Positions 1 to 64,000 of a stretch of 64,000 nt of DNA are shown here, piece by piece. The DNA is taken from positions 62,001 to 126,000 of the forward strand of contig CACILL010000001.1 of NCBI GenBank assembly GCA_902587545.1. The letters are read 5' to 3'. The position numbers and the translations under genes are program-made. A model generated the notes under the pieces. That model saw only the letters and a program-made list of their open reading frames with translations, was not told the DNA's origin and did no database searches. Positions within the stretch are counted from its first letter, which is position 1. Each line of letters opens with the position of its first letter. This DNA comes from an uncultured SAR86 cluster bacterium. Its GTDB lineage: Bacteria > Pseudomonadota > Gammaproteobacteria > Magnimaribacterales > AG-339-G14.

Positions 1-460
1 GGATGATGCCTATGAAATTATTGAATCAGTACTGGATATTTCTAGAGCTGCAATTGCTGCAGAAATGTTAGGCAGCGCTCTTCAAGCTTATGAAATTACT
101 CTTGATTATTTAAAGGAAAGAGAACAATTCGGTTCAAAGATTGGTTCCTTTCAAGCCCTTCAGCATAGAGCTGCAATTATGTTTTCTGAATTAGAACTAT
201 GCAAATCATGTGTTATTGAATCTATTACTTCTTTTGACGAAGGAGGAAATGATTCTGAGAGATTGGCAAGTCTATCGAAAGCTAAAGTTGGAGAAGTATT
301 TCATTTGATCTCTAACGAATCAGTTCAAATGCATGGCGGAATAGGTGTCACAGATGAGTATGATATTGGACTCTATCTAAAACGAGCTAGAGTAGCTGAA
401 CAAATTTTTGGAGATTCTAATTTTCATAAAAATAGATATGCTGAATTAACAGGCTATTAA
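1..460 (+). CDS. Acyl-CoA dehydrogenase, C-terminal part (5' end outside window)
   Basis: This is the C-terminal helical domain of an FAD-dependent acyl-CoA dehydrogenase, which introduces the alpha-beta double bond into an acyl-CoA. The frame is open from base 2, so the gene begins before the window; the internal ATG at 65 is not the start. Family hallmarks visible are the run REQFGSKIGSFQALQHRAA, a QMHGGIGVTDEYD segment (the conserved QxxGGxG near the FAD/active-site face), and the closing helix IFGDSNFHKNRYAELTGY. About 152 residues are seen of a usual 380-400. mazG follows after 9 bases, so the two are probably cotranscribed. The substrate cannot be told from this part. Confidence 0.9.
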   Translation, partial: DDAYEIIESVLDISRAAIAAEMLGSALQAYEITLDYLKEREQFGSKIGSFQALQHRAAIMFSELELCKSCVIESITSFDEGGNDSERLASLSKAKVGEVFHLISNESVQMHGGIGVTDEYDIGLYLKRARVAEQIFGDSNFHKNRYAELTGY

Positions 461-469
461 AGTTTAGTC

Positions 470-853
470 GTGCATGAGAATAAAACAGAAAAGCTTCTTA
501 AAATTATTTCAGAATTAAGAGATCCTATTTCTGGATGCGAGTGGACTAAATCTCAAACTTCAAAAACCCTCCTCCCTTTTATAATAGAAGAAGCAAAAGA
601 AGTTCATGACGCTTTTGAAAAAGAAGATAACGAAAACCTTAAAGAAGAATTAGGAGATCTTCTTTTGCAAATAGTTCTCCAGAGTAAAATAGCTGAAGAA
701 AATAAACTATTTTCTTTTAATGAGGTAATTGAAAACTTATGTGAAAAGCTGATTAGAAGACATCCATATGTTTTCCAGGATAAAAGACCTCATACAATAG
801 AAGAACAAAGAGAAGCATATTTTAAAATAAAAGAGTTTGAGAAGAGAAAGTGA
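470..853 (+). CDS. mazG: MazG-family nucleotide pyrophosphohydrolase
   Basis: A single-domain MazG protein (127 aa), a house-cleaning enzyme that hydrolyses nucleoside triphosphates to the monophosphate and pyrophosphate. The Mg-binding set is visible: E40-E41-x2-E44 followed by E60-x2-D63 in the next helix (KEELGDLLLQ). The segment RDPISGCEWTKSQT matches the usual RDPxxGCPWDxxQT, and RRHPYVF is the conserved end of the N-terminal MazG domain. E. coli MazG has two such domains (about 260 aa), so this is a short, one-domain form. Translation starts at GTG 470; the ATG four bases later is out of frame. Its stop overlaps the next start (GTGA at 850-853), which suggests coupled translation. Confidence 0.88.
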   Translation: MHENKTEKLLKIISELRDPISGCEWTKSQTSKTLLPFIIEEAKEVHDAFEKEDNENLKEELGDLLLQIVLQSKIAEENKLFSFNEVIENLCEKLIRRHPYVFQDKRPHTIEEQREAYFKIKEFEKRK

Positions 854-1732
854 AGTTTATATATGAAAATCTAATAGGGATTATGTCTATTTCCATTTTG
901 GTATTGAACACTGTTATCTTGTCATGTTTGTTAATACCCCTTGGGATAATTAAATTTTTCTTACCAATCACTTCACTAAAAGTGTTGTTTACAAAATTTA
1001 TTATAAAGGTGGGTGAATTATGGATTTTCACCAATAAAATTTGGGTAAAGGCTTTACACAATCCCAAATGGCAAATAATTGGTAAAGAAAATATCAGATC
1101 CGATGGCTGGACAATAGCAACTTCAAATCATCAATCATTTGCGGACATATTTCTTCTGCAGGATATCACTAATAGAAAGATGCCCATGCTTAAGTTTTTT
1201 ATGAAATATGTTCTGATTTACGTTCCAATTATAGGCCTCTCTTGGTGGGCTTTGGATATGCCTTTTTTGAAGAGGTACACAAAAAAAACAACTAGAAAAA
1301 AATCCTAAGCTTGCTGGAAAGGATGTGAGAGAAATGAAAAGAGCTTTAAAACATTACGCCCTTTATCCTGTAACTGTTTTTAGTTTTGCTGAAGGAACAA
1401 GATTTACTCTAAAAAAACATCATAATCAAAACAGTCCTTTCAAAAATCTTTTGAGGCCTAAAGAAGGAGGCTTGGCTACAGCGTTAAGTCTAGTAACCAA
1501 GATTGATTCTCTTATTGATTTTACAATCAAGTTTGATTCGAAAAAAAGAAGTTTTTGGGACTATCTATGCGGAAGAATGAATTCAGCTAAAATTATTATT
1601 AAGGAAATAAAAATCCCAGAAAAATTTTTAAATGAAAATTTATTAGATAATCACTCATTGAGGTCAGAATTCAAGGAGTGGGTAAATTCATTATGGCTGG
1701 AAAAAGACCTTATACTCAGCAATAGAGACTAA
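850..1732 (+). pseudogene. Frameshifted YihG-type 1-acyl-glycerol-3-phosphate acyltransferase (PlsC family)
   Basis: Two adjacent reading frames together make one acyltransferase of about 290 aa. The first (850-1308) carries N-terminal membrane segments and the TSNHQSFADIF motif (catalytic His-x4-Asp as HQSFAD), ending in WWALDMPFLKRYTKK. The second carries FAEGTRFT, the glycerophosphate-binding motif. E. coli YihG has the same order with RYSKE-like sequence at the join. Reading continues perfectly (QLEKNPKLAGKDVREMKRALKHY) if one A is dropped from the A8 run at 1281-1288. So the gene is broken by one extra A, miscalled, or read through by slippage. The GTG start overlaps the mazG stop. Family call is firm; whether it is functional is not. 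Confidence 0.8.
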
Positions 1733-1736
1733 ATAT

Positions 1737-3778
1737 ATGGTATTAGAATTAAATAAATTTCTTATTCTATTAGTTTACTTTCTAGCTTCACTTCATCTCC
1801 CAAGCGAAGAATCTTTGGAGGTAAAGAAAGAATATAAACCGGTTGTAAATGAAATCATAGAAATTCTGGATCAAAATCACTTTAAAAAAAAATATTGAAA
1901 TAAATGAACAAAAAGTTATTGATAACTTTTTGGTAAATATAGATAAAGAAAAAATTGTGTTTACTTCCGTTGAGTTCAACTCATATAAAGCTAGATTCAA
2001 GAACATTTTTAACCTAGATGAAATTTTTAAAATTTATCAAGATTATTCTGATAGAACGCTTGAATTGATTAACTATCAAAAAGACGTTGTTGATTTGATT
2101 GATACTTCAGCCGACTTAAATACAACAGAATTTGTTGAAAAAAGTAGAGAGGATAAAAAAAGATTTAATTCCTTAGACTCAATCAAAAATTATCATGCTC
2201 TTTTAATAAAAAACGAATTAATAAATATTCTTTTGTCTAATGATAATTTTGAAAACTCTAAGTCAAAAATTCTCAAAAGACTCAAAAATAGAGTTAAAAG
2301 TTTAAAAAAGAATAAAGTCGGACGACATCTTTTCTTTATATATAAACTCGATTACCTCTCTTTACGATCCTCATACAAATTATTTATCTCCAAAATCTCA
2401 GGAAGACTTTGAGATAAATATGAGTCTGTCTCTAGAGGGTATTGGAGCAATTTTATCTACAGAGGATGGAATTACTAAAATAGTAAGATTAATTCCAGGG
2501 GGACCAGCTGATAAATCAGGTCTCCTAAAAGTAAATGACAAAATTGTGGGGGTAGCCTCTCTGCCAGAAAATGATATAGAAGATGTACGAGATTGGAGAA
2601 TCGATGAGGTGGTTCGACTCATCAGAGGTCCAAAAAATACCAAGGTCAGACTTGAAGTTATTCCTAATTCTTCTCCGGATAATATTTTAGGTAGAGTCAT
2701 AGAAATAACCAGGGGGTTGGTAAAACTAGAAGATCAGGCTGCAAAGAAAAAGAAGGTAGAGATATATAAACCGAATAAATCTTACAATATTGGGGTAATA
2801 GATTTACCTGCTTTTTATATGGACTTTGATGCATTTAGCAGAAATCAATTTAACTACAAAAGCAGTTCAAAAGACGTCAGGAACCTTCTAAGGGAATTAA
2901 AAGAAGAACAAGTAGATGGAGTCATTCTTGATTTGAGAGGAAATTCTGGAGGTTCTTTATATGAAGCTTACTCGCTTGCCAAGCTTTTCATTGGAAAAGG
3001 AAGTATTGTTCAAGTAATGGAGTCGAATGGCTCGATTCAACCTTTGGGTCACACAAGAGGAATTCAAAACTATGATGGGCCAGTAATGATTTTGGTTGAT
3101 AAATTAAGTGCCTCGGCTTCGGAAATTCTTGCAGGAGCTTTTCAAGATTACAAAAGAGGATTAATTGTGGGCTCAAACACTTTCGGTAAAGGGACTGTTC
3201 AAAGGCTGGAAAATCTTTCTTATGGACAACTAAAATTTACAGAACAGAAGTTTTATAGAGTCTCTGGGAAAAGCACACAAAATTTAGGAGTTATCCCTGA
3301 TATTAACCTACCCTATGTTTTTGATAGTGAAGAAGTTGGAGAAATGGCTCTCGAAAACTCTCTTCCTTATGATGATATTTCATCTTTAGAGTATGAACCT
3401 TTTAATTCAACTTCAAATATAGAGATGATTCAAAGTTTCTCAAAAAAAAGAGTATCTGATTCAAACTTGAATGAGTACATTAAAGATCAAAAAATTCAAA
3501 GCAGAATCGAATTGGATAAAAAATTGATTCCCGTAAATTATTTAGTAAGAAAATCTGAAAAAAAAGCGCAAGAGGAAAAAAGACTATTTATTGAAAATAG
3601 ATTTAGAGTTTCTGTAGGTTTGAAGCCCTATTTAAATTTTCAGGAGTTTTTGGATGCTGATCCTGAAGAATTGAATGAGTTTTCGGAGAAAATGGTTCTT
3701 GAAGAAGCAGCGAGAATTTTAATTGATCAAATTAATTTTAATAAGCCCAAAAGACTTTCTAGCTCAGACTTCAGATGA
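1737..3778 (+). pseudogene. prc: Tail-specific (C-terminal processing) protease Prc, with two apparent frameshifts
   Basis: Three successive frames give one periplasmic S41 protease of about 679 aa; E. coli Prc has 682. Segment 1 (from ATG 1737) holds an exported-type N-terminus and the EILDQNHF region. Segment 2 (about 1893-2309) is the helical N-domain. Segment 3 reads DDIFSLYINSITSLYDPHTNYLSP and then the PDZ domain (MSLSLEGIGAIL) and the catalytic domain. The Ser/Lys dyad is visible as SASASE (second Ser, residue 232 counted from the Met at 2420) and K257 in FGKGTVQ, 25 residues apart as in E. coli. Each break is repaired by removing one A, from A9 at 1884-1892 and from A6 at 2304-2309. 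The last segment alone (2420-3778) is open for 452 codons. It overlaps xthA by 4 bases. Confidence 0.85.
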
Positions 3779-4587
3779 AAATTTTTTCTTTTAATGTAAA
3801 TGGCTTAAGAGCTAGGCTACATCAGATGAGTGCTTTAATTGATAAGCACTCGCCAGACATTATTTGTCTGCAAGAAACAAAAGTAGACAATGAAAATTAT
3901 CCCATGGAGAGCATAAATGAATTGGGTTACAAAGCTATAATTAATGGGCAAAAAGGACATTATGGTGTGTCAACTCTTTACAAATCTGAACCTTTAGATT
4001 TTCAATTAGGCTTCCCGACAGATGAAGAAGATGCCCAATGTAGGCTAATCTCTTCAAGACACAAGTTCTCTTCTCAAGAAGTAACCATTATCAATGGTTA
4101 TTTCCCTCAAGGAGAAAGCAGAGATCATCCAAAAAAATTTCCTTATAAAGAAAAGTTTTTTAAGGATCTGATGATTTATTTAAATGAAAACTTTTCTCCA
4201 GAAGACAATATTATTATCTTGGGAGACCTAAATATTTCCCCAGAAGACATTGATATAGGTATTGGAGAAAACAACAGAAAAAGGTGGCTTGCCACAGGAA
4301 AATGTAGTTTCTTGCCTGAAGAAAGAGAATGGTTAGAAAAAATAAAAACTTGGGGGTTTTTTGATTCTTATAGAAAATTTTTCCCAGATTCTAATGATAA
4401 GTTCAGCTGGTTTGATTATCGCAGCAGAGGGTTTGATGATAATCCCAAAAGAGGCTTAAGAATTGACCATCTATGGGTAACAAAGCCTCTTTTAGAAATG
4501 GCAATTGAATCTGAAATAGATTATGAAATAAGAGGTATGGAAAAGCCTTCTGATCATGCTCCGGTTTGGACTGAATTTAAAATCTAA
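3775..4587 (+). CDS. xthA: Exodeoxyribonuclease III (AP endonuclease)
   Basis: A 270-aa endonuclease/exonuclease/phosphatase-fold enzyme that cuts DNA at abasic sites and removes 3' blocking groups in base-excision repair. The standard motifs are in order: SFNVNGLRAR at the N-terminus (Asn7), LQETK (Glu34, metal ligand), GDLNISPEDIDIG (Asp/Asn pair), FSWFDYRSRGFDDNPKRGLRIDHLW, and the C-terminal SDHAPVW catalytic Asp-His. Length equals E. coli XthA (268 aa). Its ATG overlaps the prc stop (ATGA), and its 3' end overlaps the convergent tadA by 4 bases. Confidence 0.96.
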   Translation: MKIFSFNVNGLRARLHQMSALIDKHSPDIICLQETKVDNENYPMESINELGYKAIINGQKGHYGVSTLYKSEPLDFQLGFPTDEEDAQCRLISSRHKFSSQEVTIINGYFPQGESRDHPKKFPYKEKFFKDLMIYLNENFSPEDNIIILGDLNISPEDIDIGIGENNRKRWLATGKCSFLPEEREWLEKIKTWGFFDSYRKFFPDSNDKFSWFDYRSRGFDDNPKRGLRIDHLWVTKPLLEMAIESEIDYEIRGMEKPSDHAPVWTEFKI

Positions 4588-5051
4588 TTTCTCCTTTCTT
4601 GAAAAAATTTCTTTAATAACTCAGAACTTTCGGTTGCAAGGATTCCGCTTGAAACTGAAATTTTATGGTTAAAGAAACTTTCCTCTTGTAAATTCAAATT
4701 ATTTATTACTACTCCTGATTTTTGATCCTCTGTAGCAAAGATTAATCTATCTATTCGAGAATGAATGCATGCCCCAAAGCACATCAAACAAGGTTCTAAA
4801 GTAACATAAAGACTAGCTCCATTAAGTCTATAATTGTCTACTTTTTTTGCCGCATCTCTCAGCACGTTCATTTCTGCATGCGCAGAAGGATCGTTTTTAC
4901 TTATTGATTGGTTATACGAACGAGAGATTACTTCGTCGTCTTTTACTAAAACCGCACCAACCGGGACTTCTTTTTTTGAATAAGCTAATTTGGCTTCGTC
5001 TAAAGCCAATTTCATATAAAAAAAATCCTTTTTAGTTTGGAAGTTATTCAA
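4584..5051 (-). CDS. tadA: tRNA-specific adenosine deaminase TadA
   Basis: Converts adenosine 34 of tRNA-Arg(ACG) to inosine. The zinc deaminase signature is complete: H58-A59-E60 (His ligand and proton-shuttling Glu) and P87-C88-L89-M90-C91 with both Cys ligands. VPVGAVLVKDDEVISRSYNQ is the typical first strand-turn. At 155 aa it matches the family (E. coli 167). It may also be compared with guanine or cytidine deaminases, but the PCLMC form and DPSAHAEM fit TadA best. Its start overlaps the end of the SRPBCC gene by 8 bases, so the two are in one minus-strand unit. Confidence 0.94.
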   Translation of the reverse strand: MNNFQTKKDFFYMKLALDEAKLAYSKKEVPVGAVLVKDDEVISRSYNQSISKNDPSAHAEMNVLRDAAKKVDNYRLNGASLYVTLEPCLMCFGACIHSRIDRLIFATEDQKSGVVINNLNLQEESFFNHKISVSSGILATESSELLKKFFQERRN

Positions 5052-5427
5052 GAATCTTTTTAATCAGCTCGATGGATGATTTCATTCCATCTGAAATTAA
5101 TTTTTCAAACTCATCTGGTTCAACTTCAGAGGTCCAAACTAATTTGGAGAAATTATTATCTTCAAGCACTGTAACTTTCGCTAAATGGTGATTCAAAGGT
5201 GCGGGGGATTTAATCACGCTATAAGTCAATGATTTATTTGCCTGATCCTTTTCAATGATCTTTTCCTTAATTTCTCCAACGCCATCCATTTTGAAAGTCC
5301 TTACGTCGTTTTCAAGAACAATTTCGTTTGCAAAAGGCACCCAGTCAGATCTCGTAACGTCTGCAAATAGTTCCCAAAGTGAATCGGCTGAACATTTAAT
5401 CTGTTTTTCTATTCTAATTTTTTTCAT
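5044..5427 (-). CDS. SRPBCC-family (START/polyketide-cyclase fold) protein
   Basis: A 127-aa protein with the SRPBCC pattern: an N-terminal strand IRIEKQIKCSADSLWELFADVTRSDWVPF (the usual 'I.a....vW....D...W.p'), a central strand region, and a C-terminal helix FEKLISDGMKSSIELIKKILE that closes the hydrophobic cavity. Such proteins bind lipids, polyketides or other apolar ligands, or act as cyclases; no catalytic residues can be assigned here. It overlaps the kinase-like gene upstream by 14 bases and tadA downstream by 8, so it is translated within one operon. Ligand unknown. Confidence 0.7.
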   Translation of the reverse strand: MKKIRIEKQIKCSADSLWELFADVTRSDWVPFANEIVLENDVRTFKMDGVGEIKEKIIEKDQANKSLTYSVIKSPAPLNHHLAKVTVLEDNNFSKLVWTSEVEPDEFEKLISDGMKSSIELIKKILE

Positions 5428-6484
5428 TAAATTCCTGTCTTAAGTAATTTGATACGTGATTATTGACGTGAAAATCACTATCTAAAGGCATTATTTCATT
5501 ATGAATTAATTTTTTTGCAACTCTAATCATTATCACAGAAAATTTGAATAAACATAATATTCGGTAATAAAAGAAATTGTCAGCTGAATAGCCGGTATTT
5601 TTTTCCCAAAATTTTATCGCCTCTTCATTTTCAATCGAACCTGGAAGCTTTTCAATATTTAGCCCGTAGCTACTGACATCGTCGGTTGTAAGTCCCCAAG
5701 CTAAATCGCATAAAGGATCTCCAATGGTTGCCATCTCCCAGTCAAGTAAACTCTTTACCTGAAAATCTTCAAAAAGTACGTTTCCTATCCTTGAATCTCC
5801 CCAACAAAGTTTTTTTGGATTTGGGCTTAAAGGAAGATTTTCAGATAACCAAATAAGAACTTCTTCTAAAAATGCATTTGCTTCTCCATCCATGCCCCAT
5901 TCCATGAACGATTTGTAGTATTGAAGATCAGACTTTAGATGAGAGCTTTCATTGCTTCTCTTATCGATCATACTCAATTCTAAATCTTCATAATTTATTT
6001 TATGAAAAGATACTAAGTTTTCTAGCCAGCCAAACCAAACTGATCTGATTTGATCTGGAGAAGCTCTCCCCATCATACCTTCAGGATCCATATGATATGG
6101 TGGATTGTCAGAAGGTGCCTCTCCGCTAACATATTTCATTACATAAAATTCTGATCCAATGATTTCCTCATTTTGTTCAGAAAATAAAATTTCCGGAACA
6201 GGAAATTTAAGTTGTTTTAATTGCTTCATGATTTCGACTTGCAACCCAAGATCATATTCAGGAAATACTTGAAAACCGGTTGGCTTTATTCTCAAGACTA
6301 TATCCTCTTCAATGTTTTTCCCTAAAATTTTGCAAGAGAAAGTTTCATTTGAAAAACCGCTTGCCTCAGATGATTCGTGCGGCTGGATAGAGATATTTTG
6401 TTTCTTATAACGCTCTTTCGTTTCGAGCCAGTTTTTAAAAATTGATAATTTTTTTTGAAAATTTTTTTCTGAAGAAACAGGCAT
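5414..6484 (-). CDS. APH-like phosphotransferase family protein
   Basis: A 356-aa member of the aminoglycoside phosphotransferase/choline-kinase fold. The catalytic loop reads LCWGDSRIGNVLF (a D...N pair equivalent to the Brenner HxDxxxxN, with Gly-Asp replacing His-Asp) and the metal-binding Asp follows in SLLDWEMATIGDPLCDLAWG. FETFSCKILGKNIEEDIVLRIKP is the nucleotide-binding lobe. Relatives with this DWEMATIGDPL form are the ACAD10-type phosphotransferases near fatty-acid genes; hydroxyacyl-CoA phosphorylation is known for the eukaryotic member, so a role in hydroxy-acid catabolism is a reasonable inference. Sits 2 bases after the CrtC/AttH-like gene. Confidence 0.8.
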   Translation of the reverse strand: MPVSSEKNFQKKLSIFKNWLETKERYKKQNISIQPHESSEASGFSNETFSCKILGKNIEEDIVLRIKPTGFQVFPEYDLGLQVEIMKQLKQLKFPVPEILFSEQNEEIIGSEFYVMKYVSGEAPSDNPPYHMDPEGMMGRASPDQIRSVWFGWLENLVSFHKINYEDLELSMIDKRSNESSHLKSDLQYYKSFMEWGMDGEANAFLEEVLIWLSENLPLSPNPKKLCWGDSRIGNVLFEDFQVKSLLDWEMATIGDPLCDLAWGLTTDDVSSYGLNIEKLPGSIENEEAIKFWEKNTGYSADNFFYYRILCLFKFSVIMIRVAKKLIHNEIMPLDSDFHVNNHVSNYLRQEFNEKN

Positions 6485-6486
6485 TG

Positions 6487-7584
6487 TTAGGGTTTATCGA
6501 AAAGATCTTTAAAACCGCTAGGCTCATGAGGCCCCAAAAACAATTGTTCTAAAACACCTCGACCTTGAAGCTCTTTTCCTGGAGTCTTAAGCTTAACTTC
6601 ACACAATGATTGAATATGGAGAAATGGGGGGTCTTGGGGATCGTCATTTAAATCATAGGTGTCATAGTGAGTTTCTAATTCTCCTTTGAATTGGCCATGG
6701 CCCCAATCAGGATGCATGTACCCTAAACCACACATAAACATATTTACTTTAGGCGTAATTTGAAATTCAAATAAATCCTCTTGTGAAGTTTTTAAGTTCA
6801 AAGATAAAGATTCAACTCTTCTTGTTTTAGGTTTATATGAAATAGACTTTTGATGAGAGACAAAATTGAATTGTTCTTTTCCATCATCGTATTGAATTTT
6901 TGCGAAAGCATTATCAGCTTCTCCTTTTTCATTATCAACGTAATAAATGTGTGTCGCTAAATTATCAAAATGAACAGGAGCCCAAAGCCAAAAAAATTGG
7001 GGCATTTCAAAAGGCACCATAGGTTGACTATCTCCTGCGCCAACAGGTCTTACTCCCCAAGATCTATCTCTAGTTCCTATAAACTCTTTTGGCGATATTT
7101 TGATCACTTCATCTTTAATTTTAATTTCCCCGGACCAATTTCCATGCTGGGTTAATCTGCAGGTATCCATTATTTTTCTAGGGCCATTAAAAAGAGTCAT
7201 ATTAGGCTCCTGCATGGGTTCAAATCTTTTGGTGAATTCTAGCTTTGCTGTGATGTCTGAATCATTACTTGTGAGTTCAACTGAGAGTTTTTCTAAAGGC
7301 TTAAGAACTTTAACTTCAATAGGGCCTACTTTTGTATTTAGTCTCTCAAGGCCTAGAATTCTTGAAGTTCTTATATTATGTTGCTTTCCGTCAACTGCTA
7401 AAGTGAATGAAGCATCCATGATATTCAAATTAGGATACAAACAAAGTACAGCAGCAAAATAAAAATCTTCTTTTTTGGAATATCCATTAAAAAAATAACG
7501 ATCATAAAAATTTCTTTCTGTACCGACTTCTGAAACAGGATGAGGTAATTGGTGTATAGGATAGTCGTCTGCTTTAGTAATCAT
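6487..7584 (-). CDS. Unknown protein with AttH/CrtC-like (lipocalin-type) features
   Basis: A 365-aa soluble protein with no signal peptide. The only family clue I see is GTRDRSWGVRPVG near residue 170, close to the xRDHSWGxR motif of the AttH/carotenoid-1,2-hydratase beta-barrel proteins. Around it are many alternating beta-strand stretches, a Trp/His-rich segment (FFWLWAPVHFDNLATHIYYV) and a glycine-rich GLGYMHPDWGHGQFKGELE. The C-terminus ends in LFLGPHEPSGFKDLF. It directly precedes the APH-like phosphotransferase, and proteins with the same SWGVR signature often neighbour such kinases, so they may act on one substrate. Function not known. Confidence 0.6.
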   Translation of the reverse strand: MITKADDYPIHQLPHPVSEVGTERNFYDRYFFNGYSKKEDFYFAAVLCLYPNLNIMDASFTLAVDGKQHNIRTSRILGLERLNTKVGPIEVKVLKPLEKLSVELTSNDSDITAKLEFTKRFEPMQEPNMTLFNGPRKIMDTCRLTQHGNWSGEIKIKDEVIKISPKEFIGTRDRSWGVRPVGAGDSQPMVPFEMPQFFWLWAPVHFDNLATHIYYVDNEKGEADNAFAKIQYDDGKEQFNFVSHQKSISYKPKTRRVESLSLNLKTSQEDLFEFQITPKVNMFMCGLGYMHPDWGHGQFKGELETHYDTYDLNDDPQDPPFLHIQSLCEVKLKTPGKELQGRGVLEQLFLGPHEPSGFKDLFDKP

Positions 7585-7597
7585 CTTTTTAATTAAA

Positions 7598-8140
7598 TTA
7601 TTTGGAAAAACTCATCGAAGCAATATCAATGTCCATATCAAAATCCCTTCCAGAAGCTTCAACACCAATAAGTTTTATTTTATTAGGGTTAAGATTTCTT
7701 TTTTTTGGACTTTTATTACTGTAACGAATGAATTCAGTGAATTCAATTTCAAAATCTTGCCATTCATTAGTAACTTCAAATTCACTAAGATATCTCACCC
7801 AAGGAAAGATCGAGCCTTTGGTTTTAATATGGATAAAATATTTTTCATTATTTCCTCTTGCCTTGAATTTCACTCTAGAAAAATCACTTAAGTTATTTGC
7901 ATCAATTTCCTTCCTAAACATTAAGAACCCTCCGCCATCGGTAGATATATTTCCTTGTGCAGAGATAAAATCAAAATTTTCATTTGTAGATTCTTTTAAT
8001 GCCATGGAACCATCGGATTTGCCTCCCATGACCTGATCTTTTACAAACCGCCAGGCATCTATATCGATATTTTTTTTTGGCAGAATTTCAAAAGAAAGCA
8101 TATTAAAAGACAAAAAGATTGATAAAAAATATTTCAGCAT
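7598..8140 (-). CDS. CIA30-family (NADH dehydrogenase assembly factor-like) exported protein
   Basis: A 180-aa protein with a hydrophobic N-terminal segment (MLKYFLSIFLSFNMLSF) that looks like a signal peptide, followed by a CIA30/galactose-binding-like beta-sandwich. The signature WRFVKDQVMGGKSDGSMAL, then GNISTDGGGFLMFR and the RVKFKARGNNEKYFIHIKT strand pair are typical of the CIA30 family. The eukaryotic homologue assists complex I assembly; the bacterial role is unproven, and an exported one may act differently. It lies 13 bases downstream of... the def gene on the other side (3 bases) and upstream of the AttH-like gene, all on the minus strand. Confidence 0.75.
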   Translation of the reverse strand: MLKYFLSIFLSFNMLSFEILPKKNIDIDAWRFVKDQVMGGKSDGSMALKESTNENFDFISAQGNISTDGGGFLMFRKEIDANNLSDFSRVKFKARGNNEKYFIHIKTKGSIFPWVRYLSEFEVTNEWQDFEIEFTEFIRYSNKSPKKRNLNPNKIKLIGVEASGRDFDMDIDIASMSFSK

Positions 8141-8143
8141 AAT

Positions 8144-8704
8144 TTAGTCTAAAAGTTTTTCTGAAGCTATATTTATTAATTCTTCTTCAAAAACTAAGTC
8201 CTTTGTAGAATTAAGTCTATCCACGTAAAGAAATCCAAACAAATGATCAAGTTCATGCTGAAATACTGTTGCTAAGAAATCTTCAACTACCACTTCTTTT
8301 TCAACCGCATTTTCATTGAGATATTTAATTTTAAGCTTTCGAGGCCTTTCAACATAACCTCTTAAGCCAGGAACACTTAAACAGCCCTCCCAAAAGCCTT
8401 GTTTTTGTTCGTCAATTACTTCTAGTTTTGGATTAAAAATGACAAATTCTTCAGAATTTTCTAAATTGTCGTATCTCTCAGAGTTGCTTTCCAATTTTAT
8501 AACAGCTAACTGAATAGAAATTCCTATTTGGGGTGCAGCTAGGCCAATTCCACCAGCGTTTTTCATAACATCCCACATTTTAGGGATTAATCCTTGTATT
8601 TCCGAAGATAAAATTTCTTCTTTGGTAAGTTCTCTAGCAGTTTGCCTTAAAATAGGATTGCCTAATTTTAAGATTTCAAACTCATTTTCAGTGATTTTTG
8701 TCAT
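8144..8704 (-). CDS. def: Peptide deformylase
   Basis: Removes the N-formyl group from nascent proteins. All three conserved motifs are present: G52-I-G-L-A-A-P-Q (motif 1), E107-G-C108-L-S (metal ligand Cys108) and Q149-H150-E-L-D-H154 (HExxH with catalytic Glu151). The motif 2 and 3 spacing is normal. At 186 aa it is slightly longer than E. coli Def (169 aa). In many gammaproteobacteria def sits beside fmt; here it is instead followed 3 bases later by the CIA30 gene, so this may be a second, relocated or only copy; the window cannot say. The upstream 110 bases are shared with the divergent lipoprotein gene. Confidence 0.95.
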   Translation of the reverse strand: MTKITENEFEILKLGNPILRQTARELTKEEILSSEIQGLIPKMWDVMKNAGGIGLAAPQIGISIQLAVIKLESNSERYDNLENSEEFVIFNPKLEVIDEQKQGFWEGCLSVPGLRGYVERPRKLKIKYLNENAVEKEVVVEDFLATVFQHELDHLFGFLYVDRLNSTKDLVFEEELINIASEKLLD

Positions 8705-8746
8705 AAAAATACCAATTTTTATTGTTTAATTTAGCTTTCACTAAAA

Positions 8747-8775
8747 TTGACTTAAGTTTTTAAAGGTCTTAAACT
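8747..8775 (+). promoter_or_regulatory. Probable sigma70 promoter for the lipoprotein gene
   Basis: TTGACT (8747-8752) is separated by 17 bases from TAAACT (8770-8775), in the divergent spacer between def and the lipoprotein gene. An AGGAG ribosome-binding site follows just before the ATG at 8818. The -35 is good and the -10 is weak; assigned by eye. Confidence 0.45.
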
Positions 8776-8817
8776 TGCCGTCGTAAAGGCATATTAAGTG
8801 TCTTAGGAGAATTATCA

Positions 8818-9309
8818 ATGATTTTAACTAATTTAAAGAACTTATTTGGTCAATTTTCAAAACTATTTGCTTTAGTGGCTCTATTAGTTTTAGTTGGTTG
8901 CTCAAGCACTCCTTTTATGCAAAACAACATTGTTGCAACAAAGTATCTTTTGGATAATTTTGTTGAAGATGCCGGTGGAAAAGGACAAGTAAATGCTGAA
9001 ACTTATCATTGGGAAGTTGATGCTACAACATTAGGCTGTGCTGAACTTCAGGCTGAAAGAATCAGGCATTCTGCTTTAATTGATAGTGTTGCAGAAAAAG
9101 TAATTGAAAATTCCTCAAGATCAACAAGTTATGCCTCTTATGGCCTTGAAATGCATGATCCTACTGCCGGAACAAGTTTCATTGGTGTTAAGTCTACAGG
9201 TTTAAATCCTGAAGTAGCGGAGTACAGAAAATTAAAATTAGCTGTAGAAAAATTAAAATCCGCTTCAATTGATAAATGTACTTCTGCTGAAGTAATGAGA
9301 ACCCCTTAA
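8818..9309 (+). CDS. Hypothetical lipoprotein
   Basis: A 163-aa protein with a type II signal peptide: positively charged start, hydrophobic core KLFALVALLVLVG and lipobox LVGC, so Cys28 would be lipidated. The mature part is mostly helical and polar, with two further Cys (in LGCAEL and DKCTS) that could pair. I do not recognise the family. It has its own promoter-like upstream region and an AGGAG ribosome-binding site, stands alone between two minus-strand operons, and ends 13 bases before the convergent carboxyltransferase gene. Confidence 0.75.
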   Translation: MILTNLKNLFGQFSKLFALVALLVLVGCSSTPFMQNNIVATKYLLDNFVEDAGGKGQVNAETYHWEVDATTLGCAELQAERIRHSALIDSVAEKVIENSSRSTSYASYGLEMHDPTAGTSFIGVKSTGLNPEVAEYRKLKLAVEKLKSASIDKCTSAEVMRTP

Positions 9310-9322
9310 TTTAGGGAAAAAT

Positions 9323-10837
9323 TTAACCAGTTTCCAAAGCTTTTATAATTATCGACCTAGTATCTGCTGGGTCGATAACTGCATCTATCTCTAATTGAGT
9401 GGCCGCCTCTAACGCTTTTCCAGCATCGTACATTTTTTGGACAAGCTTATTGAATAATTCTTCTCTTTCATTTTCATCTTCGACAGCTTCCAACTCTTTT
9501 TTATAACCTAGTTTTACTGCTCCTTCTAAGCCCATTCCGCCAAATTCTCCAGTTGGCCAAGAAGCGGTGAAAATAGGTATATAAAAACTTCCTCCAACCA
9601 TAGCCATTGCGCCCAATCCATAGCCTTTTCTTAAAAAGATTGCTACGAGAGGAACTGAGATATTTGCTCCTGCATTAAAAAGGCTACCCATTTTCCTTAC
9701 AGCTCCTTCTCTTTCGCTATCAACGCCAACCATAAAGCCAGGAGTATCTGCTAAAGAAACTATCGGAAGATTATGTTCATTACAAATTGAAGTAAACTGT
9801 CCAGCTTTTTCAGCTGAAGTTGCATCCACAGCTCCGCCCAAATGCTGACAATCGTTTGCAATAAGAGCAACTGGCTTCCCCTCTAATCTCATGAATCCAG
9901 TAATTACACTTCGACCATAAATTTTTCTTACTTCCAGAAATGAATCTTTATCAGCAATGGTTTCTATAATATCTCTTACTGAGTAAGCCATTCTTCTATT
10001 TTCTGGAATGAGGTTTCTTAAAATCGACTGGTCCTTAGTTTCCCATTTATTTAGACTTCCTTGAAAGTAAGAAAGTAATTTCTTCGCAAAGCTTGTTGCA
10101 TCTGCTTCGTCTTCTGCAAGGTAATCGATTACACCTAATTTTTCTTGTTCTTCAGCTGGGCCAATATCTTTTGGATTTACCTTGCCAAGTCCTCCACCTT
10201 CTATCATTGCGGGGCCCGCCATTCCCAACCAAGAATTTTTTGTAGAAATGCAAAAATCAGCTGTTCCAAATAATGCAGCATTACCAGCGAAGCAATATCC
10301 ATTATTGACAGCAACTCTAAGGCTTTTTCCTTTTAACTTAGCCCAATTACTAAAAGAAGGAATCTGTAATCCTGCAAATTGAACATGGACATCAGTATCG
10401 CCTGGTCTTCCTCCACCTCCTTCTGTATACATAACGACGGGTAAATTTTGTTTTTCGGCTGTCTCGCAAATCCTATCTAATTTTTTGTGGTGATAATAAC
10501 CTTGAGTTCCTGCTAAGACTGAATAGTCATTGATGATAATTGCAGAAAGAGCTTTTTTATCATCTAAGATTTCACTATTTATTTTACCAAATCCAGTAAT
10601 TATTCCATCAGCAGCCGTTTCGGTTCTTAACTCTTCGAGTTCCCTTCTACTTTTTTGCGCTGCAATAGCAAGCTGGCCATATTCTACAAAAGAATCTTTA
10701 TCCACTAAATCATCAAGATTTTCTCTAGCTGTTCTATAGCCTTTTTCGTATCTTTTCTCTCTTGCAGCTCCTCTTTCTTCATCAAGAGTTTTAGATAATC
10801 TATTGTGAAGTTCTATAAGTTCTGATCTATCTGACAT
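9323..10837 (-). CDS. Acyl-CoA carboxylase, carboxyltransferase subunit
   Basis: A 504-aa carboxyltransferase with both crotonase-fold halves. It transfers CO2 from biotin to an acyl-CoA (acetyl-, propionyl- or methylcrotonyl-type) or works in reverse in decarboxylases. Visible motifs include the oxyanion-hole glycines GGGGRPGDTDVH, the FGTADFCIS strand, and in the second half SLADTPGFMVGVDSEREGAVRK and GGSFYIPIFTASWPTGEFGGMGLEGAVKLGYKKEL. No biotin carboxylase or biotin carrier gene lies nearby, so the partner must be encoded elsewhere. It abuts the CoA ligase gene with no spacer, which suggests the ligase makes its substrate or that both serve one catabolic route. Substrate uncertain. Confidence 0.85.
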   Translation of the reverse strand: MSDRSELIELHNRLSKTLDEERGAAREKRYEKGYRTARENLDDLVDKDSFVEYGQLAIAAQKSRRELEELRTETAADGIITGFGKINSEILDDKKALSAIIINDYSVLAGTQGYYHHKKLDRICETAEKQNLPVVMYTEGGGGRPGDTDVHVQFAGLQIPSFSNWAKLKGKSLRVAVNNGYCFAGNAALFGTADFCISTKNSWLGMAGPAMIEGGGLGKVNPKDIGPAEEQEKLGVIDYLAEDEADATSFAKKLLSYFQGSLNKWETKDQSILRNLIPENRRMAYSVRDIIETIADKDSFLEVRKIYGRSVITGFMRLEGKPVALIANDCQHLGGAVDATSAEKAGQFTSICNEHNLPIVSLADTPGFMVGVDSEREGAVRKMGSLFNAGANISVPLVAIFLRKGYGLGAMAMVGGSFYIPIFTASWPTGEFGGMGLEGAVKLGYKKELEAVEDENEREELFNKLVQKMYDAGKALEAATQLEIDAVIDPADTRSIIIKALETG

Positions 10838-12424
10838 TTACGAAATTGCTGGGGCTGATTTTCCAAGTTTTTGTTCTCTTAAGGTTCTTTTCAAAACTTT
10901 CCCGGTAGCGTTTCTTGGCAAAGCTTCGATGAACTCTACGGTTTTTGGTATTTTGAATTTTGCTAAGTTTTTTAGACAATGGTTGATGATATCCTTGTCA
11001 GACAAATTTTCATTAGGCTTTAGAGCAATAAAAGCAAGGCCAACTTCTCCCCACTTTTCATCAGGTATACCTATGATTGCAGCTTCAGCAATTTGAGGTA
11101 ATTGATAAAGCACATTTTCTATTTCTGCTGGATATACATTTTCTCCACCAGAGATATACATATCCTTTTGACGGTCAACAATGTAGATGAAACCTTCGTC
11201 ATCCATTTGTGCAGCATCTCCTGTCTTTAACCAACCATCCACAAAAGAATTTTTTGTTGCCTCCTCATTATTCCAATATCCTGGTGTGATATTGGGACCC
11301 TTAATAAGTATTTCTCCTACTTCACCTTGATTTACTTCATTACCCTTTTCATCGACTATTTTTACCTCAGTATGTAACAAAGGCTTTCCTGCTGAACCAA
11401 TTTTTCTCGCAGCATCATCACCAGATAATCCAATTCCGCCAGGGCTGGTTTCTGTCATTCCCCAACCTTGCCATAGTTCTACGCCCTTATTTTGCCAAGT
11501 CTCTATAATGACTTCAGCGCATGGTGCTCCACCTACACCGGCTCCTTCAATTCTTGAAAAATCTGTTGTCGCAAAATTTGGATGTTGCATCATAAACTGG
11601 AAAGGTGCAGGCACAGCAAAAAAATGTGTAATTCCAAAATCAGGATTATTAATAATTTCCAAAGCTTTCCCTGGATCAAACTCTTTCATCAAAACTATTT
11701 GTCCACCATTGTGCAAAATAGGATTTGCGTAACAGTTCATGCCGCCTGTGTGAAATAATGGCAAAACAACAAGTTGAATTGTCTTATCAGTAATTCTTGC
11801 AGTAGCTCCTAAATTTACAGTATTGAAAAATTGCATTTGATGATTGATCATGGCGCCTTTAGGGTGACCAGTCGTACCGGAGGTATACATCAACATGATT
11901 AAGTCATCATGATTGCTTTCTAGGGTTTCAAAATTATTATTTTCTGAAATAGCTTGTTCATATTCGCTGTCAAAGTTGTTCTCTTCAATCATCAAAGAGT
12001 TTTTTATTCCGCAATCTTTTATTAGTTCTTGAGCAATATCCTTAAACTCAACAGAATAAATTAAACACATTGGCTTACTATCATTCAAAATGTATTCAAG
12101 TTCTGGCTTTGTTAGCCTCCAGTTAAGAGGTAATTCAACACCGCCAATTTTTCCGCAAGCAAATTCAAGTTCAAAAACTTCGGCACAGTTATGGGCTAAG
12201 ATCGCAACTCGATCTCCTTTTTTTAAACCTTTTTTTTGCAACCATCCTGCCAATGATTTAGATCTTTTATTCAACTCATAATAAGAGGTTTCTCTACCAC
12301 TTGAGATCTCTTTGATAGCAATTTTTTTTGGCCTAAAGTTAGATTGATACTCTACCCAGTCGTAATATTTTACAGTCATTATTTGTCTAAATTTATGAAA
12401 ATCAGTCATTTTACTATGCTTCAA
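10838..12424 (-). CDS. AMP-dependent acyl-CoA synthetase/ligase
   Basis: A 528-aa ANL-superfamily ligase that activates a carboxylic acid as acyl-AMP and then acyl-CoA. The P-loop MYTSGTTGHPKGA (about residue 180), the GWGMTETSP motif, TGDAAQMDDEGFIYIVDRQKDMYISGGENVYPAEIE hinge (Asp-Arg) and C-terminal PRNATGKVLKRTLRE (catalytic Lys in the TGKxxK loop) are all present. The sequence suits medium- or long-chain fatty acyl or aryl acids; not assignable further. Three Met codons compete as start (12424, 12409, 12379); the last one, giving MTVKYYDWVEY, lines up best with family N-termini, and none has a clear ribosome-binding site. Confidence 0.88.
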   Translation of the reverse strand: MKHSKMTDFHKFRQIMTVKYYDWVEYQSNFRPKKIAIKEISSGRETSYYELNKRSKSLAGWLQKKGLKKGDRVAILAHNCAEVFELEFACGKIGGVELPLNWRLTKPELEYILNDSKPMCLIYSVEFKDIAQELIKDCGIKNSLMIEENNFDSEYEQAISENNNFETLESNHDDLIMLMYTSGTTGHPKGAMINHQMQFFNTVNLGATARITDKTIQLVVLPLFHTGGMNCYANPILHNGGQIVLMKEFDPGKALEIINNPDFGITHFFAVPAPFQFMMQHPNFATTDFSRIEGAGVGGAPCAEVIIETWQNKGVELWQGWGMTETSPGGIGLSGDDAARKIGSAGKPLLHTEVKIVDEKGNEVNQGEVGEILIKGPNITPGYWNNEEATKNSFVDGWLKTGDAAQMDDEGFIYIVDRQKDMYISGGENVYPAEIENVLYQLPQIAEAAIIGIPDEKWGEVGLAFIALKPNENLSDKDIINHCLKNLAKFKIPKTVEFIEALPRNATGKVLKRTLREQKLGKSAPAIS

Positions 12425-12557
12425 ATAAATTTTGGATGCAATGATTTAGAGATGTATTAATTTGTAATAAAAAAAATTTTTTTAATAAATTTTATATAAA
12501 GGTATAAGTAAAAATTACCTTAAGTTTGTCTATTATAAAGTTCCCCTAAGAGATGAA

Positions 12558-12665
12558 ATGATAAGTGAATATTTAAAATCAGTTTGGAATTTTTGTAGAG
12601 AATATCCTTTTTATGCAGTTGCCTTTTTCTATGGCGGCTACTTAATAGGCGTAGTCTACTTTTAA
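12558..12665 (+). CDS. Small membrane protein candidate (35 aa)
   Basis: A 35-codon ORF in the divergent spacer between the CoA ligase and the phytanoyl dioxygenase gene. The product starts MISEYLKSVWNF, then a charged turn CREYP, then a single hydrophobic, aromatic segment (FYAVAFFYGGYLIGVVYF) that would cross the membrane once. An AAGAG ribosome-binding-like site lies 5 bases before the ATG. The stop TAA ends exactly at the base before the convergent dioxygenase stop, which is typical of tightly packed real genes in this window. No homologue is recalled. Confidence 0.5.
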   Translation: MISEYLKSVWNFCREYPFYAVAFFYGGYLIGVVYF

Positions 12666-13559
12666 TTATTTTGTAGATTTTTGAACCAGTTCCTTAGGAT
12701 CTGGTATTGCCGAGTACTCGTCAAAAGCTTTATCCTTAAACATATTTTCCGGTGAAACAGATTCATATTCTGCATTTTTGTCTAATGGATCAGAATAGAA
12801 ACCCAGTACGTAGCCTCCCTTAGAATATCCTATTAAAGATCTTATTTCAGGCGAAATATCTTTTGCAATCTCGGGAGGACAGGATAGATATTGATTTTCT
12901 TCCTGACGCAGCCAATTAAGAGCATAATGCAAAAAAACTCCAGTTCGAATATCATTTTTTGAAGTATTTTCTCCTCCGCCGTGCAGTACAGTTCCAGTAT
13001 AAAGAAGTACTGATCCTGCTTTCATTTCAGCATAAGCTATCTCATCGTCATTAGGAGTTCGGTCTTTTTCCCAGAGATGAGATCCAGGGACAATCTGCGT
13101 GGCTCCATTTTCCTTTGTAAAATCTGTTACTGCCCAAATGGTACTCATAAGTGGTTCAACTTTCCTAGGTAGATAACCGCCCCAAATTCCCCTATCTCTA
13201 TGAAGAATTTGTTTACTTTCTCCTGGACCAATACTTACTGCAGAAGTGAAATGCAGTTGATAACCGTCGCAGTAAGGAGATAAATACTTTTCAGAAACTT
13301 CATTTATTAAAGAGTTTAATGCCAATTCTCTACAGGCTTCAGATCTTGCAATTAATGCCCCAACTCTTTTCGTTTTGAATCCAGTAAATTCATCCCTACC
13401 AAAAACATCATTTTTTAAGTACGGTTTAAGATCTTGATTGATTCTAGAAATATCATCTGAGTGTAAGAGGTTATCAATTATCACTCCAGCATCCTTGTTA
13501 AGAACATCGATAATCTCTTCCGAAGAAGCTGAGCTTGAAAGATGAACTAAATCAGCCAT
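12666..13559 (-). CDS. Phytanoyl-CoA dioxygenase family (PhyH) Fe(II)/2-oxoglutarate oxygenase
   Basis: A 297-aa non-heme iron dioxygenase that hydroxylates its substrate with 2-oxoglutarate and O2. The facial triad is visible as HRDRGIWGG (His-x-Asp) and LHGGGENTS (distal His), with an Arg in NDIRTGVFLHY about 10 residues later to hold 2-oxoglutarate. GATQIVPGSHLW is the signature turn of the PhyH family. The substrate is not the phytanoyl-CoA of mammals by default: bacterial members hydroxylate many lipids, amino acids and natural products. It has a single-gene layout, followed by a 30-base gap to the outer-membrane protein gene upstream. Confidence 0.88.
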   Translation of the reverse strand: MADLVHLSSSASSEEIIDVLNKDAGVIIDNLLHSDDISRINQDLKPYLKNDVFGRDEFTGFKTKRVGALIARSEACRELALNSLINEVSEKYLSPYCDGYQLHFTSAVSIGPGESKQILHRDRGIWGGYLPRKVEPLMSTIWAVTDFTKENGATQIVPGSHLWEKDRTPNDDEIAYAEMKAGSVLLYTGTVLHGGGENTSKNDIRTGVFLHYALNWLRQEENQYLSCPPEIAKDISPEIRSLIGYSKGGYVLGFYSDPLDKNAEYESVSPENMFKDKAFDEYSAIPDPKELVQKSTK

Positions 13560-13589
13560 CCGAGAAATATACTATTAAAAGCGAGAAAC

Positions 13590-14633
13590 TTAAAAAGATT
13601 TTTGAAAGCCAAATACTATTTGGGTTTTATCTTTCATCTGGAGACCATTTTTTTCATTGATTATTGGGTTGATAATCTCCAAGGCAAGTCTGTCTTCAGA
13701 TCCAGGAAAGATTTGGGTAAGAAAATTAAAACCCAAACCTACTTCAGCCATAAAACCGCCGTAATTCGATGTTATGGAGGTCTGAACTGCTGCCCTGATA
13801 TTGGAATCAAAGCCTGAAATGTCTTGCTGATGATTAAGTTTCAACCTCGATGAAATAGAAAAGCTTTTGCTGACTGAATATTGATACCAAGAGTCAACAT
13901 AAGTTTTATCTCCATAATGCCATTCCTCAGATGAAATATTTCTAAAGAACCTAATTTGATTTCCAAAAACATGTTCATCAGATAATGTATAAAGGTTGGT
14001 AAAGCCAACAACCAAAGTAACAGAATCGTCTCCTGATTGCATACCATAAGGCAAAACTATTTCCATGTTGGTATTCATGGGTGTTAGTACTTTGCCTTTT
14101 TCGTTTTTATCTCCAACAGAAAACTTCAAGCCAATTTCTGCATGCCACCTGCTTTTATCTTGCTCGTTAATATTTACTAATGCAGAAAAAGATAAATCTG
14201 AAAGATCTGAAGAAGATGAATTGAATGAGCCAATATTGTTTCTCGTAATTGCGTGATAAGTATTTAAATTCATGGATTTATCCATAAACATTGTCATGAA
14301 CATCAAAGTAACTTCATCCGTTGGAGCATACATGCCACCAAGCATTAACATTTTCATGCTCATTTCAATTGGAACAACACTAAGTTTTGTCGGTGAATTT
14401 GAATGTGGATTATCTATAACTAAAATTTCGCCATCTGAGATCGAATTTCCATCTAAAGAATTACCTCTCATTTTCATGTAAGAGGCTCTCAAAGAAATCA
14501 TTGATTCGCCTTTTTTGTGCATATGATCGGCCATAACTCCAATAGGAGCATGACCAATTGCCTGAGAACCAAATACCGAAATCGAGGAAACTAAAAGAAA
14601 AATTATGTGAATGGACCGCATGAGCATGCGCAT
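13590..14633 (-). CDS. Met-rich outer-membrane beta-barrel protein (transporter-like)
   Basis: A 347-aa protein with a signal peptide (MRMLMRSIHIIFLLVSSISVFGSQA) and many alternating amphipathic strands ending in a C-terminal Phe (VFGFQKSF), as outer-membrane barrels do. The mature start HAPIGVMADHMHKKGESMISLRASYMKMRG is of the type annotated as transporter or phenol-MetA-like barrel. Two clusters are exceptionally rich in Met (PIEMSMKMLMLGGMY and TLMFMTMFMDKSMN), and the DHMH motif adds His; Met/His clusters bind Cu(I) or Ag(I) in other proteins, so a metal link is possible but only inferred. Cys-free. Confidence 0.7.
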   Translation of the reverse strand: MRMLMRSIHIIFLLVSSISVFGSQAIGHAPIGVMADHMHKKGESMISLRASYMKMRGNSLDGNSISDGEILVIDNPHSNSPTKLSVVPIEMSMKMLMLGGMYAPTDEVTLMFMTMFMDKSMNLNTYHAITRNNIGSFNSSSSDLSDLSFSALVNINEQDKSRWHAEIGLKFSVGDKNEKGKVLTPMNTNMEIVLPYGMQSGDDSVTLVVGFTNLYTLSDEHVFGNQIRFFRNISSEEWHYGDKTYVDSWYQYSVSKSFSISSRLKLNHQQDISGFDSNIRAAVQTSITSNYGGFMAEVGLGFNFLTQIFPGSEDRLALEIINPIINEKNGLQMKDKTQIVFGFQKSF

Positions 14634-14649
14634 TCTATCTTATTGAAAG

Positions 14650-15396
14650 CTACTGAAGTAAGAAATTTACTCCGCCAATATTAATTAACTCATTCTTTAT
14701 CAAACCAAGTCCTTTTGCTTTTTCATAGACTATTTCTTTATTTTTTACTGACAACTCAAAGGCATTAATTCCCTCACCTCTCTGATCGAGATCATCAACA
14801 AACTTGATTCTTGAGTCCGAGAAACTAATTTGAAGATTTTCATCTGCTTTTATTCCAAAAGCCTTTTCCCATTTTTTACAAAGAGCGGATTTATCATCCG
14901 ATTGCATCACAACGCCGCACAATCTCTCGGCATTATCATTTTTTGAGACATACTTTTCCCAATCAAGGCCTGCCCAAAGCCATGCCGATTCTGGTTCCAT
15001 TTTATCAATTGAAACAATTGCTCCACCAATATGTTTGGGATGCAAGTGAATGGTTTTTCCGGTTACGTGGCCTTCGCTTCTCTCAACTTCATAAACAATG
15101 CCAATATTTTCATTGGTTACTCGCTCTTTTTCTTTGGAAACATCATCGCAATCTACAATTACCATGTAACCGCCATTTCCACCTCTGCGATTTAGAAATC
15201 TTTCTGCAGTGGTGTTTTCTTTTACAGGAGTAACAATCTCTATAAAAGTATCACCCAAAGGAATTAATGAGTTTATAAGTCCAAAGTGAATGAGACCATC
15301 ATCGTGAAAAGCTACTTTTAAATCAAACACATCACAAATTTGATTCGCAATAGAATCCCTTTCTTCAGCAACGATAACTAACTGTCTTAATCTCAT
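14650..15396 (-). CDS. VOC-superfamily (glyoxalase-like) protein
   Basis: A 248-aa protein starting RLRQLVIVAEERDSIANQICDVF, the typical first beta-alpha unit of a vicinal-oxygen-chelate domain, then FGLINSLIPLGDTFIEIVTPV with the Glu that often binds metal. The N-terminal half is the clear module; the C-terminal half seems a second, diverged one (RLCGVVMQSDDKSALCKKWEKAFG). This resembles the Glyoxalase_3 type. No substrate can be named. The ATG lies 46 bases from the divergent enoyl-CoA hydratase start, so they share a promoter region; it is 16 bases upstream of the outer-membrane gene. Confidence 0.72.
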   Translation of the reverse strand: MRLRQLVIVAEERDSIANQICDVFDLKVAFHDDGLIHFGLINSLIPLGDTFIEIVTPVKENTTAERFLNRRGGNGGYMVIVDCDDVSKEKERVTNENIGIVYEVERSEGHVTGKTIHLHPKHIGGAIVSIDKMEPESAWLWAGLDWEKYVSKNDNAERLCGVVMQSDDKSALCKKWEKAFGIKADENLQISFSDSRIKFVDDLDQRGEGINAFELSVKNKEIVYEKAKGLGLIKNELINIGGVNFLLQ

Positions 15397-15442
15397 AATA
15401 TTTGTAAAATAATACTTTAAGGATAAATAAAAGGAGAGAAAA

Positions 15443-16258
15443 ATGAAAGAAATAGATATGGGAACAGATCACTTAAAAGCTCTGAAAGGAGATGGTTTGG
15501 GAAAAATCATAATGAACAGACCTGAAGCTAGAAATGCCATGTCGGATGAAATGAATGCAGCGATGATGGCAACTTTAGAAGATTTTGAAAATGATTCTGA
15601 AGTAAGAGCGGTTATTCTTACAGGTTCTGAAGGTGCTTTTTGTGCAGGCGGAGATGTAAAAGGTATGGCCAATAAAAAAGATGATCCTAAACGAACAATT
15701 GATATAGCTATCCATGAGCAAAGAATGCATCAAAGAGGCACCTCGGGTAAATTATTTAAAATGCCCAAACCCACAATTGCTGCAGTGAATGGACCTGCAG
15801 CCGGGGCAGGAATGTCTTATGCCCTTTCTTGTGACCTTAGAATAATGTCAGATAGTGCTTTTTTCACTACTGCTTTTGCAAAAGTAGGCTTTTCTGGCGA
15901 CTATGGAGGATCTTACTTTATGACTCAGTTAGTGGGTTTATCAAAGGCAAAAGAACTTTATTTTTTATCAGACAAAATTCCTGCAGAAGAAGCTCTAAAA
16001 CTTGGTCTTACTAATTGGGTTGTAAAACACGAAGAGCTTGAACAAAAAACTCTAGAAATAGCTAAACAACTTGCTGAAGGTCCAGCAGTTGCTTTTCGAT
16101 ACATGAAAGAAAATCTAAACAGAGCCGTAAGTGGAGAAGTAGATGATTGTCTGGATCTAGAAGTCACACATCATGTTCACTGTGGCCAAACAGAAGATCA
16201 CAAAAATGCTACAAAAGCTTTCGTTGAAAAAAAACAACCAGTGTTCAAAGGTCGATGA
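15443..16258 (+). CDS. Enoyl-CoA hydratase/isomerase family protein
   Basis: A 271-aa crotonase-fold enzyme. The oxyanion-hole elements are RNAMSDEMNAAM and GAFCAGGDVKGM in the first half, and the catalytic-loop region is FFTTAFAKVGFSGDYGGSYFMTQLVG. In true hydratases two Glu residues act; here the usual second Glu position is in the GDYGGS stretch as Asp, as in several 1,2-epoxyphenylacetyl-CoA-isomerase-like members, so hydratase activity is not certain. A strong AAGGAG ribosome-binding site fixes the start. It ends one base before the convergent MDR gene begins its stop codon. Confidence 0.87.
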   Translation: MKEIDMGTDHLKALKGDGLGKIIMNRPEARNAMSDEMNAAMMATLEDFENDSEVRAVILTGSEGAFCAGGDVKGMANKKDDPKRTIDIAIHEQRMHQRGTSGKLFKMPKPTIAAVNGPAAGAGMSYALSCDLRIMSDSAFFTTAFAKVGFSGDYGGSYFMTQLVGLSKAKELYFLSDKIPAEEALKLGLTNWVVKHEELEQKTLEIAKQLAEGPAVAFRYMKENLNRAVSGEVDDCLDLEVTHHVHCGQTEDHKNATKAFVEKKQPVFKGR

Positions 16259-17392
16259 TTACTTATGAGGAGTAACTAAATACTTTTGTCCGGTGGCTTG
16301 TTTAGCGTAGTTTTTCAAAATCTCTGGATCTAGCATTTCTTCAAGAGAAATTTCAGCTGTATAGGAGCTTGAAAAAGTAGTAGTGATTTCATTGGCTACT
16401 CTTTCTCTCATTTTTAAGAAAATTTCTGGTCCTGCTTTTCCAATGAAAGGTGTTAAAAGCCATCCTCCCAAGCCCCATTGCAATCCATAAGATCTATTCA
16501 AAACAGTTGGTGTTGGGTCAAGGCCGCCATAAATATAAACTTGTTTATAGGTATCCGAACCATATCTACTATATTCAGAAGCTTTCTTATTTGCTGAAAT
16601 CTCCATTGCAGATAAAATCTGTCCAGCTAATTTTCCTTCATTACCTCCTCCAGTAGCATCAAATCCTAAGGTTGCACCAGTAGCATCAATTGCAGCTATT
16701 AAATCACCCATGAAAGAATCTTCGCTCATATTACAAACATATTCGGCACCAAGATCTTTTAAGAGATTTACGTGCTCTTCTTTTCTTACGACATTTACCA
16801 GAGGAATATCATCTGCCTTACATATTTTTACTAGCATCTGACCCAAATTTGAAGCTGCGGCAGTGTGGATGATAGCTGTGTGATTTTCCATTTTCATAGT
16901 TTCTGTAAAACCAAGGGCAGTGAGCGGGTTTACAAATGAAGAAGCAGCTTCTTTCGGACTAGTCCCATCGTTCATGACAAGGCAACTATCTACAGGTACA
17001 CATCTGTATTCGGAATACATCGCACCGCCTGCTACTCCCACAGTTTTACCGATAAGGCCTTTTCCAGCTTCCCCGGCATCGACAACAACTCCGCCTCCTT
17101 CATTTCCAACTTTCATAGATTTATCAAATCTAGCAGCCATGGTTTTATGCAAAGCGGGTAATATATTCATTGTTGTAACTTTGTCGTCTCCAGAGCCTTC
17201 TGTAGTTAAAGAACTGAGATCTGCTGCAAAGCTTATTAATAATCCTAAGTCAGATGGGTTGATAGGAGAAGCTTCAACTTTAAGTAAAACCTCGTGATCT
17301 TTGGGTGTAGGCATTTCTACACTTTCAATAGATAGCTTTAACTGACCATCGCTCGTTACTTCCGAACGAATTTCTCTTGATGTATTAGACAT
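16259..17392 (-). CDS. MDR-family zinc-type alcohol dehydrogenase/quinone reductase-like oxidoreductase
   Basis: A 377-aa medium-chain dehydrogenase/reductase. GroES-like N-domain: VLLKVEASPINPSDLGLL and MKVGNEGGGVVVDAGE (GNEGGG equals the family GHEGAG). The nucleotide-binding half has HTAAASNLGQMLVKICKADDIPLVNVVRKEEH, a GxxxxxGxxxG-like turn, and GFDATGGG. The catalytic zinc Cys/His set of classical alcohol dehydrogenases is not seen, so it is more like the zinc-free quinone/enoyl reductase branch using NADPH. Two internal runs are unusually long for the family (SLTTEGSGDDKVTTMNILPALH). Substrate unknown. Confidence 0.82.
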   Translation of the reverse strand: MSNTSREIRSEVTSDGQLKLSIESVEMPTPKDHEVLLKVEASPINPSDLGLLISFAADLSSLTTEGSGDDKVTTMNILPALHKTMAARFDKSMKVGNEGGGVVVDAGEAGKGLIGKTVGVAGGAMYSEYRCVPVDSCLVMNDGTSPKEAASSFVNPLTALGFTETMKMENHTAIIHTAAASNLGQMLVKICKADDIPLVNVVRKEEHVNLLKDLGAEYVCNMSEDSFMGDLIAAIDATGATLGFDATGGGNEGKLAGQILSAMEISANKKASEYSRYGSDTYKQVYIYGGLDPTPTVLNRSYGLQWGLGGWLLTPFIGKAGPEIFLKMRERVANEITTTFSSSYTAEISLEEMLDPEILKNYAKQATGQKYLVTPHK

Positions 17393-17430
17393 TTTTTCTC
17401 CTATGTTAATTCGATAGTTTTTATCTTTTC

Positions 17431-18243
17431 CTAATCAAATAGACAAATCGCTCTAACTTCAATGCTCTCACGAGGGGAAACCTTTGAATCACAACTCAAA
17501 TCATCAAAGGCGCTATGTAAAGTAGGCATAAAGGGATTTTCATTAGAATCATAAGTTTTAAACATCACTACTTCATCCCTATTCATTTTTGGATAAAAGT
17601 ACCATTTGTGATTATCGCTGTTCATTGATTGATATATTTCAACGGTAAAACCATTCTCATCGGCTAATGTTTCAGTTTTTTCCTCTTCTTTTCCGTAATT
17701 GAATAAATCAGTAGGAATTAATTCTTTTTCAGAAACTGTTCTAGAATCGCAAAGAGCAAAGGGTGCGTCCATCCCATCTTCATCAAAACGCCTCCACAAA
17801 TTATAAACAGTGATTCTACTTGGGTTAGAATCATTCTCGTCAAGTAAGGGTTGAATGGTTTGTTTGAAATTTGGAGTAAAGTCGTTGTGTACCAATCTAT
17901 GAGCGCCTAATCTTTTGCCTTCAGCAGCCTCAGCTTCGTTTCTTGTAATGTGACTTACGATAAAAACTTGAGTAGCCCCAGTCTGCTTTTTAACCAAATT
18001 TGCCATTTCGTCGTAGTAGATTTCTGTTACTTCTTTATCGTCATAAAAATCAGTCATTGCCGATTTATGATTCAATAAAACAAAACCGGACTCGGTTAAG
18101 GAGTGATCTTCTTCTCTAGCATTGAAAACTTCTTTTATGAAGCCCTTGTGATCGGGCCTATCTGGATCAGGTTCCTTAACTCCAAAGGCTGGCTTTGGTT
18201 CGCCTTTTTTTAATGGATTTCTGTAAAAAAATTCTGCTTTCAT
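17431..18243 (-). CDS. CmcJ/NvfI-family oxygenase-like protein
   Basis: A 270-aa protein of the CmcJ/NvfI family. The diagnostic run is AHRLVHNDFTPNF (His-x-Asp), SRITVYNLWRRFDEDGMDAPFALCDSRTVSEKELIPTD, then HKWYFYPKMNRDEVVMFKTYDS and TLHSAFDDLSCDSKVSPRESIEVRAICLFD. NvfI is an Fe(II)/2-oxoglutarate endoperoxidase and CmcJ acts with CmcI in cephamycin synthesis; the H-x-D and later His agree with an iron centre. No secondary-metabolite genes are near, so the role is open. It precedes the alpha-hydroxy-acid oxidase-like gene's 3' end, 30 bases apart, and follows the MDR gene on the same strand. Confidence 0.8.
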   Translation of the reverse strand: MKAEFFYRNPLKKGEPKPAFGVKEPDPDRPDHKGFIKEVFNAREEDHSLTESGFVLLNHKSAMTDFYDDKEVTEIYYDEMANLVKKQTGATQVFIVSHITRNEAEAAEGKRLGAHRLVHNDFTPNFKQTIQPLLDENDSNPSRITVYNLWRRFDEDGMDAPFALCDSRTVSEKELIPTDLFNYGKEEEKTETLADENGFTVEIYQSMNSDNHKWYFYPKMNRDEVVMFKTYDSNENPFMPTLHSAFDDLSCDSKVSPRESIEVRAICLFD

Positions 18244-18272
18244 GATTTATTTTGCATATTCTATGCTAAAAA

Positions 18273-19427
18273 CTATCTCTTTCGAAGCATATGTGGTTTT
18301 AAATCTTTTAACTGATTTACTCCCATGAGTTTCATATCTCTTTCGATTTCATTTTGCATATTACCAAGAGCTTTTTCGACTCCATCTTGTCCAGCAGCAG
18401 CTAAGCCAAAAAGATACATCCTTCCCCCTGAGCAGGCTGTAGCTCCCATCGCCATTGCCTTGAGAACATGCGTACCTCTTTGTATGCCTCCATCTAAAAT
18501 AACTTCTATTTCACCCCCTACTTCTTGAAGAATTTCATCGAGTTGATCAAAAGGACTTCTTCCTCCATCAAGTTGTCTACCACCATGATTCGATACCATA
18601 ATTGCATCGGCTTTCATCTCTACTGCTTTCCTAGCATCGCTTGGACTCATAATACCTTTGAGACAAAATTTTCTTCCCCAATCTTCTTTGAGCTTTATGA
18701 CATCATCCCAAGTCATGCTTTGGTCCAACATGGTCGTAAAATAGTCTCCTACAGATATAGCGATATTTGTTCCCTCATTAACATGACTGGATAATTGAGA
18801 CAATTCAAACTTTTCTCTAAACAAATAATTTAAAGCCCAGGCAGGTTTTATGCCAAACTGAAAAATACTTTTTGGCGTTAATTTTGGCGGAGTTGTGAAA
18901 CCTGTTCGCAAATCTCTCTCTCGATTGCCTCCCGTAATCGTATCAACAGTTAGAGTTAAGATTTCAAAATTAGCCTCTTGTGCCATAGAAATCATTGAAT
19001 CGTTCAAGCCTCTATCCTTATGAAAATAAAACTGAAACATTTTCGGAGTCTTAATCAATTCATCTATATCTTTAAGTTTTACCGTCCCTAAAGAAGACAC
19101 ACCAAATAAGGTGTTGAACTTTTCAGCTGCTTTTGCAACTGCCCTTTCGCCTTGATGATGAAACAATCTCTGCAAAGCGGTTGGAGAACAAAAAATTGGC
19201 AATCCTAACTTGTAACCCATTACCTCTACCGACATATCAATATTTTCAACTCCTGCAAGTACATTGGGAATTAAATCAACATCTTGGAATGCTTCGGTAT
19301 TTCTTTGATAAGTAGTTTCGTCCTCTGCTGCCCCATCAATGTAATGATAAATCGGACCAGGCAGTCTTCTTCTGGCTAAGTCTTTTAAATCTTGAAAATT
19401 GTTACAGTTTTTAAGTGATCTTGGCAT
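18273..19427 (-). CDS. FMN-dependent alpha-hydroxy-acid dehydrogenase (LldD-like)
   Basis: A 384-aa TIM-barrel flavoenzyme that oxidises L-lactate or another 2-hydroxy acid. N-terminal PGPIYHYIDGAAEDETTYQRN, GLPIFCSPTALQRLFHHQGE, FQFYFHKDRG and the catalytic segment SNHGGRQLDGGRSPFD (His base, Arg carboxylate clamp), followed by VILDGGIQRGTHVLKAMAMGATACSGGRMYLFGLAAAGQDGV for phosphate binding, define the family. E. coli LldD has 396 aa. The PMNTF-like variation (SCP instead of APT around FCSPTALQ) is common in distant members, so lactate is only one possible substrate. Head-to-head with the SDR gene at 19501. Confidence 0.9.
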   Translation of the reverse strand: MPRSLKNCNNFQDLKDLARRRLPGPIYHYIDGAAEDETTYQRNTEAFQDVDLIPNVLAGVENIDMSVEVMGYKLGLPIFCSPTALQRLFHHQGERAVAKAAEKFNTLFGVSSLGTVKLKDIDELIKTPKMFQFYFHKDRGLNDSMISMAQEANFEILTLTVDTITGGNRERDLRTGFTTPPKLTPKSIFQFGIKPAWALNYLFREKFELSQLSSHVNEGTNIAISVGDYFTTMLDQSMTWDDVIKLKEDWGRKFCLKGIMSPSDARKAVEMKADAIMVSNHGGRQLDGGRSPFDQLDEILQEVGGEIEVILDGGIQRGTHVLKAMAMGATACSGGRMYLFGLAAAGQDGVEKALGNMQNEIERDMKLMGVNQLKDLKPHMLRKR

Positions 19428-19500
19428 GATATTTTAAAAATCTATTTTAAACGGCAATCTTCTTATGTAATAGTAATGATTAGAAAAAATAGAGGTCAAA

Positions 19501-20280
19501 ATGTCAGAATACAAAACACCAAACTTTTCCATAGATTTATCAGGTCAGATTGCCCTAGTAACTGGAGCATCTTCAGGACTAGGATACCGTTTTTCGAAAG
19601 TATTAGCTTCCTGTGGTGCAAAGGTCGCAATATCTGCTCGTAGGAAAGAGAAACTAGAATCTTTGGCTGAGGAAATAAAAGCCAATGGGGGTGAATGCAT
19701 GGTTGTACCAATAGATATGACTGACAGAAAAAGCATCAAGTCAGCTGTAGACACTATTTCTAAAGAAATGGGTACTATTGATACTTTAGTAAATAATGCT
19801 GGTATCCCAGACGCACAATGGGCTGTTAAACAATCGGAAGAATTGATCGATAATGTTATGGAAACCAACCTTACAGGTCCATATATTCTCTCTTGTGAAG
19901 TAGCGAGAAAATTAATTGAAGAGAAAAAACCCGGCAGAATGGTAAATATTGCCTCCGTAGCGGCTTTCAACACAACGCCACAATCAGCAGCTTCTCTTTA
20001 TTCAATAACAAAAAAAGCTGTAGTGAGAATGACTGAGGCTCTGGCTGTTGAATGGTCGAAAAGTTACATAAACGTAAATGCAATTGCTCCGGGAGCTTTT
20101 TCCTCAGAAATGCTAGATGGCATGATAGAAAGAGTTGGTGACTTTAGCCAAGCATTTCCAAGAAAAAGAATTTGTACTCCAGAGCAGATGGATTCAACTT
20201 TGTTATTCCTAGTATCTCCTTCTTCAGAGTGCGTCACTGGAACTTGTATAAAGATTGATGATGGACAGGGTCCTAGATAA
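19501..20280 (+). CDS. Short-chain dehydrogenase/reductase (SDR)
   Basis: A 259-aa classical SDR. Cofactor motif TGASSGLG (about residues 20-27), NNAG at about 100, and the catalytic set Ser (SVAA) with YSITK (Tyr-x3-Lys). An acidic residue after the second strand is replaced by the Arg pair SARRKEK, which usually favours NADPH. AIAPGAFSSEMLDG is the substrate loop. It has a GAGG ribosome-binding site and stands head-to-head with the FMN oxidase gene. Likely 3-oxoacyl or hydroxy-compound reduction; not assignable more precisely. Confidence 0.9.
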   Translation: MSEYKTPNFSIDLSGQIALVTGASSGLGYRFSKVLASCGAKVAISARRKEKLESLAEEIKANGGECMVVPIDMTDRKSIKSAVDTISKEMGTIDTLVNNAGIPDAQWAVKQSEELIDNVMETNLTGPYILSCEVARKLIEEKKPGRMVNIASVAAFNTTPQSAASLYSITKKAVVRMTEALAVEWSKSYINVNAIAPGAFSSEMLDGMIERVGDFSQAFPRKRICTPEQMDSTLLFLVSPSSECVTGTCIKIDDGQGPR

Positions 20281-20285
20281 ATAAT

Positions 20286-20711
20286 CTATGCTTTCATTCT
20301 TTCAAGCATATCTTGCATTTGCTGATGCAATTTATTGACTGCTTGAAGAGGTCTAACAATGACCTTGAATTCCGTGATTTTGTTTTCTTCGTTCCAAGAG
20401 ATCAAATCAATACCATTGACATAAATTCCATCAATTTCTGTTTCAAATTCCAGAACTGCAGAATTTTCACCAATGATTTCTTTAACATACTTAAATTTCG
20501 AAGGGCTTTTTTCGTCTAAGATTTTTTTAGGCGAATCTTCCCCTCCGAAAACTCCACCTGCTGCCATCAAATACATTTTGGTTATCTCTCTTCCTCTTTG
20601 AGGTGTGTAGACAACTGGAGAATAAAAAACACAATCCTCAGCCAATATTTCATCGTATTTATCTGGGTTATCTGATTTGATTACCTCGTACCATTTTTCT
20701 ATAGCATGCAT
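20286..20711 (-). CDS. SnoaL/NTF2-like protein
   Basis: A 141-aa alpha+beta protein with the NTF2/SnoaL fold pattern: an N-terminal helix HAIEKWYEVIKSDNPDKYDEILAEDCVFYSPVV, a helix at KMYLMAAGGVF, and long strands ending in the AVLEFETEIDGIYVNGIDLISWNEENKITEFKVIVRPLQAV run that is very typical of nuclear-transport-factor-2-like proteins. Such small proteins bind or isomerise hydrophobic ligands; no catalytic residue can be named. It ends five bases from the convergent SDR gene and its promoter region is shared with the amidase remnant. Confidence 0.78.
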   Translation of the reverse strand: MHAIEKWYEVIKSDNPDKYDEILAEDCVFYSPVVYTPQRGREITKMYLMAAGGVFGGEDSPKKILDEKSPSKFKYVKEIIGENSAVLEFETEIDGIYVNGIDLISWNEENKITEFKVIVRPLQAVNKLHQQMQDMLERMKA

Positions 20712-20793
20712 TTTTATCTCCTAATATGAATTCAAATAATTTTTGAAACCTTATGTTTATCTTAATTCAAAGTTTCATTTTTTGGGAGAGAAT

Positions 20794-20867
20794 ATGGACG
20801 AATTAGTAAAAAAAGTGCTGTTGAATTAAGTCGACTTATTAAAAATGGCGAAACTTCAAGCGAATAA
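20794..20867 (+). pseudogene. Amidase N-terminal remnant
   Basis: Starting at ATG 20794, with a GGGAGAG ribosome-binding site before it, the frame reads MDELVKK and then fails. Adding one A to the A7 run at 20808-20814 continues it as SAVELSRLIKNGETSSE before a stop at 20865-20867. This resembles the N-terminal helix of amidase-signature enzymes (SAxELxxLIxxGExSS). Nothing of the catalytic domain remains: the minus-strand aldo/keto reductase ends at 20856 inside the remnant. I read it as a gene deleted down to 24 codons with its start signals left behind. The similarity rests on a short stretch. Confidence 0.45.
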
Positions 20868-21839
20868 ATCTTCTAGCTCTTTAAGTTGGACTTCATTTAG
20901 GTTTTCTTTGCTTTCTACCTCAATACATTCCTGTAACTCCTTTGTATTTTTTACTCCTAAAATAACCGAACTCACCTTTTGTATTGATAGAGCGTAACGA
21001 TGAGCTAAAGAAGCAGGAGATTCGCCCCATTCTTTTGAAAGTTTTCTAAAAGCCTCTGCTTTTTCATAATCATCAAAATCAAGCTTATCTCTTCCTGATG
21101 GATGAGGTTCACGATCCATTTTTGACGTTAATGCTCCTGCTTGAACAGCTCTAATAGCCAAAATGGGAATATCTTTGTCCTGACACTCTTTAAGAATTCT
21201 ATTAGGATCGGGTTTTTTGCTTATGTAGCCAATAGCTCCAATAGAATTCATCACGTTAACTGCGCACTGCATAGCTTCGGGTTGTTTTTCATGATTAATT
21301 GCAGAAATTAAAGCATCTTCTTCGCCCAGACCTATTCCCCAAGCGTCTATCTTTCCTTCAGACTTCAATCTTTCGAAAGCTGGAATCACAGAATCGAAAT
21401 AACAAGATAAAGAAGTTGTAATTGAATCTCTTAAATCATTTAAAACGGGTAGTTGATAGTTATCTTTGATCAATTGAGAGTGCAAAAGAAATAAGCTCAC
21501 CTTTTCTACTTTCATTCTCTCAAAACTTTCGATTAGAGATTCATTGAGTTTTTCATAAACCTTATCGTGCGGAAGAGTGCCCAACTGACATTTAGTTGTA
21601 ATTTTCAGTTTAGACGCGTCTCTATCTTTGAGAGCTTCTCCAACAACTAGTTCAGCCTCTCCCCTGCCATACATTGGAGCCATATCAAGATGATTGATAC
21701 CGGAATCAATGGCATGTAAAACAGTATCAACCGCCTCCTTTCTGGTTGTTTTACCCCATACGTTTCCTATCCCGCCTCCACCTAAAGTTAAAGCACTGAT
21801 TGATCCAAAAGGCGTGAAGTTTCTATATTTCATAAGCAT
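20856..21839 (-). CDS. Aldo/keto reductase
   Basis: A 327-aa NADPH-dependent (beta/alpha)8-barrel reductase. GINHLDMAPMYGRGEAELVVGEAL carries the catalytic Asp and Tyr; the Lys is in KITTKCQLG, and the usual His appears as LLHSQL. The C-terminal cofactor region SSVILGVKNTKELQECIE matches the Glu/Lys-rich NADPH-binding end of the family. Most like the AKR11/12-type (pyridoxal-4- or L-fucose-dehydrogenase-like) proteins with GGGGIGNVWG at the start. It ends over the amidase remnant and starts 15 bases from the FAD monooxygenase gene's stop. Confidence 0.87.
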   Translation of the reverse strand: MLMKYRNFTPFGSISALTLGGGGIGNVWGKTTRKEAVDTVLHAIDSGINHLDMAPMYGRGEAELVVGEALKDRDASKLKITTKCQLGTLPHDKVYEKLNESLIESFERMKVEKVSLFLLHSQLIKDNYQLPVLNDLRDSITTSLSCYFDSVIPAFERLKSEGKIDAWGIGLGEEDALISAINHEKQPEAMQCAVNVMNSIGAIGYISKKPDPNRILKECQDKDIPILAIRAVQAGALTSKMDREPHPSGRDKLDFDDYEKAEAFRKLSKEWGESPASLAHRYALSIQKVSSVILGVKNTKELQECIEVESKENLNEVQLKELEDLFA

Positions 21840-21854
21840 GTCATAGTTTAAATT

Positions 21855-23030
21855 TTATTTTGAGATGGCATCGTATTTATAAAAACTATCCATAATTTTT
21901 TTTATAAAAAATTTCATTACTAAGTTTCTAAAAATAGCAAAGAAATCCGAAAGATGAAAAATCGTTGCATTCCTAGTGGCAGTTTTTTGTGCCTTTGCCG
22001 TTCTATACTTTCTTTTATTCTCGTAATCGTTAAGCCCCAATGCAACATTATTGAAAGAAGAAAGGCTTGAGGCCAGAACAATACCATCCTCAATAGCCAT
22101 AGCAGCTCCTTGGGCTATAAACGGTAACATTGGATGTGCTGCATCGCCAAGCAAACTGAATCTTCCTTTACTCCATTTATTCATCGGCGCCCTGTCGTGC
22201 AATCCCCACTTGAATAAACTACCGGGTTTTGTACTTTCTAAAATCTCTTGAATTTCGGGATGCCAGTCTGAAAAAATATGCTTTAGTTCAGAGATATCTC
22301 CTTTTTCAGACCAATCCTCATTCGTCCAGTCATTTTGTTCAACAAGACATACACAATTTAAAAAATTTCCACCTTTAACCAGATATTGTACAAAGTGCTT
22401 TTTGGGTCCCAACCAAACTTTAGTATTTTGTTGTATGAATTTTGAAGATATTTTTTCTACAGGAACTAACATTCGCCATGCTACGTTCCCTGTATATCGA
22501 GCTTGGTCTTCCCCCCAAAGCTTTTTTCTTACAGCTGAATGAATTCCATCTGCACCGATCACAGCATCCGACCCAATCACCCTTTCTTTGATTTTAATAA
22601 AGGCGCCATTTTCTTCTTCATATAAGTCTATGATTTCAGAATTTTTTTCAATCTGAATTTCTTGTTTATTAATAATTTTTAAAAGAGCTTTTTGTAAATC
22701 AGCCCGATGAACATCATAGTTTGGAGAACCATATATCTTTACTGAAGAATTTTTTAACGCCCTTTGAGCTAAAACTTTTCCTGTTCGATAATGGAGAAAT
22801 TGAAACGCTTCCGGTTCATGAACATCTGCCTGTAATTCTTCCATAACACCAAGATATTCGAGTACCTTATTAGCATTTGGAGAAAGCTGAATTCCTGCAC
22901 CAAGCTCACTTAAAGATTCTGTCTTTTCGTAGATTGTTGGTTTATGACCTCTTTTTTTTAAGGCTAAAGCAGCTACCAATCCTCCAATTCCAGCTCCAAC
23001 AATTGAAATTTCTAAGGGTTTAGATTTCAT
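21855..23030 (-). CDS. FAD-dependent monooxygenase (salicylate-hydroxylase-like)
   Basis: A 391-aa class A flavoprotein monooxygenase. The N-terminal Rossmann motif is VGAGIGGLVAALALKKRG with the Glu at the end of strand 2 (IYEK), the middle motif is GADGIHSAVRKKLWG (DG motif for FAD/NADH), and the second FAD motif is LLGDAAHPMLPFIAQGAAMAIEDG (GD). These three define the p-hydroxybenzoate/salicylate hydroxylase group, which hydroxylates aromatic rings using NAD(P)H. The C-terminal 60 residues are hydrophobic (FFAIFRNLVMKFFIKKIMDSF), so membrane contact is possible. Neighbours do not fix the substrate. Confidence 0.87.
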   Translation of the reverse strand: MKSKPLEISIVGAGIGGLVAALALKKRGHKPTIYEKTESLSELGAGIQLSPNANKVLEYLGVMEELQADVHEPEAFQFLHYRTGKVLAQRALKNSSVKIYGSPNYDVHRADLQKALLKIINKQEIQIEKNSEIIDLYEEENGAFIKIKERVIGSDAVIGADGIHSAVRKKLWGEDQARYTGNVAWRMLVPVEKISSKFIQQNTKVWLGPKKHFVQYLVKGGNFLNCVCLVEQNDWTNEDWSEKGDISELKHIFSDWHPEIQEILESTKPGSLFKWGLHDRAPMNKWSKGRFSLLGDAAHPMLPFIAQGAAMAIEDGIVLASSLSSFNNVALGLNDYENKRKYRTAKAQKTATRNATIFHLSDFFAIFRNLVMKFFIKKIMDSFYKYDAISK

Positions 23031-23042
23031 AAAGATCTACAG

Positions 23043-23492
23043 TTAGAGAACAGGAGAAGAATGATGAATTTTTATCTTTATTTCTCCTTCTTCAAGACAA
23101 AAAACAAAAGTGAAAGCAACCAAAGTCGTCTCACTCGATGAGACTGGTTTAAATGAGAGCGTACCCATTGCAGTTGATAAGTTTTCCTCATTTAATATAT
23201 TCAATTCTTGAAGATTTATTTCTTCCCATGGCTTTAATGCAAAGCCGTTATCCTCCGAAAATTTTCCCTTAACAAAATAAGACAGAGCTTCTTCTAAGTT
23301 ATTTCTAAATATTTTTTCTTTGGTAAAGGTCGGTTTGAAAAGTACCTGTTGAGTTTCAAAAGCGTAGTGCTTAGATAAAAATTTCAAAGCTTCTTTTTTA
23401 AAATCCTCTTTTTTTGAATAAGCTTTTCCTATCTCAATTACCCCTTTGGTCCATGAATCAAGAAACTCTCTAATTTTAGATTCGTTCATCAA
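23043..23492 (-). CDS. Hypothetical small protein, possibly SnoaL-like
   Basis: A 149-aa protein I do not recognise with certainty. It begins with helices (SKIREFLDSWTKGVIEIGKAYSKKEDFKKEALKFLSKHYAF) and ends with beta-strands (ETTLVAFTFVFCLEEGEIKIKIHHSSPVL), the strand-rich close of SnoaL/NTF2-like proteins such as those annotated as phosphoribosyl-AMP-cyclohydrolase-like. No signal peptide or membrane segment. It is the first gene of the minus-strand unit with the FAD monooxygenase 12 bases downstream, so a shared small-molecule role is plausible. Confidence 0.6.
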   Translation of the reverse strand: MMNESKIREFLDSWTKGVIEIGKAYSKKEDFKKEALKFLSKHYAFETQQVLFKPTFTKEKIFRNNLEEALSYFVKGKFSEDNGFALKPWEEINLQELNILNEENLSTAMGTLSFKPVSSSETTLVAFTFVFCLEEGEIKIKIHHSSPVL

Positions 23493-23541
23493 ATTATGAT
23501 AATTAATTTATTTAGGTATTGAAACTAAGTAAGATGGATTC

Positions 23542-24366
23542 ATGAGTATTTATAAAGATAAAAAAGTCCTTATCACAGGTGCATCGACTGGGATAGGCTA
23601 TGCCTTGGCTGAAGAATTAAATAAACGAGGTGCGGAAGTTATTTTAACTGCAAGATCAGAGGATAAATTGCATGCCCTTGCTGAAAAAATTAAAGCATCT
23701 GGTGGGAAAGCACACGTCTTTGTAGAAGATCTTTCTATTCAAGGCTCTGCTGAAGCTTTATATAACCAAATAAAATCTCAAAATTTATCTGTCGATATCT
23801 TAATTAACAATGCTGGATACGGCAGATGGGGAGAATTAACTAGCTTTGAAAGGGATGATTATGCAGAGATGCTACAGCTTAATGTTGTAACACTGACAGA
23901 TCTTTGCCATTTGTATTTACCTGATATGGTTAGACAAGGTGGTGGTGGCATCATAAATGTTGGCTCTATGGCTTCTTTGGCGCCAATACCTTATGCAAGT
24001 ATTTATTCTTCTTCAAAAGCATATGTTTTGATGTTCTCTGAAGCAATTAGGTTTGAATATCAAGATAAAAATATCAAAGTTATGGCGCTTCTTCCTGGAG
24101 GGACGGAATCGGAGTTTGCCCGAGTAGCTACAGAAAAATCTGAGGAACTAACTGAAAGATATCAAAATCGAGATAACTCAGCTTCTGGAATGACTATGCA
24201 AACTTCGCATGATGTTGCTTTAGAATGTCTTGAAGGTTATAAAAAAAATAGACAATTCGTCATTTGTGGCAGAAGCAATAGAGTTTTAAATTTCGTTACT
24301 GGTTTTATGACTAGAAAAGCCGTTCTTAATTTCACCGGCAAAATGTTTAAAAAAATAGCTGGCTAA
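23542..24366 (+). CDS. Short-chain dehydrogenase/reductase (SDR)
   Basis: A 274-aa classical SDR: TGASTGIG cofactor loop, NNAGYGRWG (the NAG motif with the downstream GRWG seen in DltE/YqjQ-like members), SMAS with catalytic Ser, and YSSSK for the Tyr-x3-Lys. The C-terminal tail (FVTGFMTRKAVLNFTGKMFKK) is typical of the same YqjQ-like branch, which lies in the membrane-associated group. NADPH is likely (LTARSEDK after strand 2). Head-to-head with the small SnoaL-like gene and 60 bases upstream of the metal operon, with no terminator seen between. Confidence 0.88.
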   Translation: MSIYKDKKVLITGASTGIGYALAEELNKRGAEVILTARSEDKLHALAEKIKASGGKAHVFVEDLSIQGSAEALYNQIKSQNLSVDILINNAGYGRWGELTSFERDDYAEMLQLNVVTLTDLCHLYLPDMVRQGGGGIINVGSMASLAPIPYASIYSSSKAYVLMFSEAIRFEYQDKNIKVMALLPGGTESEFARVATEKSEELTERYQNRDNSASGMTMQTSHDVALECLEGYKKNRQFVICGRSNRVLNFVTGFMTRKAVLNFTGKMFKKIAG

Positions 24367-24384
24367 ATTCCAAAATTGTAATAC

Positions 24385-24403
24385 TATACCCCCCATGGGT
24401 ATA
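24385..24403 (+). promoter_or_regulatory. CsoR-type operator (inverted repeat) at the metal operon
   Basis: TATACCC (24385-24391) and GGGTATA (24397-24403) form a perfect 7-bp inverted repeat around CCCAT. This is the TACCC...GGGTA form of CsoR/RcnR-family operators. It overlaps the promoter region: TTGTAA (24376) lies 18 bases before TATAAG (24400), while TACTAT (24382) is another possible -10. A CsoR-like gene sits at the end of the same operon, so autoregulation by metal is the simplest reading. Confidence 0.75.
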
Positions 24404-24426
24404 AGAATAATATTTTTTTTTGCTTA

Positions 24427-24996
24427 ATGTCTTCTCTGTATAGTCAAGCAAGACCAATTTCTTATCCAGAAGGATTCACCCTCATGTCTCATTCTGATAC
24501 TTACAAAGACTCGGTCTATTTTCATTATTCTCCTAGTTTTAAGTATTCAGTAGGCTTGGAAGTAGCAAAAGATGATTATTTTGATGATGAGTATTCTTTT
24601 TTTAGATTTACTTATTTACTAAACAGAAAAAATACACAAAATTCTCAAAGCAATTTATATTTTCAATCAGGTCTTGATCCTGAAAACTTTGATCGTCATT
24701 TTTATGGTCTCCACGGTGATTGGGAAACAAGAAGATGGTTTGTTGGCTTTGGATATAAAGAAAGCTTCAATGACTTTGAAGATTTTTCTGAAAAATATCT
24801 TCAATTTGGCATAGCGCCTTACCTAGGAAAATATGGCGACTTGCATACCTGGTTGATGTTCAAAACAAAGAAGAATTCTTTAGGAGATGGCTGGTCAACT
24901 TATCCTGTAATTAAATTTTTCAAAGGTGATTTTTTAATCGAGCTTGGTTACAACAACAAAACAAGAACTGATGCTCATCTCATGTACAGATTTTAA
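24427..24996 (+). CDS. Outer-membrane-like beta protein of the metal operon
   Basis: From ATG 24427 the product is 189 aa, with repeated alternating beta-strands (YSFFRFTYLLN, RRWFVGFGYKESF, KYLQFGIAPYLGKYG, FLIELGYNN) and a terminal Phe (HLMYRF), a small outer-membrane barrel pattern. No ribosome-binding site precedes this ATG and no signal peptide precedes PISYPEG. However, adding one T to the T9 run at 24413-24421 joins it to ATG 24395 and gives MGIRIIFFFCLMSSLYSQA, a normal signal peptide cleaved after SQA. That start lies inside the CsoR operator. So the true start is uncertain. First gene of the four-gene metal operon; family not recognised. Confidence 0.65.
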   Translation: MSSLYSQARPISYPEGFTLMSHSDTYKDSVYFHYSPSFKYSVGLEVAKDDYFDDEYSFFRFTYLLNRKNTQNSQSNLYFQSGLDPENFDRHFYGLHGDWETRRWFVGFGYKESFNDFEDFSEKYLQFGIAPYLGKYGDLHTWLMFKTKKNSLGDGWSTYPVIKFFKGDFLIELGYNNKTRTDAHLMYRF

Positions 24997-25005
24997 GGAG
25001 TAAAT

Positions 25006-25413
25006 ATGAGACTAATATGTTTAATTTTAATGTTCATGGCATCAATAATTTTTGCTGAAAAAAATCATGATTCCCATGAGCACCACGGTCATGCAGTTCA
25101 TCAAAATGATGTTTACGTGGACGGAAAAAAATTCAAATTAGATAAAGAAAGGTTCGATGAATTTAAAAAAAATCTTAGAGATGTTCAAGTTGCAATAATT
25201 AATGTTCAAGGCATGGTATGTGATTTTTGTGCCCGAGGTATCGAAAAGGCTTTTCTTAAAGATACCAAGGTAAAAAAAATAGATGTTGACCTTGAAAATG
25301 GAAAAGTTGTGATCGCCTATTCTTTAAATAAGAAAATTGAATTTAAGGAAATCAGAGAAAAAATATTAATGAATGGTCAAAACGCAACAGACTATAAGCT
25401 GATGAAAATTTAA
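25006..25413 (+). CDS. Periplasmic heavy-metal-associated (HMA/MerP-like) protein
   Basis: A 135-aa secreted protein: signal peptide MRLICLILMFMASIIFA, a His-rich stretch (HDSHEHHGHAVHQ) that could bind Cu, Zn or Hg, then an HMA ferredoxin-like fold from about residue 60 with the metal site VQGMVCDFCARGIEKAF (Cys-x2-Cys) and VDLENGKVVIAYSLN. This is the MerP/CopZ/Atx1 type that carries a soft metal to a transporter. A strong AAGGAG ribosome-binding site lies 9 bases after the previous stop. It precedes the MerT-like gene, the usual MerP/MerT pair but in reverse order, with one base between. Confidence 0.87.
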   Translation: MRLICLILMFMASIIFAEKNHDSHEHHGHAVHQNDVYVDGKKFKLDKERFDEFKKNLRDVQVAIINVQGMVCDFCARGIEKAFLKDTKVKKIDVDLENGKVVIAYSLNKKIEFKEIREKILMNGQNATDYKLMKI

Positions 25414-25414
25414 C

Positions 25415-25780
25415 ATGTTTGACCGATCTGCTAATCTCATATCTTTGTTTGCATCTTCATCTACATTGATATGTTGTGCACTACCTGCGGTATTTATTGT
25501 TATTGGAGCAGGAGCAACTTTTGCCAGCATCATTTCTATATTCCCTTTTTTGGTAGTGATTTCAAAATACAAAGTTTCTATAACTTTGGTATCTCTTCTT
25601 ATATTGGTTTTTGCTGGCTACATAAATTACAGAACCTATTATCTTCCTTGTCCTGCAGATCCCGAGTTAGGGAGAATTTGTCTTCAAACCAGAAAACGTT
25701 CAAGGTCAATTTACTATTTTTCAGTTATTCTCTTTACGTTTGCTACAATATTCACTTACCTCATTCCCAATATCATTTAA
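25415..25780 (+). CDS. MerT-like metal transport membrane protein
   Basis: A 121-aa integral membrane protein with three hydrophobic segments. In the first, the pair CC in STLICCALPAVFIVIGAGA matches the vicinal Cys of MerT (ACCLGPLVLIALG). After the second, YYLPCPADPELGRICLQTRKRSRSIYYF matches MerT's cytoplasmic Cys-x-Cys loop (CKPGEVCAIPQVR...) in place and charge, with eight residues between the Cys. So it likely moves a thiophilic ion across the inner membrane, receiving it from the preceding HMA protein. Its stop is 8 bases before the CsoR-like gene. Not enough to call mercury; the regulator points to copper. Confidence 0.75.
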   Translation: MFDRSANLISLFASSSTLICCALPAVFIVIGAGATFASIISIFPFLVVISKYKVSITLVSLLILVFAGYINYRTYYLPCPADPELGRICLQTRKRSRSIYYFSVILFTFATIFTYLIPNII

Positions 25781-25787
25781 ATAAATC

Positions 25788-26048
25788 ATGAGTCATCCCA
25801 GTCATAAAAAAGAATTATCAAGTGTAAGGCGGATTGAAGGTCAACTCAGAGGTATCGCTAAAATGATTGAAGAAGAGAAATACTGTGTCGATATACTCAA
25901 TCAAATCAAAGCTGTTAGAAAATCCATTGCTTCAGTGGAAGGGAAAATCTTAAAAACACATCTAGAGGAATGTGTTAAGGACTCTTTGAAAGGAGAAAAA
26001 GAGTTCGAAAGAAAGGTCGAAGAGATAATAAAAGTCCTTAAAAGATAA
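25788..26048 (+). CDS. csoR: CsoR/RcnR-family metal-sensing repressor
   Basis: An 86-aa all-helical repressor. The DUF156 pattern RRIEGQLRGIAKMIEEEKYCVDILNQIKAVRKSIASVEGKILKTHLEECV is complete. Cys33, His58 and Cys62 repeat the Cu(I) ligand spacing of CsoR (Cys-x24-His-x3-Cys), which favours copper over the Ni/Co sensor RcnR (which uses His at the last place) and over the persulfide sensor CstR (no His). His3 and His6 give an extra N-terminal His pair. It ends the four-gene unit whose head carries a matching operator, so it probably represses its own operon and lets go when Cu(I) binds. Confidence 0.88.
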   Translation: MSHPSHKKELSSVRRIEGQLRGIAKMIEEEKYCVDILNQIKAVRKSIASVEGKILKTHLEECVKDSLKGEKEFERKVEEIIKVLKR

Positions 26049-26054
26049 GGATCG

Positions 26055-26807
26055 TCAATCTAGTTTCGAAGCAATTTCATTCAAATGACTGAAAGTCTCT
26101 AAATTGGCTTTCATAATAATTTCCATTTCGGGAATCGTTTCACTTATATCGCCCATTTTGGTTAAAACCATGTGAACATCGTCATGATAAGGGAGTTCGC
26201 TCATATCCTTCAGCCAACGACTTAGATTTTCAAATTCGCTGTAATCAAATAAATTAGTAAATTGCGTATTCAGTTGAGCAATTTCAACGTACGCTGAAAA
26301 GTCTGCAATGGTGACATGGTCTCCTGCAATAAATTTGTTTTTTTTAAGCCACTGAGTTTCTAGTGCTTTAAGAGCGTTGTTATATATTCTTTGGGACATA
26401 TTGATTAGGTCTTCTGAAAGTCCTAAGTCAGGTCTTAAAATTGGTGCAAAATATCCAGCAGATGCCTCTTTGATACTTCGATGATGATAGTGAAGGTAAT
26501 GGTCAACTTTACCTCTCAGTTCAGGGTCTTCTGGATATAAGTCGTCCCATTTGTGTTTGTTACATAAGTAACACATGATTGCTATCGACTCCGATAATAA
26601 ATATCCAGTTTCAGGATCTTCTAGGCCAGGAATAGTGCCATTGGGATATTTTTCCAAATAAGAAGGATGACGTGTTCCGTTTTCTTTTGGAGAACCTGGT
26701 GCAGTGATGATCAACTCAAAAGGTAATTTTTTATAAAGCATCATCCATAGAACAGTCCTTACTGCCTGAGACATTGGAACACCGAAAATCTTAAGTTTAC
26801 TGGTCAT
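26055..26807 (-). CDS. Glutathione S-transferase family protein
   Basis: A 250-aa cytosolic GST. The thioredoxin-like N-domain starts KLKIFGVPMSQAVRTVLWMMLYKKLPFELIITAPG and carries the gamma-glutamyl-binding turn GTIPGLEDPETGYLLSESIAIMCYL (cis-Pro and SES). The all-helical C-domain has WLKKNKFIAGDHVTIADFSAYVEIAQL, the N-capping box/hydrophobic staple typical of GSTs. The Ser near residue 14 is a possible catalytic residue (theta-type). Two bases from the YghU-like gene, likely cotranscribed. Substrate unknown; the nearby GST paralogues differ strongly from it. Confidence 0.88.
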   Translation of the reverse strand: MTSKLKIFGVPMSQAVRTVLWMMLYKKLPFELIITAPGSPKENGTRHPSYLEKYPNGTIPGLEDPETGYLLSESIAIMCYLCNKHKWDDLYPEDPELRGKVDHYLHYHHRSIKEASAGYFAPILRPDLGLSEDLINMSQRIYNNALKALETQWLKKNKFIAGDHVTIADFSAYVEIAQLNTQFTNLFDYSEFENLSRWLKDMSELPYHDDVHMVLTKMGDISETIPEMEIIMKANLETFSHLNEIASKLD

Positions 26808-26809
26808 TT

Positions 26810-27652
26810 TTAATCAAGGTCACTGGCATCATGCCTTTCAGGAATTGCATTATCTTCTGGTCCACTGGGAGGTCGCCCTACTCTAGCTCCTCTTTTAAAG
26901 GCGGGTCTCTCTGAAATTTCCTCAGCCCAACGAACAACGTTTTTATAGGATTTAACATCTAAAAATTCGGCAGCGTTATATGCATTTTTCAACACCAAAT
27001 AACCATACCAAGGATGAATTGCCATATCGGCAATATTGTATTCATCACCACAAATAAACTTTCTGTTTTCTAAATTCTTATCCAAGACGTCCAATTGACG
27101 CTTAACTTCCATAGCAAATCGATTAATAGGATATTCGAATTTTTCGGGAGCATAGGCATAAAAGTGTCCAAATCCCCCACCCAAGTAGGGAGCGCTACCC
27201 ATTTGCCAGAAAAGCCAAGACATACATTCGGCTCTTGCTGATGGATCGGTTGGAATAAACTCACCAAACTTCTCTGCAAGGTAAACCAATATTGCACCAG
27301 ATTCAAAGACTCTGGTGTGAGGCTCTGAACTTCTGTCTAAAAGAGCGGGAATTTTAGAATTTGGATTTATTTCAACAAAACCGCTTCCAAATTGATCGCC
27401 ATTTCCGATGTTAATCAGATATGCATCATATTCGGCACCTTCATGTCCCAAAGCTAAGAGTTCTTCAAGAAGGACAGTGACCTTAACTCCATTTGGTGTT
27501 CCAAGTGAATAGAGTTGCATGGGATGTTTTCCCACAGGCAGTTCTTTGTCATGCGTTGCTCCAGAAATTGGCCTATTTATGTTTGCAAATCTACCACCGC
27601 TTTCTTGATCCCAAGTCCATACTTTCGGGGGCGTGTACTTTTCATCTGTCAT
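26810..27652 (-). CDS. yghU: YghU-type glutathione-dependent disulfide-bond oxidoreductase
   Basis: A 280-aa Nu-class GST, close to E. coli YghU along most of its length. Shared stretches include YTPPKVWTWDQESGGRFANINRPISG, LPVGKHPMQLYSLGTPNG, FVEINPNSKIPALLDRS, and KFICGDEYNIADMAIHPWYG; the C-terminus ends in ERHDASD as in YghU. The Nu class binds two glutathiones and reduces organic peroxides and 2-hydroxyethyl disulfide. Length matches (E. coli 288). It forms a unit with the GST 2 bases downstream. Its high conservation contrasts with the other GST-like genes in this block. Confidence 0.93.
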   Translation of the reverse strand: MTDEKYTPPKVWTWDQESGGRFANINRPISGATHDKELPVGKHPMQLYSLGTPNGVKVTVLLEELLALGHEGAEYDAYLINIGNGDQFGSGFVEINPNSKIPALLDRSSEPHTRVFESGAILVYLAEKFGEFIPTDPSARAECMSWLFWQMGSAPYLGGGFGHFYAYAPEKFEYPINRFAMEVKRQLDVLDKNLENRKFICGDEYNIADMAIHPWYGYLVLKNAYNAAEFLDVKSYKNVVRWAEEISERPAFKRGARVGRPPSGPEDNAIPERHDASDLD

Positions 27653-27685
27653 TAAGTTTCTCCAAATAATATTATTGTAACTTTA

Positions 27686-28315
27686 TTATTCAACTAGCAT
27701 GCTTGGTCTTGATGATACCTCTTTGTGCCATCGATATAAGTTCTTCAAATTTTTTTTAGGCTCCAAATTTACCATATCAGAAGCAAAATCTATTGCTGAT
27801 ACTAAAGTTATGTCTGCAATGGTAAAGCGATCGCCTGCTACATAGTTATTTTTTTTGAATTCATTATCGAGTCTTTCGTAGAAAGATCTAACGTTTTTGT
27901 CACTTGCTTCTTTTGCTTTTGGAATTTGATCGAAAATTCCTAAACTACCAACTATTGGTCCGTTCACCCAAGAAATACCAATCTGCATCCATAATTCAAA
28001 TTCAATGTGTCTGTTTCTACTTTCAATATATGCGATCTCATAAGCATCCATTCCAAACAAATTTGGCTCAGGTTTAATTAGTTCTAAATAACGACAAATG
28101 GCTACAGATTCAGAGATACATTCACCATTTTCAAGCTCCAACACGGGAATCTTTCCACTAGGATTTTTGATCAAAAACTCGGGAGTTTTGTGCTCTCTTT
28201 TTCCCATATCGCAATTTATAAGTTCCAATTCAATATCCTTCTCATGAGCAAATATTTTTACTCTTCGTGGATTAGGAGCTTTTGGAAAATCATATAGTTT
28301 CATTTTTTTTGTCAT
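27686..28315 (-). CDS. Glutathione S-transferase family protein
   Basis: A 209-aa GST of the short theta/zeta-like kind: KMKLYDFPKAPNPRRVKIFAHEKDIELELINCD at the N-terminus, SGKIPVLELENGECISESVAICRYLE for glutathione binding (cis-Pro, SES), and YVAGDRFTIADITLVSAIDFA in the helical domain. The usual N-terminal catalytic Ser/Cys position reads PNPRRV, i.e. Pro, as in several proteobacterial GSTs. Its ATG overlaps the stop of the 369-aa GST-like gene by 4 bases, so those two are translationally coupled. Confidence 0.88.
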   Translation of the reverse strand: MTKKMKLYDFPKAPNPRRVKIFAHEKDIELELINCDMGKREHKTPEFLIKNPSGKIPVLELENGECISESVAICRYLELIKPEPNLFGMDAYEIAYIESRNRHIEFELWMQIGISWVNGPIVGSLGIFDQIPKAKEASDKNVRSFYERLDNEFKKNNYVAGDRFTIADITLVSAIDFASDMVNLEPKKNLKNLYRWHKEVSSRPSMLVE

Positions 28316-29421
28316 TCGTTTACTCCGAGCATCTTTCTATCAGCTCTAAAGGGTAACCCTTCTTCTTGATTTTCCATCAAAGGAAGATTTTTATCTCTCC
28401 ATAAAGGTTCCCAGCATCCAAACTCTTTAAGAAGAATTTCTACTTGAGTTTTATCCTTCTCTTCAAGCTTGCTGTAACGATCTCTTAACTCTTTCAGGCA
28501 CCATACTCTGTATAGTGAGTATCTTGCATTTTTTAAAAAAACATTTCCAAATTTGAAATCAAATTTGGTTTTGTTTTGTTTTACTGCATCTACATTTGCC
28601 GATAAGTAAGGAAAGTAGACTTTTCCAATTTCTCTGAACAATGGTTCCAGATCTTTAGGAATCCCCTCCTCAAAATCAATATCTATTCTTGACACTTTTG
28701 CATTCCATAAATTACTCACCCAGCTCAAAACGTTAGGAGCCTTTTGGCGAATAATTTCCAACGGAACAGGGTCTAAAGCGAAATGCCTAAAGAAAGGACC
28801 AGAAAAACCAATATCAGCTATTGAAGGATAATTGCCGAATAGAAATTTTCTCTTTTCAAAAATATTATTGAGATTCTCCAATAGTTTCAAAAAATTGTCT
28901 TCAACTGTTTTCAAATTTTCCTTTGTGATCCCATCTCCCGTCGTATAACCATTTCTTTGTCTTTTGGTTAAATATATTTTTTTCATCCAAATCGGCAAAG
29001 GTATAGAGCTTAATACTTCTTCTGCTAAATGCCTTGAGGCAAAATGTGCTCCTTCAGAATAATGCCAGCGATAATGCATAGCAGTTCTCCACCACCATTC
29101 ATCTGCCCAATCCTCCAACAAAAAAGCAAAAAAAGCTTGGACTGGATCTTCGGGAATGATTTTATTCTCTGGAATTTTAGACTCAAACCATTGAATCATT
29201 TTCGTAGTATCAGTCATCCATCTTCCATCGGGTAACTCAACGGCTGGCATTTGATGGATACCGACTTTTTTTTTCATGGTTCTTTCAAATCTTGGATAAC
29301 TTAGAACCTTTTGTTCGTAGGAAATTTCTTTCACTCTAAAGTAGTTTTCCATCTTGCCAGTAAAATAAGAAATATTTGAGCCATAAAGCAGAATTGGCTT
29401 AGAAAAATCTAGGTCATTCAT
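28312..29421 (-). CDS. Long GST-like protein
   Basis: A 369-aa protein whose first 80 residues form a GST N-domain (ILLYGSNISYFTGKMENYFRVKEISYEQKVL, then IHQMPAVELPDGRWMTDTTKMIQWFE with the cis-Pro) and whose middle contains the helical GST domain with KFLFGNYPSIADIGFSGPFF. It is about 120-150 residues longer than a normal GST; the extension (KQNKTKFDFKFGNVFLKNARYSLYRVWCLKELRDRYSKL) is basic and aromatic, without a recognised fold. This kind of long form is known in marine proteobacteria as a GST-like family of unknown substrate. Overlaps the 209-aa GST gene by 4 bases and follows the CoA transferase by 9. Confidence 0.75.
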   Translation of the reverse strand: MNDLDFSKPILLYGSNISYFTGKMENYFRVKEISYEQKVLSYPRFERTMKKKVGIHQMPAVELPDGRWMTDTTKMIQWFESKIPENKIIPEDPVQAFFAFLLEDWADEWWWRTAMHYRWHYSEGAHFASRHLAEEVLSSIPLPIWMKKIYLTKRQRNGYTTGDGITKENLKTVEDNFLKLLENLNNIFEKRKFLFGNYPSIADIGFSGPFFRHFALDPVPLEIIRQKAPNVLSWVSNLWNAKVSRIDIDFEEGIPKDLEPLFREIGKVYFPYLSANVDAVKQNKTKFDFKFGNVFLKNARYSLYRVWCLKELRDRYSKLEEKDKTQVEILLKEFGCWEPLWRDKNLPLMENQEEGLPFRADRKMLGVNE

Positions 29422-29430
29422 ATATTTACT

Positions 29431-30618
29431 CTATTCTGTAACGAAAAGTTTTTTTTCTGAAATAAGAAAAGAAATTTTTTCTTCTGAGTAACCAAGGTTC
29501 AAGAGGATTTCCCTACTGTGTTCTCCCAGCTTTGGTGCCGGCCTTGATATTTCGCTAGGAGTTTTTTCAAACCTAGCAGCAGGTCTGGCTTGGCGAACTT
29601 CGCCAAATTCTTCGTAGTTGAGTTTTAGCACAGATTGGTTAGCAATGATTTGTTCATTGCCTAATAATTCCATACGGTCTAACAACGGCGCGCTCGGAAC
29701 ACCCTCTGCTTTAAAACGAGCTAGGATTTCCTCACTTTCCCACTTAGAAATCTCTGCTCCTGTGATTTCTTTTCTTTCTTGAGCATTACTTACTCTTCCT
29801 GCCGGAGTAGCAAACCGCTCATCGTCTATCAAATCCTCCCTTTCCAAAGCTTTACACATTCCTTGCCATTCTGCGTCAGATACCGCGCCTGCAGTAATGA
29901 ATCTATCTTTCGCTTCATAAATTAGATCCTGTGAACCTTGAAGCTTTCTAACATCCACTTCATTTTCGGCAAAAACGATTCCAGCCATTCCTTCAGGCCA
30001 AAAAAATGAGATCATCGAATCCAACATGGATAATTCGATGTGTTGGCTTATTCCTTGTTTTTCTCTTGCGTAAAGGGCTGAAGAAATCGCTTGAGCAGCA
30101 GTAAGAGAAGTGACTTTATCTGCGATGATAATTCGAAACATTTTTGGTCGGCCTGTATCTCGATCTGCCTGTATGTCTGTAGCTCCAGACAAAGCCTGAA
30201 TGACAGGATCATAAACTCTTGAATTTGCATAAGGTCCTTCCTTGCCAAAACCGCTTATGGAAAGATAAATAATATTTTGGTTGACCTCTCGGATCGCTTT
30301 TTCGCCAAAGCCCATCCTGTCGATAGCACCTGGTCGAAAATTTTGCATAAAAACATCCGCATCTTCTGCAAGCTTAAAAAGGATTTCTTTTCCTTCTTGA
30401 GACTTAAGATCCAGTGCGATAGATTTTTTTCCCCTATTACAGGAAAAAAATACCGGATTTACTCCATTGTGGGTTGCGGCCATATGTCTGACTAATTCGC
30501 CTGAGACGGGTTCAACCTTAATAACTTCCGCACCTTGGTCCGCTAAAATCATTGCGCCGACCGGACCAGAAACCATGCTAGTTAGGTCTAAAATTTTTAC
30601 TCCCTTTAAAGGTCCCAT
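29431..30618 (-). CDS. CaiB/BaiF family (class III) CoA transferase
   Basis: A 395-aa class III CoA transferase that moves CoA between carboxylic acids. N-terminal LKGVKILDLTSMVSGPVGAMILADQGAEVIKVEPVSGE is the family start, with SCNRGKKSIALDLKSQEG following. The catalytic Asp is expected in the SGATDIQADRDTGRPK region, and QHIELSMLDSMISFFWPEGMAG is the next conserved helix. The C-terminal LGEHSREILLNLGYSEEKI is typical. Likely substrates are branched or dicarboxylic acyl groups, as in formyl- or alpha-methylacyl-CoA enzymes. It lies between GST genes on the same strand, about 8 bases from each. Confidence 0.88.
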   Translation of the reverse strand: MGPLKGVKILDLTSMVSGPVGAMILADQGAEVIKVEPVSGELVRHMAATHNGVNPVFFSCNRGKKSIALDLKSQEGKEILFKLAEDADVFMQNFRPGAIDRMGFGEKAIREVNQNIIYLSISGFGKEGPYANSRVYDPVIQALSGATDIQADRDTGRPKMFRIIIADKVTSLTAAQAISSALYAREKQGISQHIELSMLDSMISFFWPEGMAGIVFAENEVDVRKLQGSQDLIYEAKDRFITAGAVSDAEWQGMCKALEREDLIDDERFATPAGRVSNAQERKEITGAEISKWESEEILARFKAEGVPSAPLLDRMELLGNEQIIANQSVLKLNYEEFGEVRQARPAARFEKTPSEISRPAPKLGEHSREILLNLGYSEEKISFLISEKKLFVTE

Positions 30619-30625
30619 TTTTTAG

Positions 30626-31255
30626 TTAGTTTGAATAGTTTATTTTCATCGCTTTTTGATAGGCGGTCCTTAAAGATATTCTATCTCGATATTGAGCAAC
30701 ATTATCGGGTAAAGAAAACTCATAAAAAATTGCCCAATCTAAACAAGTCATCAAAAAAATATCAGCTAATCCAAATCCATCCTTTAAAATGGTTTTGCTT
30801 GAACTCAAGTGATTCTCTACTACATGAATTTGACGCATAAAATATTCTCTGCAGGCTTCTACCACAATTGGCGAATCGCCATAAATATCTTTCAAATCAT
30901 AATGCCTTCTCATGACATAAAGAGAAGTTTCGTCTAATTCTCCATAGATAAAATTACACCATTCCTCTTCTTTAGCAATGGATACTTCATCATCGGGCAA
31001 AAAAATATTTTTTGATTTAAAATTTCTTTGAAGATATCTACATATTGCAAGACTTTCTGACAAGTTTAAGTCTTTGTGCTGCATCATTGGAATTTTCTGT
31101 TTTGGATTTAAAGAAGTAAATTCTTTCGTTTGAGTTTCTCCAGTTCGAGGTCCTATTGGAATTAATTCATAATCTATTTCCAACTCTTCTGCCATCCATA
31201 TTGGTCGTAAGGTTCTTGCAGTCCCCGCTCCCCATAGTTTAAGTAAGACGCTCAT
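30626..31255 (-). CDS. Glutathione S-transferase family protein
   Basis: A 209-aa GST beginning MSVLLKLWGAGTARTLRPIWMAEELEIDYELIPIGP. I place the start at 31255 because this Met aligns with family N-termini, has a GAAAAG purine run before it, and avoids the 53-base overlap with the PAP2 gene that the upstream ATG at 31312 would give. KIPMMQHKDLNLSESLAICRYLQ is the glutathione-binding loop, and GFGLADIFLMTCLDWAI the helical staple. It may be the fifth GST of the block on this strand. Confidence 0.85.
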   Translation of the reverse strand: MSVLLKLWGAGTARTLRPIWMAEELEIDYELIPIGPRTGETQTKEFTSLNPKQKIPMMQHKDLNLSESLAICRYLQRNFKSKNIFLPDDEVSIAKEEEWCNFIYGELDETSLYVMRRHYDLKDIYGDSPIVVEACREYFMRQIHVVENHLSSSKTILKDGFGLADIFLMTCLDWAIFYEFSLPDNVAQYRDRISLRTAYQKAMKINYSN

Positions 31256-31259
31256 CTTT

Positions 31260-32117
31260 TCAGTTTGCAAGATTAAACAATTTCCAAAATCTAGGAATAA
31301 TCCAGGATACAAAAATTGAAAAGAAAAGACCCAAGGAATAGCTATATAGAATAGATATTAATCCAGATAATTTTAGTAACTCATCTAATTGAAAAAGAAA
31401 TATCATCATGAAGAAAACTGCAGAGGTGCTAATTAGCGATAAAAAGAATTTAACTAAGTTGTTTGAAGATATTTCTAAGTTTGATGCACCCAAGAACCAA
31501 CCTGTCATAGCTCCGAGTAACCAATTGGATATTTCATGTCCCTCGTGAGCAGGATAAAGCAAATGAACAAAAAATTGAGAGGATAACAAAATAAAAAACC
31601 ATGATAACTTATCAAATTTTTCATAAATCTTATAAACAATTGCACAATGCCAAAGCAGAAGTATAAAGCATCCAATTAAAAGGCCTGCAACTACATCTCC
31701 TAAATCATGAACGCCTAGATACATTCTGCTAAAAGCTACTAAGAAGATAAAAGATATAGCTCCTATGGATATTAATTTGTTTTTAAGTTCGTATGCCAAA
31801 AGCCCCCAAAGGGTTACAGCAATTTGAGCATGTCCGCTGGGCCAACCATAACTAGTTCCGGTTCCTTCATCCAACATAAAGTCTGCTGGAGGTCTTGGAT
31901 CCTGAAATAAATCTTTTAAAAAACTATTTATAACAGCAGAAATAAATAGCAACATTGCGACTCTTGAGAATCTTTGAGGTGACCAAAAAAAATACCCAAA
32001 GGCTATGAATAAAAATAAAAAAATTGGGTATCCAGTTAACGAAACATTGTAAAAAAAGAAATTAAAAAAAGGAGTTCTTATCCCCTCAACCCACGATAAG
32101 TCGTTCCAAATAGACAT
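31260..32117 (-). CDS. PAP2-superfamily membrane phosphatase
   Basis: A 285-aa polytopic membrane enzyme that dephosphorylates lipid phosphates or pyrophosphates at the periplasmic side. The three PAP2 motifs are present: K68-x6-R75-P76 (KDLFQDPRP), P93-S-G-H96 (PSGH) and S130-R-x5-H137-x3-D141 (SRMYLGVHDLGD). Around them lie about eight hydrophobic segments, and the C-terminal 100 residues add four more, longer than a minimal PAP2. Substrates could be undecaprenyl diphosphate, phosphatidic acid or PGP. It sits 4 bases from the GST and 11 from the GST-like gene, on the same strand. Confidence 0.88.
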   Translation of the reverse strand: MSIWNDLSWVEGIRTPFFNFFFYNVSLTGYPIFLFLFIAFGYFFWSPQRFSRVAMLLFISAVINSFLKDLFQDPRPPADFMLDEGTGTSYGWPSGHAQIAVTLWGLLAYELKNKLISIGAISFIFLVAFSRMYLGVHDLGDVVAGLLIGCFILLLWHCAIVYKIYEKFDKLSWFFILLSSQFFVHLLYPAHEGHEISNWLLGAMTGWFLGASNLEISSNNLVKFFLSLISTSAVFFMMIFLFQLDELLKLSGLISILYSYSLGLFFSIFVSWIIPRFWKLFNLAN

Positions 32118-32128
32118 CTTTTATTTTT

Positions 32129-32938
32129 TTAAATAGGATCTCCACCAAGTACAGCAGGAGTTTCGCAATAAGTTTTCAAAATATAGTCTCGATGAGAAAG
32201 AATTCTATCTGTCAATACCTCTTTGATCTCTGGAATCTTGGAATTTGCCTCAAAGAAAAAAAGCATTCCCTCATTTTGTTTAGTCTTAGGCATAATTTCC
32301 AAAGAAGCTGGAAGGATTGTCATGCTGATAGTTGACCAGTAAATATCTACTGCAGAAATTTTGTCGCCAATTAAATATTTAGAGCCTCTTTCTTGCTGTT
32401 TTTCTAGCTGACGGTCAATCACTTTGACAATTTCTGCCATTTTGCTTGGAGCTTTGGAACTTGCGTCATCACTATAACCGTATTTTCTTGCAAGCGGACC
32501 ATCCGATAAAATTCTCATATTCCAAACAAGTCCATCTTCACCCAAAACTATGGCGCACAGCCCAAACATATCTGATCTGTCTTGGAAATTATCCGGAATC
32601 AAATTTATGCTATCGGAGGAGCCGATCTTTTCTGCCAAAGCAAGTTGTTCTACCCAAACGTTTCTAGGACGCTCTTCATCATGAAACATCGTAGGCAGAG
32701 AAGTTTGACTGGTAAGTTCGTAAAGCCTAGCTTGTCTATCTTTACCAGTATTTTTATCAATGCCCATGAAGGGGTGTAAAACTCTTATGATTTTTATTTT
32801 TTTTACATAACAAATATTTTTTAATGCTTCCGCATAAATTGCCTGAATTCCCGGAACAAATGTAATTCTTGTTCCTTCTTTCATTTTTGCGGCTTCATCA
32901 AGTGAAATGAATTCTGGTGATGTAGTTTTTTTAGTCAT
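32129..32938 (-). CDS. GST-like protein
   Basis: A 269-aa protein with a diverged GST layout: an N-terminal strand RITFVPGIQAIYAEALKNICYVKKIKIIRV, then TSLPTMFHDEERPRNVWVEQLALAEKIG at the place of the cis-Pro/glutathione loop (here SLPT), and a helical part with SKYLIGDKISAVDIYWSTISM. The SES serine motif is not kept (RNVWVEQ instead), so it may not bind glutathione normally. It opens the minus-strand GST block, with 127 bases to the divergent enoyl-CoA hydratase gene. Identity as a GST relative is fairly sure, the function is not. Confidence 0.68.
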   Translation of the reverse strand: MTKKTTSPEFISLDEAAKMKEGTRITFVPGIQAIYAEALKNICYVKKIKIIRVLHPFMGIDKNTGKDRQARLYELTSQTSLPTMFHDEERPRNVWVEQLALAEKIGSSDSINLIPDNFQDRSDMFGLCAIVLGEDGLVWNMRILSDGPLARKYGYSDDASSKAPSKMAEIVKVIDRQLEKQQERGSKYLIGDKISAVDIYWSTISMTILPASLEIMPKTKQNEGMLFFFEANSKIPEIKEVLTDRILSHRDYILKTYCETPAVLGGDPI

Positions 32939-33065
32939 ATGCTCTCCCTGATATGTCTAAAGTTAAATTAAACAATTTAGGTATTTTTTACAAGACAAAG
33001 ACTCTTAGTTACTCATTATTTTTTGTGTATAGTATTTTTAAAAATTAACATTTTAGGAAAATATT

Positions 33066-33788
33066 GTGATTGAACTAGAAAAAAAAGAATCCATTTATCA
33101 TTTGTGCATGAACGCAGGTGAAAACCGATGGAACACTACATTCGTGAGACAATTTGCCGAAGCATTGGATGAAATTGAAAAAGACGAGGGTCCAGGAGCA
33201 TTGGTAACAACTTCAAAAGATCCTAAATTCTTTTCAAATGGGTTAGATCTTGACTGGATGCAAAAGCCTGAGGACTATCCTGAAAGTGGAGACAGAGAAG
33301 TTTTTGGTGAAGAATTCATGTACTTAATGGGAAGGATTATTACTTTACCAATTCCAAGTATTTGTGTGGTCAATGGTCATGCTTTTGGTGCAGGTTTTAT
33401 GTTGGCTCTCTCGCATGACATAAGATTAATGAGAGAGGATCGAGGATTCCTTTGCGCAAATGAAATGCAACTTGGATTTAAAATTCCGAGACCTGAATTG
33501 GCTTTATTTAGACATAAAATTCCTGCGAATTCATTTTTTGAGACCGTTCAATTATCCAAACGTTGGACTGGGGAAGCTGCTTTTGCAGCTGGAATTGTTC
33601 AGGGCAAAGGTTCGTTTGAAGAATTACCTGAGATAGCAATAAAAAAAGCAGAAGAATTGGCGCCTCTTGCTAAAGATAGAAAACATTATGCAGCTCAAAA
33701 AGAAATGCTCTATGGAGAAAACGCAGCGATAAATCTAAACCATGGACCGGCGCATATGTTAAAAAATTCAAAAGAATTTGAAGTCTAA
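33066..33788 (+). CDS. Enoyl-CoA hydratase/isomerase family protein
   Basis: A 240-aa crotonase-fold protein (shorter than the usual 255-265). It starts at GTG 33066, after the AGGAAAAT stretch. SNGLDLDWMQ is the first oxyanion-hole motif (a S-x-G-x-D variant), and VNGHAFGAGFMLALSHDIRLM the second. The following region, ANEMQLGFKIPRPELALFRHKIP, matches the Delta3,Delta2-enoyl-CoA isomerase (plant/peroxisomal ECI) kind, in which a single Glu (NEMQLGF) does the chemistry. So an enoyl-CoA isomerase is the best guess. It is monocistronic, with an AT-rich promoter region (possible -10 TATAGT near 33030). Confidence 0.82.
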   Translation: MIELEKKESIYHLCMNAGENRWNTTFVRQFAEALDEIEKDEGPGALVTTSKDPKFFSNGLDLDWMQKPEDYPESGDREVFGEEFMYLMGRIITLPIPSICVVNGHAFGAGFMLALSHDIRLMREDRGFLCANEMQLGFKIPRPELALFRHKIPANSFFETVQLSKRWTGEAAFAAGIVQGKGSFEELPEIAIKKAEELAPLAKDRKHYAAQKEMLYGENAAINLNHGPAHMLKNSKEFEV

Positions 33789-33858
33789 CTTTATTTAATT
33801 TAAGTAATTAAGTTGCTCGCCCTGATAGTGTTTTCTCCCTTTAACAATCCTTAATATA

Positions 33859-34698
33859 ATGGAAAACAATAAGACTGCTCTTATCGTAGAAGGTGGCGGT
33901 CAAAGAGGAGTATTTTCTTTTGGAATAACTGACACTTTTATAAAAAGAAACTTCGATCCATTTGATATTTATATTGGCGTATCAAATGGTGTAGCTGTTC
34001 TTTACTGGTATCTGATTAGAGAAACAGATAATAATCTTGATAAAATGCTCTATGCCGCTTCCGGTGACTACTTCAGTTATAAAAATATTTTTACTGGGAA
34101 GGACATTTTCAAGGTTCATCAGATGTACACAGATGGTGAAAAAAAATTTCGACCAAATATTGAGAAGATTTCAAATAACCTAAATAAAAAAAAATATATT
34201 GCAGTAGTGACAGATGCAATAAACGCGAAAGCAGAATATTACTCTTTTGGGGAAAGTGAATGGATGCCGAAAATGATCGCCTCTGGAACCCTGCCCATAT
34301 TGGTAAGAACACCAAGCTTAATAAATGGCCGCAGGAAATTTGATGGAGGGATTGCAGACCCCTTGCCTGTAGAAAAAGCATATGAAATGGGAGCTAAAAA
34401 AATAATTGTAATAAGAACATATGAAAAAAAATTTAGAAGGAAGCTCAAGTTTGAAAATTACATAGGCGCCTTACTTTCTCGAGAATATCCTAAATTGAGA
34501 AGAGCATTACTTAATCACGACGAAACATACAATAAAGCTCTTAATTTCATTAACTATCCTCCAGAAGATTGTGAAATTGTTCAGTTATGTCCTCCAAAAA
34601 AACTTAAGTCAAAAAGAGATTCAAAAAATATTGAGATTTTAAAAGGAGACTACGAAATAGGAAAAAAAGTTGCTGAAAAATATTTAAAAAATAATTAA
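33859..34698 (+). CDS. Patatin-like phospholipase (RssA/YjjU-type)
   Basis: A 279-aa lipid acyl hydrolase with a Ser-Asp dyad. The oxyanion-hole glycines are EGGGQRGVFSFG (residues 11-22), the nucleophile elbow is G40-V-S42-N-G (GxSxG) and the Asp is in D162-G-G. The DPLPVEKAYEMGAKKIIVI stretch matches the YjjU-like bacterial patatins, which in E. coli and others are cytoplasmic. It likely deacylates phospholipids or lysophospholipids. The N-terminus has no signal. A hairpin with a T5 follows its stop by about 5 bases. Confidence 0.88.
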   Translation: MENNKTALIVEGGGQRGVFSFGITDTFIKRNFDPFDIYIGVSNGVAVLYWYLIRETDNNLDKMLYAASGDYFSYKNIFTGKDIFKVHQMYTDGEKKFRPNIEKISNNLNKKKYIAVVTDAINAKAEYYSFGESEWMPKMIASGTLPILVRTPSLINGRRKFDGGIADPLPVEKAYEMGAKKIIVIRTYEKKFRRKLKFENYIGALLSREYPKLRRALLNHDETYNKALNFINYPPEDCEIVQLCPPKKLKSKRDSKNIEILKGDYEIGKKVAEKYLKNN

Positions 34699-34703
34699 AT
34701 AAG

Positions 34704-34744
34704 TTCACTTTTGTACAAAAATTTGACTAAAGTGAAACCTTTTT
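34704..34744 (+). terminator. Possible intrinsic terminator after the patatin gene
   Basis: TTCACTTT (34704-34711) pairs perfectly with AAAGTGAA (34729-34736), followed after ACC by TTTTT (34740-34744). The loop of 17 bases is long and the stem is A/T-rich, so termination may be weak. Found right after the patatin stop and before the convergent flavin-oxidoreductase gene. Confidence 0.45.
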
Positions 34745-34756
34745 AATCTTAATAAG

Positions 34757-35833
34757 TCACTTCCCTACAAAATCAGGCCAGGCACCCATGTAATCTATGA
34801 ATTTATCGCTTAGGCCCTCTTTGCTCAAATGAGCTATTGAAACTGGAAGTTCTATAGGTTCAAAATTTGGATTTTCCATCACTCTCAATGGGAAATCATG
34901 ATGAAGAATAGCTGCCCTTCCTATGGTCACAAAATCGACTTTATTATTGAGGACCTTATGAACATTTTCTCCCGTTCTTATATTTCCTGCTACTGTTAAC
35001 AAAACATCTTTAAAATCAAGTTCCGTAAAATGTTCAAGCAAATTTTTTCCCTGATGTTCTTCTTCTACAGGTTCTTTGAAAGAATCCCAAAGTGACATAT
35101 CTAAAAAATCTATTTTGTTCGTGTCAATAAGTTTTTTACACACTTCTTTTGATTCTCCCAATTTAATTCCAAATCTTTCTGCAGATAGTCTAACTCCTAA
35201 TAGAAATTCAGAACCGCATTTGTCTCTGATACCATCAACTATCTCAAAAATTATTCTAGACCTATTTTCTAAGTTTCCTCCATATTCATCGTCTCTATTG
35301 TTGATATCAGAACTCAAAAATTGACAAAGAATATAGCCATGAGCTCCATGGATTTCTACTCCTTCATACCCTGCTTTTTTTGCTCTAACCCCTGCCTCAA
35401 TGAAGTCATCTCTTAGTCTTTTAACTTCATCTATCGATAAGGCTCTTGAGTTTGTCTCCTCATCATCTGATGGGCAGACAGGCTGTTCACCAATGATATC
35501 TTCTGGAGATCTCATTCCGGCGTGATGTAGTTGAGCGACAGCCAAGCTATCATGGGATTTGATTTCATCAGTTAATCTTTTTAATCCTTCTATATGTTCG
35601 TCTCCAAAAATACCCAACTGACCGGGAAAGCCTTTACCAATTGCCTGCACGTGAGAAGCGCAAGACATGGTTAATCCAAAATTTCCTTTGGCCCTCATAG
35701 TTAGCCAGTTATATTCCTCATCTGAAAGCTTTCCGTTTTCATGACTCTGAGTGTTTGTTAACGGAGCAAGCATAAACCTATTTTTCATAGTTAAACCGCA
35801 TGGAAACTTAATCTGATCGTTTAAATTTTTCAT
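34757..35833 (-). CDS. NADH:flavin oxidoreductase (Old Yellow Enzyme family)
   Basis: A 358-aa FMN-dependent TIM-barrel ene-reductase. N-terminal NRFMLAPLTNTQSHENG is the FMN-binding first strand; AQLHHAG carries the conserved Gln, and the paired active-site His lies in the strand-6 region GVEIHGAHGYILCQFLSSDINNRDDEYGGNLENRSRI (HGAHGY and the long loop NxRxDxYGG are hallmarks). VAGNIRTGENVHKVLNNKVDFVTIGRAAI binds the FMN phosphate. Reduces activated C=C bonds such as those of enones. It belongs to the 2,4-dienoyl/NADH-dependent half of the family. Convergent to the patatin gene with a hairpin between. Confidence 0.9.
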   Translation of the reverse strand: MKNLNDQIKFPCGLTMKNRFMLAPLTNTQSHENGKLSDEEYNWLTMRAKGNFGLTMSCASHVQAIGKGFPGQLGIFGDEHIEGLKRLTDEIKSHDSLAVAQLHHAGMRSPEDIIGEQPVCPSDDEETNSRALSIDEVKRLRDDFIEAGVRAKKAGYEGVEIHGAHGYILCQFLSSDINNRDDEYGGNLENRSRIIFEIVDGIRDKCGSEFLLGVRLSAERFGIKLGESKEVCKKLIDTNKIDFLDMSLWDSFKEPVEEEHQGKNLLEHFTELDFKDVLLTVAGNIRTGENVHKVLNNKVDFVTIGRAAILHHDFPLRVMENPNFEPIELPVSIAHLSKEGLSDKFIDYMGAWPDFVGK

Positions 35834-35885
35834 AGTTTTAATCCTTTTTAAAAGTACCTTTTAAGGTGAAAATCCTTTATTGATG

Positions 35886-36236
35886 TTAATCATGACTAGC
35901 CCCATCTATTAGACCTATGTGAATATCTTCAGGCAAATCTAAATCATCTAGACAGGCAAAATTTACTGCTATTTGATCAGGATATCTTCTTCTCTTGTGA
36001 TGAGTATAAACCCCGCAAAGTTTACAAAAATAATGCTCAGCAATATTTTTGTTCCATTTATACAAACCTAAATTTTCGTCACCTTCCAACAAAGTAAAAA
36101 ATTCCTGAGATACCGGTTTCATTACAATAGATTTCTTTCTGCATAGTGAACAATTACACCTATATAAATCCTCATAAACTTTCTCAGTCTCTATTTGAAA
36201 ACGTACTTTCTTACAATGGCAAGATCCTTCAATCAT
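35886..36236 (-). CDS. GFA-family zinc protein (glutathione-dependent formaldehyde-activating-like)
   Basis: A 116-aa zinc-binding protein of the GFA/CENP-V fold. All expected Cys are visible: GSCHCKKV (Cys-x-Cys), YRCNCSLCRKK (Cys-x-Cys-x2-Cys) and HYFCKLCGVYTHHKRR (Cys-x2-Cys). The enzyme name comes from Gfa, which links glutathione and formaldehyde; most small members have no demonstrated activity. Its start codon region lies just 4 bases before the copy of the guaA 3' end at 36240, so this gene marks the chromosomal left border of the island. Confidence 0.85.
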   Translation of the reverse strand: MIEGSCHCKKVRFQIETEKVYEDLYRCNCSLCRKKSIVMKPVSQEFFTLLEGDENLGLYKWNKNIAEHYFCKLCGVYTHHKRRRYPDQIAVNFACLDDLDLPEDIHIGLIDGASHD

Positions 36237-36239
36237 AAT

Positions 36240-36254
36240 TTATTCCCACTCAAT
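36240..36254 (-). repeat. guaA 3'-end duplicate (att-like site, left)
   Basis: TTATTCCCACTCAAT here equals bases 38942-38956, the last five codons of guaA (Ile-Glu-Trp-Glu-stop, read on the minus strand). It lies 4 bases beyond the GFA gene start codon. In the integration model this is the far attachment site of the guaA-borne islands. It is followed by CTCTGAAACCCTT (36265-36277) and an inverted repeat GAAACCC/GGGTTTC (36269-36275 and 36287-36293). Confidence 0.65.
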
Positions 36255-36342
36255 GAGTAATACCCTCTGAAACCCTTTATTTAAAGGGGTTTCAAAAAAG
36301 TTTGTATTAACTTTGTATATGATATTTGTCATTATAGTGGCG

Positions 36343-37200
36343 TCAACCGATTAACTCGGTCAACATCGTTTCGCCATGGTTAATCAGTATAGAAAAATGT
36401 CCTTCTCCATCTATAAAATTGGAAGATACATTAGGAATGGACTCTGCCAGGATCTGGCCGTTGGACAGCGGGACATTGACGTCCAGCGAGCCTTGCCAGA
36501 CGGTAACGGGTATGTCGATTTGATTGAGCTCGAACCCCCATGGTAGGGCATAGATGCGACCGTCTTGCGTCGCTCCTGCGGTCCCTTGTCGGAGACATTC
36601 CTGCGCCGACTCGGCTAACTCATCGATTGTATCTCCTGCCATCACCTGCTTGTCTACCTCTGGAAGATCACTTAACGCTCTCTTTAACTTTTCAGTGTCG
36701 TTGGCCACATTTTGCATGTATTTCATAAACCAATTGAGCAACCAAGGCGCCGGTTTCCCCACATTCAGTAAAATGCGGTTCATCATCCTCATTCCGTGTT
36801 TTGTGCGAGGGTTAGTCATCGGAGTAACACCAGCAATTATCGCTGCGCCTAACAAACGCTCTGGAATCTTGTAAGCGCAGACTGATACGTAAGGGCCCCC
36901 ACCTGATACACCCAAGATATGAAATTTGTCGAGGCACAGGTGATCAGCGAGTTGAGAAATATCATTCGGCCAATCCAGAAGGGCACGATTCGGCTGGAAA
37001 TCTGACCCGCCCATCCCTGGCCGGTCAACTGAGATCAATTTAACACCAGTTTTTTCAGCAATTGGTACTAAATGGCGACATTCTAAACGGGATGAAGGCC
37101 AACCGTGGTTGTAGATAACCGGCACACCATTCTCTGCGCCAAATTGCTCATAGGCCAGTTTTCGTCCGTCACTCAGAACCACGTGTTCTACATTAGTCAT
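36343..37200 (-). CDS. Alpha/beta hydrolase
   Basis: A 285-aa alpha/beta-hydrolase with nucleophile elbow G97-V-S99-G-G (GVSGGG), an oxyanion HG in VIYNHGWPSS (residues 32-33), a DRPGMGGSD turn and a closing His in DGEGHFSIL. The class includes esterases, lipases and haloperoxidase-like enzymes; the substrate is not clear. Base composition is unlike the neighbours: one 60-base line inside it (36481-36540) has 34 G/C, whereas a line of guaA (39541-39600) has 16. Together with the repeat boundaries this says recent transfer. It is the only gene of unit 1. Confidence 0.85.
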   Translation of the reverse strand: MTNVEHVVLSDGRKLAYEQFGAENGVPVIYNHGWPSSRLECRHLVPIAEKTGVKLISVDRPGMGGSDFQPNRALLDWPNDISQLADHLCLDKFHILGVSGGGPYVSVCAYKIPERLLGAAIIAGVTPMTNPRTKHGMRMMNRILLNVGKPAPWLLNWFMKYMQNVANDTEKLKRALSDLPEVDKQVMAGDTIDELAESAQECLRQGTAGATQDGRIYALPWGFELNQIDIPVTVWQGSLDVNVPLSNGQILAESIPNVSSNFIDGEGHFSILINHGETMLTELIG

Positions 37201-37240
37201 TTCTCTTCCTATTCAAAAATTCTGGTTAAGTTCGATTTCT

Positions 37241-37254
37241 TTACTCCCACTCAA
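37241..37254 (-). repeat. Diverged guaA 3'-end copy (att-like site, middle)
   Basis: TTACTCCCACTCAA differs from the guaA end (TTATTCCCACTCAA) by one base; read on the minus strand it still encodes Glu-Trp-Glu-stop preceded by Thr-Phe rather than Thr-Ile, as another lineage's GuaA tail could. It is followed by CTCTGAAACCCTT at 37265-37277, identical to the left copy and at nearly the same distance. It splits the island into two units. Confidence 0.6.
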
Positions 37255-37298
37255 AAGTTGAACACTCTGAAACCCTTATAAACATTGGGTTAAAAAAT

Positions 37299-37316
37299 AC
37301 TGTGTCAAATCTGTGT
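37299..37316 (+). repeat. 18-bp direct repeat, left copy (TGTGTCA cluster)
   Basis: ACTGTGTCAAATCTGTGT occurs here and again at 38822-38839. The TGTGTCA core is present at 37301 and 37312 here and at 38824, 38873 and 38883 at the other end; TGTGTCT follows at 37375. Clusters of a short direct repeat at both ends of an inserted unit are how arm-type integrase sites look, which is the interpretation preferred; no integrase is here to test it. Confidence 0.6.
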
Positions 37317-37419
37317 CACAAGTCAATGGTAAAATTTTCTTTTTCATAAGGTTTTTGACTCAAATCTGACTCATTGTGTCTGGATTTTTCTTTAAATTTT
37401 CTGATATCTTATATGAAAA

Positions 37420-37863
37420 ATGAAAGAAATTTATAAATGCAGTTTTCACGGAGTTGGGATGTATCCTAATGGTTTCATAGTCTATTGTGGCATGCTTGAT
37501 TCCGAAGAAAAAAAAATCGAAAACTCCAATATCGAAGACGAAAATAATTTGGACAAAGGTTTTATTTTTGAAAGAAAAGGTACTGGAGCAAAGATTGTAG
37601 AAATCCGCCACTATGGACATTGGGAGGAATATGAATTTTGCGGTGCGCCACATAGTGGTTGGGTGCCTTTAAAATTTGAAGAGATACATGATAATCCTGA
37701 TGAACAGAAAAAGGCGTTTAAGACCTTTAAAGATTTAATAAAGAAAGCAGAAGAGATAAACGGATATTCATTATTGGATCCAAGAAATAAAATTTTTTCA
37801 GACGAACGTTTTCACGAAATTCTTACCAGAGTTTTAACTTCAAAGATTTACTTGAATGCCTGA
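37420..37863 (+). CDS. Hypothetical protein in island unit 2
   Basis: A 147-aa soluble protein not recognised. It starts MKEIYKCSFHGVGMYPNGFIVYCGMLDSEEKK, has a Trp/His/Tyr-rich middle (RHYGHWEEYEFCGAPHSGWVPLKFEEIHD) and an acidic-basic helical end (KAFKTFKDLIKKAEEINGYSLLDPRNK). Four Cys, no membrane segment or signal. It ends exactly one base before the stop codon of the convergent YwqK/MORN lipoprotein gene, so the two are tail-to-tail. G+C is like the chromosome, unlike unit 1. There is no clear ribosome-binding site apart from GAAAAATGAAAG around the start. Confidence 0.6.
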   Translation: MKEIYKCSFHGVGMYPNGFIVYCGMLDSEEKKIENSNIEDENNLDKGFIFERKGTGAKIVEIRHYGHWEEYEFCGAPHSGWVPLKFEEIHDNPDEQKKAFKTFKDLIKKAEEINGYSLLDPRNKIFSDERFHEILTRVLTSKIYLNA

Positions 37864-38778
37864 CTAAGGTTGCTCTTCCAGAATCATTTGAGCACAGAAA
37901 TCGGTCATCACTGCCTGCCTTATATTCTCTTCATAACATTCCCATTCGCCATTATCCGAACTAAAACTTCCATGCATTAGATCGTTTTTATAAAATCCTC
38001 TTTGTAGTTGATTGCCATCTTTATCAAAACTTAAAAATCCACCATTCTTTTTTCCTTTAAAGTATGTATATGAATACATTGTTTGCCCATTCGGAAAAAA
38101 TCTCTCAAAGAATCCTGTTCGTAGATCATTTTTAAAATTTGATCTTGATCTTAGTATTCCATCGTCAGAGAAAATTTCAGATGGACCGTCTTTTAAGTCT
38201 TTTTTATAGGAGGTTTTTTCTACCAAGATACCTTCTTCGTTAAATTTTTCATAGAAACCTGTTTTAAGACCATTTTCATAAATAATTTTTTTTATCAAAT
38301 TGCCTTTCTCATTAAAAATTTCATACAGACCATGCGTTTTGCCATCTTTATAATTTCCTCTTTGATTTAATTGTCCACTTTCATGAAAGGTTCTTTGTAT
38401 TCCTTGTTGAGTCCCATTAACATAATTTAGTCTTTCTGCTAATGTTCCTGTTTCGTAAAACTTATTGTTTTGCCCATCAAGAACTCCATTTTTCGTGTAC
38501 CCTTGATATTCTAGTTTTCCATTAGAAAAATACTTTTTTTGCAAACCTTCAAGAAGACCATCCTTGAAATTTCTTTCAAATTTTAAATATTCGTCTTCGC
38601 CTTCTCCTTCATATGTATGAACTAAACCAGTGACAGGAATTTCTGTTTCCTGGTAAAGAAGCAATCCATCAATTTTTATGAAAGGACCTTTTTCAATAAC
38701 AATTTCTTCGTTATTCTCCTTTGAACAACTAATTAATATAAAAAATAGGACAAATATAAGTTTCATTATTGAATACAT
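37864..38778 (-). CDS. YwqK/MORN-repeat lipoprotein
   Basis: A 304-aa protein with an export signal and lipobox (FVLFFILISCSKENN; Cys22 or 18 would be lipidated, depending on the start). The rest is made of about nine copies of a 22-23-residue beta-hairpin unit, of the form 'G...Y..NG.l..r..Y.nG...G....f...G', as in KYFSNGKLEYQGYTKNGVLDGQNNKFYETGTLAERLNYVNGTQQG. This is the YwqK-antitoxin/MORN-like family. YwqK pairs with a toxin in Bacillus, but here no toxin gene is seen beside it unless it is the unknown protein at 37420. Start at 38778 is used; Met at 38766 (MKLIFVLFF) is as good. Confidence 0.75.
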   Translation of the reverse strand: MYSIMKLIFVLFFILISCSKENNEEIVIEKGPFIKIDGLLLYQETEIPVTGLVHTYEGEGEDEYLKFERNFKDGLLEGLQKKYFSNGKLEYQGYTKNGVLDGQNNKFYETGTLAERLNYVNGTQQGIQRTFHESGQLNQRGNYKDGKTHGLYEIFNEKGNLIKKIIYENGLKTGFYEKFNEEGILVEKTSYKKDLKDGPSEIFSDDGILRSRSNFKNDLRTGFFERFFPNGQTMYSYTYFKGKKNGGFLSFDKDGNQLQRGFYKNDLMHGSFSSDNGEWECYEENIRQAVMTDFCAQMILEEQP

Positions 38779-38821
38779 AAATTAATTATGACACCAACTT
38801 ATGACTTTCAATAGTTGTAAA

Positions 38822-38839
38822 ACTGTGTCAAATCTGTGT
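38822..38839 (+). repeat. 18-bp direct repeat, right copy (TGTGTCA cluster)
   Basis: ACTGTGTCAAATCTGTGT, identical to 37299-37316. TGTGTCA follows again at 38873-38879 and 38883-38889, just 53 bases before the guaA end. These form the right-hand arm cluster of island unit 2. Confidence 0.6.
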
Positions 38840-38941
38840 TTTTATTGCCTTGAAACGCTTATCTAAGGGAATTGTGTCACAATGTGTCAAAGTCTTATCG
38901 GTCTAAAACCCTTTATTTTATTGACTTCTTTGAACTCTCAA

Positions 38942-38956
38942 TTATTCCCACTCAAT
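38942..38956 (-). repeat. guaA 3' end as att-like site (right)
   Basis: TTATTCCCACTCAAT, the last 15 bases of guaA. Exact duplicate at 36240-36254. The gene is intact, as expected when integration occurs within the repeated core and keeps the coding sequence. Confidence 0.7.
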
Positions 38957-40495
38957 AGTGGCTGGTGGCTTGCTAGAAATATCGTAAACAACTCTTGAAA
39001 CCTTTGGAATTTCATTAATTATCCTATCTGAGACTTTATTCAACAAGTTGTGGTTGAGTTGAGAAGCTTTAGCGGTCATAAAATCAATCGTCTCTGCAGC
39101 CCTTAAAGCAATGACATATTCATAGCGTCTTGCATCACCCACAACTCCAACACTTTTGATTGGTAAAAATACTGCAAAAGCTTGGCTTACTTTATTGTAG
39201 AGATTTGCCGAAGACAGCTCTTCCATAAAGATATGGTCTGCTTCCCTTAAAATGTCTAATTTTTCTTTCGTAATTTCTCCAATTGTTCTTACTGCTAAGC
39301 CAGGGCCTGGAAAAGGATGCCTGCCGATCAAAGACTTTGGCAAGCCCAGTGAAAGACCTATTTTTCTTACCTCGTCTTTGAATAAAGAATTTAAAGGCTC
39401 TACCAAAGGTAAATTTAAATAAGATGGTAAACCACCAACATTGTGGTGAGATTTAATCACATGCGCCTTTCCACCTTTGATTCCAGAAGATTCAATTACA
39501 TCGGGATAGATAGTGCCTTGAGCTAGAAACGAGACATCTTTAATTTTTTTTGCTTCCTTCAAAAAGACGTCAATAAAGTTTTTTCCTATTACCTTTCTCT
39601 TTTCTTCAGGATCTTCTTTACCTTTTAAATTTTTAAGGAAAAATTTTTCAGAATCGGAAAAATGAATATTTATTTTTAAAGCCTTTTTTAACTCTCTAAG
39701 CACTTGTTTGGCTTCGTCTTTTCTTAGTAAACCATTATCAACAAAAATACATTCCAATTGCTTGCCTATTGCCTTTGATAAAAGCGCAGCAACCACAGAA
39801 GAATCAACTCCACCAGAAATACCCAATAACACTTTTTTCTTACCTACTTGTTTTTTTATATCTTCAACAAGTTTTTCGACTATGTTTTTTGGTCTCCATT
39901 TAGCCTGACAGCCGCATATTTCTCTGACAAAAGTTTTTAAAATTTGAGCGCCCTTTTCAGTATGTGTTACCTCTGGATGAAACTGTAAGCCATATTTTTT
40001 AATTGAATTGTTTTCAAAAGCTGCAATTGGACTATTTTTAGAGGAAGCAACTTTTTTAAAACCTTTGGGTAATTTAGTTACTTTGTCACCATGACTCATC
40101 CAAACATTTAGTTTAGAGATTTTGATATCTTGAAATAACTTACTTTTATTTAATTTAATTTCAGCATGGCCAAATTCTCTTTTCTTTGAGGTATTTACTA
40201 ACCCCTTAAAGTGTTTTGACATGAGTTGCATGCCATAACAAATTCCCAAAATGGGTATTTCACTTTCTAAAATTTTAGGATCAGCTTTAAGGGTGTTTTT
40301 TGCATTTACTGACTCCGGGCCTCCAGAGATAATAATGCCTTTGGGATTAGCTTTAAGAATGTTTCTATAAGAAGTATTGCAAGAAAGAATTTCGGAATAA
40401 ACCCCAAGTTCTCTGATACGCCTAGCAATCAATTGAGTATATTGTGAACCAAAATCCAGAATAATTATTTTTTCTGAATCAATAGCGCTATTCAC
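38942..40495 (-). CDS. guaA: GMP synthase (glutamine-hydrolysing)
   Basis: Converts XMP to GMP using glutamine and ATP. Class-I glutaminase half: nucleophile Cys86 in GICYGMQ, and His173-x-Glu175 in QFHPEVTH. The ATP-pyrophosphatase P-loop GISGGVDSS is at 225-233, and the dimerisation/XMP half ends in PPATIEWE as in most bacteria. 517 aa compares with 525 in E. coli. It is 2 bases downstream of guaB, the usual guaBA operon. Its last five codons are duplicated 2.7 kb away, so it is the likely integration target of the adjacent island. Confidence 0.97.
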   Translation of the reverse strand: MNSAIDSEKIIILDFGSQYTQLIARRIRELGVYSEILSCNTSYRNILKANPKGIIISGGPESVNAKNTLKADPKILESEIPILGICYGMQLMSKHFKGLVNTSKKREFGHAEIKLNKSKLFQDIKISKLNVWMSHGDKVTKLPKGFKKVASSKNSPIAAFENNSIKKYGLQFHPEVTHTEKGAQILKTFVREICGCQAKWRPKNIVEKLVEDIKKQVGKKKVLLGISGGVDSSVVAALLSKAIGKQLECIFVDNGLLRKDEAKQVLRELKKALKINIHFSDSEKFFLKNLKGKEDPEEKRKVIGKNFIDVFLKEAKKIKDVSFLAQGTIYPDVIESSGIKGGKAHVIKSHHNVGGLPSYLNLPLVEPLNSLFKDEVRKIGLSLGLPKSLIGRHPFPGPGLAVRTIGEITKEKLDILREADHIFMEELSSANLYNKVSQAFAVFLPIKSVGVVGDARRYEYVIALRAAETIDFMTAKASQLNHNLLNKVSDRIINEIPKVSRVVYDISSKPPATIEWE

Positions 40496-40497
40496 TT

Positions 40498-41967
40498 TTA
40501 ACTTATTCTGTAATTTGGTGCTTCTTTTGTGACGCTCACATCATGAACATGACTTTCGTTAATTCCTGCCGATGTAATCTGCACAAATTTTGTTTTGGTT
40601 CTCATAGCTTTGATGTCTTTGCTCCCCGTATAACCCATGCTTTGTCTTAAGCCGCCAAGCATTTGATGGATAGTTGTTTCTACCCAACCTTTATAAGGGA
40701 CCCTACCTTCAATTCCTTCCGGTACCAGTTTGTCAGAACTTGAAACATCATCTTGAAAATATCGATCTCCAGAATTTGTCTCTCCAGACATAGCTCCAAC
40801 CGAACCCATGCCTCTGTATGATTTATAACTTCTCCCTTGAAAAAGTTCTACCTGACCTGGAGCTTCCTCTGTTCCAGCAAGAATACTGCCAAGCATAACG
40901 GTACTGGCTCCAGCAGCTATGGCTTTTGCAATATCGCCTGAGAATCTAATCCCACCATCAGCGATAACTGGAATATTCTTCTTGCCAATGGCTTTGACTA
41001 CATTTGCAATAGCAGAAATCTGAGGTACACCAACGCCAGTTACTATTCTGGTCGTACAAATCGATCCAGGACCTATGCCGACTTTGATGGCATCGGCACC
41101 TGCCTTGATTAAGTCTAAAGCACCATCGCCCGTTGCAACATTTCCTCCAATAACTTGAATACCTTTTTTTAACTTCTTAATTCTTCGAACTCGATCAATG
41201 ATGCCTTTGGAATGACCATGAGCACTATCAACGACAAGAACGTCAACGCCTGCCTCTACAAGAGCGTCCACTCGCTCATCGGTTTCTTCACCATTACCAA
41301 CGGCAGCTCCGACGAGAAGCCTGCCTTCACTATCTTTAGAGGCTAAAGGAAAATCCTTATTTTTATTGATGTCTTTTAAAGTTACGAGGCCTTTTAAGGC
41401 GAAACTTTTATCAACCAATAAGATTTTTTCTATTCTATTTTTATAAAGGAGGTTTTTAATAATATCTAATTTTGCGTCTTCCTCTGCAGTGACCAAACGT
41501 TTTTTTGGCGTCATGATGGATTCTACTGGAGCTGATAAATCAGAGACATTACGAAAATCTCTGGAAGTCACAATGCCAACTAGGTCGCCATCATTTACAA
41601 CAGGCATGCCCGAAATATTCAAGTCTTGGGTAAGTTTGATTAATTCCCCAACACTTTTTTTAGAGGAAATAGTAATTGGGTCTCTTACGACTCCGCTTTC
41701 AAATTTTTTGACCAAAGAAACTTCTTTTGCCTGATCAGCAATAGAAATATTTTTATGAATTATCCCAATTCCACCCAATTCCGCTAGGGCAATTGACATT
41801 CTACTTTCGGTTACTGTATCCATTGCTGCGGATACTATTGGAATTTTTAAATTAACCTGTTTAGTTAATTTTGTGCTTAAATCAGTTCTTTGGGGAAGGA
41901 CGCTAGAATATTTCGGTACCAAAAGTACATCGTCGAAGGTCAGAGCTTGCTCTTCAATACGCAACAT
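40498..41967 (-). CDS. guaB: IMP dehydrogenase
   Basis: The NAD-dependent enzyme making XMP from IMP, first step to guanine nucleotides. I place the start at Met 41967 ([21 protein letters not shown]), the conserved N-terminus, giving 489 aa against 488 in E. coli; the ATG at 42000 would add 11 residues. Two CBS domains (about 95-210) sit between the halves of the TIM barrel. Active-site loop [11 protein letters not shown] has catalytic Cys304 (E. coli Cys305); phosphate binding DGGIRFSGD. The flap Arg/Tyr region YFQDD follows. Operon with guaA; divergent from the MFS gene. Confidence 0.96.
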
Positions 41968-42014
41968 TTTCAAATTATACAGAAAGAAAACAAAAAACAA
42001 AGTTACCCTAAAAA

Positions 42015-43238
42015 ATGAAGTTCAAAGGCTGGCAAATGGTTTATACCGGGATGATGATGGAATTCTCTGTCGTAGGCTTCATTTTTTACTGCTTTCCTTT
42101 GATGTTCAACGCTTTAGAAAGGGATTTAGGTGCTACACAATCTCAACTTTCTGGTGCTTTGTCTCTTTGGTTCATAAGTTCTGCCGTAGCTTCAATTTTT
42201 CTTGGAAGACTATTAGATAAATTTTCCATAAAAAAAATAATGATGATTGGGGGAGTAATTTTCAGTCTTGGGTTATTTTCCATTTCCTTTGTTCAAAGCA
42301 GCTTTAGTCTGCTGTTAATTTATGCAACGTTGCTTGCTATTGGTGGACCTGCTTTAGGAAATCTTTCTGTTACAAAATTAGTCGCTAATTGGTTCGAAAG
42401 TAATGCCGGTATGGCTCTCGGAATAGCTGCCATTGGTATATCTTTTTCTGGCGTAGTCTTGCCGATTTTAGTTGATCCGCTAATTGAAATGATAGGTTGG
42501 CGGAACGTTTATATGGTTTTTGGCTTGATAGTAATTTTTTTATTGATTCCAACTGTTAGATATTTCGTAATCGATACCCCTGAAGAAATTGGTCAGCACA
42601 AAGATAATCTTCCTGATCAACCTTCCTTAGATTCTTCTCAAGATTTAATGGAAATCAAAGATTTTTTCAAACATGGAATTTTTTGGATTATTTCTCTTGC
42701 TTTTGCTTTTCAGTTTTTAGCAATGGGAGGAGTTTTACTTCACTTACCTTTGCATTCAGAAAATCAAGGTTTTCTGGAGACTTGGACCATTTTGGGTTTT
42801 CCTATTAAACAGACTGTCTTCGCATATTCTTTTGCAGCCTTGGGTGGTGTGGTTGGTAAAGTTTTCTTTGGTTATCTCATGGATAGATTAAATCCAAATA
42901 TTCCTGTGATGATCATGATGGCAATGCAATCAATTGGAATCTTTGGTTTGACTTTGATTGATAATTATCTTGTCTTTACAATTTTTTGTTTTGTTTTTGG
43001 TTTAGGCTTTGGTGGCGCTATGGTTCTTATGAGCGCTTGTTTTCTGAAAGCCTTTGGTTCACAAAATCTGGGCTCTGTTAGAGGAGTATCAGCATTATTA
43101 ATCGTACCTGTCCAACCCATAGGTATGGTTTTGGTAGGTACAGCTTTTGATCTTAACCTCTATCTTGAGTCCTTCTTATTGATGGGAGCAATTACACTAA
43201 TTGGTTTTGCGATTGGTTCTAGAATAATTATTCGCTAA
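42015..43238 (+). CDS. MFS transporter (OFA/monocarboxylate-like)
   Basis: A 407-aa major-facilitator carrier with 12 predicted membrane segments. The A-loop signature [19 protein letters not shown] (GxLxDxxGxxx) follows helix 2 and its pseudo-repeat [17 protein letters not shown] (GYLxDR) follows helix 8. The family looks like the oxalate/formate or monocarboxylate group in its layout ([21 protein letters not shown] at the start). Substrate not known. It is divergent from guaB with only 47 bases between the likely start codons, and overlaps the end of the PCD gene by 11 bases tail-to-tail. Confidence 0.82.
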
Positions 43239-43569
43239 ACAAAGCATCCGTTTTAGCGGCTGCTATAAAATCATTTTTATGTAGCCCTTTGATTTTATGG
43301 GACCACCAATTAACAGTGACTTTTCCCCACTCCAAAACTATTTCAGGATGATGATCTTCTTCTTCTGCGAGATGGGCAACTTTCTTTAAAAAATCCAGAC
43401 CCGAGAGATAATCTTTGAAAGCAAAAGCACAAGTAAGCTGTTCTATACCATCAACCTCTATAACATCCCAACCAGGAATTTGTGGCATCAATGTTTTTCT
43501 CTCTTCAGGCGTCACCAGAGGAGCATCAGCTTTACAAGCTTCGCATTTTCCCTCAATAAGTTTTTCCAT
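43228..43569 (-). CDS. phhB: 4a-hydroxytetrahydrobiopterin (pterin-4a-carbinolamine) dehydratase
   Basis: A 113-aa PCD/DCoH protein that dehydrates 4a-hydroxy-tetrahydropterin after an aromatic-amino-acid hydroxylase turn. The EEDHHPEIVLEWGKVTVNWWSH motif contains the catalytic His pair and Asp/Glu. N-terminal CEACKADAPLVTPEERKTLMPQIPGWDVIE is conserved. No phenylalanine hydroxylase lies near; PCD is also common in bacteria as a general molybdopterin/pterin helper. Its ATG overlaps the fumC stop codon by one base, so they may be coupled. Confidence 0.9.
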   Translation of the reverse strand: MEKLIEGKCEACKADAPLVTPEERKTLMPQIPGWDVIEVDGIEQLTCAFAFKDYLSGLDFLKKVAHLAEEEDHHPEIVLEWGKVTVNWWSHKIKGLHKNDFIAAAKTDALFSE

Positions 43570-44978
43570 TAATTGATTCCACCTTTGGTTAATTTTGCTG
43601 GATTTAATAATTTCTGTAATTTAGCTTTTGATATGTTCGTTTCCTCCAGAGCGACATCGATTATTGCTCTGTCTTCCTCATAGGCTTTTTTTGCAATAGC
43701 TGCTGCTTTTGCATATCCGATGATGGGGTTTAAAGCTGTAACCAAGATAGGATTTTTATCCAAAGATGCTTGAATTGATTTTTGATTTACTTTGAAAGTT
43801 TTTATAGCTTTAGACGCCAAAACATTCATGCCGCCACTTAAGATATTGATGCTCTTTAAAAGGTTATATGCAATTAAGGGTAACATCACATTAAGCTGAA
43901 AGTTTCCTGATTGTGCGCCAATACTTATAGCAACATCATTTCCAATAACATCAGCAGCAACCATTGCCACTGCTTCTGGAATGACTGGGTTAACCTTCCC
44001 TGGCATGATGCTGCTTCCGGGTTGTAAAGCTTGAAGTTCAATTTCTGATAAGCCTGCCAAAGGACCGCTGTTCATCCAACGGAGATCGTTTGAGATCTTT
44101 AATAAAATAGTTGCTAAGTTTTTGAGCTCTCCAGAAACTTGAACAGCGGTATCTTGAGCACTTAATTCGTGAAAAAAATTATCGCTTGGAACATTTTTAC
44201 ATTTTCCTCCACTTAACTTATTCAGTTCTTGAGCAAATAGCTTTGCAAATCTTGGATGAGCATTAATACCTGTTCCGACTGCAGTCCCGCCTAAAGGCAT
44301 CTCCAGCATTCTGGTTTCTAAAAACAAAAGAGTTTTTTTTGAATTCTTTAATTGAGCTACCCAAGCAGAAAGTTCTTGATGAAAATCTAATGGCATTGCA
44401 TCCATCAAATGAGTTCTCCCTGTTTTTACCAAACCTTTTAAAGAATCTCCTTTTTTTTCAGTAACCTCAATAAGTTTATCCAATGCAGGAAGCAGTTTTT
44501 TAGTTAGATCTATGTGAGCGCTCACCTTTATTGCAGTTGGAATAACATCATTACTACTTTGACTCATGTTTACGTCGTCATTGGGATCAACATGTGTCTT
44601 AGCAAATTTAGTAGCTAAATTTGCTATGACTTCGTTAGCATTCATATTTGAGCTTGTCCCGGAGCCTGTTTGAAAAACATCTATCGGGAATTGATCGTTA
44701 TGTTTACTCTGCCAAACCTCTTTTGCAGCTTTTGATATAGCGTTGGCCTTCTTAGAAGACATAAGACCAAGTGATTTATTTGCTCTAGCAGCAGCATCTT
44801 TAATAATACCCAGTGAATCGATAAATGAATTGGTGAAAGGAAAATCCATTTTGATTCCGCTGATGGGGAAATTATCAATTGCTCTTTGGGTTTGTGCTCC
44901 ATATAAAGCTGAATTAGGGACGAATACTTCTCCCAAGCTATCTTTTTCTATTCTGAAACCTTTTCTTTTCTTGGGCAT
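43569..44978 (-). CDS. fumC: Fumarate hydratase class II
   Basis: The heat-stable, iron-free fumarase of the citric acid cycle, interconverting fumarate and malate. The superfamily signature GSSIMPGKVNP is present (Ser in the SS loop is the catalytic residue), along with TGSGTSSNMNANEVIAN and GRTHLMDAMPLDFHQELSAW. 469 aa; E. coli FumC has 467. N-terminal RIEKDSLGEVFVPNSALYGAQTQRAI is normal. Divergent from the aldolase gene with 78 bases between, which contain no strong promoter that I can name. Confidence 0.96.
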   Translation of the reverse strand: MPKKRKGFRIEKDSLGEVFVPNSALYGAQTQRAIDNFPISGIKMDFPFTNSFIDSLGIIKDAAARANKSLGLMSSKKANAISKAAKEVWQSKHNDQFPIDVFQTGSGTSSNMNANEVIANLATKFAKTHVDPNDDVNMSQSSNDVIPTAIKVSAHIDLTKKLLPALDKLIEVTEKKGDSLKGLVKTGRTHLMDAMPLDFHQELSAWVAQLKNSKKTLLFLETRMLEMPLGGTAVGTGINAHPRFAKLFAQELNKLSGGKCKNVPSDNFFHELSAQDTAVQVSGELKNLATILLKISNDLRWMNSGPLAGLSEIELQALQPGSSIMPGKVNPVIPEAVAMVAADVIGNDVAISIGAQSGNFQLNVMLPLIAYNLLKSINILSGGMNVLASKAIKTFKVNQKSIQASLDKNPILVTALNPIIGYAKAAAIAKKAYEEDRAIIDVALEETNISKAKLQKLLNPAKLTKGGIN

Positions 44979-45056
44979 AATTTTTTTATTAAAATGAAAT
45001 ATAAATTGTACAAAATATTAAGTTAGAATATCGAAGAATTTTAAGGAGAAGATGAA

Positions 45057-45878
45057 ATGTCAGACGAAAAAGAAATAAAATTGCCTATCGACACTTCTTT
45101 AGGGAAACTACCTCAAAAAACTAAAGGTTCCATTGTTCCGGTTGAATGTAAAACCATGGAAGAAATAAGAAGACATCAGTTAGAGAGACTTGCTGCAGGT
45201 TTTAGGATGTTTTCTCATTTTGGATATGACGAAGGGATTGCAGGGCATATCACTTTGAGGGATCCAGAGTACCCTCACTATTTTTGGGTTAATCCTTTTG
45301 GAATGCATTTCGGTCAGATATGTATATCTGATTTGATTTTGGTAGACAGAGAAGGAAATATTGTCCAAGGCGAAGATAAGATGCTTAACACTGCGGCTTT
45401 TGCTATTCATTCCAGACTGCATGAAGCAAGATCAGACGTAAATGCTGCTGCACATTCTCATTCAATGTATGGAAAATCATTTTCTACTCTGGGCAGACTT
45501 TTAGAACCTATTACTCAAGATTCATGCGCCTTTTATGATGATCACGTTTTGTTCGATGATTATACTGGAGTTGTTTTAGAAACTGACGAAGGCGATAGAA
45601 TTGCAGAAGCTCTTGGAGACAAAAGAGCAGCTATTTTAAAAAATCATGGTTTGCTGACAACTGGTGAATCTGTAGACGCTGCGTTATGGGCTTTTTTATC
45701 CATGGACAGATGCTGTCAATCTCAGCTTTTAGCTGAAGCTGCAGGTCAGATGGAGAGAATTTCTGACGATGTTGCTAAGTTAACAAAAACACAGGTTGGC
45801 ACAGAAATGGCAATGTGGGCTAGTTTTCAGCCTTTATATGACTTAATGCTTGAAAAAGATGATAGTTTTTTAAATTAA
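45057..45878 (+). CDS. Class II aldolase/adducin-family protein
   Basis: A 273-aa member of the zinc-binding class II aldolase/adducin fold. Zn ligands: His-x-His in AAAHSHSMYGK (about residues 139-141) and His in ILKNHGLLTTG (about residue 198). RLAAGFRMFSHFGYDEGIAGHITLRD at the start is typical of the SgcB/FucA-like and decarboxylase-like branch. It may be a sugar-phosphate aldolase or a decarboxylase; the partner genes do not tell. Upstream AAGGAG sequence at 45042 is a strong ribosome-binding site. Followed 20 bases on by the WecA-like gene on the same strand. Confidence 0.85.
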   Translation: MSDEKEIKLPIDTSLGKLPQKTKGSIVPVECKTMEEIRRHQLERLAAGFRMFSHFGYDEGIAGHITLRDPEYPHYFWVNPFGMHFGQICISDLILVDREGNIVQGEDKMLNTAAFAIHSRLHEARSDVNAAAHSHSMYGKSFSTLGRLLEPITQDSCAFYDDHVLFDDYTGVVLETDEGDRIAEALGDKRAAILKNHGLLTTGESVDAALWAFLSMDRCCQSQLLAEAAGQMERISDDVAKLTKTQVGTEMAMWASFQPLYDLMLEKDDSFLN

Positions 45879-45898
45879 GCTCAAAAGATTCTTTTCAA

Positions 45899-47002
45899 AT
45901 GCCCGAAATTTTTCAGCCTTTTTATTTGGCTACATTTTCTTTTTTATTTTTCATAAGTTTAATTATTCATTTTTTATTTAGAATAATTTTACGTAGATTA
46001 AAAATAGTTGATATTCCTGACGGAGAAAAAAAGAAGCATAAAATGCTAGTTCCTATCTCAGGGGGAATATCAGTCATGACCTCTTTGGTCGTTATTGGGA
46101 GCTGTTATCTATTATTAAGTTATTCACAATTTTTAGAAATCTTTTTTGAAACAGAATCTTTAAAACTGATTACTTGGAATCTGGATATTAAAACTGGATT
46201 GTTATTTGGATTAACAGGATTAATTGTTGCCGCCGTTTCATTTTTTGATGATGTTTTAGAGCTACCTGTTTGGTTTAGATTCATGACCTTAATTTTGTGT
46301 TCCGGAATAGTTATCGGAGTTTCTGATTTAAGTATTACTTCACTTGGAAATCTTTTTGGTTTTGGAGAAATAAAGCTAAGCCCCATTTTTAGTGTAATTT
46401 TTACAATCTTTTGTGTAGTAGGAGTAGCAAATGCTTTTAATTGGATTGATGGCTTGGATGGTCTTTTTTCAACTCAAGTTTTAATTCTTGCCTCTGCAGT
46501 ATTTTATTTCAATGGAGGAAATGGTATTTTCTTTGCTATTTTTTTATTAGCTTTCTTACCATATCTAATGATGAATCTAAGTTTTTTTGGCAAAAAAAAT
46601 AGAGTTTTTATGGGAGATCATGGCTCTATGGCCATTGGCTATACTGCTGCTTGGTCCTTGATTAGTGCAGCTGAGTTTGAGGTGATTAGCACTATGACAG
46701 CGCCTTGGCTCATAGCTTTAGTTCTTTTAAATGCTCTAAGAGTTATGTTCAAAAGAGCACTTCTTGGGGTATCTTTGTACAGATCAGATAGAGAACATAT
46801 TCATCATTTCTTTTTAGATAATGGCTATTCAAAAGGTCTAAGCCTTATTATAGTTACTTTGATAAGTATCTTTCTGACTTTAGTTGGAATACTATTTGAA
46901 ATTTATCAAATATCAGATTACGTATCTTTTTATTTCTTCCTCGCAGCTTTTATTATTTGGAGTTTTTTGAGTTCCAATTTGAAACAAAGATTTGAAAATT
47001 AA
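45899..47002 (+). CDS. WecA/MraY-family polyprenyl-phosphate glycosyl-1-phosphate transferase
   Basis: A 367-aa polytopic enzyme of the MraY/WecA superfamily, which transfers a sugar-1-phosphate from a UDP-sugar to undecaprenyl phosphate. About 10 membrane segments. Signature motifs: AAVSFFDDVLELPVWFRF (the DD motif), NAFNWIDGLDGL (NxxNxxDGxxGL), FMGDHGSMAIGY (MGD-x-G-S) and the cytoplasmic HIHH. The MGDHGS and HxxH forms point to the WecA (GlcNAc-1-P, O-antigen/enterobacterial-common-antigen) branch, not MraY. It has no local glycan cluster. Ends 4 bases before a convergent gene. Confidence 0.87.
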   Translation: MPEIFQPFYLATFSFLFFISLIIHFLFRIILRRLKIVDIPDGEKKKHKMLVPISGGISVMTSLVVIGSCYLLLSYSQFLEIFFETESLKLITWNLDIKTGLLFGLTGLIVAAVSFFDDVLELPVWFRFMTLILCSGIVIGVSDLSITSLGNLFGFGEIKLSPIFSVIFTIFCVVGVANAFNWIDGLDGLFSTQVLILASAVFYFNGGNGIFFAIFLLAFLPYLMMNLSFFGKKNRVFMGDHGSMAIGYTAAWSLISAAEFEVISTMTAPWLIALVLLNALRVMFKRALLGVSLYRSDREHIHHFFLDNGYSKGLSLIIVTLISIFLTLVGILFEIYQISDYVSFYFFLAAFIIWSFLSSNLKQRFEN

Positions 47003-47006
47003 AGAA

Positions 47007-47606
47007 TTATTTTGAAAGAAGCTCTTCAATTTGCCATAGAGTGTCTTTACCAAAAAACATTTCATCGTCGACAAAAAAAGTAGGTATACCAAATACTCCT
47101 CTTTCAACAGCTGCTTCAGTATTTGAAATCAGTTTGGCTTTTACTTCAGGATCTTGCATTTGTGACATCAGCTTTTCTCCATCAAAATCCGATTCATCAT
47201 AAGCCGCTTTTATGACCTCAGGATCATCCATTTTTTTTGGCTCTTCCCACATGTGGACTAAAACTTTATCAATATATTCTTCCAAATAACCATCCATTTC
47301 AGCTGCAATAGCTCCACGAATAATTTGAAGGCTTATTACTGGAAAATGCGGATTCATTTTAAAATCATGTAATTCATGTCTTTCAATAAATCTCTGCATT
47401 TCTAAGTTTTGATACTCGTTCTTGTTTTTTACGCCAAAGAATTGCTCCATTGGGGGTTTATTGTTGGTTGCTTTAAAAATCCCTCCAAGCAAAACAGGAA
47501 TGTAGTTAACTTCTACGCCTAAGTTTTTTTTAATTTTTCGAATTACTTTGTGGCTCAAATAAGCATTTGGGCTTGCAAAATCAAAATAAAAATCTATTTT
47601 TTTCAT
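47007..47606 (-). CDS. 2-hydroxychromene-2-carboxylate isomerase family (DsbA/GST-kappa fold)
   Basis: A 199-aa thioredoxin-fold enzyme: KKIDFYFDFASPNAYLSHKVI (the S-P of the SPxxY motif replaces CxxC), LLGGIFKATNNKPP, RGAIAAEMDGYLEEYIDKVLVHMWEE, and the closing GVFGIPTFFVDDEMFFGKDTLWQIEELL, which contains the cis-Pro. These fit HCCA isomerase (NahD), which uses glutathione to isomerise aromatic-ring breakdown products. No naphthalene genes are near, so a broader isomerase or glutathione role is likely. Three bases from the esterase gene upstream, probably cotranscribed. Confidence 0.87.
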   Translation of the reverse strand: MKKIDFYFDFASPNAYLSHKVIRKIKKNLGVEVNYIPVLLGGIFKATNNKPPMEQFFGVKNKNEYQNLEMQRFIERHELHDFKMNPHFPVISLQIIRGAIAAEMDGYLEEYIDKVLVHMWEEPKKMDDPEVIKAAYDESDFDGEKLMSQMQDPEVKAKLISNTEAAVERGVFGIPTFFVDDEMFFGKDTLWQIEELLSK

Positions 47607-47609
47607 TTC

Positions 47610-49394
47610 TTACTCTCCTTGTAAACATTTGTCATTATAAAAAGAAATGGCATCTTTTTCATAGGCGTTTTGGACCAAGTTATTTAGAAATTTACATTTA
47701 GTTTTATTTTTTTTGATTCTTGAGTCTGCATATAATCTTTTGAATTCATCAATTCTTCTTAATTCAAAATCGCTCATGACTATGCCTTGATCATTTTGAG
47801 AGTCTAAGATCAAAAATTTGTCTCCTGAGCTCGACCAAGAATTCCATTTTGGCAGGTTATTATCTCTACCTTTTCCAGGATCTCCAGTGTAGGCAAATTC
47901 AGCCCAATAAGATTGCATGGCAATGGATAACCTAATAGCATCTGGAAGATTTTCATCGTTAAACATAAACCTCTCTATCCCAAGAAGCTTCATGGTTCCA
48001 GTGACAAAAGGTATTTCCATGGCATGGGCTGCTCCAAATATCTTTGAAAAATCCATCCACAATAACTTTCCTTGTTCATCCCAATCAAATCTGTAGGCAA
48101 ATACATCTTTTTTGCCTGAAGCGATCATGTCTCTTGCGGGATTATCAACTGCAGAGATTTTCCAATTGTTTGATGCATATTCGGCTGTTAAGTCATACAT
48201 CTCTTGATTGCGCACAACGATTAATCTATTGAATAGACTGGTTGAGTAATCTGATTCCATAGCAGCAAAAAGTTTTGTTTCGTCTCGATTGGTACCAAAG
48301 ATTACTGGCACATCGTTGTAAAAACTTTTTCTAGAAAATTTCATACCTCTGTTGGGAATTACATGGCCATCGCTTAAAACCCTCGGAATCATTTTTTTTC
48401 CAACTTGTTTGGATTTATCTATTGCTTTGTAAACTTTAAAGATCTGACCTAAATCTAATCCTTGCATTTGCTCTAAGAGTTTAAATTCATTCATTGAATC
48501 TTGAGCAATATTTGCTTCAAACAAATCTTTAGAGATTTCAGACGAAACCAATAATTTACTAACAACTTCTTTTGAAGAAGTTAACAAAGAAGATTCTTTA
48601 TTATCAAAAAATTTAGATGCTTCTTTTAAACCAAAAGTATTTGTTGCCCCGCTTTGAGAAATTGCTTTGTGAAAAAGACCTTTTGCAAGAGGAGAACTCA
48701 GCAGAGCAAAAACATTATGTCCACCAGCTGACTCTCCAAATATAGTGACGTTGTTCTTATCCCCTCCAAAATCCTCAATATTTTGTTTTACCCACTTCAA
48801 AGCCATAATTTGGTCAAGTGTTCCAAAATTTCCTGATTTATCTTCCAAGTTGTTAGATGTTGCAGCAAATGCTGGGTGATAAAACCAACCTAAAAAGCCC
48901 AGTCTGTAATTTATTGAAACAATTACAAGTTCATGAGCAGAAGCCAACTTACTGAAATCATATGAAGCAGCCTCTCCAGAAGTGTTACCTCCTCCATGAA
49001 TCCAAAACATAACCGGGAGTTTTTTATCTAAACTTATTTTTTTTGGAGTAAAAATATTTAAATAAAGACAGTCTTCCGATCCAGTATATTCACCATTACC
49101 GCCCCTATCTAAAGAGATAGATGGAACCTGAGGACATGCATCGCTAAATTTAAAAGCCTTAACTTTTTCCATTTGTTTACTTAGAGCTCTCGGAGCTTTC
49201 CACCGCAAACTGCCTTGAGGAGGCTCTGCATAGGGAATGCCCAGCCATTTATAACTATTTTTTAGTTCGATACCAACATATTTATCCGAGATTGAAGAAA
49301 TAAGTTTAGTTTCTTCAAGATTATCTTTTTTTGTTACATCTATGGCACAAGCTGAGAGAAGAATTGTAAAAAATAAAAAAGAGATTTTTTTCAT
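47610..49394 (-). CDS. Type-B carboxylesterase (lipoprotein)
   Basis: A 594-aa esterase of the cholinesterase/carboxylesterase type with a lipoprotein signal (MKKISFLFFTILLSAC; Cys at 16). Conserved blocks: GIPYAEPPQGSLRWK, SEDCLYLNIFTPKK, PVMFWIHGGGNTSG (oxyanion HGGG), the nucleophile elbow FGESAGG (Ser), and the FGAAHAMEIPFV box with the catalytic His. The Glu of the triad is expected in the NRDETKLF region. It would hydrolyse carboxylic esters at the outer-membrane or periplasmic face. Divergent from the acyl-CoA dehydrogenase gene, 90 bases away. Confidence 0.9.
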   Translation of the reverse strand: MKKISFLFFTILLSACAIDVTKKDNLEETKLISSISDKYVGIELKNSYKWLGIPYAEPPQGSLRWKAPRALSKQMEKVKAFKFSDACPQVPSISLDRGGNGEYTGSEDCLYLNIFTPKKISLDKKLPVMFWIHGGGNTSGEAASYDFSKLASAHELVIVSINYRLGFLGWFYHPAFAATSNNLEDKSGNFGTLDQIMALKWVKQNIEDFGGDKNNVTIFGESAGGHNVFALLSSPLAKGLFHKAISQSGATNTFGLKEASKFFDNKESSLLTSSKEVVSKLLVSSEISKDLFEANIAQDSMNEFKLLEQMQGLDLGQIFKVYKAIDKSKQVGKKMIPRVLSDGHVIPNRGMKFSRKSFYNDVPVIFGTNRDETKLFAAMESDYSTSLFNRLIVVRNQEMYDLTAEYASNNWKISAVDNPARDMIASGKKDVFAYRFDWDEQGKLLWMDFSKIFGAAHAMEIPFVTGTMKLLGIERFMFNDENLPDAIRLSIAMQSYWAEFAYTGDPGKGRDNNLPKWNSWSSSGDKFLILDSQNDQGIVMSDFELRRIDEFKRLYADSRIKKNKTKCKFLNNLVQNAYEKDAISFYNDKCLQGE

Positions 49395-49484
49395 AAGAAC
49401 TATTAAAAGGATTTTTTGAATTCTTAATAAAAGTATATAGTAAAACTTAATTATTTAACTTAATAAAATAATGTGGAGAAAAAT

Positions 49485-50702
49485 ATGCAAATTTCACCAA
49501 TACCTACTTTATCAGATGATATTAATGATATTAGAACCAGAACAGCAAACATAGTTGCTGAAAAAATAATTCCAAATGAAAGAGAAATCTATTCAAAGAG
49601 CGAAAATTCTGCTTCAGTTAGAAAAGAAATAAGAGAAGAAGTAAAGAAAGAAAAGTTATGGGCGCCTCATCTTCCAGAAGAATACGGAGGTATGGGTATT
49701 GGTTTTATGGCTCATGCTTACATGAATGAAATACTTGCGTGGTCACCACTTTCTAATAGGCTTTTTGGAGTGATTGCTCCTAACTCAGGTAATCAAAAGG
49801 TATTGCTTAAATATGGTTCTGAAGAACAAAAAAAGAAATGGCTTGAGCCTTTGATTGCTGGAGAAATGGAATCAGCATTTTCTATGACGGAACCAGATAA
49901 TGCAGGTTCTGATCCAAGATCTATTCAAACTACTGCAAAAAAGGAAGGTGACGAATGGGTCATAAACGGTCATAAAGTTATGACTTCAAATGGAATAAAG
50001 GCAGATTTCGCAATCGTAATGTGTAGAACAGAGGAAGAAGGTGAAGATGGCGAGGTAAATTCTCGAATGACCCAAATAATTGTTCCTACTGACACACCAG
50101 GATTTAATGTAATTCGTTCTGTTCCAATTTGGGGTCATACAGGAGGAGATCACGTCGAAATCAAATATGAAAACGTCAGAGTTCCAGTAGAAAACCAACT
50201 GGGCGCGAGAGGAACAGGACATGCTGCAGCTCAAGATAGATTGGGTGCAGGAAGAGTCTTCCATTGCATGAATAGTATCGGTCAAATGTGGAGAGCTTTT
50301 GATCTAATGCTGCAAAGGACTATTACGAGAGAAGTTCATGGCGGCAAGCTCGAGACAAAACAATTTATTCAAGGCTTTATTGCTGATTCCTACATTGATA
50401 TTCAAACAGCGAGATTGATGACAATTCATTGTGCGGAGGTAATGGATAGTGAAAATGATCCCAGAGTCGATATTTCAGCAATAAAAATCTATGTTCCTGA
50501 GGCCATGCATAGAGTTGTAGATCGAGCTATTCAAGTTTACGGTTGGAAAGGAGTATCTGCTGACCTGCCTTTATTTGGAATGTATCAAGGAGCTAGAACT
50601 CTTAGACTGGCTGATGGTCCAGATGAGGTTCATAGAATTTTAATAGCAAAACAGGTACTTAAAAAATATCACCAAGGTTTATCTTGGGATTTTGGAATTT
50701 AA
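49485..50702 (+). CDS. Acyl-CoA dehydrogenase
   Basis: A 405-aa FAD-linked acyl-CoA dehydrogenase. I take ATG 49485, which has GGAG (49475-49478) at the right distance, instead of the GTG at 49473. N-domain LWAPHLPEEYGGMGIG; FAD/substrate motifs FSMTEPDNAGSDPRSIQTTAKKEGDEWVINGHKVMTS and, in the C-domain, HCMNSIGQMWRAFDLMLQR and YGWKGVSADLPLFGMYQGARTLRLADGPDEVHR. The catalytic Glu of short/medium-chain members is expected where ADGPDEV occurs. Substrate chain length is not determinable; this form resembles the ACAD10/11-like branch. Confidence 0.9.
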   Translation: MQISPIPTLSDDINDIRTRTANIVAEKIIPNEREIYSKSENSASVRKEIREEVKKEKLWAPHLPEEYGGMGIGFMAHAYMNEILAWSPLSNRLFGVIAPNSGNQKVLLKYGSEEQKKKWLEPLIAGEMESAFSMTEPDNAGSDPRSIQTTAKKEGDEWVINGHKVMTSNGIKADFAIVMCRTEEEGEDGEVNSRMTQIIVPTDTPGFNVIRSVPIWGHTGGDHVEIKYENVRVPVENQLGARGTGHAAAQDRLGAGRVFHCMNSIGQMWRAFDLMLQRTITREVHGGKLETKQFIQGFIADSYIDIQTARLMTIHCAEVMDSENDPRVDISAIKIYVPEAMHRVVDRAIQVYGWKGVSADLPLFGMYQGARTLRLADGPDEVHRILIAKQVLKKYHQGLSWDFGI

Positions 50703-51151
50703 GCTTTAATGATTTTTGCATCTTTAGCTATATTATCTTTGAGGAAATCTTTCTGAGAACCTTCGATTTTTACTAGTTTTAAACTAGATGATGCGGTAGC
50801 TATTATTTCACCTTCTTGATGAAGTTCTGCACTGGCAAAACCAATAGATTTTCCTAATTTGATAATTTTAGATTTACAATCTAATTCTCCTGGCCTTCCA
50901 GCAGCCAAAAATGAAACATTTATATCAATCGACATAGGTGTGTAGATAAAATCAGTCAATTCCATGACTAAGAAAGCCATACATGAATCCATCATGACCG
51001 TAGTAAAACCACCCTGAATGATCGTCCCATTTGAATGACAAATGTCTTCAGTAGCTAGAAATGACATTTTTAGAGACTGAGATTTGAAATTGATCTCTAA
51101 AACCTTCCCGGATAACTGTTTCATATATTCAGGGGTATTATCTTTTTTCAT
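50699..51151 (-). CDS. PaaI-type (hotdog fold) acyl-CoA thioesterase
   Basis: A hotdog-fold protein of about 150 aa. I favour Met 51151 (MKKDNTPEYMKQLSGK) because the longer form from 51184 would overlap the photolyase gene by 29 bases; neither has a good ribosome-binding site. The active-site region GTIIQGGFTTVMMDSCMAFLVM (Asp/Gly of the helix-loop) and SIDINVSFLAAGRPGELDCKSKIIKLGKSIGFASAEL are the PaaI/YbgC-like signature. It would hydrolyse acyl-CoAs such as phenylacetyl- or hydroxyphenylacetyl-CoA. Tail-to-tail with the acyl-CoA dehydrogenase (4-base overlap), fitting acyl-CoA metabolism. Confidence 0.8.
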   Translation of the reverse strand: MKKDNTPEYMKQLSGKVLEINFKSQSLKMSFLATEDICHSNGTIIQGGFTTVMMDSCMAFLVMELTDFIYTPMSIDINVSFLAAGRPGELDCKSKIIKLGKSIGFASAELHQEGEIIATASSSLKLVKIEGSQKDFLKDNIAKDAKIIKA

Positions 51152-51155
51152 TTTT

Positions 51156-52547
51156 TTATTTTGAAAAGTTAGAAAATGCCTCAATAGCCTTTTTTCTTGA
51201 CTCTTTTAGATCAACTAAATGATTACTATACCCCAGGTCATTTCTTTCATCAGGTGATGGGTCGTGGATATTTTTTACGGATGATATTTCAGGAATCCAT
51301 TTTTTTATAAAATCTCCTTTTTTATCGAATTTTTCAGATTGAGTAATGGGATTAAAAATCCTGAAATATGGTGCAGCGTCAACACCTGTTGATGCGCTCC
51401 ATTGCCAGCCACCATTATTGGAAGCAAAATCTCCATCGATCAAATTCTGCATGAAATATTTTTCACCCTTTCGCCAATCGATTAGTAAATTTTTTGAAAG
51501 ATACATAGCAACTATCATTCTTAGTCTGTTATGCATCCAGCCGGTTAAATTTAGCTGTTTCATTGCAGCATCAATTATCGGAACTCCAGTCTCGCCGTTT
51601 GACCAAGCAATAAAATGATCTTGATTTTCAGACCAAGGAAAGTCGTCATATTTTTCTGAAAAAGATAAATTTTTACTAACTCTTGGATTATGAAAAAGAA
51701 TGTATTTATAAAATTCTCTCCAGATAATCTCATTTACCCAAGTCTTAACCCCCTCTTCTTCTTCTGAGAGTTTTTTAAAAACCTCAAAAAGACATTGCCT
51801 TGAAGATATAACTCCTGAGGAAAGATAAGGCGAAAGCGAACTTGTTCCACCAATTGCAGGAAAATCTCTTTTTTCTTTGTACATGAATATTTTTTGATCA
51901 ATAAATTCATCTAATTTATCTAGCGCATACTCTTCCCCAACTCTATAAAGATCTAAAATTTTTTTTCTTTCTGCTTTTAAAGAAATGTTTTCAACTTGAT
52001 CACTTTCTTGAGTCTTTTTCTTCTGTTTTTTCGGTAAGCCTAATACTTCAAGTTTATTTACTAAAAGCTTTGATCTAAAAGCTTTTGAAAATGGTGTGAA
52101 CACTTTGAAAAATGTGTCGCTTTGAGTCTTAATACTTTCAGGGAGAAATATAGAAGAATCAAATGAGTTAAGCTTCTTGTTTAAACTGACTAACTCTTTT
52201 TCTAAATTTTGGTCTCTATTTATTTCATTGATTCCATATTCTTTATTAATGAATACTTCATTAATATTATTATTTTTTATGAACTCAATAATTTTTTTAT
52301 TTTCTTCTTCTATTCCTTCTGCGTGTATGACTTTTAGAGATATATTGAGCTCGGCAAATTTTCTAGAAATATTTTTTAGATTATCAATTTGAAAAGCAAT
52401 TTTTAAATCACTTTCGTTGTGACTTTCCCATTTTTTAGGATTGTGAATAAACATAGCTACTAAAGACTCGCCATTTTCGGCAGCATAAAAAAGAGCGGGA
52501 TTATCTCTTATCCTAAAGTCTGTATTAAAAATAAATAAATTAGTCAT
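51156..52547 (-). CDS. phrB: Deoxyribodipyrimidine photolyase
   Basis: A 463-aa photolyase/cryptochrome protein that repairs UV-made cyclobutane dimers with light. N-terminal antenna domain: FIFNTDFRIRDNPALFYAAENGESLVAMFIHNP. FAD domain: TSSLSPYLSSGVIS, INEIIWREFYKYI, WSNGETGVPIIDAAMKQLNLTGWMHNRLRMIVAMYLSKNLLIDWRKGEKYFMQNLIDGDFASNNGGWQWSASTGVD with the Trp/Asn-rich FAD site, then PITQSEKFDKKGDFIKKWIPE. Class I CPD type. The E. coli enzyme has 472 aa. In accord with a surface-water organism. Its promoter would be in the 209-base spacer with the candidate sRNA. Confidence 0.94.
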   Translation of the reverse strand: MTNLFIFNTDFRIRDNPALFYAAENGESLVAMFIHNPKKWESHNESDLKIAFQIDNLKNISRKFAELNISLKVIHAEGIEEENKKIIEFIKNNNINEVFINKEYGINEINRDQNLEKELVSLNKKLNSFDSSIFLPESIKTQSDTFFKVFTPFSKAFRSKLLVNKLEVLGLPKKQKKKTQESDQVENISLKAERKKILDLYRVGEEYALDKLDEFIDQKIFMYKEKRDFPAIGGTSSLSPYLSSGVISSRQCLFEVFKKLSEEEEGVKTWVNEIIWREFYKYILFHNPRVSKNLSFSEKYDDFPWSENQDHFIAWSNGETGVPIIDAAMKQLNLTGWMHNRLRMIVAMYLSKNLLIDWRKGEKYFMQNLIDGDFASNNGGWQWSASTGVDAAPYFRIFNPITQSEKFDKKGDFIKKWIPEISSVKNIHDPSPDERNDLGYSNHLVDLKESRKKAIEAFSNFSK

Positions 52548-52612
52548 ATTATGGTGACAAGACGATGTGCATAGTTGCGCCCAACATAAAATTTAACACA
52601 CATCATCTCGCC

Positions 52613-52648
52613 AAAAAAAGCGAGCCTTTTATGGGGAAAAGACTCGCT
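52613..52648 (-). terminator. Intrinsic terminator, minus strand
   Basis: AGCGAG (52619-52624) pairs with CTCGCT (52643-52648); inside, CTTTT pairs with AAAAG around an ATGGGG loop. On the minus strand the stem is followed by seven T (A-run 52613-52619). It lies 109 bases beyond the stop of the reductase-like gene and ends 66 bases before the photolyase start. Confidence 0.8.
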
Positions 52649-52700
52649 GAATCCAGATTTAGGAGAGTTTCTTTGGGAGAAAATGAAAATCTGAATGCTT
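52613..52700 (-). ncRNA. Candidate small RNA with two UCUCC loops and intrinsic terminator
   Basis: On the minus strand, from about 52700 down to 52613, the spacer can form a stem (AAATCTG 52687-52693 with CAGATTT 52654-52660; 26-base loop) whose loop carries TCTCCC and CTCTCCT, complementary to purine-rich ribosome-binding sites. A strong hairpin and T7 follow. A TATCAT element at 52703-52708 is a possible -10. Such a stem with exposed UCUCC loops is how anti-Shine-Dalgarno sRNAs look. It could instead be the 3' UTR of the reductase-like gene at 52757. Confidence 0.4.
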
Positions 52701-52756
52701 GTATGATATATAAATAAAATTTATATTGGGTTATAAAATACTTAAATTTAGTTATA

Positions 52757-53935
52757 TCAAGATAGCTCTTCGAAGGTAATTCCTGCTTTCATTAACCTGC
52801 TTATTAGGGGATTGCCCAGTCCTACTGCTGAAGTTAAAACCCCTCCGAATTCATCACCAAACGGTAGGTCATCTGAAAAAGCTAAAGTTAAGGCTGATTC
52901 ACAAACCATTTTTGAGGTAGATTTATAACCTGGATCTCCAGAGCCAAATATTTCAAAACGTTTTTCATCACCATTCTGTAGTTTTGCTACAAATAATCCT
53001 CTAAACCAGCCATTATCTCTAGTTTCTTTATCTGGCCCTTCTCCAGGCTTTAACAAAAAGGGTCTCACTAGATGTCTCAATGGAGTAGCTATTACCAGAA
53101 AAGCTGACATCAATATGAAGCTAGTTATTCGAGCTGCAGCTTTAGACGGATATCTTCCTAACTCTTTGAAAGTAAAATCTTTACCATAAGTTTTTTGATT
53201 TAAATCAAACAAAGCTGCACTTCTTCTGACAACTCTAGTGTTGGCAAATGCCATTAATCCCATTCCTGAGAACTCATTGGTACCTGGAATAGGTTTGATT
53301 GTAAAACCATCAGAACTTTTATTTTTCTGTATCTCTGAAACAGTATCTTGAGGATTCAATAAAAAAGGATCTCTCATTTCTTTTGGTAAAGGTCCCATAG
53401 AGAACATGGTTTCGGTAGTTCCTCCGCTGGCTCCCCCTTTTGCTGAATGGTAAACAGTTACATGAGAAACTGGTTTTTCCGATCGAGTTACTGAAAAGAA
53501 AACACCCATATCAGATGGAATTGAATCATAGCCACAAGATGGAATGATTCTAGTTCCATCTAAGGCTGCTTTTTCATGAAATCTATCAATCAAACCTCTA
53601 ACCCAATGATTTTCCCCTGTTATGTCTGTGTAATGAGTTTTGTTCTCAACACAAGCTTCTACAACTTTTGTACTGTATCTTGCAAAAGGCCCGGCAGCAG
53701 AAAGTACAACTTTTGTTTGTTTTACAAAATTTTGAATTGCCTCATAGTCTTCAGAGTCAGCAACGAAGACGTCGCAATCCAGATTTAATTCATCTTTTAA
53801 ATCTTCTAACTTTTTTTTATTTCTACCTGATATAGCCCAATTTAAATCTGGATAATTAGATTGAAAATATTCGGCACATAGTCTTCCTGTAAAGCCTGTG
53901 GCTCCGAATAAAATAATTTGATATTTCCTCTCCAT
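52757..53935 (-). CDS. Saccharopine-dehydrogenase-family (trans-acting enoyl-reductase-like) protein
   Basis: A 392-aa Rossmann protein. Start Met 53935 (MERKYQIILFGATGFTGRL) is preceded by GAGG at 7 bases and fits family N-termini; the ATG at 53947 lacks a site. GATGFTG binds NAD(P), and YFQSNYPDLNWAISGRNKKKLEDL plus VLSAAGPFARYSTKVVEACVENKTHYTDITGE are the hallmarks of the saccharopine-reductase-like family that includes the mycobacterial trans-acting enoyl reductase. One or two hydrophobic stretches (FILMSAFLVIATPLRHL) may contact membrane. A lipid role is likely. Terminator-like hairpin follows at 52613. Confidence 0.82.
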   Translation of the reverse strand: MERKYQIILFGATGFTGRLCAEYFQSNYPDLNWAISGRNKKKLEDLKDELNLDCDVFVADSEDYEAIQNFVKQTKVVLSAAGPFARYSTKVVEACVENKTHYTDITGENHWVRGLIDRFHEKAALDGTRIIPSCGYDSIPSDMGVFFSVTRSEKPVSHVTVYHSAKGGASGGTTETMFSMGPLPKEMRDPFLLNPQDTVSEIQKNKSSDGFTIKPIPGTNEFSGMGLMAFANTRVVRRSAALFDLNQKTYGKDFTFKELGRYPSKAAARITSFILMSAFLVIATPLRHLVRPFLLKPGEGPDKETRDNGWFRGLFVAKLQNGDEKRFEIFGSGDPGYKSTSKMVCESALTLAFSDDLPFGDEFGGVLTSAVGLGNPLISRLMKAGITFEELS

Positions 53936-53965
53936 TGTTGACCTCATTAACTATAAATAATTTTT

Positions 53966-53998
53966 AAAAAAAAGGGGAACCAATGCCCCCCTTTTTTT
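53966..53998 (-). terminator. Intrinsic terminator between two minus-strand genes
   Basis: A run of eight A and GGGG (53966-53977) faces CCCC and TTTTTTT (53988-53998), loop about 10 bases. On the minus strand it is a hairpin with a T8 tail that overlaps the stop codon of the exported-protein gene, so it ends that gene's transcript; by symmetry it could work on both strands. Confidence 0.8.
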
Positions 53999-54710
53999 AG
54001 TTAGTAAAATAAGTTTGTTCGCAAACTTCAAACGTATCAGTTGTTATTACTCCGCCGATAGCTTGTAAATTCAACCATTCATCTTGCCATGACGCATTTC
54101 CAGCAAAATATTCATCAAAAAGTTTTCCCATCAGGGTTGCATCCGGTGTAATGCTTCTTACCATTACGGTCTGAGCCTCGTGAGAACCTCCACCAATTGG
54201 AACAAAAACCCCATTAAAAAAATCTTTATGTCCAGCATCAATGATTGCTTCTTCAAGAGCAGTCATTGCTGCAACAAAGTCTTGGAGCTTGTCAGAAGGT
54301 ACTAATACTCTTTGACTTCTCTCATAACCCGGATCTAATCTGAAAGGTTTTAAAGGTTTCCATGTTACTCCATACTTAGCATCTCTTAACCGTGCAAAAG
54401 ATGAGGAAGCTTGTTGTGGGTCATATTTTAAAGAGCCCTCTAGGGCAGCTTGAACACTGGTAAATGCACTCCAAACCATCATTTGACCGTCATATTCGTT
54501 ACCTGATCGAGTTATACAAACACCTGCATCTGTTGCACCAGTGGTTTTAAATGCCGAAGTATTTGATTTTAAGGCTTCTACATATCGACCTATATCTGTC
54601 GCAGAAAGCATCAATGTAGTAAATGCTCCATCTGTAGTCCCACCATTTTTAGCTTCTGCATGGATAGCAAAAGAAGTAACAATAGATAATATTAGAAATA
54701 TTTTTTTCAT
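53997..54710 (-). CDS. Hypothetical exported protein
   Basis: A 237-aa protein starting at Met 54710 (MKKIFLILSIVTSFAIHAEA), which has GGAGAG 4 bases before it; the upstream Met at 54767 would only add a hydrophobic lead. After the signal peptide the protein has two similar halves of a repeated alpha/beta layout: TLMLSATDIGRYVEALKSNTSAFKTTGATDAGVCITRSGNEYDGQMMVWSAF and LVPSDKLQDFVAAMTALEEAIIDAGHKDFFNGVFVPIGGGSHEAQTVMVRSI. This looks like two dimeric alpha/beta-barrel (ABM-like) modules, but I cannot name the family. Monocistronic, with a strong terminator. Confidence 0.65.
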   Translation of the reverse strand: MKKIFLILSIVTSFAIHAEAKNGGTTDGAFTTLMLSATDIGRYVEALKSNTSAFKTTGATDAGVCITRSGNEYDGQMMVWSAFTSVQAALEGSLKYDPQQASSSFARLRDAKYGVTWKPLKPFRLDPGYERSQRVLVPSDKLQDFVAAMTALEEAIIDAGHKDFFNGVFVPIGGGSHEAQTVMVRSITPDATLMGKLFDEYFAGNASWQDEWLNLQAIGGVITTDTFEVCEQTYFTN

Positions 54711-54785
54711 TTTCTCTCCATAAATTAAATTTATAGAAATGAAATCATAAAAGGGTCTGAAAATCACTATAAATATCTCAAAAAA

Positions 54786-54862
54786 TGGTCGGGGTGGCGG
54801 GATTTGAACCCACGACCACTTGACCCCCAGTCAAGTGCGCTACCAGGCTGCGCTACACCCCG
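54786..54862 (-). tRNA. tRNA-Pro (GGG)
   Basis: Read on the minus strand it begins CGGGGTGTAGCGCAGC and ends with encoded CCA. The anticodon arm is CTTGA-CTGGGGG-TCAAG, anticodon GGG. The acceptor stem CGGGGTG pairs with CACCCCG, and the T arm GTGGG-TTCAAAT-CCCGC is canonical. 77 bases with CCA. It follows merR by one base, in the common pheST-ihfA-merR-tRNA-Pro order of gammaproteobacteria. Confidence 0.97.
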
Positions 54863-55183
54863 TTATGTTTTTAATATTTTGAGAACCTCTTTAAGAGACT
54901 CTATTATTTCTACGTCAAGCTCTAAAGAAAGATCTCCTTCTTCTAGAATCTTCTCAATCGCTTTAACATTAAAGCCTCTCTCAGATAGTTCTTTTATTTT
55001 TAAGAAAGTGATCAAGTCCGATTTCTGAAACATTCTTCTATTTGAGATTCTTTTAACAGCGAAGTATTTTTTAAATGCCTTTTCCCAATATCTTAAAATG
55101 TGATCTTTTACGCCTAATATGTTGCTTGCCTCTCCTATAGAAAAGTATTTTTGATTAGGCAAGTCAGCTAAGTCTATTTCCAA
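54863..55183 (-). CDS. MerR-family transcriptional regulator
   Basis: A 106-aa protein with the winged-helix MerR N-domain: [60 protein letters not shown], then a helix of about 40 residues that may dimerise. The metal- or ligand-binding C-domain of larger MerR proteins is missing, as usual for the small regulator beside ihfA in gammaproteobacteria. Its regulon is unknown. Two bases from ihfA and one from tRNA-Pro. Confidence 0.88.
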
Positions 55184-55185
55184 TT

Positions 55186-55461
55186 TTACAAAGACTCTCT
55201 GAGTTTTTTTGATGCTTTAAAGGAAACAACATTTCTATCTTTAATATTATATGGCTCACCCGTTTTTGGATTTCTTCCAGGTCTACTTTTTTTATGCTTA
55301 ACAATAAAATTTCCAAGTTTAGGAATTTTTATTTCTTCTCCTCTTTCTAATCCTTTACTGATTTCTTCAAAATAAGCATTTACTATTTTCAAGCAATCTT
55401 TTTTCGGAAGACCTAATTGCTCCCTCAATAAATTAACAATATTTGCTTTGGTTAAAGTCAT
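55186..55461 (-). CDS. ihfA: Integration host factor subunit alpha
   Basis: A 91-aa HU/IHF protein that bends DNA as a heterodimer with IhfB. LTKANIVNLLREQLGLPKKDCLKIVNAYFEEISKGLERGEEIKIPKLGNFIVKHKKSRPGRNPKTGEPYNIKDRNVVSFKASKKLRESL follows IhfA nearly throughout, including the GRNPKTGE turn whose Pro intercalates DNA. The E. coli subunit has 99 aa; a few C-terminal residues are missing. In the pheT-ihfA order usual in this group, and one base from pheT. Confidence 0.94.
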   Translation of the reverse strand: MTLTKANIVNLLREQLGLPKKDCLKIVNAYFEEISKGLERGEEIKIPKLGNFIVKHKKSRPGRNPKTGEPYNIKDRNVVSFKASKKLRESL

Positions 55462-57480
55462 TTATCTTAAAATTGCTCCAAGTTTTTTTTGCATCCCAGT
55501 AATAATAAGATTAGCTTCTTTATTAATCTCTTCTTCAGATAAAGTTTTTTTATTTGAGCCCCAAGAAACTCTAAAGGCAATACTTTTTTTACCATCAGAG
55601 ATATTTTTGCCATCGTAAACATCAAAAATTTTTATGTCTATTAAAAAATCTTTTGATGAAATATGAATACAATTTTCTATTTGTTCATAAGAAACTTTAT
55701 TGTCTATTTCAAAAGAAAAGTCTCTTTGAGATATAGGATAAATTGAAGGTGCATTTAATTTTCCGAGATCATTTTTTGGTAGAGATTCAACCTTTATTTC
55801 AAAATAAAAGAAAGATTTATTAAATCCAAGTAATCTTAAAAACCTTGGATTGATGCTTCCTACAGAGCCAATGAGCTTATTTTTAAAAAATATATCTGCA
55901 GAAGCATAAGGATGTAATAAATGATTTTTAGATTTTTTCCAGAATATTTTCTCTATTCTGAATTCTTCAAAGAGATTTTCCAAGATTCCTTTCAAATAGT
56001 AAAAGTCATAATTTTGGTTAGTATTCCAATTTTTAAACTTTTCATCATCAAAAATTAACCCAGCAAGATTTAAGCCTTCCATATCTTTATCATTTGAGAA
56101 GGATTTACCCATCTCGAAGATTTTTAAGAAATTTTGGCCCCTATTGATATTAAATTCTAGATTTGTTGCTAGGCTAGGTAATAAAGAAGTTCTCAAGGTA
56201 CCTAAGGAATTATTAAGTGGATTTTTTAAAGAAATGCTTTTGTGATCTATGCCTAAATTTTCTAAAGACTGTTTTTCAAGAAAAGAATAGTTTATTACTT
56301 CATAGAATCCTTTGTTTATCATAAAAGTTTTGATCTGACTTATAAAATCGTAGTCTGATTTTTCATAATATTGAGTTATTGGATCGTTTTTAATTTGAGG
56401 TAAATTGTCATAACCAACTATTCTTGCAACCTCTTCAATTAAATCCTCTTTAATTGACAGATCAAAGCGATGACTAGGAGCTTCGAAAGTTAAGTTTTTC
56501 TTATTTTTTTTGATCAGTTTAATTTCAAGCCTCTTTAAAATAGATTTGATTGTATTTTCTTTAAGATCGGTGCCAAGTTTCAGGTTTACGTCATCTAGAG
56601 AAATATCTATGATTTTTTTCTTGGGAAAATACTTATTTCTTGTTGTTTCAATATTAGAAATATCTGCCTGATAAATTTCTTGAATAATTGAGAGTGCCTC
56701 CTTCAAAGCATCCTCATGGAGATTAAAATCAACGCCTCTTTCAAATCTTTGGGAAGCATCTGTTTGAAACCCATATCTTCTTGCTTTGCCTTTGATAATA
56801 GCAGGATCAAAAAAAGCAGATTCGATCAAAAAATTTTTAGTTTTTTTAGAAACTGAATGATTTAGGCCTCCTGAAATTCCCGCTAAAGCTATAGGTTCTT
56901 TTTTATCAGCAATAACAAGACAATCTTTGGAAAGCTTAAGATTCTTTTCTCCTAAAATTTTTATTTGTTCTTTTGTTTTTGCAAATCTAACTTCGATATC
57001 TCCTTTAATTTTATCTTGATCAAAGACATGCATTGGCTGGCCACTTTCTATCATGACAAAATTAACAATATCTACTAGGGGGTGGATGGATTGGATCCCA
57101 GCCGCCTTTAAAGCATTTTTTATATAATCTGGAAACTTCTTTTTTAATTTTAAATTTGATATAGAAATGGCTGAATAAGCTGGACATGCATCTCTTGCTA
57201 ATAGTTTAATTTTTTTATTAAATTTTGTTTCTCCTTTAAAAAAATTTTTTGTAACTAAAGAAAATTTCTTATTTTTATATGCACAATAGTCTCTTGCCAA
57301 ACCTTTTACAGAAAAACAATCTCCCCTATTTGGAGTTAAATCGAAATCAATTATCTTATCTCCTTGAAAAGACTGTATCTCATCAACTTCTATTCCGATT
57401 AATGTAAGATCCTCACAGAGGTTTTCAATCTTAGGTTTAGAATTGATAGCCTTAGTAATTCTAGAGAATAAAACTTTCAT
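55462..57480 (-). CDS. pheT: Phenylalanine-tRNA ligase beta subunit lacking the N-terminal OB-fold domain
   Basis: Beta subunit of the alpha2beta2 enzyme that charges tRNA-Phe. It has 672 aa against 795 in E. coli. After the first helix pair (NLCEDLTLIGIEVDEIQSFQGD) the text jumps to KIIDFDLTPNRGDCFSVKGLARD, so the EMAP-II/OB-fold domain (about residues 40-150 in E. coli) is missing. The B3/B4 editing region, B5 and B7 core and the C-terminal FDX-ACB anticodon-binding domain (APSIYPISQRDFSFEID... QKKLGAILR) are present. The frame is intact, so this is a real shortened protein, unless the window lost bases. Follows pheS by 2 bases. Confidence 0.93.
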   Translation of the reverse strand: MKVLFSRITKAINSKPKIENLCEDLTLIGIEVDEIQSFQGDKIIDFDLTPNRGDCFSVKGLARDYCAYKNKKFSLVTKNFFKGETKFNKKIKLLARDACPAYSAISISNLKLKKKFPDYIKNALKAAGIQSIHPLVDIVNFVMIESGQPMHVFDQDKIKGDIEVRFAKTKEQIKILGEKNLKLSKDCLVIADKKEPIALAGISGGLNHSVSKKTKNFLIESAFFDPAIIKGKARRYGFQTDASQRFERGVDFNLHEDALKEALSIIQEIYQADISNIETTRNKYFPKKKIIDISLDDVNLKLGTDLKENTIKSILKRLEIKLIKKNKKNLTFEAPSHRFDLSIKEDLIEEVARIVGYDNLPQIKNDPITQYYEKSDYDFISQIKTFMINKGFYEVINYSFLEKQSLENLGIDHKSISLKNPLNNSLGTLRTSLLPSLATNLEFNINRGQNFLKIFEMGKSFSNDKDMEGLNLAGLIFDDEKFKNWNTNQNYDFYYLKGILENLFEEFRIEKIFWKKSKNHLLHPYASADIFFKNKLIGSVGSINPRFLRLLGFNKSFFYFEIKVESLPKNDLGKLNAPSIYPISQRDFSFEIDNKVSYEQIENCIHISSKDFLIDIKIFDVYDGKNISDGKKSIAFRVSWGSNKKTLSEEEINKEANLIITGMQKKLGAILR

Positions 57481-57482
57481 TG

Positions 57483-58460
57483 TTATTGAGATAGAAATTT
57501 TATGTCGTTTGAAAATAGAGAGCGCATATCTTCTATTTCATAAGAAAGCTTAGCCATTCTTTCGATCCCCATTCCAAAAGCAAAGCCAGAAAATTTATTA
57601 GAATTCAATCCTGCCATATCTATTACGTTAGGATGTACTAAACCGCAGCCCATGATTTCTAGCCAATTTTTGGACTTATTATCCATAATATCTACTTCAG
57701 CAGAAGGTTCTGTGAATGGAAAATAAGAAGGTCTAAACCTAACTTTGGTATCTGGCCCAAAAAAGAAATCTATGAAGGTCATAATTTCATTTTTAAGATG
57801 ACCAAAATTAACATTTTCGTCAATAACCAGACCTTCTATCTGATGAAACATAGGCGTATGAGTTTTGTCTGCATCACTTCTATACACTTTTCCAGGACAA
57901 ATAATTTTTAAGGGTGCGCCTCTTTTTTCAATTGATCTTATTTGAACAGGGGAAGTATGTGTTCTTAAAAGATTTCCATTATCAAGATAAAAGGTATCAT
58001 GCATATCTCTAGCAGGATGATCTTTAGGAATATTCAAAGCATCAAAATTATAATAATCGCTTTCAATCTCAGGTCCGTCTTCAATCAAGTATCCCTTTGA
58101 AGAAAAGAAATCTGTTATCTTTTTGGTGGTTAAAGTCAAGGGATGAAGCTTCCCTTGAGATTTAAAAGAACCTGGAAGGGTAACGTCGATTCTATCTTTT
58201 TCAAGGGATTCATTGATAACTTGTAATTCAATCTTTTCTTGAATGGAACTTAAAAGGTCTTCATAAAGACTTCTTAACTCACTAATTTTTTTTCCAAAAG
58301 TTGGTCTTTCCTTTGACGGTAGGTTTTTAATATTTTTTGAAAGTTCAGTAATCTGCCCTTTTTTTCCAAGATACTTAACTTTGAGTTGATTCAACTCTTC
58401 TTGCGAGACTATTTCTTCAAAATCTTTTTTAAGATTTGCTTTTAAAGCATCTAAATCCAT
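57483..58460 (-). CDS. pheS: Phenylalanine-tRNA ligase alpha subunit
   Basis: The catalytic subunit, 325 aa (327 in E. coli). It has the N-terminal coiled-coil arm (LKKDFEEIVSQEELNQLKVKYLGKKGQITELSKNIKNLP), class II motif 2 (IKIICPGKVYRSDADKTHTPMFHQIEGLVID) and motif 3 (FSGFAFGMGIERMAKLSYEIEDMR). Forms a functional enzyme with PheT. Separated by 6 bases from rplT upstream, typical of the thrS-infC-rpmI-rplT-pheST operon. Confidence 0.97.
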   Translation of the reverse strand: MDLDALKANLKKDFEEIVSQEELNQLKVKYLGKKGQITELSKNIKNLPSKERPTFGKKISELRSLYEDLLSSIQEKIELQVINESLEKDRIDVTLPGSFKSQGKLHPLTLTTKKITDFFSSKGYLIEDGPEIESDYYNFDALNIPKDHPARDMHDTFYLDNGNLLRTHTSPVQIRSIEKRGAPLKIICPGKVYRSDADKTHTPMFHQIEGLVIDENVNFGHLKNEIMTFIDFFFGPDTKVRFRPSYFPFTEPSAEVDIMDNKSKNWLEIMGCGLVHPNVIDMAGLNSNKFSGFAFGMGIERMAKLSYEIEDMRSLFSNDIKFLSQ

Positions 58461-58466
58461 GCTTCA

Positions 58467-58823
58467 TTATGCTGCATTTTCCTTGGCAAGAGATACTAAA
58501 TTAGAAAAAGCTTCACTATCTTCAGCAGCTAATTCAGCAAGGACGCGCCTATCCAAATCTATATTCATTTTTTTGAGAGCTGACATAAACTTGCTATAGG
58601 TCAAACCGTTTTCTCTAACTGCAGCATTGATTCTAATAATCCATAAAGATCTGAAGTCTCTTTTTTTAACTCTTCTGTCTCTATAAGCATACTGACCAGC
58701 TCTAGTGACTGCTTGCTTTGCAACCTTAAAAGTTCTGCTCCTAGCTCCTCTGTAACCTTTAGCAAGTTTTAAAACTTTTTTATGTTTTCTGCGGGATTCA
58801 ACTCCCCTTTTTACTCTGGCCAT
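58467..58823 (-). CDS. rplT: 50S ribosomal protein L20
   Basis: The 118-aa primary rRNA-binding protein needed for early 50S assembly; the same length as in E. coli. [67 protein letters not shown] is nearly the family consensus. It overlaps rpmI by one base. In E. coli, L20 represses its own operon by binding the rpmI leader; no obvious L20-binding pseudoknot could be identified here in the short spacer (5 bases to infC). Confidence 0.97.
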
Positions 58824-59020
58824 TAAGATCTCTCCCTAAACATTCTTTTTACCAGCTTTTCATCTCCATCAGCTAGCGAAGTTGTTCCCCTAAGTTGCCT
58901 TTTGGACTTGGTAGACATTTTTGTAAGGATATGTCTTTTGTTAGCTTGTTTTCTTTTTAAACCTGATCCTGTTTTTTTAAAACGTTTTGCGGCACCGCTG
59001 TGTACTTTTATCTTAGGCAT
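58823..59020 (-). CDS. rpmI: 50S ribosomal protein L35
   Basis: A 65-aa protein, same length as E. coli L35. [44 protein letters not shown] matches the consensus [44 protein letters not shown]. It lies between infC and rplT, 5 bases from infC and overlapping rplT by one base. Confidence 0.97.
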
Positions 59021-59025
59021 GATTT

Positions 59026-59568
59026 CTACTTAGTTTTGGCTGGGGATAATAACATAACTAATTGCCTACCTTCAGATAAAGGTGCCTGCTCTACAGAACC
59101 TCGACCATCAAGATCTTCTTCTACCCTTTTTAATAGATCAAAGCCAATGTTTTGGTGAGCCATTTCTCTTCCTCTAAATCTCATTGTAATTTTTGCTTTA
59201 TCTCCTTCATCTAAGAATTTAATAATTTTTTTGAGTTTAATTTGATAATCGTTTTCTTCGGTTCCTGGTCTAAATTTGACTTCTTTTATTTGCGTTTTCT
59301 TTTGTTTCTTCTTAGAAGCAGATTTTTGTTTTTTCTTGTCAAATAAATGTTTTCCATAGTTCATAAGTTTGCATACTGGAGTATCTTTGTCGTCGTTAAG
59401 TTGAACTAAATCCAAATTCTCTTTGGAAGCGATGCTTAGGGCGTCGTCTATACTCTTAATACCTAATTGTTCTCCAGAGCTTGAAATTAACCTAACTTTA
59501 GCTGCTTTTATAAACTTATTTATAGGTTGTTTATTTTCTTTTTTATAATTTCTCTTTGCTAAAGCCAT
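59026..59568 (-). CDS. infC: Translation initiation factor IF-3
   Basis: Binds the 30S subunit, prevents early 50S joining and checks the start codon. 180 aa (E. coli 180), with two domains joined by a Lys-rich linker ([65 protein letters not shown]). E. coli uses a rare AUU start and self-regulates; here the first codon is ATG at 59568 with no clear ribosome-binding site and an upstream in-frame stop, so no AUU-type start is seen nearby. 41 bases after thrS. Confidence 0.95.
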
Positions 59569-59609
59569 ATCTATTTAGCTAAAAAAGAAAAAAATCTTTT
59601 ATGTACCAA

Positions 59610-61538
59610 TCAAACCTCCTTAGATTCAATTTTTTTAATTAAAATGTCACTAAATGCATCTATCGACATTGAGCCTAAATCAGATCCTTTTCTGTCTCTA
59701 ATTGCCAATGTAGATGATTCTATTTCCTTATCTCCTAAAACTATGATGAAAGGAACTTTTTGCATAGAGTGGTGGCGGATTTTATAAGCGATTTTCTCAT
59801 TCCTCAAGTCTGAATTTACTCTAAATCCTTTATTTTTGAGAATATCGGTGATTTCTTTGGTTTTTTCAGCATGTTTTTCCGATATGTTTATAGCAACAAC
59901 CTGAATTGGTGCTAACCATATGGGAAACTCTCCAGCATATTGTTCAATCAGTATTCCTATGAATCTTTCAAAAGAACCCAAAAAGGCTCTGTGCAACATT
60001 ACCGGAACATGTCTTTCACCATCTCTTCCAACATAAGATGCATCCAATCTCTCCGGCATATTAAAATCTGCTTGCAGTGTGCCGCACTGCCACTCTCTGT
60101 TTAAAGAATCGGTAAGAACAAAATCTATTTTTGGGCCATAAAATGCCCCGTCTCCTTCTGCAATTTCATAAGATATGCCTTGCTTATTTATGGCAGCCTC
60201 TAATGCTTGTTCGGCTTTATCCCAAATTTCATCGGCCCCTACTCTCTGCATAGGTCTGGTTGATAATTTAATATCCAACTTATCAAACCCTAATTCCTTG
60301 TATATTTCTGAAAGAATATTAATAAAAGATCCAGCCTCTTCTTCAATTTGATTTTCAGAACAAAAAATGTGGCCATCGTCCTGAGTCATCTGTCTTACTC
60401 TCATCAAGCCATGAAGAGTTCCCGATGGCTCATACCTATGACAAGAACCAAATTCTGAATATCTTATAGGTAAGTCTCTATAGGATTTTAAACCTTGATT
60501 GTAAACTTGGACGTGACAAGGGCAGCTCATTGGCTTCAAAGCATTCACTCTTTTTTCGTTGGCATGCTCCTCATCGATTTCAGTTATGTACATATTTTCT
60601 CGATATTTGTCCCAATGGCCAGATTTTTCCCAAAGTTTCCTATCTACAACTTCAGGAGTTTTTATTTCTTCATATCCTGAAATCCTCAGCTTCTCTCTTA
60701 TATAGTCTTCTAATATCCTAAAAATAGTCCAGCCTTTTGGATGCCAAAAAACCATTCCAGGGGCTTCTTCTTGAAAGTGAAATAAGTCATATTTTTGACC
60801 TAGCTTCCTGTGATCTCTTTTTGAGGCTTCTTCTAAATTTGAAATATATTGCTTTAATTCTTTATCTGAATTCCATGCAGTGCCATATATCCTTTGAAGC
60901 ATTTTTCCTTTTGAATCGCCTCGCCAATATGCTCCAGAGACATTTAGCAATTTAAAACTTTTTAAATGTCTCATTGAAGTGACATGAGGACCTTTGCACA
61001 TATCAATATATTCTTCATGGTAGTAAAGAGCGATGATTTCGTCTTCAGGAATATCGTCAATTATTTTGAGCTTGTAATCTTCGTTTCTTTCTTTAAAAAC
61101 TTTTTGTGCTTCTTTTCTGGATACTATTTTTTTTATGACTTTGTACTCTTTCGAGGCAAGCTCTTTCATTCTTTCTTCTATTTTTAGTAAATCCTCTTCA
61201 GTTAATTTTTTTTCAAGATCAATATCGTAATAAAAACCATCATCAATAACTGGCCCTATTGCCATCTTTGCTTCCGGATAAATTTGCTTAAGAGCATGGC
61301 CAAATAAATGAGCACAGGAATGCCTGATAATTTCTATACCGTCTTGATCAGAATTTCTAATGATTTCTAAAGAACAATCTTTTTCCAAGAAATCAGAACC
61401 ATCTTTTAATACACCATCTACTTTTCCAGCAACGGTAGCTTTGAATAGACCTTTGCCTATATCAGCGGCAACGTCCTCAATTGAAATTGACGAATCAAAA
61501 GATCTTTTAGAGTTGTCTGGAAGTGTTATTGTGACCAT
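59610..61538 (-). CDS. thrS: Threonine-tRNA ligase
   Basis: A 642-aa class II synthetase, matching E. coli ThrRS (642). The N-terminal TGS domain ([28 protein letters not shown]), the SAD editing domain with the metal/His motif [34 protein letters not shown], the catalytic core with zinc ligand Cys in [10 protein letters not shown], and the anticodon-binding C-domain ([26 protein letters not shown]) are all visible. In E. coli thrS is autoregulated through its leader; no such leader is recognisable here, with only a short TATAAT promoter upstream. First gene of the operon with infC and rpmI. Confidence 0.97.
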
Positions 61539-61570
61539 AATTTTGACCTATACGAGGGGCCTAAAAGCCT

Positions 61571-61576
61571 ATTATA
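61571..61576 (-). promoter_or_regulatory. Possible -10 box of the thrS operon
   Basis: On the minus strand TATAAT occurs at 61571-61576, 33 bases before the thrS start at 61538. The -35 region (about 61594-61600) is poor (CTTTTAT-like) and lies in the end of pdxH. Plausible but unproven. Confidence 0.4.
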
Positions 61577-61585
61577 ACCAAAATA

Positions 61586-62185
61586 TCAGGGTGATAAAAG
61601 ATGACTGCTCCACTTTTGATTATCTGAAAGAATATACTTTAGTCTCTCATGAGTTCTATTATCTCGCTCTTTCCAAAATTCAACTGCATTTGGAATTATG
61701 ATATATAAACCACAATGATCAGGTCTTTTTATTGAAGATTCGTCATTTTGCTTAAGGTAGTCATCTATTTGATTTGTTAAATCTTCATAAGAAGAAATCG
61801 TCGAACTTTGATTAGAAATTATTGCGGATACTCTTGATTTCAGAGGTCTCGAATTAAAGTAATCATCAGAATCTGCTTCAGATGCTTTTTGGATAAATCC
61901 CTCTACTCTGATTTGTTTTTTTAATTCTCTCCACCAAAAATTTGCTGCAACTTTAGGATTCAGTTCAATCTCTTTTCCTTTTCTGCTATTGTAATTTGTA
62001 TAAAACACCAACCCATCGTTAGATATTTTTTTTAAAAGAACCATTCTTGAGCTGGGTTGGTTCATTTGATCTACAGATGCAATATTCATAGCATTCCAAT
62101 CAACAAGATTTGCAGATTCAGCCTCTTCAAGAGTTTTTAATATCTCAATGAATGGTTCTTGAGAAATTTTACCTTTCTCAATCAC
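61586..62185 (-). CDS. pdxH: Pyridoxamine 5'-phosphate oxidase
   Basis: A 199-aa FMN enzyme that oxidises pyridoxine/pyridoxamine 5'-phosphate to PLP, the last step of vitamin B6 synthesis and salvage. Visible motifs: MNIASVDQMNQPSSRMVLLKKISNDGLVFYTNYNSRKGKEIELNPKVAANFWW (FMN binding), the REL-R signature in ELKKQIRVEGFIQKASEADSDDYFNSRPLKSRVSAIIS, and the C-terminal VEFWKERDNRTHERLKY, which binds PLP and FMN. E. coli PdxH has 218 aa. One base from the DoxX gene. Confidence 0.95.
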   Translation of the reverse strand: MIEKGKISQEPFIEILKTLEEAESANLVDWNAMNIASVDQMNQPSSRMVLLKKISNDGLVFYTNYNSRKGKEIELNPKVAANFWWRELKKQIRVEGFIQKASEADSDDYFNSRPLKSRVSAIISNQSSTISSYEDLTNQIDDYLKQNDESSIKRPDHCGLYIIIPNAVEFWKERDNRTHERLKYILSDNQKWSSHLLSP

Positions 62186-62674
62186 TTATTTTCTTCTTAC
62201 CCAGTAATCCAAAGAAAGATAATTACCTCCTCCATAAATAAGAGGTATGGCAAGAATCACTATATAAGTAGCTGCCATTTCATATCCCCCCGCATCAGCA
62301 TTCCATCCATTTGGAAAATGAAAATAAGCAGCAACAAACATTGCAAAGATGATGGGAACGCTAGCCCATCTTGTAAATAGGCCTAACAATAAAAGAATTG
62401 CTCCTCCAGCTTCTGCAAGTATCACAAGCCAAGCAAAGAAAGTTGGGAAGATAAAATTTAAATTGTCAGACCCATCAGGGCCTAAAAATTCAGCAAATCT
62501 TGGGTTTACACTTGGTAACCCGTCATCCCAAGAAAGTTTATTGGATGAAGTACCTGCTCCCCAAAAAATGAAAAAAAGATAAATCCTAACAATAAATAAG
62601 ATTACAAAATCCAGAAAGACTAGACTTTTAAAAAAATCATCAATTTTAAGGAGAACGTTTTTTAATAAGTTCAT
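62186..62674 (-). CDS. DoxX-family membrane protein
   Basis: A 162-aa inner-membrane protein with four hydrophobic segments. The DoxX pattern RIYLFFIFWGAGTSSNKLSWDD then FAWLVILAEAGGAILLLLGLFTRWASVPIIFAMFVAAYFHFPNGWNADAGGYEMAATYIVILAIPLIYGGGNYLSLDYWVRRK is clear, including the E-x2-G and the P-x-GxF turn. DoxX-type proteins join quinone/thiosulfate redox or oxidative-stress complexes; the exact role here is unknown. Next to pdxH, which is one base away, and 19 bases upstream of the DjlA-like gene's stop codon. Confidence 0.82.
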   Translation of the reverse strand: MNLLKNVLLKIDDFFKSLVFLDFVILFIVRIYLFFIFWGAGTSSNKLSWDDGLPSVNPRFAEFLGPDGSDNLNFIFPTFFAWLVILAEAGGAILLLLGLFTRWASVPIIFAMFVAAYFHFPNGWNADAGGYEMAATYIVILAIPLIYGGGNYLSLDYWVRRK

Positions 62675-62692
62675 AAAGCTAAATTATCACTT

Positions 62693-63418
62693 TTAGTATC
62701 TTTTTTCTAACTCTTCGTAAGCCTCTTGTATTTCGATAAATTTTTCTTTTGCTTTTTCGATAAACTCTTCTGGAAGTCCCTTGCCAATAAGAGTATCAGG
62801 ATGAAACTCTTTTCTTTTTTTTAAATAAGCTTTTTTTATTTCATTGAAAGAAGCATTTTCATTTACTCCTAAAGTTTTGAAGTAATCATTTGTTTTATCA
62901 ACAAATTTTTCGTATAGAGACTTATAAACATTTTCATCAAATCTAAAAATTCTTGGGATTTTTTTTAAAAGGTCGTCTTCGTTGGGATGAAGGACACCAT
63001 CAGCAAGAGCCAGTTCAAAAAGCATTTCATAAAAAACCAATAGAGAATTTGGGCTTGAAGAGAGGATCTGATAAAGATTAGAAGCATAAGCTTCAAAACT
63101 TACGTTATCATCTTTTGCCTTTTGAAAAATGTTAATCGCAAAATGTCTATGCTCTTTATTAAGATTTAACTTGCTGGAAATGATTTCTTCTATTTTTTTT
63201 ATCTCAGCTTCATCAACTCTTCCATCAGCTTTGGCTATTTTTGCAAGACAAGCAAATAAAGCTGCAAAAAAGGCGACCTGTTGATCAAAATTATTAGGTC
63301 TTTTTCTTTTTGATCTTGAAGATATATTTGAGCCAATTACGCTTCCTACTAAGGCTCCAATTGGTCCCAAAACTACAAAACCAAGAAGACCGCCAGTGAT
63401 TCCGCCCCAAATACTCAT
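62693..63418 (-). CDS. djlA: DjlA-like J-domain co-chaperone
   Basis: A 241-aa protein with the three DjlA modules. The N-terminal glycine-rich membrane anchor is [29 protein letters not shown]; the middle is a TerB-like helical domain ([31 protein letters not shown], with the DGRVDEAE metal-like loop). The C-terminal J domain has the HPD tripeptide in [34 protein letters not shown]. coli DjlA has 271 aa. It would stimulate DnaK at the inner membrane. It is divergent from the DUF35 gene, 65 bases between the likely starts. Confidence 0.87.
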
Positions 63419-63483
63419 AATTAAAGTGTTTAAATTTCTATTTTTTTTTGTTTCAATGTACTTTTAAAAAGGGAGATGAACAA

Positions 63484-63897
63484 GTGTCAGATAAAAGTTT
63501 ACCAGCAGTTAATTATTTAAAGATTCCTGATGATGGAAATCCTTATTTAGAAGGTCACAAATGTGGAAATTGTGGAGCAGTTTTTCTAGGTGAAAGATCA
63601 GTTTGTTCAAAATGTTTTTCTAGAGACAACATGTCAGCAATAAAACTTGAAGAGACAGGTGTTTTACATTCTTTTTCTGTGGTTTACAGATCTTTTCCGG
63701 GTATTGATGTTCCTTATATATCCGCAATTGTTGATTTAGATGGTGGCGGAACTGTAAAGGGAAACCTTATAAATATTGAGCCCGATCCAGAAAAAATTGA
63801 TTTTGGTATGAAAGTAAAATTGACATATCAGGACGCTTTAGGAAGAAAAGACAAAGAAGGGAACTCTTACTTGAGTTATTTCTTCGAACCAGCATAA
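63484..63897 (+). CDS. Zn-ribbon/OB-fold protein (DUF35) partner of thiolase
   Basis: A 137-aa protein (GTG start at 63484, after a GGGAG; an ATG at 63448 would add 12 residues with no ribosome-binding site). The zinc ribbon HKCGNCGAVFLGERSVCSKCFSRDNM (two Cys-x2-Cys) is followed by the OB-fold: GVLHSFSVVYRSFPGIDVPYISAIVDLDGGGTVKGNLIN and FGMKVKLTYQDALGRKDKEGNSYLSYFF. Such proteins bind acyl-CoA and pair with a thiolase-like subunit in acetyl-CoA C-acetyltransferase or HMG-CoA-channeling complexes. That thiolase gene starts 24 bases on. Confidence 0.87.
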   Translation: MSDKSLPAVNYLKIPDDGNPYLEGHKCGNCGAVFLGERSVCSKCFSRDNMSAIKLEETGVLHSFSVVYRSFPGIDVPYISAIVDLDGGGTVKGNLINIEPDPEKIDFGMKVKLTYQDALGRKDKEGNSYLSYFFEPA

Positions 63898-63920
63898 AAT
63901 ATACAAAAAAAGGAGAAATT

Positions 63921-64000
63921 ATGAGTGATGTATACGTTTTAGGAGTCGATATGATCAAATTTGGAAGATTTCCAGATAGAACTGTTCCAAATATTGGTGC
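63921..64000 (+). CDS. Thiolase family protein, N-terminal fragment (continues beyond window)
   Basis: ATG 63921 has a strong AGGAG ribosome-binding site and opens MSDVYVLGVDMIKFGRFPDRTVPNIG, the first strands of thiolase-family enzymes of the lipid-transfer-protein/acetyl-CoA acetyltransferase type. Only 26 codons are in the window. The pairing with the upstream DUF35 gene supports it. The catalytic Cys and His are outside. Confidence 0.7.
   Translation, partial: MSDVYVLGVDMIKFGRFPDRTVPNIG

Follow-up and report, generated by a model that had tools for sequence, protein, structure and literature searches.

The pheT gene of the window (the whole stretch of 64,000 nucleotides analysed here) encodes a beta subunit of phenylalanine--tRNA ligase that has no B2 (EMAP/OB) domain. 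With a probability of about 0.88, we consider this protein to be the normal, single and functional beta subunit of its lineage, whose tRNA-binding OB domain B2 would have disappeared in one or a few events early in the evolution of the order. The gene, the domains of its product and the adjoining genes are located as follows.

55462..57480, minus strand: pheT, phenylalanine--tRNA ligase beta subunit, without B2 (EMAP/OB); ATG start, 672 aa
57367..57480, minus strand: domain B1, first part, residues 1-38 (alignment with E. coli; strand 32-38 in the model)
57355..57378, minus strand: junction at the absent B2, residues 35-42, a short turn joining two B1 strands (alignment and model)
57223..57366, minus strand: domain B1, second part, residues 39-86, with the LTPNRGDC motif inside (alignment)
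56674..57189, minus strand: B3/4 editing domain, residues 98-269 (Pfam PF03483, B3_4, 1.1e-58)
56410..56610, minus strand: B5 domain, residues 291-357 (Pfam PF03484)
55792..56367, minus strand: catalytic-like module (CLM, tRNA_synthFbeta), residues 372-563 (Pfam PF17759)
55465..55746, minus strand: FDX-ACB anticodon-binding domain, residues 579-672 (Pfam PF03147)
57483..58460, minus strand: pheS, alpha subunit, 325 aa (Pfam matches to its N-terminal and to its core domain)
55186..55461, minus strand: ihfA-like gene directly after pheT (named from its position and from the sequence read by eye)

Domain B2 is absent from PheT of the window

The open reading frame list gives no internal stop codons in pheT. 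The Pfam search of the product did not find tRNA_bind (PF01588), yielded a weak, sub-threshold match for B1, and placed B3/4, B5, CLM and FDX-ACB in the canonical order. Against the NCBIfam model TIGR00472 (pheT_bact) the protein scores 584 bits, above the curated cut-off of 402.65, and the match begins at profile position 158 of 798. In the alignment with E. coli PheT, residues 1-39 of the latter correspond to 38 residues of the window protein, residues 40-151 (112 residues, B2) have no counterparts, residues 152-200 correspond to 48 residues, and the later domains have normal residue counts.

Both in the alignment and in the structural model the halves of B1 meet directly, with no OB domain in between, the first part including the strand that leads into B2 in E. 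coli PheT. In PheT that has it, B2 is inserted between two B1 strands, and B1 of the window protein is intact, not cut; hence, an in-frame removal of B2 is possible that leaves the rest of PheT undisturbed. These observations bear out the reading of the earlier note, namely, a 672-aa PheT with a whole-domain, in-frame absence of EMAP/OB (Pfam, TIGR00472 and the E. coli alignment). Its estimate of about 110 missing residues is close to the exact unmatched E. coli span of 112, the direct passage it described from about residue 40 to the LTPNRGDC motif agrees with the aligned B1 halves (residues 1-38 and 39-86), and the frame is, as it stated, intact, with all later domains including FDX-ACB present (open reading frame scan and Pfam).

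The AlphaFold2 model of the beta subunit alone has a mean pLDDT of 87 and a modest pTM of 0.57. In this model strands 32-38 and 41-46 are joined at the junction (mean pLDDT 82-91), and B1 is closed. The model aligns over its full length with the E. coli and Acinetobacter PheT (Z 46-47); for E. coli PheT 3pco_B, 669 residues are aligned with Z 45.9 and a global rmsd of 14, this large value being due to domain placement.

The alignment columns corresponding to the editing residues Gly318, Glu334, Thr354 and Ala356 of E. coli are kept in the window protein, as is the GQPMH motif. We infer that the enzyme without B2 is capable of both charging and editing. The remaining PheT would still dimerise with PheS, in the (alpha-beta)2 form of bacterial PheRS, the charging of tRNA-Phe would run through the catalytic module and the FDX-ACB domain, and the editing of Tyr-tRNA-Phe would take place in B3/4, the expected cost of the loss being weaker tRNA capture and editing.

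The EMAP domain of the genome is encoded beside metG

The search of the whole genome for PF01588 revealed a single copy, outside PheT, in a 110-aa open reading frame that overlaps metG.

L001:1462-1794 (own genome G000:C2, about 7.9-8.2 kb): free EMAP protein and the end of metG; overlap GTGGATGA; relatives ATGGATGA

MetRS is thus split in this genome: metG ends in TGA, and the free EMAP/Trbp111-like protein starts 8 nt upstream of that stop codon. The protein (PF01588 match of 96 bits) derives from MetRS rather than PheT and lies outside the pheT locus.

We then considered 101 genomes of the order, including the window's own, in 84 of which PheT was matched. Nearly all genomes having any PF01588 match have one copy (two in G068 and G095), and the positions of the matches never coincide with PheT, no PheT gene in the 101 genomes having PF01588 inside. 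The 8-nt overlap with metG recurs in almost every genome sampled from family f1; in f2 and f4 the free EMAP copies are close to metG or slightly overlap it, while f3 retains the fusion of the domain to MetRS. The second copies are weaker PF01588 proteins (about 115 aa, 44-46 bits) found in two f3 genomes, at L125 (G068:C1:752674-752961) and at G095:C4:102413-102700, and they are possibly CsaA-like.

In f1, f2 and f4 the sole PF01588 domain is the free protein of 110-118 aa adjoining metG, as would be expected if B2 had been relocated, not lost, and the free protein served PheRS in trans. The fact that PheT-B2 and MetRS-EMAP are seldom both absent from small genomes of the class points in the same direction. 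On the other hand, the adjacency to metG and the fusion to MetG in f3 mark the free protein as an appendage of MetRS and not as B2 of PheT. Moreover, f3 and the majority of the remaining B2-less genomes continue to carry EMAP as part of MetG, so a free release is not required. Such a relocation is therefore unlikely, and we retain the loss of B2 as the preferred explanation.

EMAP domains of PheRS and MetRS in small genomes

Among 107 genomes of at most 2.4 Mb, both EMAP domains are present in 32, only that of PheT in 33, only that of MetRS or a free one in 41, and neither in 1; that is, the MetRS domain is absent in 34 genomes, the PheRS domain in 42, and both in 1. Outside the order, the MetRS copy is kept in nearly all genomes whose PheT has no B2, and about half of small genomes with PheT-B2 have no MetRS copy. 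The likelihood test for dependent loss on the PheT tree yielded p = 0.005 when the window was the sole representative of the order, p = 0.009 with the order removed, and p = 0.065 with the order and three long-branch rows removed; the phylogenetic independent pairs on supported branches, 3-4 in number, are few. These tests rely on a single-gene tree and on absences coming partly from draft genomes, and it was these data that prompted the idea.

The correlation, moderate and post hoc, suggests that one copy must stay. A tentative explanation, which we regard as possible but doubtful, is that the OB domains of PheRS and MetRS are interchangeable at the cellular level in small genomes of Gammaproteobacteria, so that either can be lost but one of them must stay for a shared tRNA service, which may be, for instance, to capture tRNA 3' ends or to protect them. 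The window's lineage may then be further along the same way, its sole EMAP being a free protein coupled to metG. The more useful result of this analysis is thus a side observation, the apparent reciprocity of domain loss in the two EMAP-bearing synthetases; if true, it would suggest a shared cellular role of EMAP beyond each single enzyme.

Gene neighbourhood and origin of pheT

In the window pheS adjoins pheT, the pheS-pheT-ihfA order is that of E. coli, and the ThrRS gene is complete. The full window order, thrS-infC-rpmI-rplT-pheS-pheT-ihfA, is one which we take, partly from general knowledge, to be the E. coli order as well.

Instead of being trimmed in place, pheT could be a paralogue or could have been gained horizontally from a lineage without B2 (CPR, archaea), as B2 is also absent from CPR and archaeal-type PheT and the PheT tree is poorly resolved. 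Yet pheT is single-copy, the genome search having found no second PheT match in the window's own genome; its best structural-sequence matches are to gammaproteobacterial PheT; TIGR00472, the bacterial model, gives 584 bits and the archaeal one 113; and the gene order is retained. Hence, this alternative is very improbable, and trimming in place is the origin that we favour.

PheT without B2 is shared by the whole order

Every intact PheT of the order (84 of 101 genomes with a match; contig-end fragments and one frame-broken copy, in G003, were left out) spans 628-699 aa of open frame, and none approaches 795. Full-length PheT in related strains, which the earlier note had named as the contrary outcome, was thus looked for and not seen among the intact copies of the order. 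A common site joins the two parts of B1 in the aligned PheT of all four families, with a linker varying by a few residues from family to family, and the junction is gap-free in the aligned proteins of the same genus; so, the shared junction proposed as a check proved to be a lineage trait. Compared with nine genes of the same genus, pheT has dN/dS of about 0.08-0.14 (dN 0.06-0.20, dS 0.50-2.5, the first 60 codons included), and the gene is under purifying selection.

The chance that the absence of B2 is a deletion or chimera of assembly or sequencing in this contig is negligible, although the window's genome is a draft (11 contigs, 85% complete), as the junction recurs without gaps in independently assembled genomes of the same genus, B2-less PheT is found in all four families, and dN/dS is near 0.1. 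Together with this ratio, the PheT of the relatives rules out both an artefactual deletion and gene decay.

Several copies in the order deviate in other respects. PheT is shorter still (633-646 aa) in L060 and L065-L073 (part of f3, and f4), where the catalytic-like module has 177-189 residues versus 203-211; f4 also gives a weak FDX-ACB match. In G003, of the same genus as the window, pheT (G003:C1:757599-759610) is split into several frames with stops, probably because of indel errors in the assembly.

Loss of B2 in the class and genome size

In most family representatives of the class outside the order PheT has about 790-840 aa, and nearly all of 150 genomes sampled from the phylum have long PheT frames. 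In a separate contig scan, almost all of the 80 PheT loci listed are full-length, the two short ones lying at contig ends. PheT sequences without B2 were observed in families f18, f38, f40, f73, f78, f95, f102, f132, f139, f160 and f166, the genomes of these families all being 2.0 Mb or less. Thus, the loss is not special to the window's lineage, B2 being absent from some 11 further families of the class. In the alignment, the joints outside the order fall within a few residues of the window's junction site, in keeping with B2 being inserted between two B1 strands.

The PheT of G272 has a 795-aa frame and yet no B2. In G341 (L117) a low-complexity Asn/Asp/Glu linker replaces B2 in an otherwise complete PheT of 756 aa. 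Frame length is thus an imperfect proxy for B2, and the counts of loss based on it are lower bounds. On the PheT tree, built with the B2 columns left out, parsimony requires at least 6 changes of the B2 state, only two being forced by supported branches. The tree fails to unite the sequences of the order, probably due to long branches, so that the losses inside the order may number one or a few.

In 158 family-level representatives of the class, genomes of at most 2.0 Mb account for 10 of 10 cases without B2 and 33 of 148 with B2 (Fisher p about 1e-6, with kinship ignored and the family counts coming from a sample). This test was scored before G272 (1.7 Mb) was counted as B2-less; with G272 the former group comprises 11, and the result is not weakened. 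Within a single bacterial class this essential synthetase has repeatedly shed B2, in each case in a small genome.

Streamlining, suggested in the earlier note, is a plausible cause, and this part of the suggestion agrees with the absence of B2 tracking small genomes in the class. At the same time, several genomes of 0.3-1.1 Mb retain full-length PheT, hence size pressure alone is no explanation. The loss may have been favoured by small-genome evolution.

Comparison with known systems

The window protein shares with bacterial PheT (TIGR00472; E. coli 3pco_B) the gene order, the domain order B1-B3/4-B5-CLM-FDX-ACB and the editing motifs; the difference is that E. coli 3pco_B has B2 (residues 40-151). 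B2 is a feature of most bacterial PheT and not required for membership, many accepted PheT having none. In a limited literature search we found no report of B2-less PheT in this order, no publication treating SAR86 with PheRS, and none on loss of the EMAP domain.

B2 is missing in many PheT of CPR bacteria, for example, OGE14653.1 (PMC5370408). The CPR proteins, known here by that description, resemble the window protein in having no B2 but belong to a different phylum. According to Roy and Ibba (2006), as cited in PMC5370408, B2 is dispensable but contributes to editing. Going by these accounts, which report dispensability in vitro and absence from many CPR bacteria, the loss is not functionally surprising, and both the loss of B2 and its tolerability are already known kinds of fact. 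The E. coli PheRS with B2 removed, as that citation presents it, is engineered; the window PheT is a natural, order-wide counterpart to this deletion.
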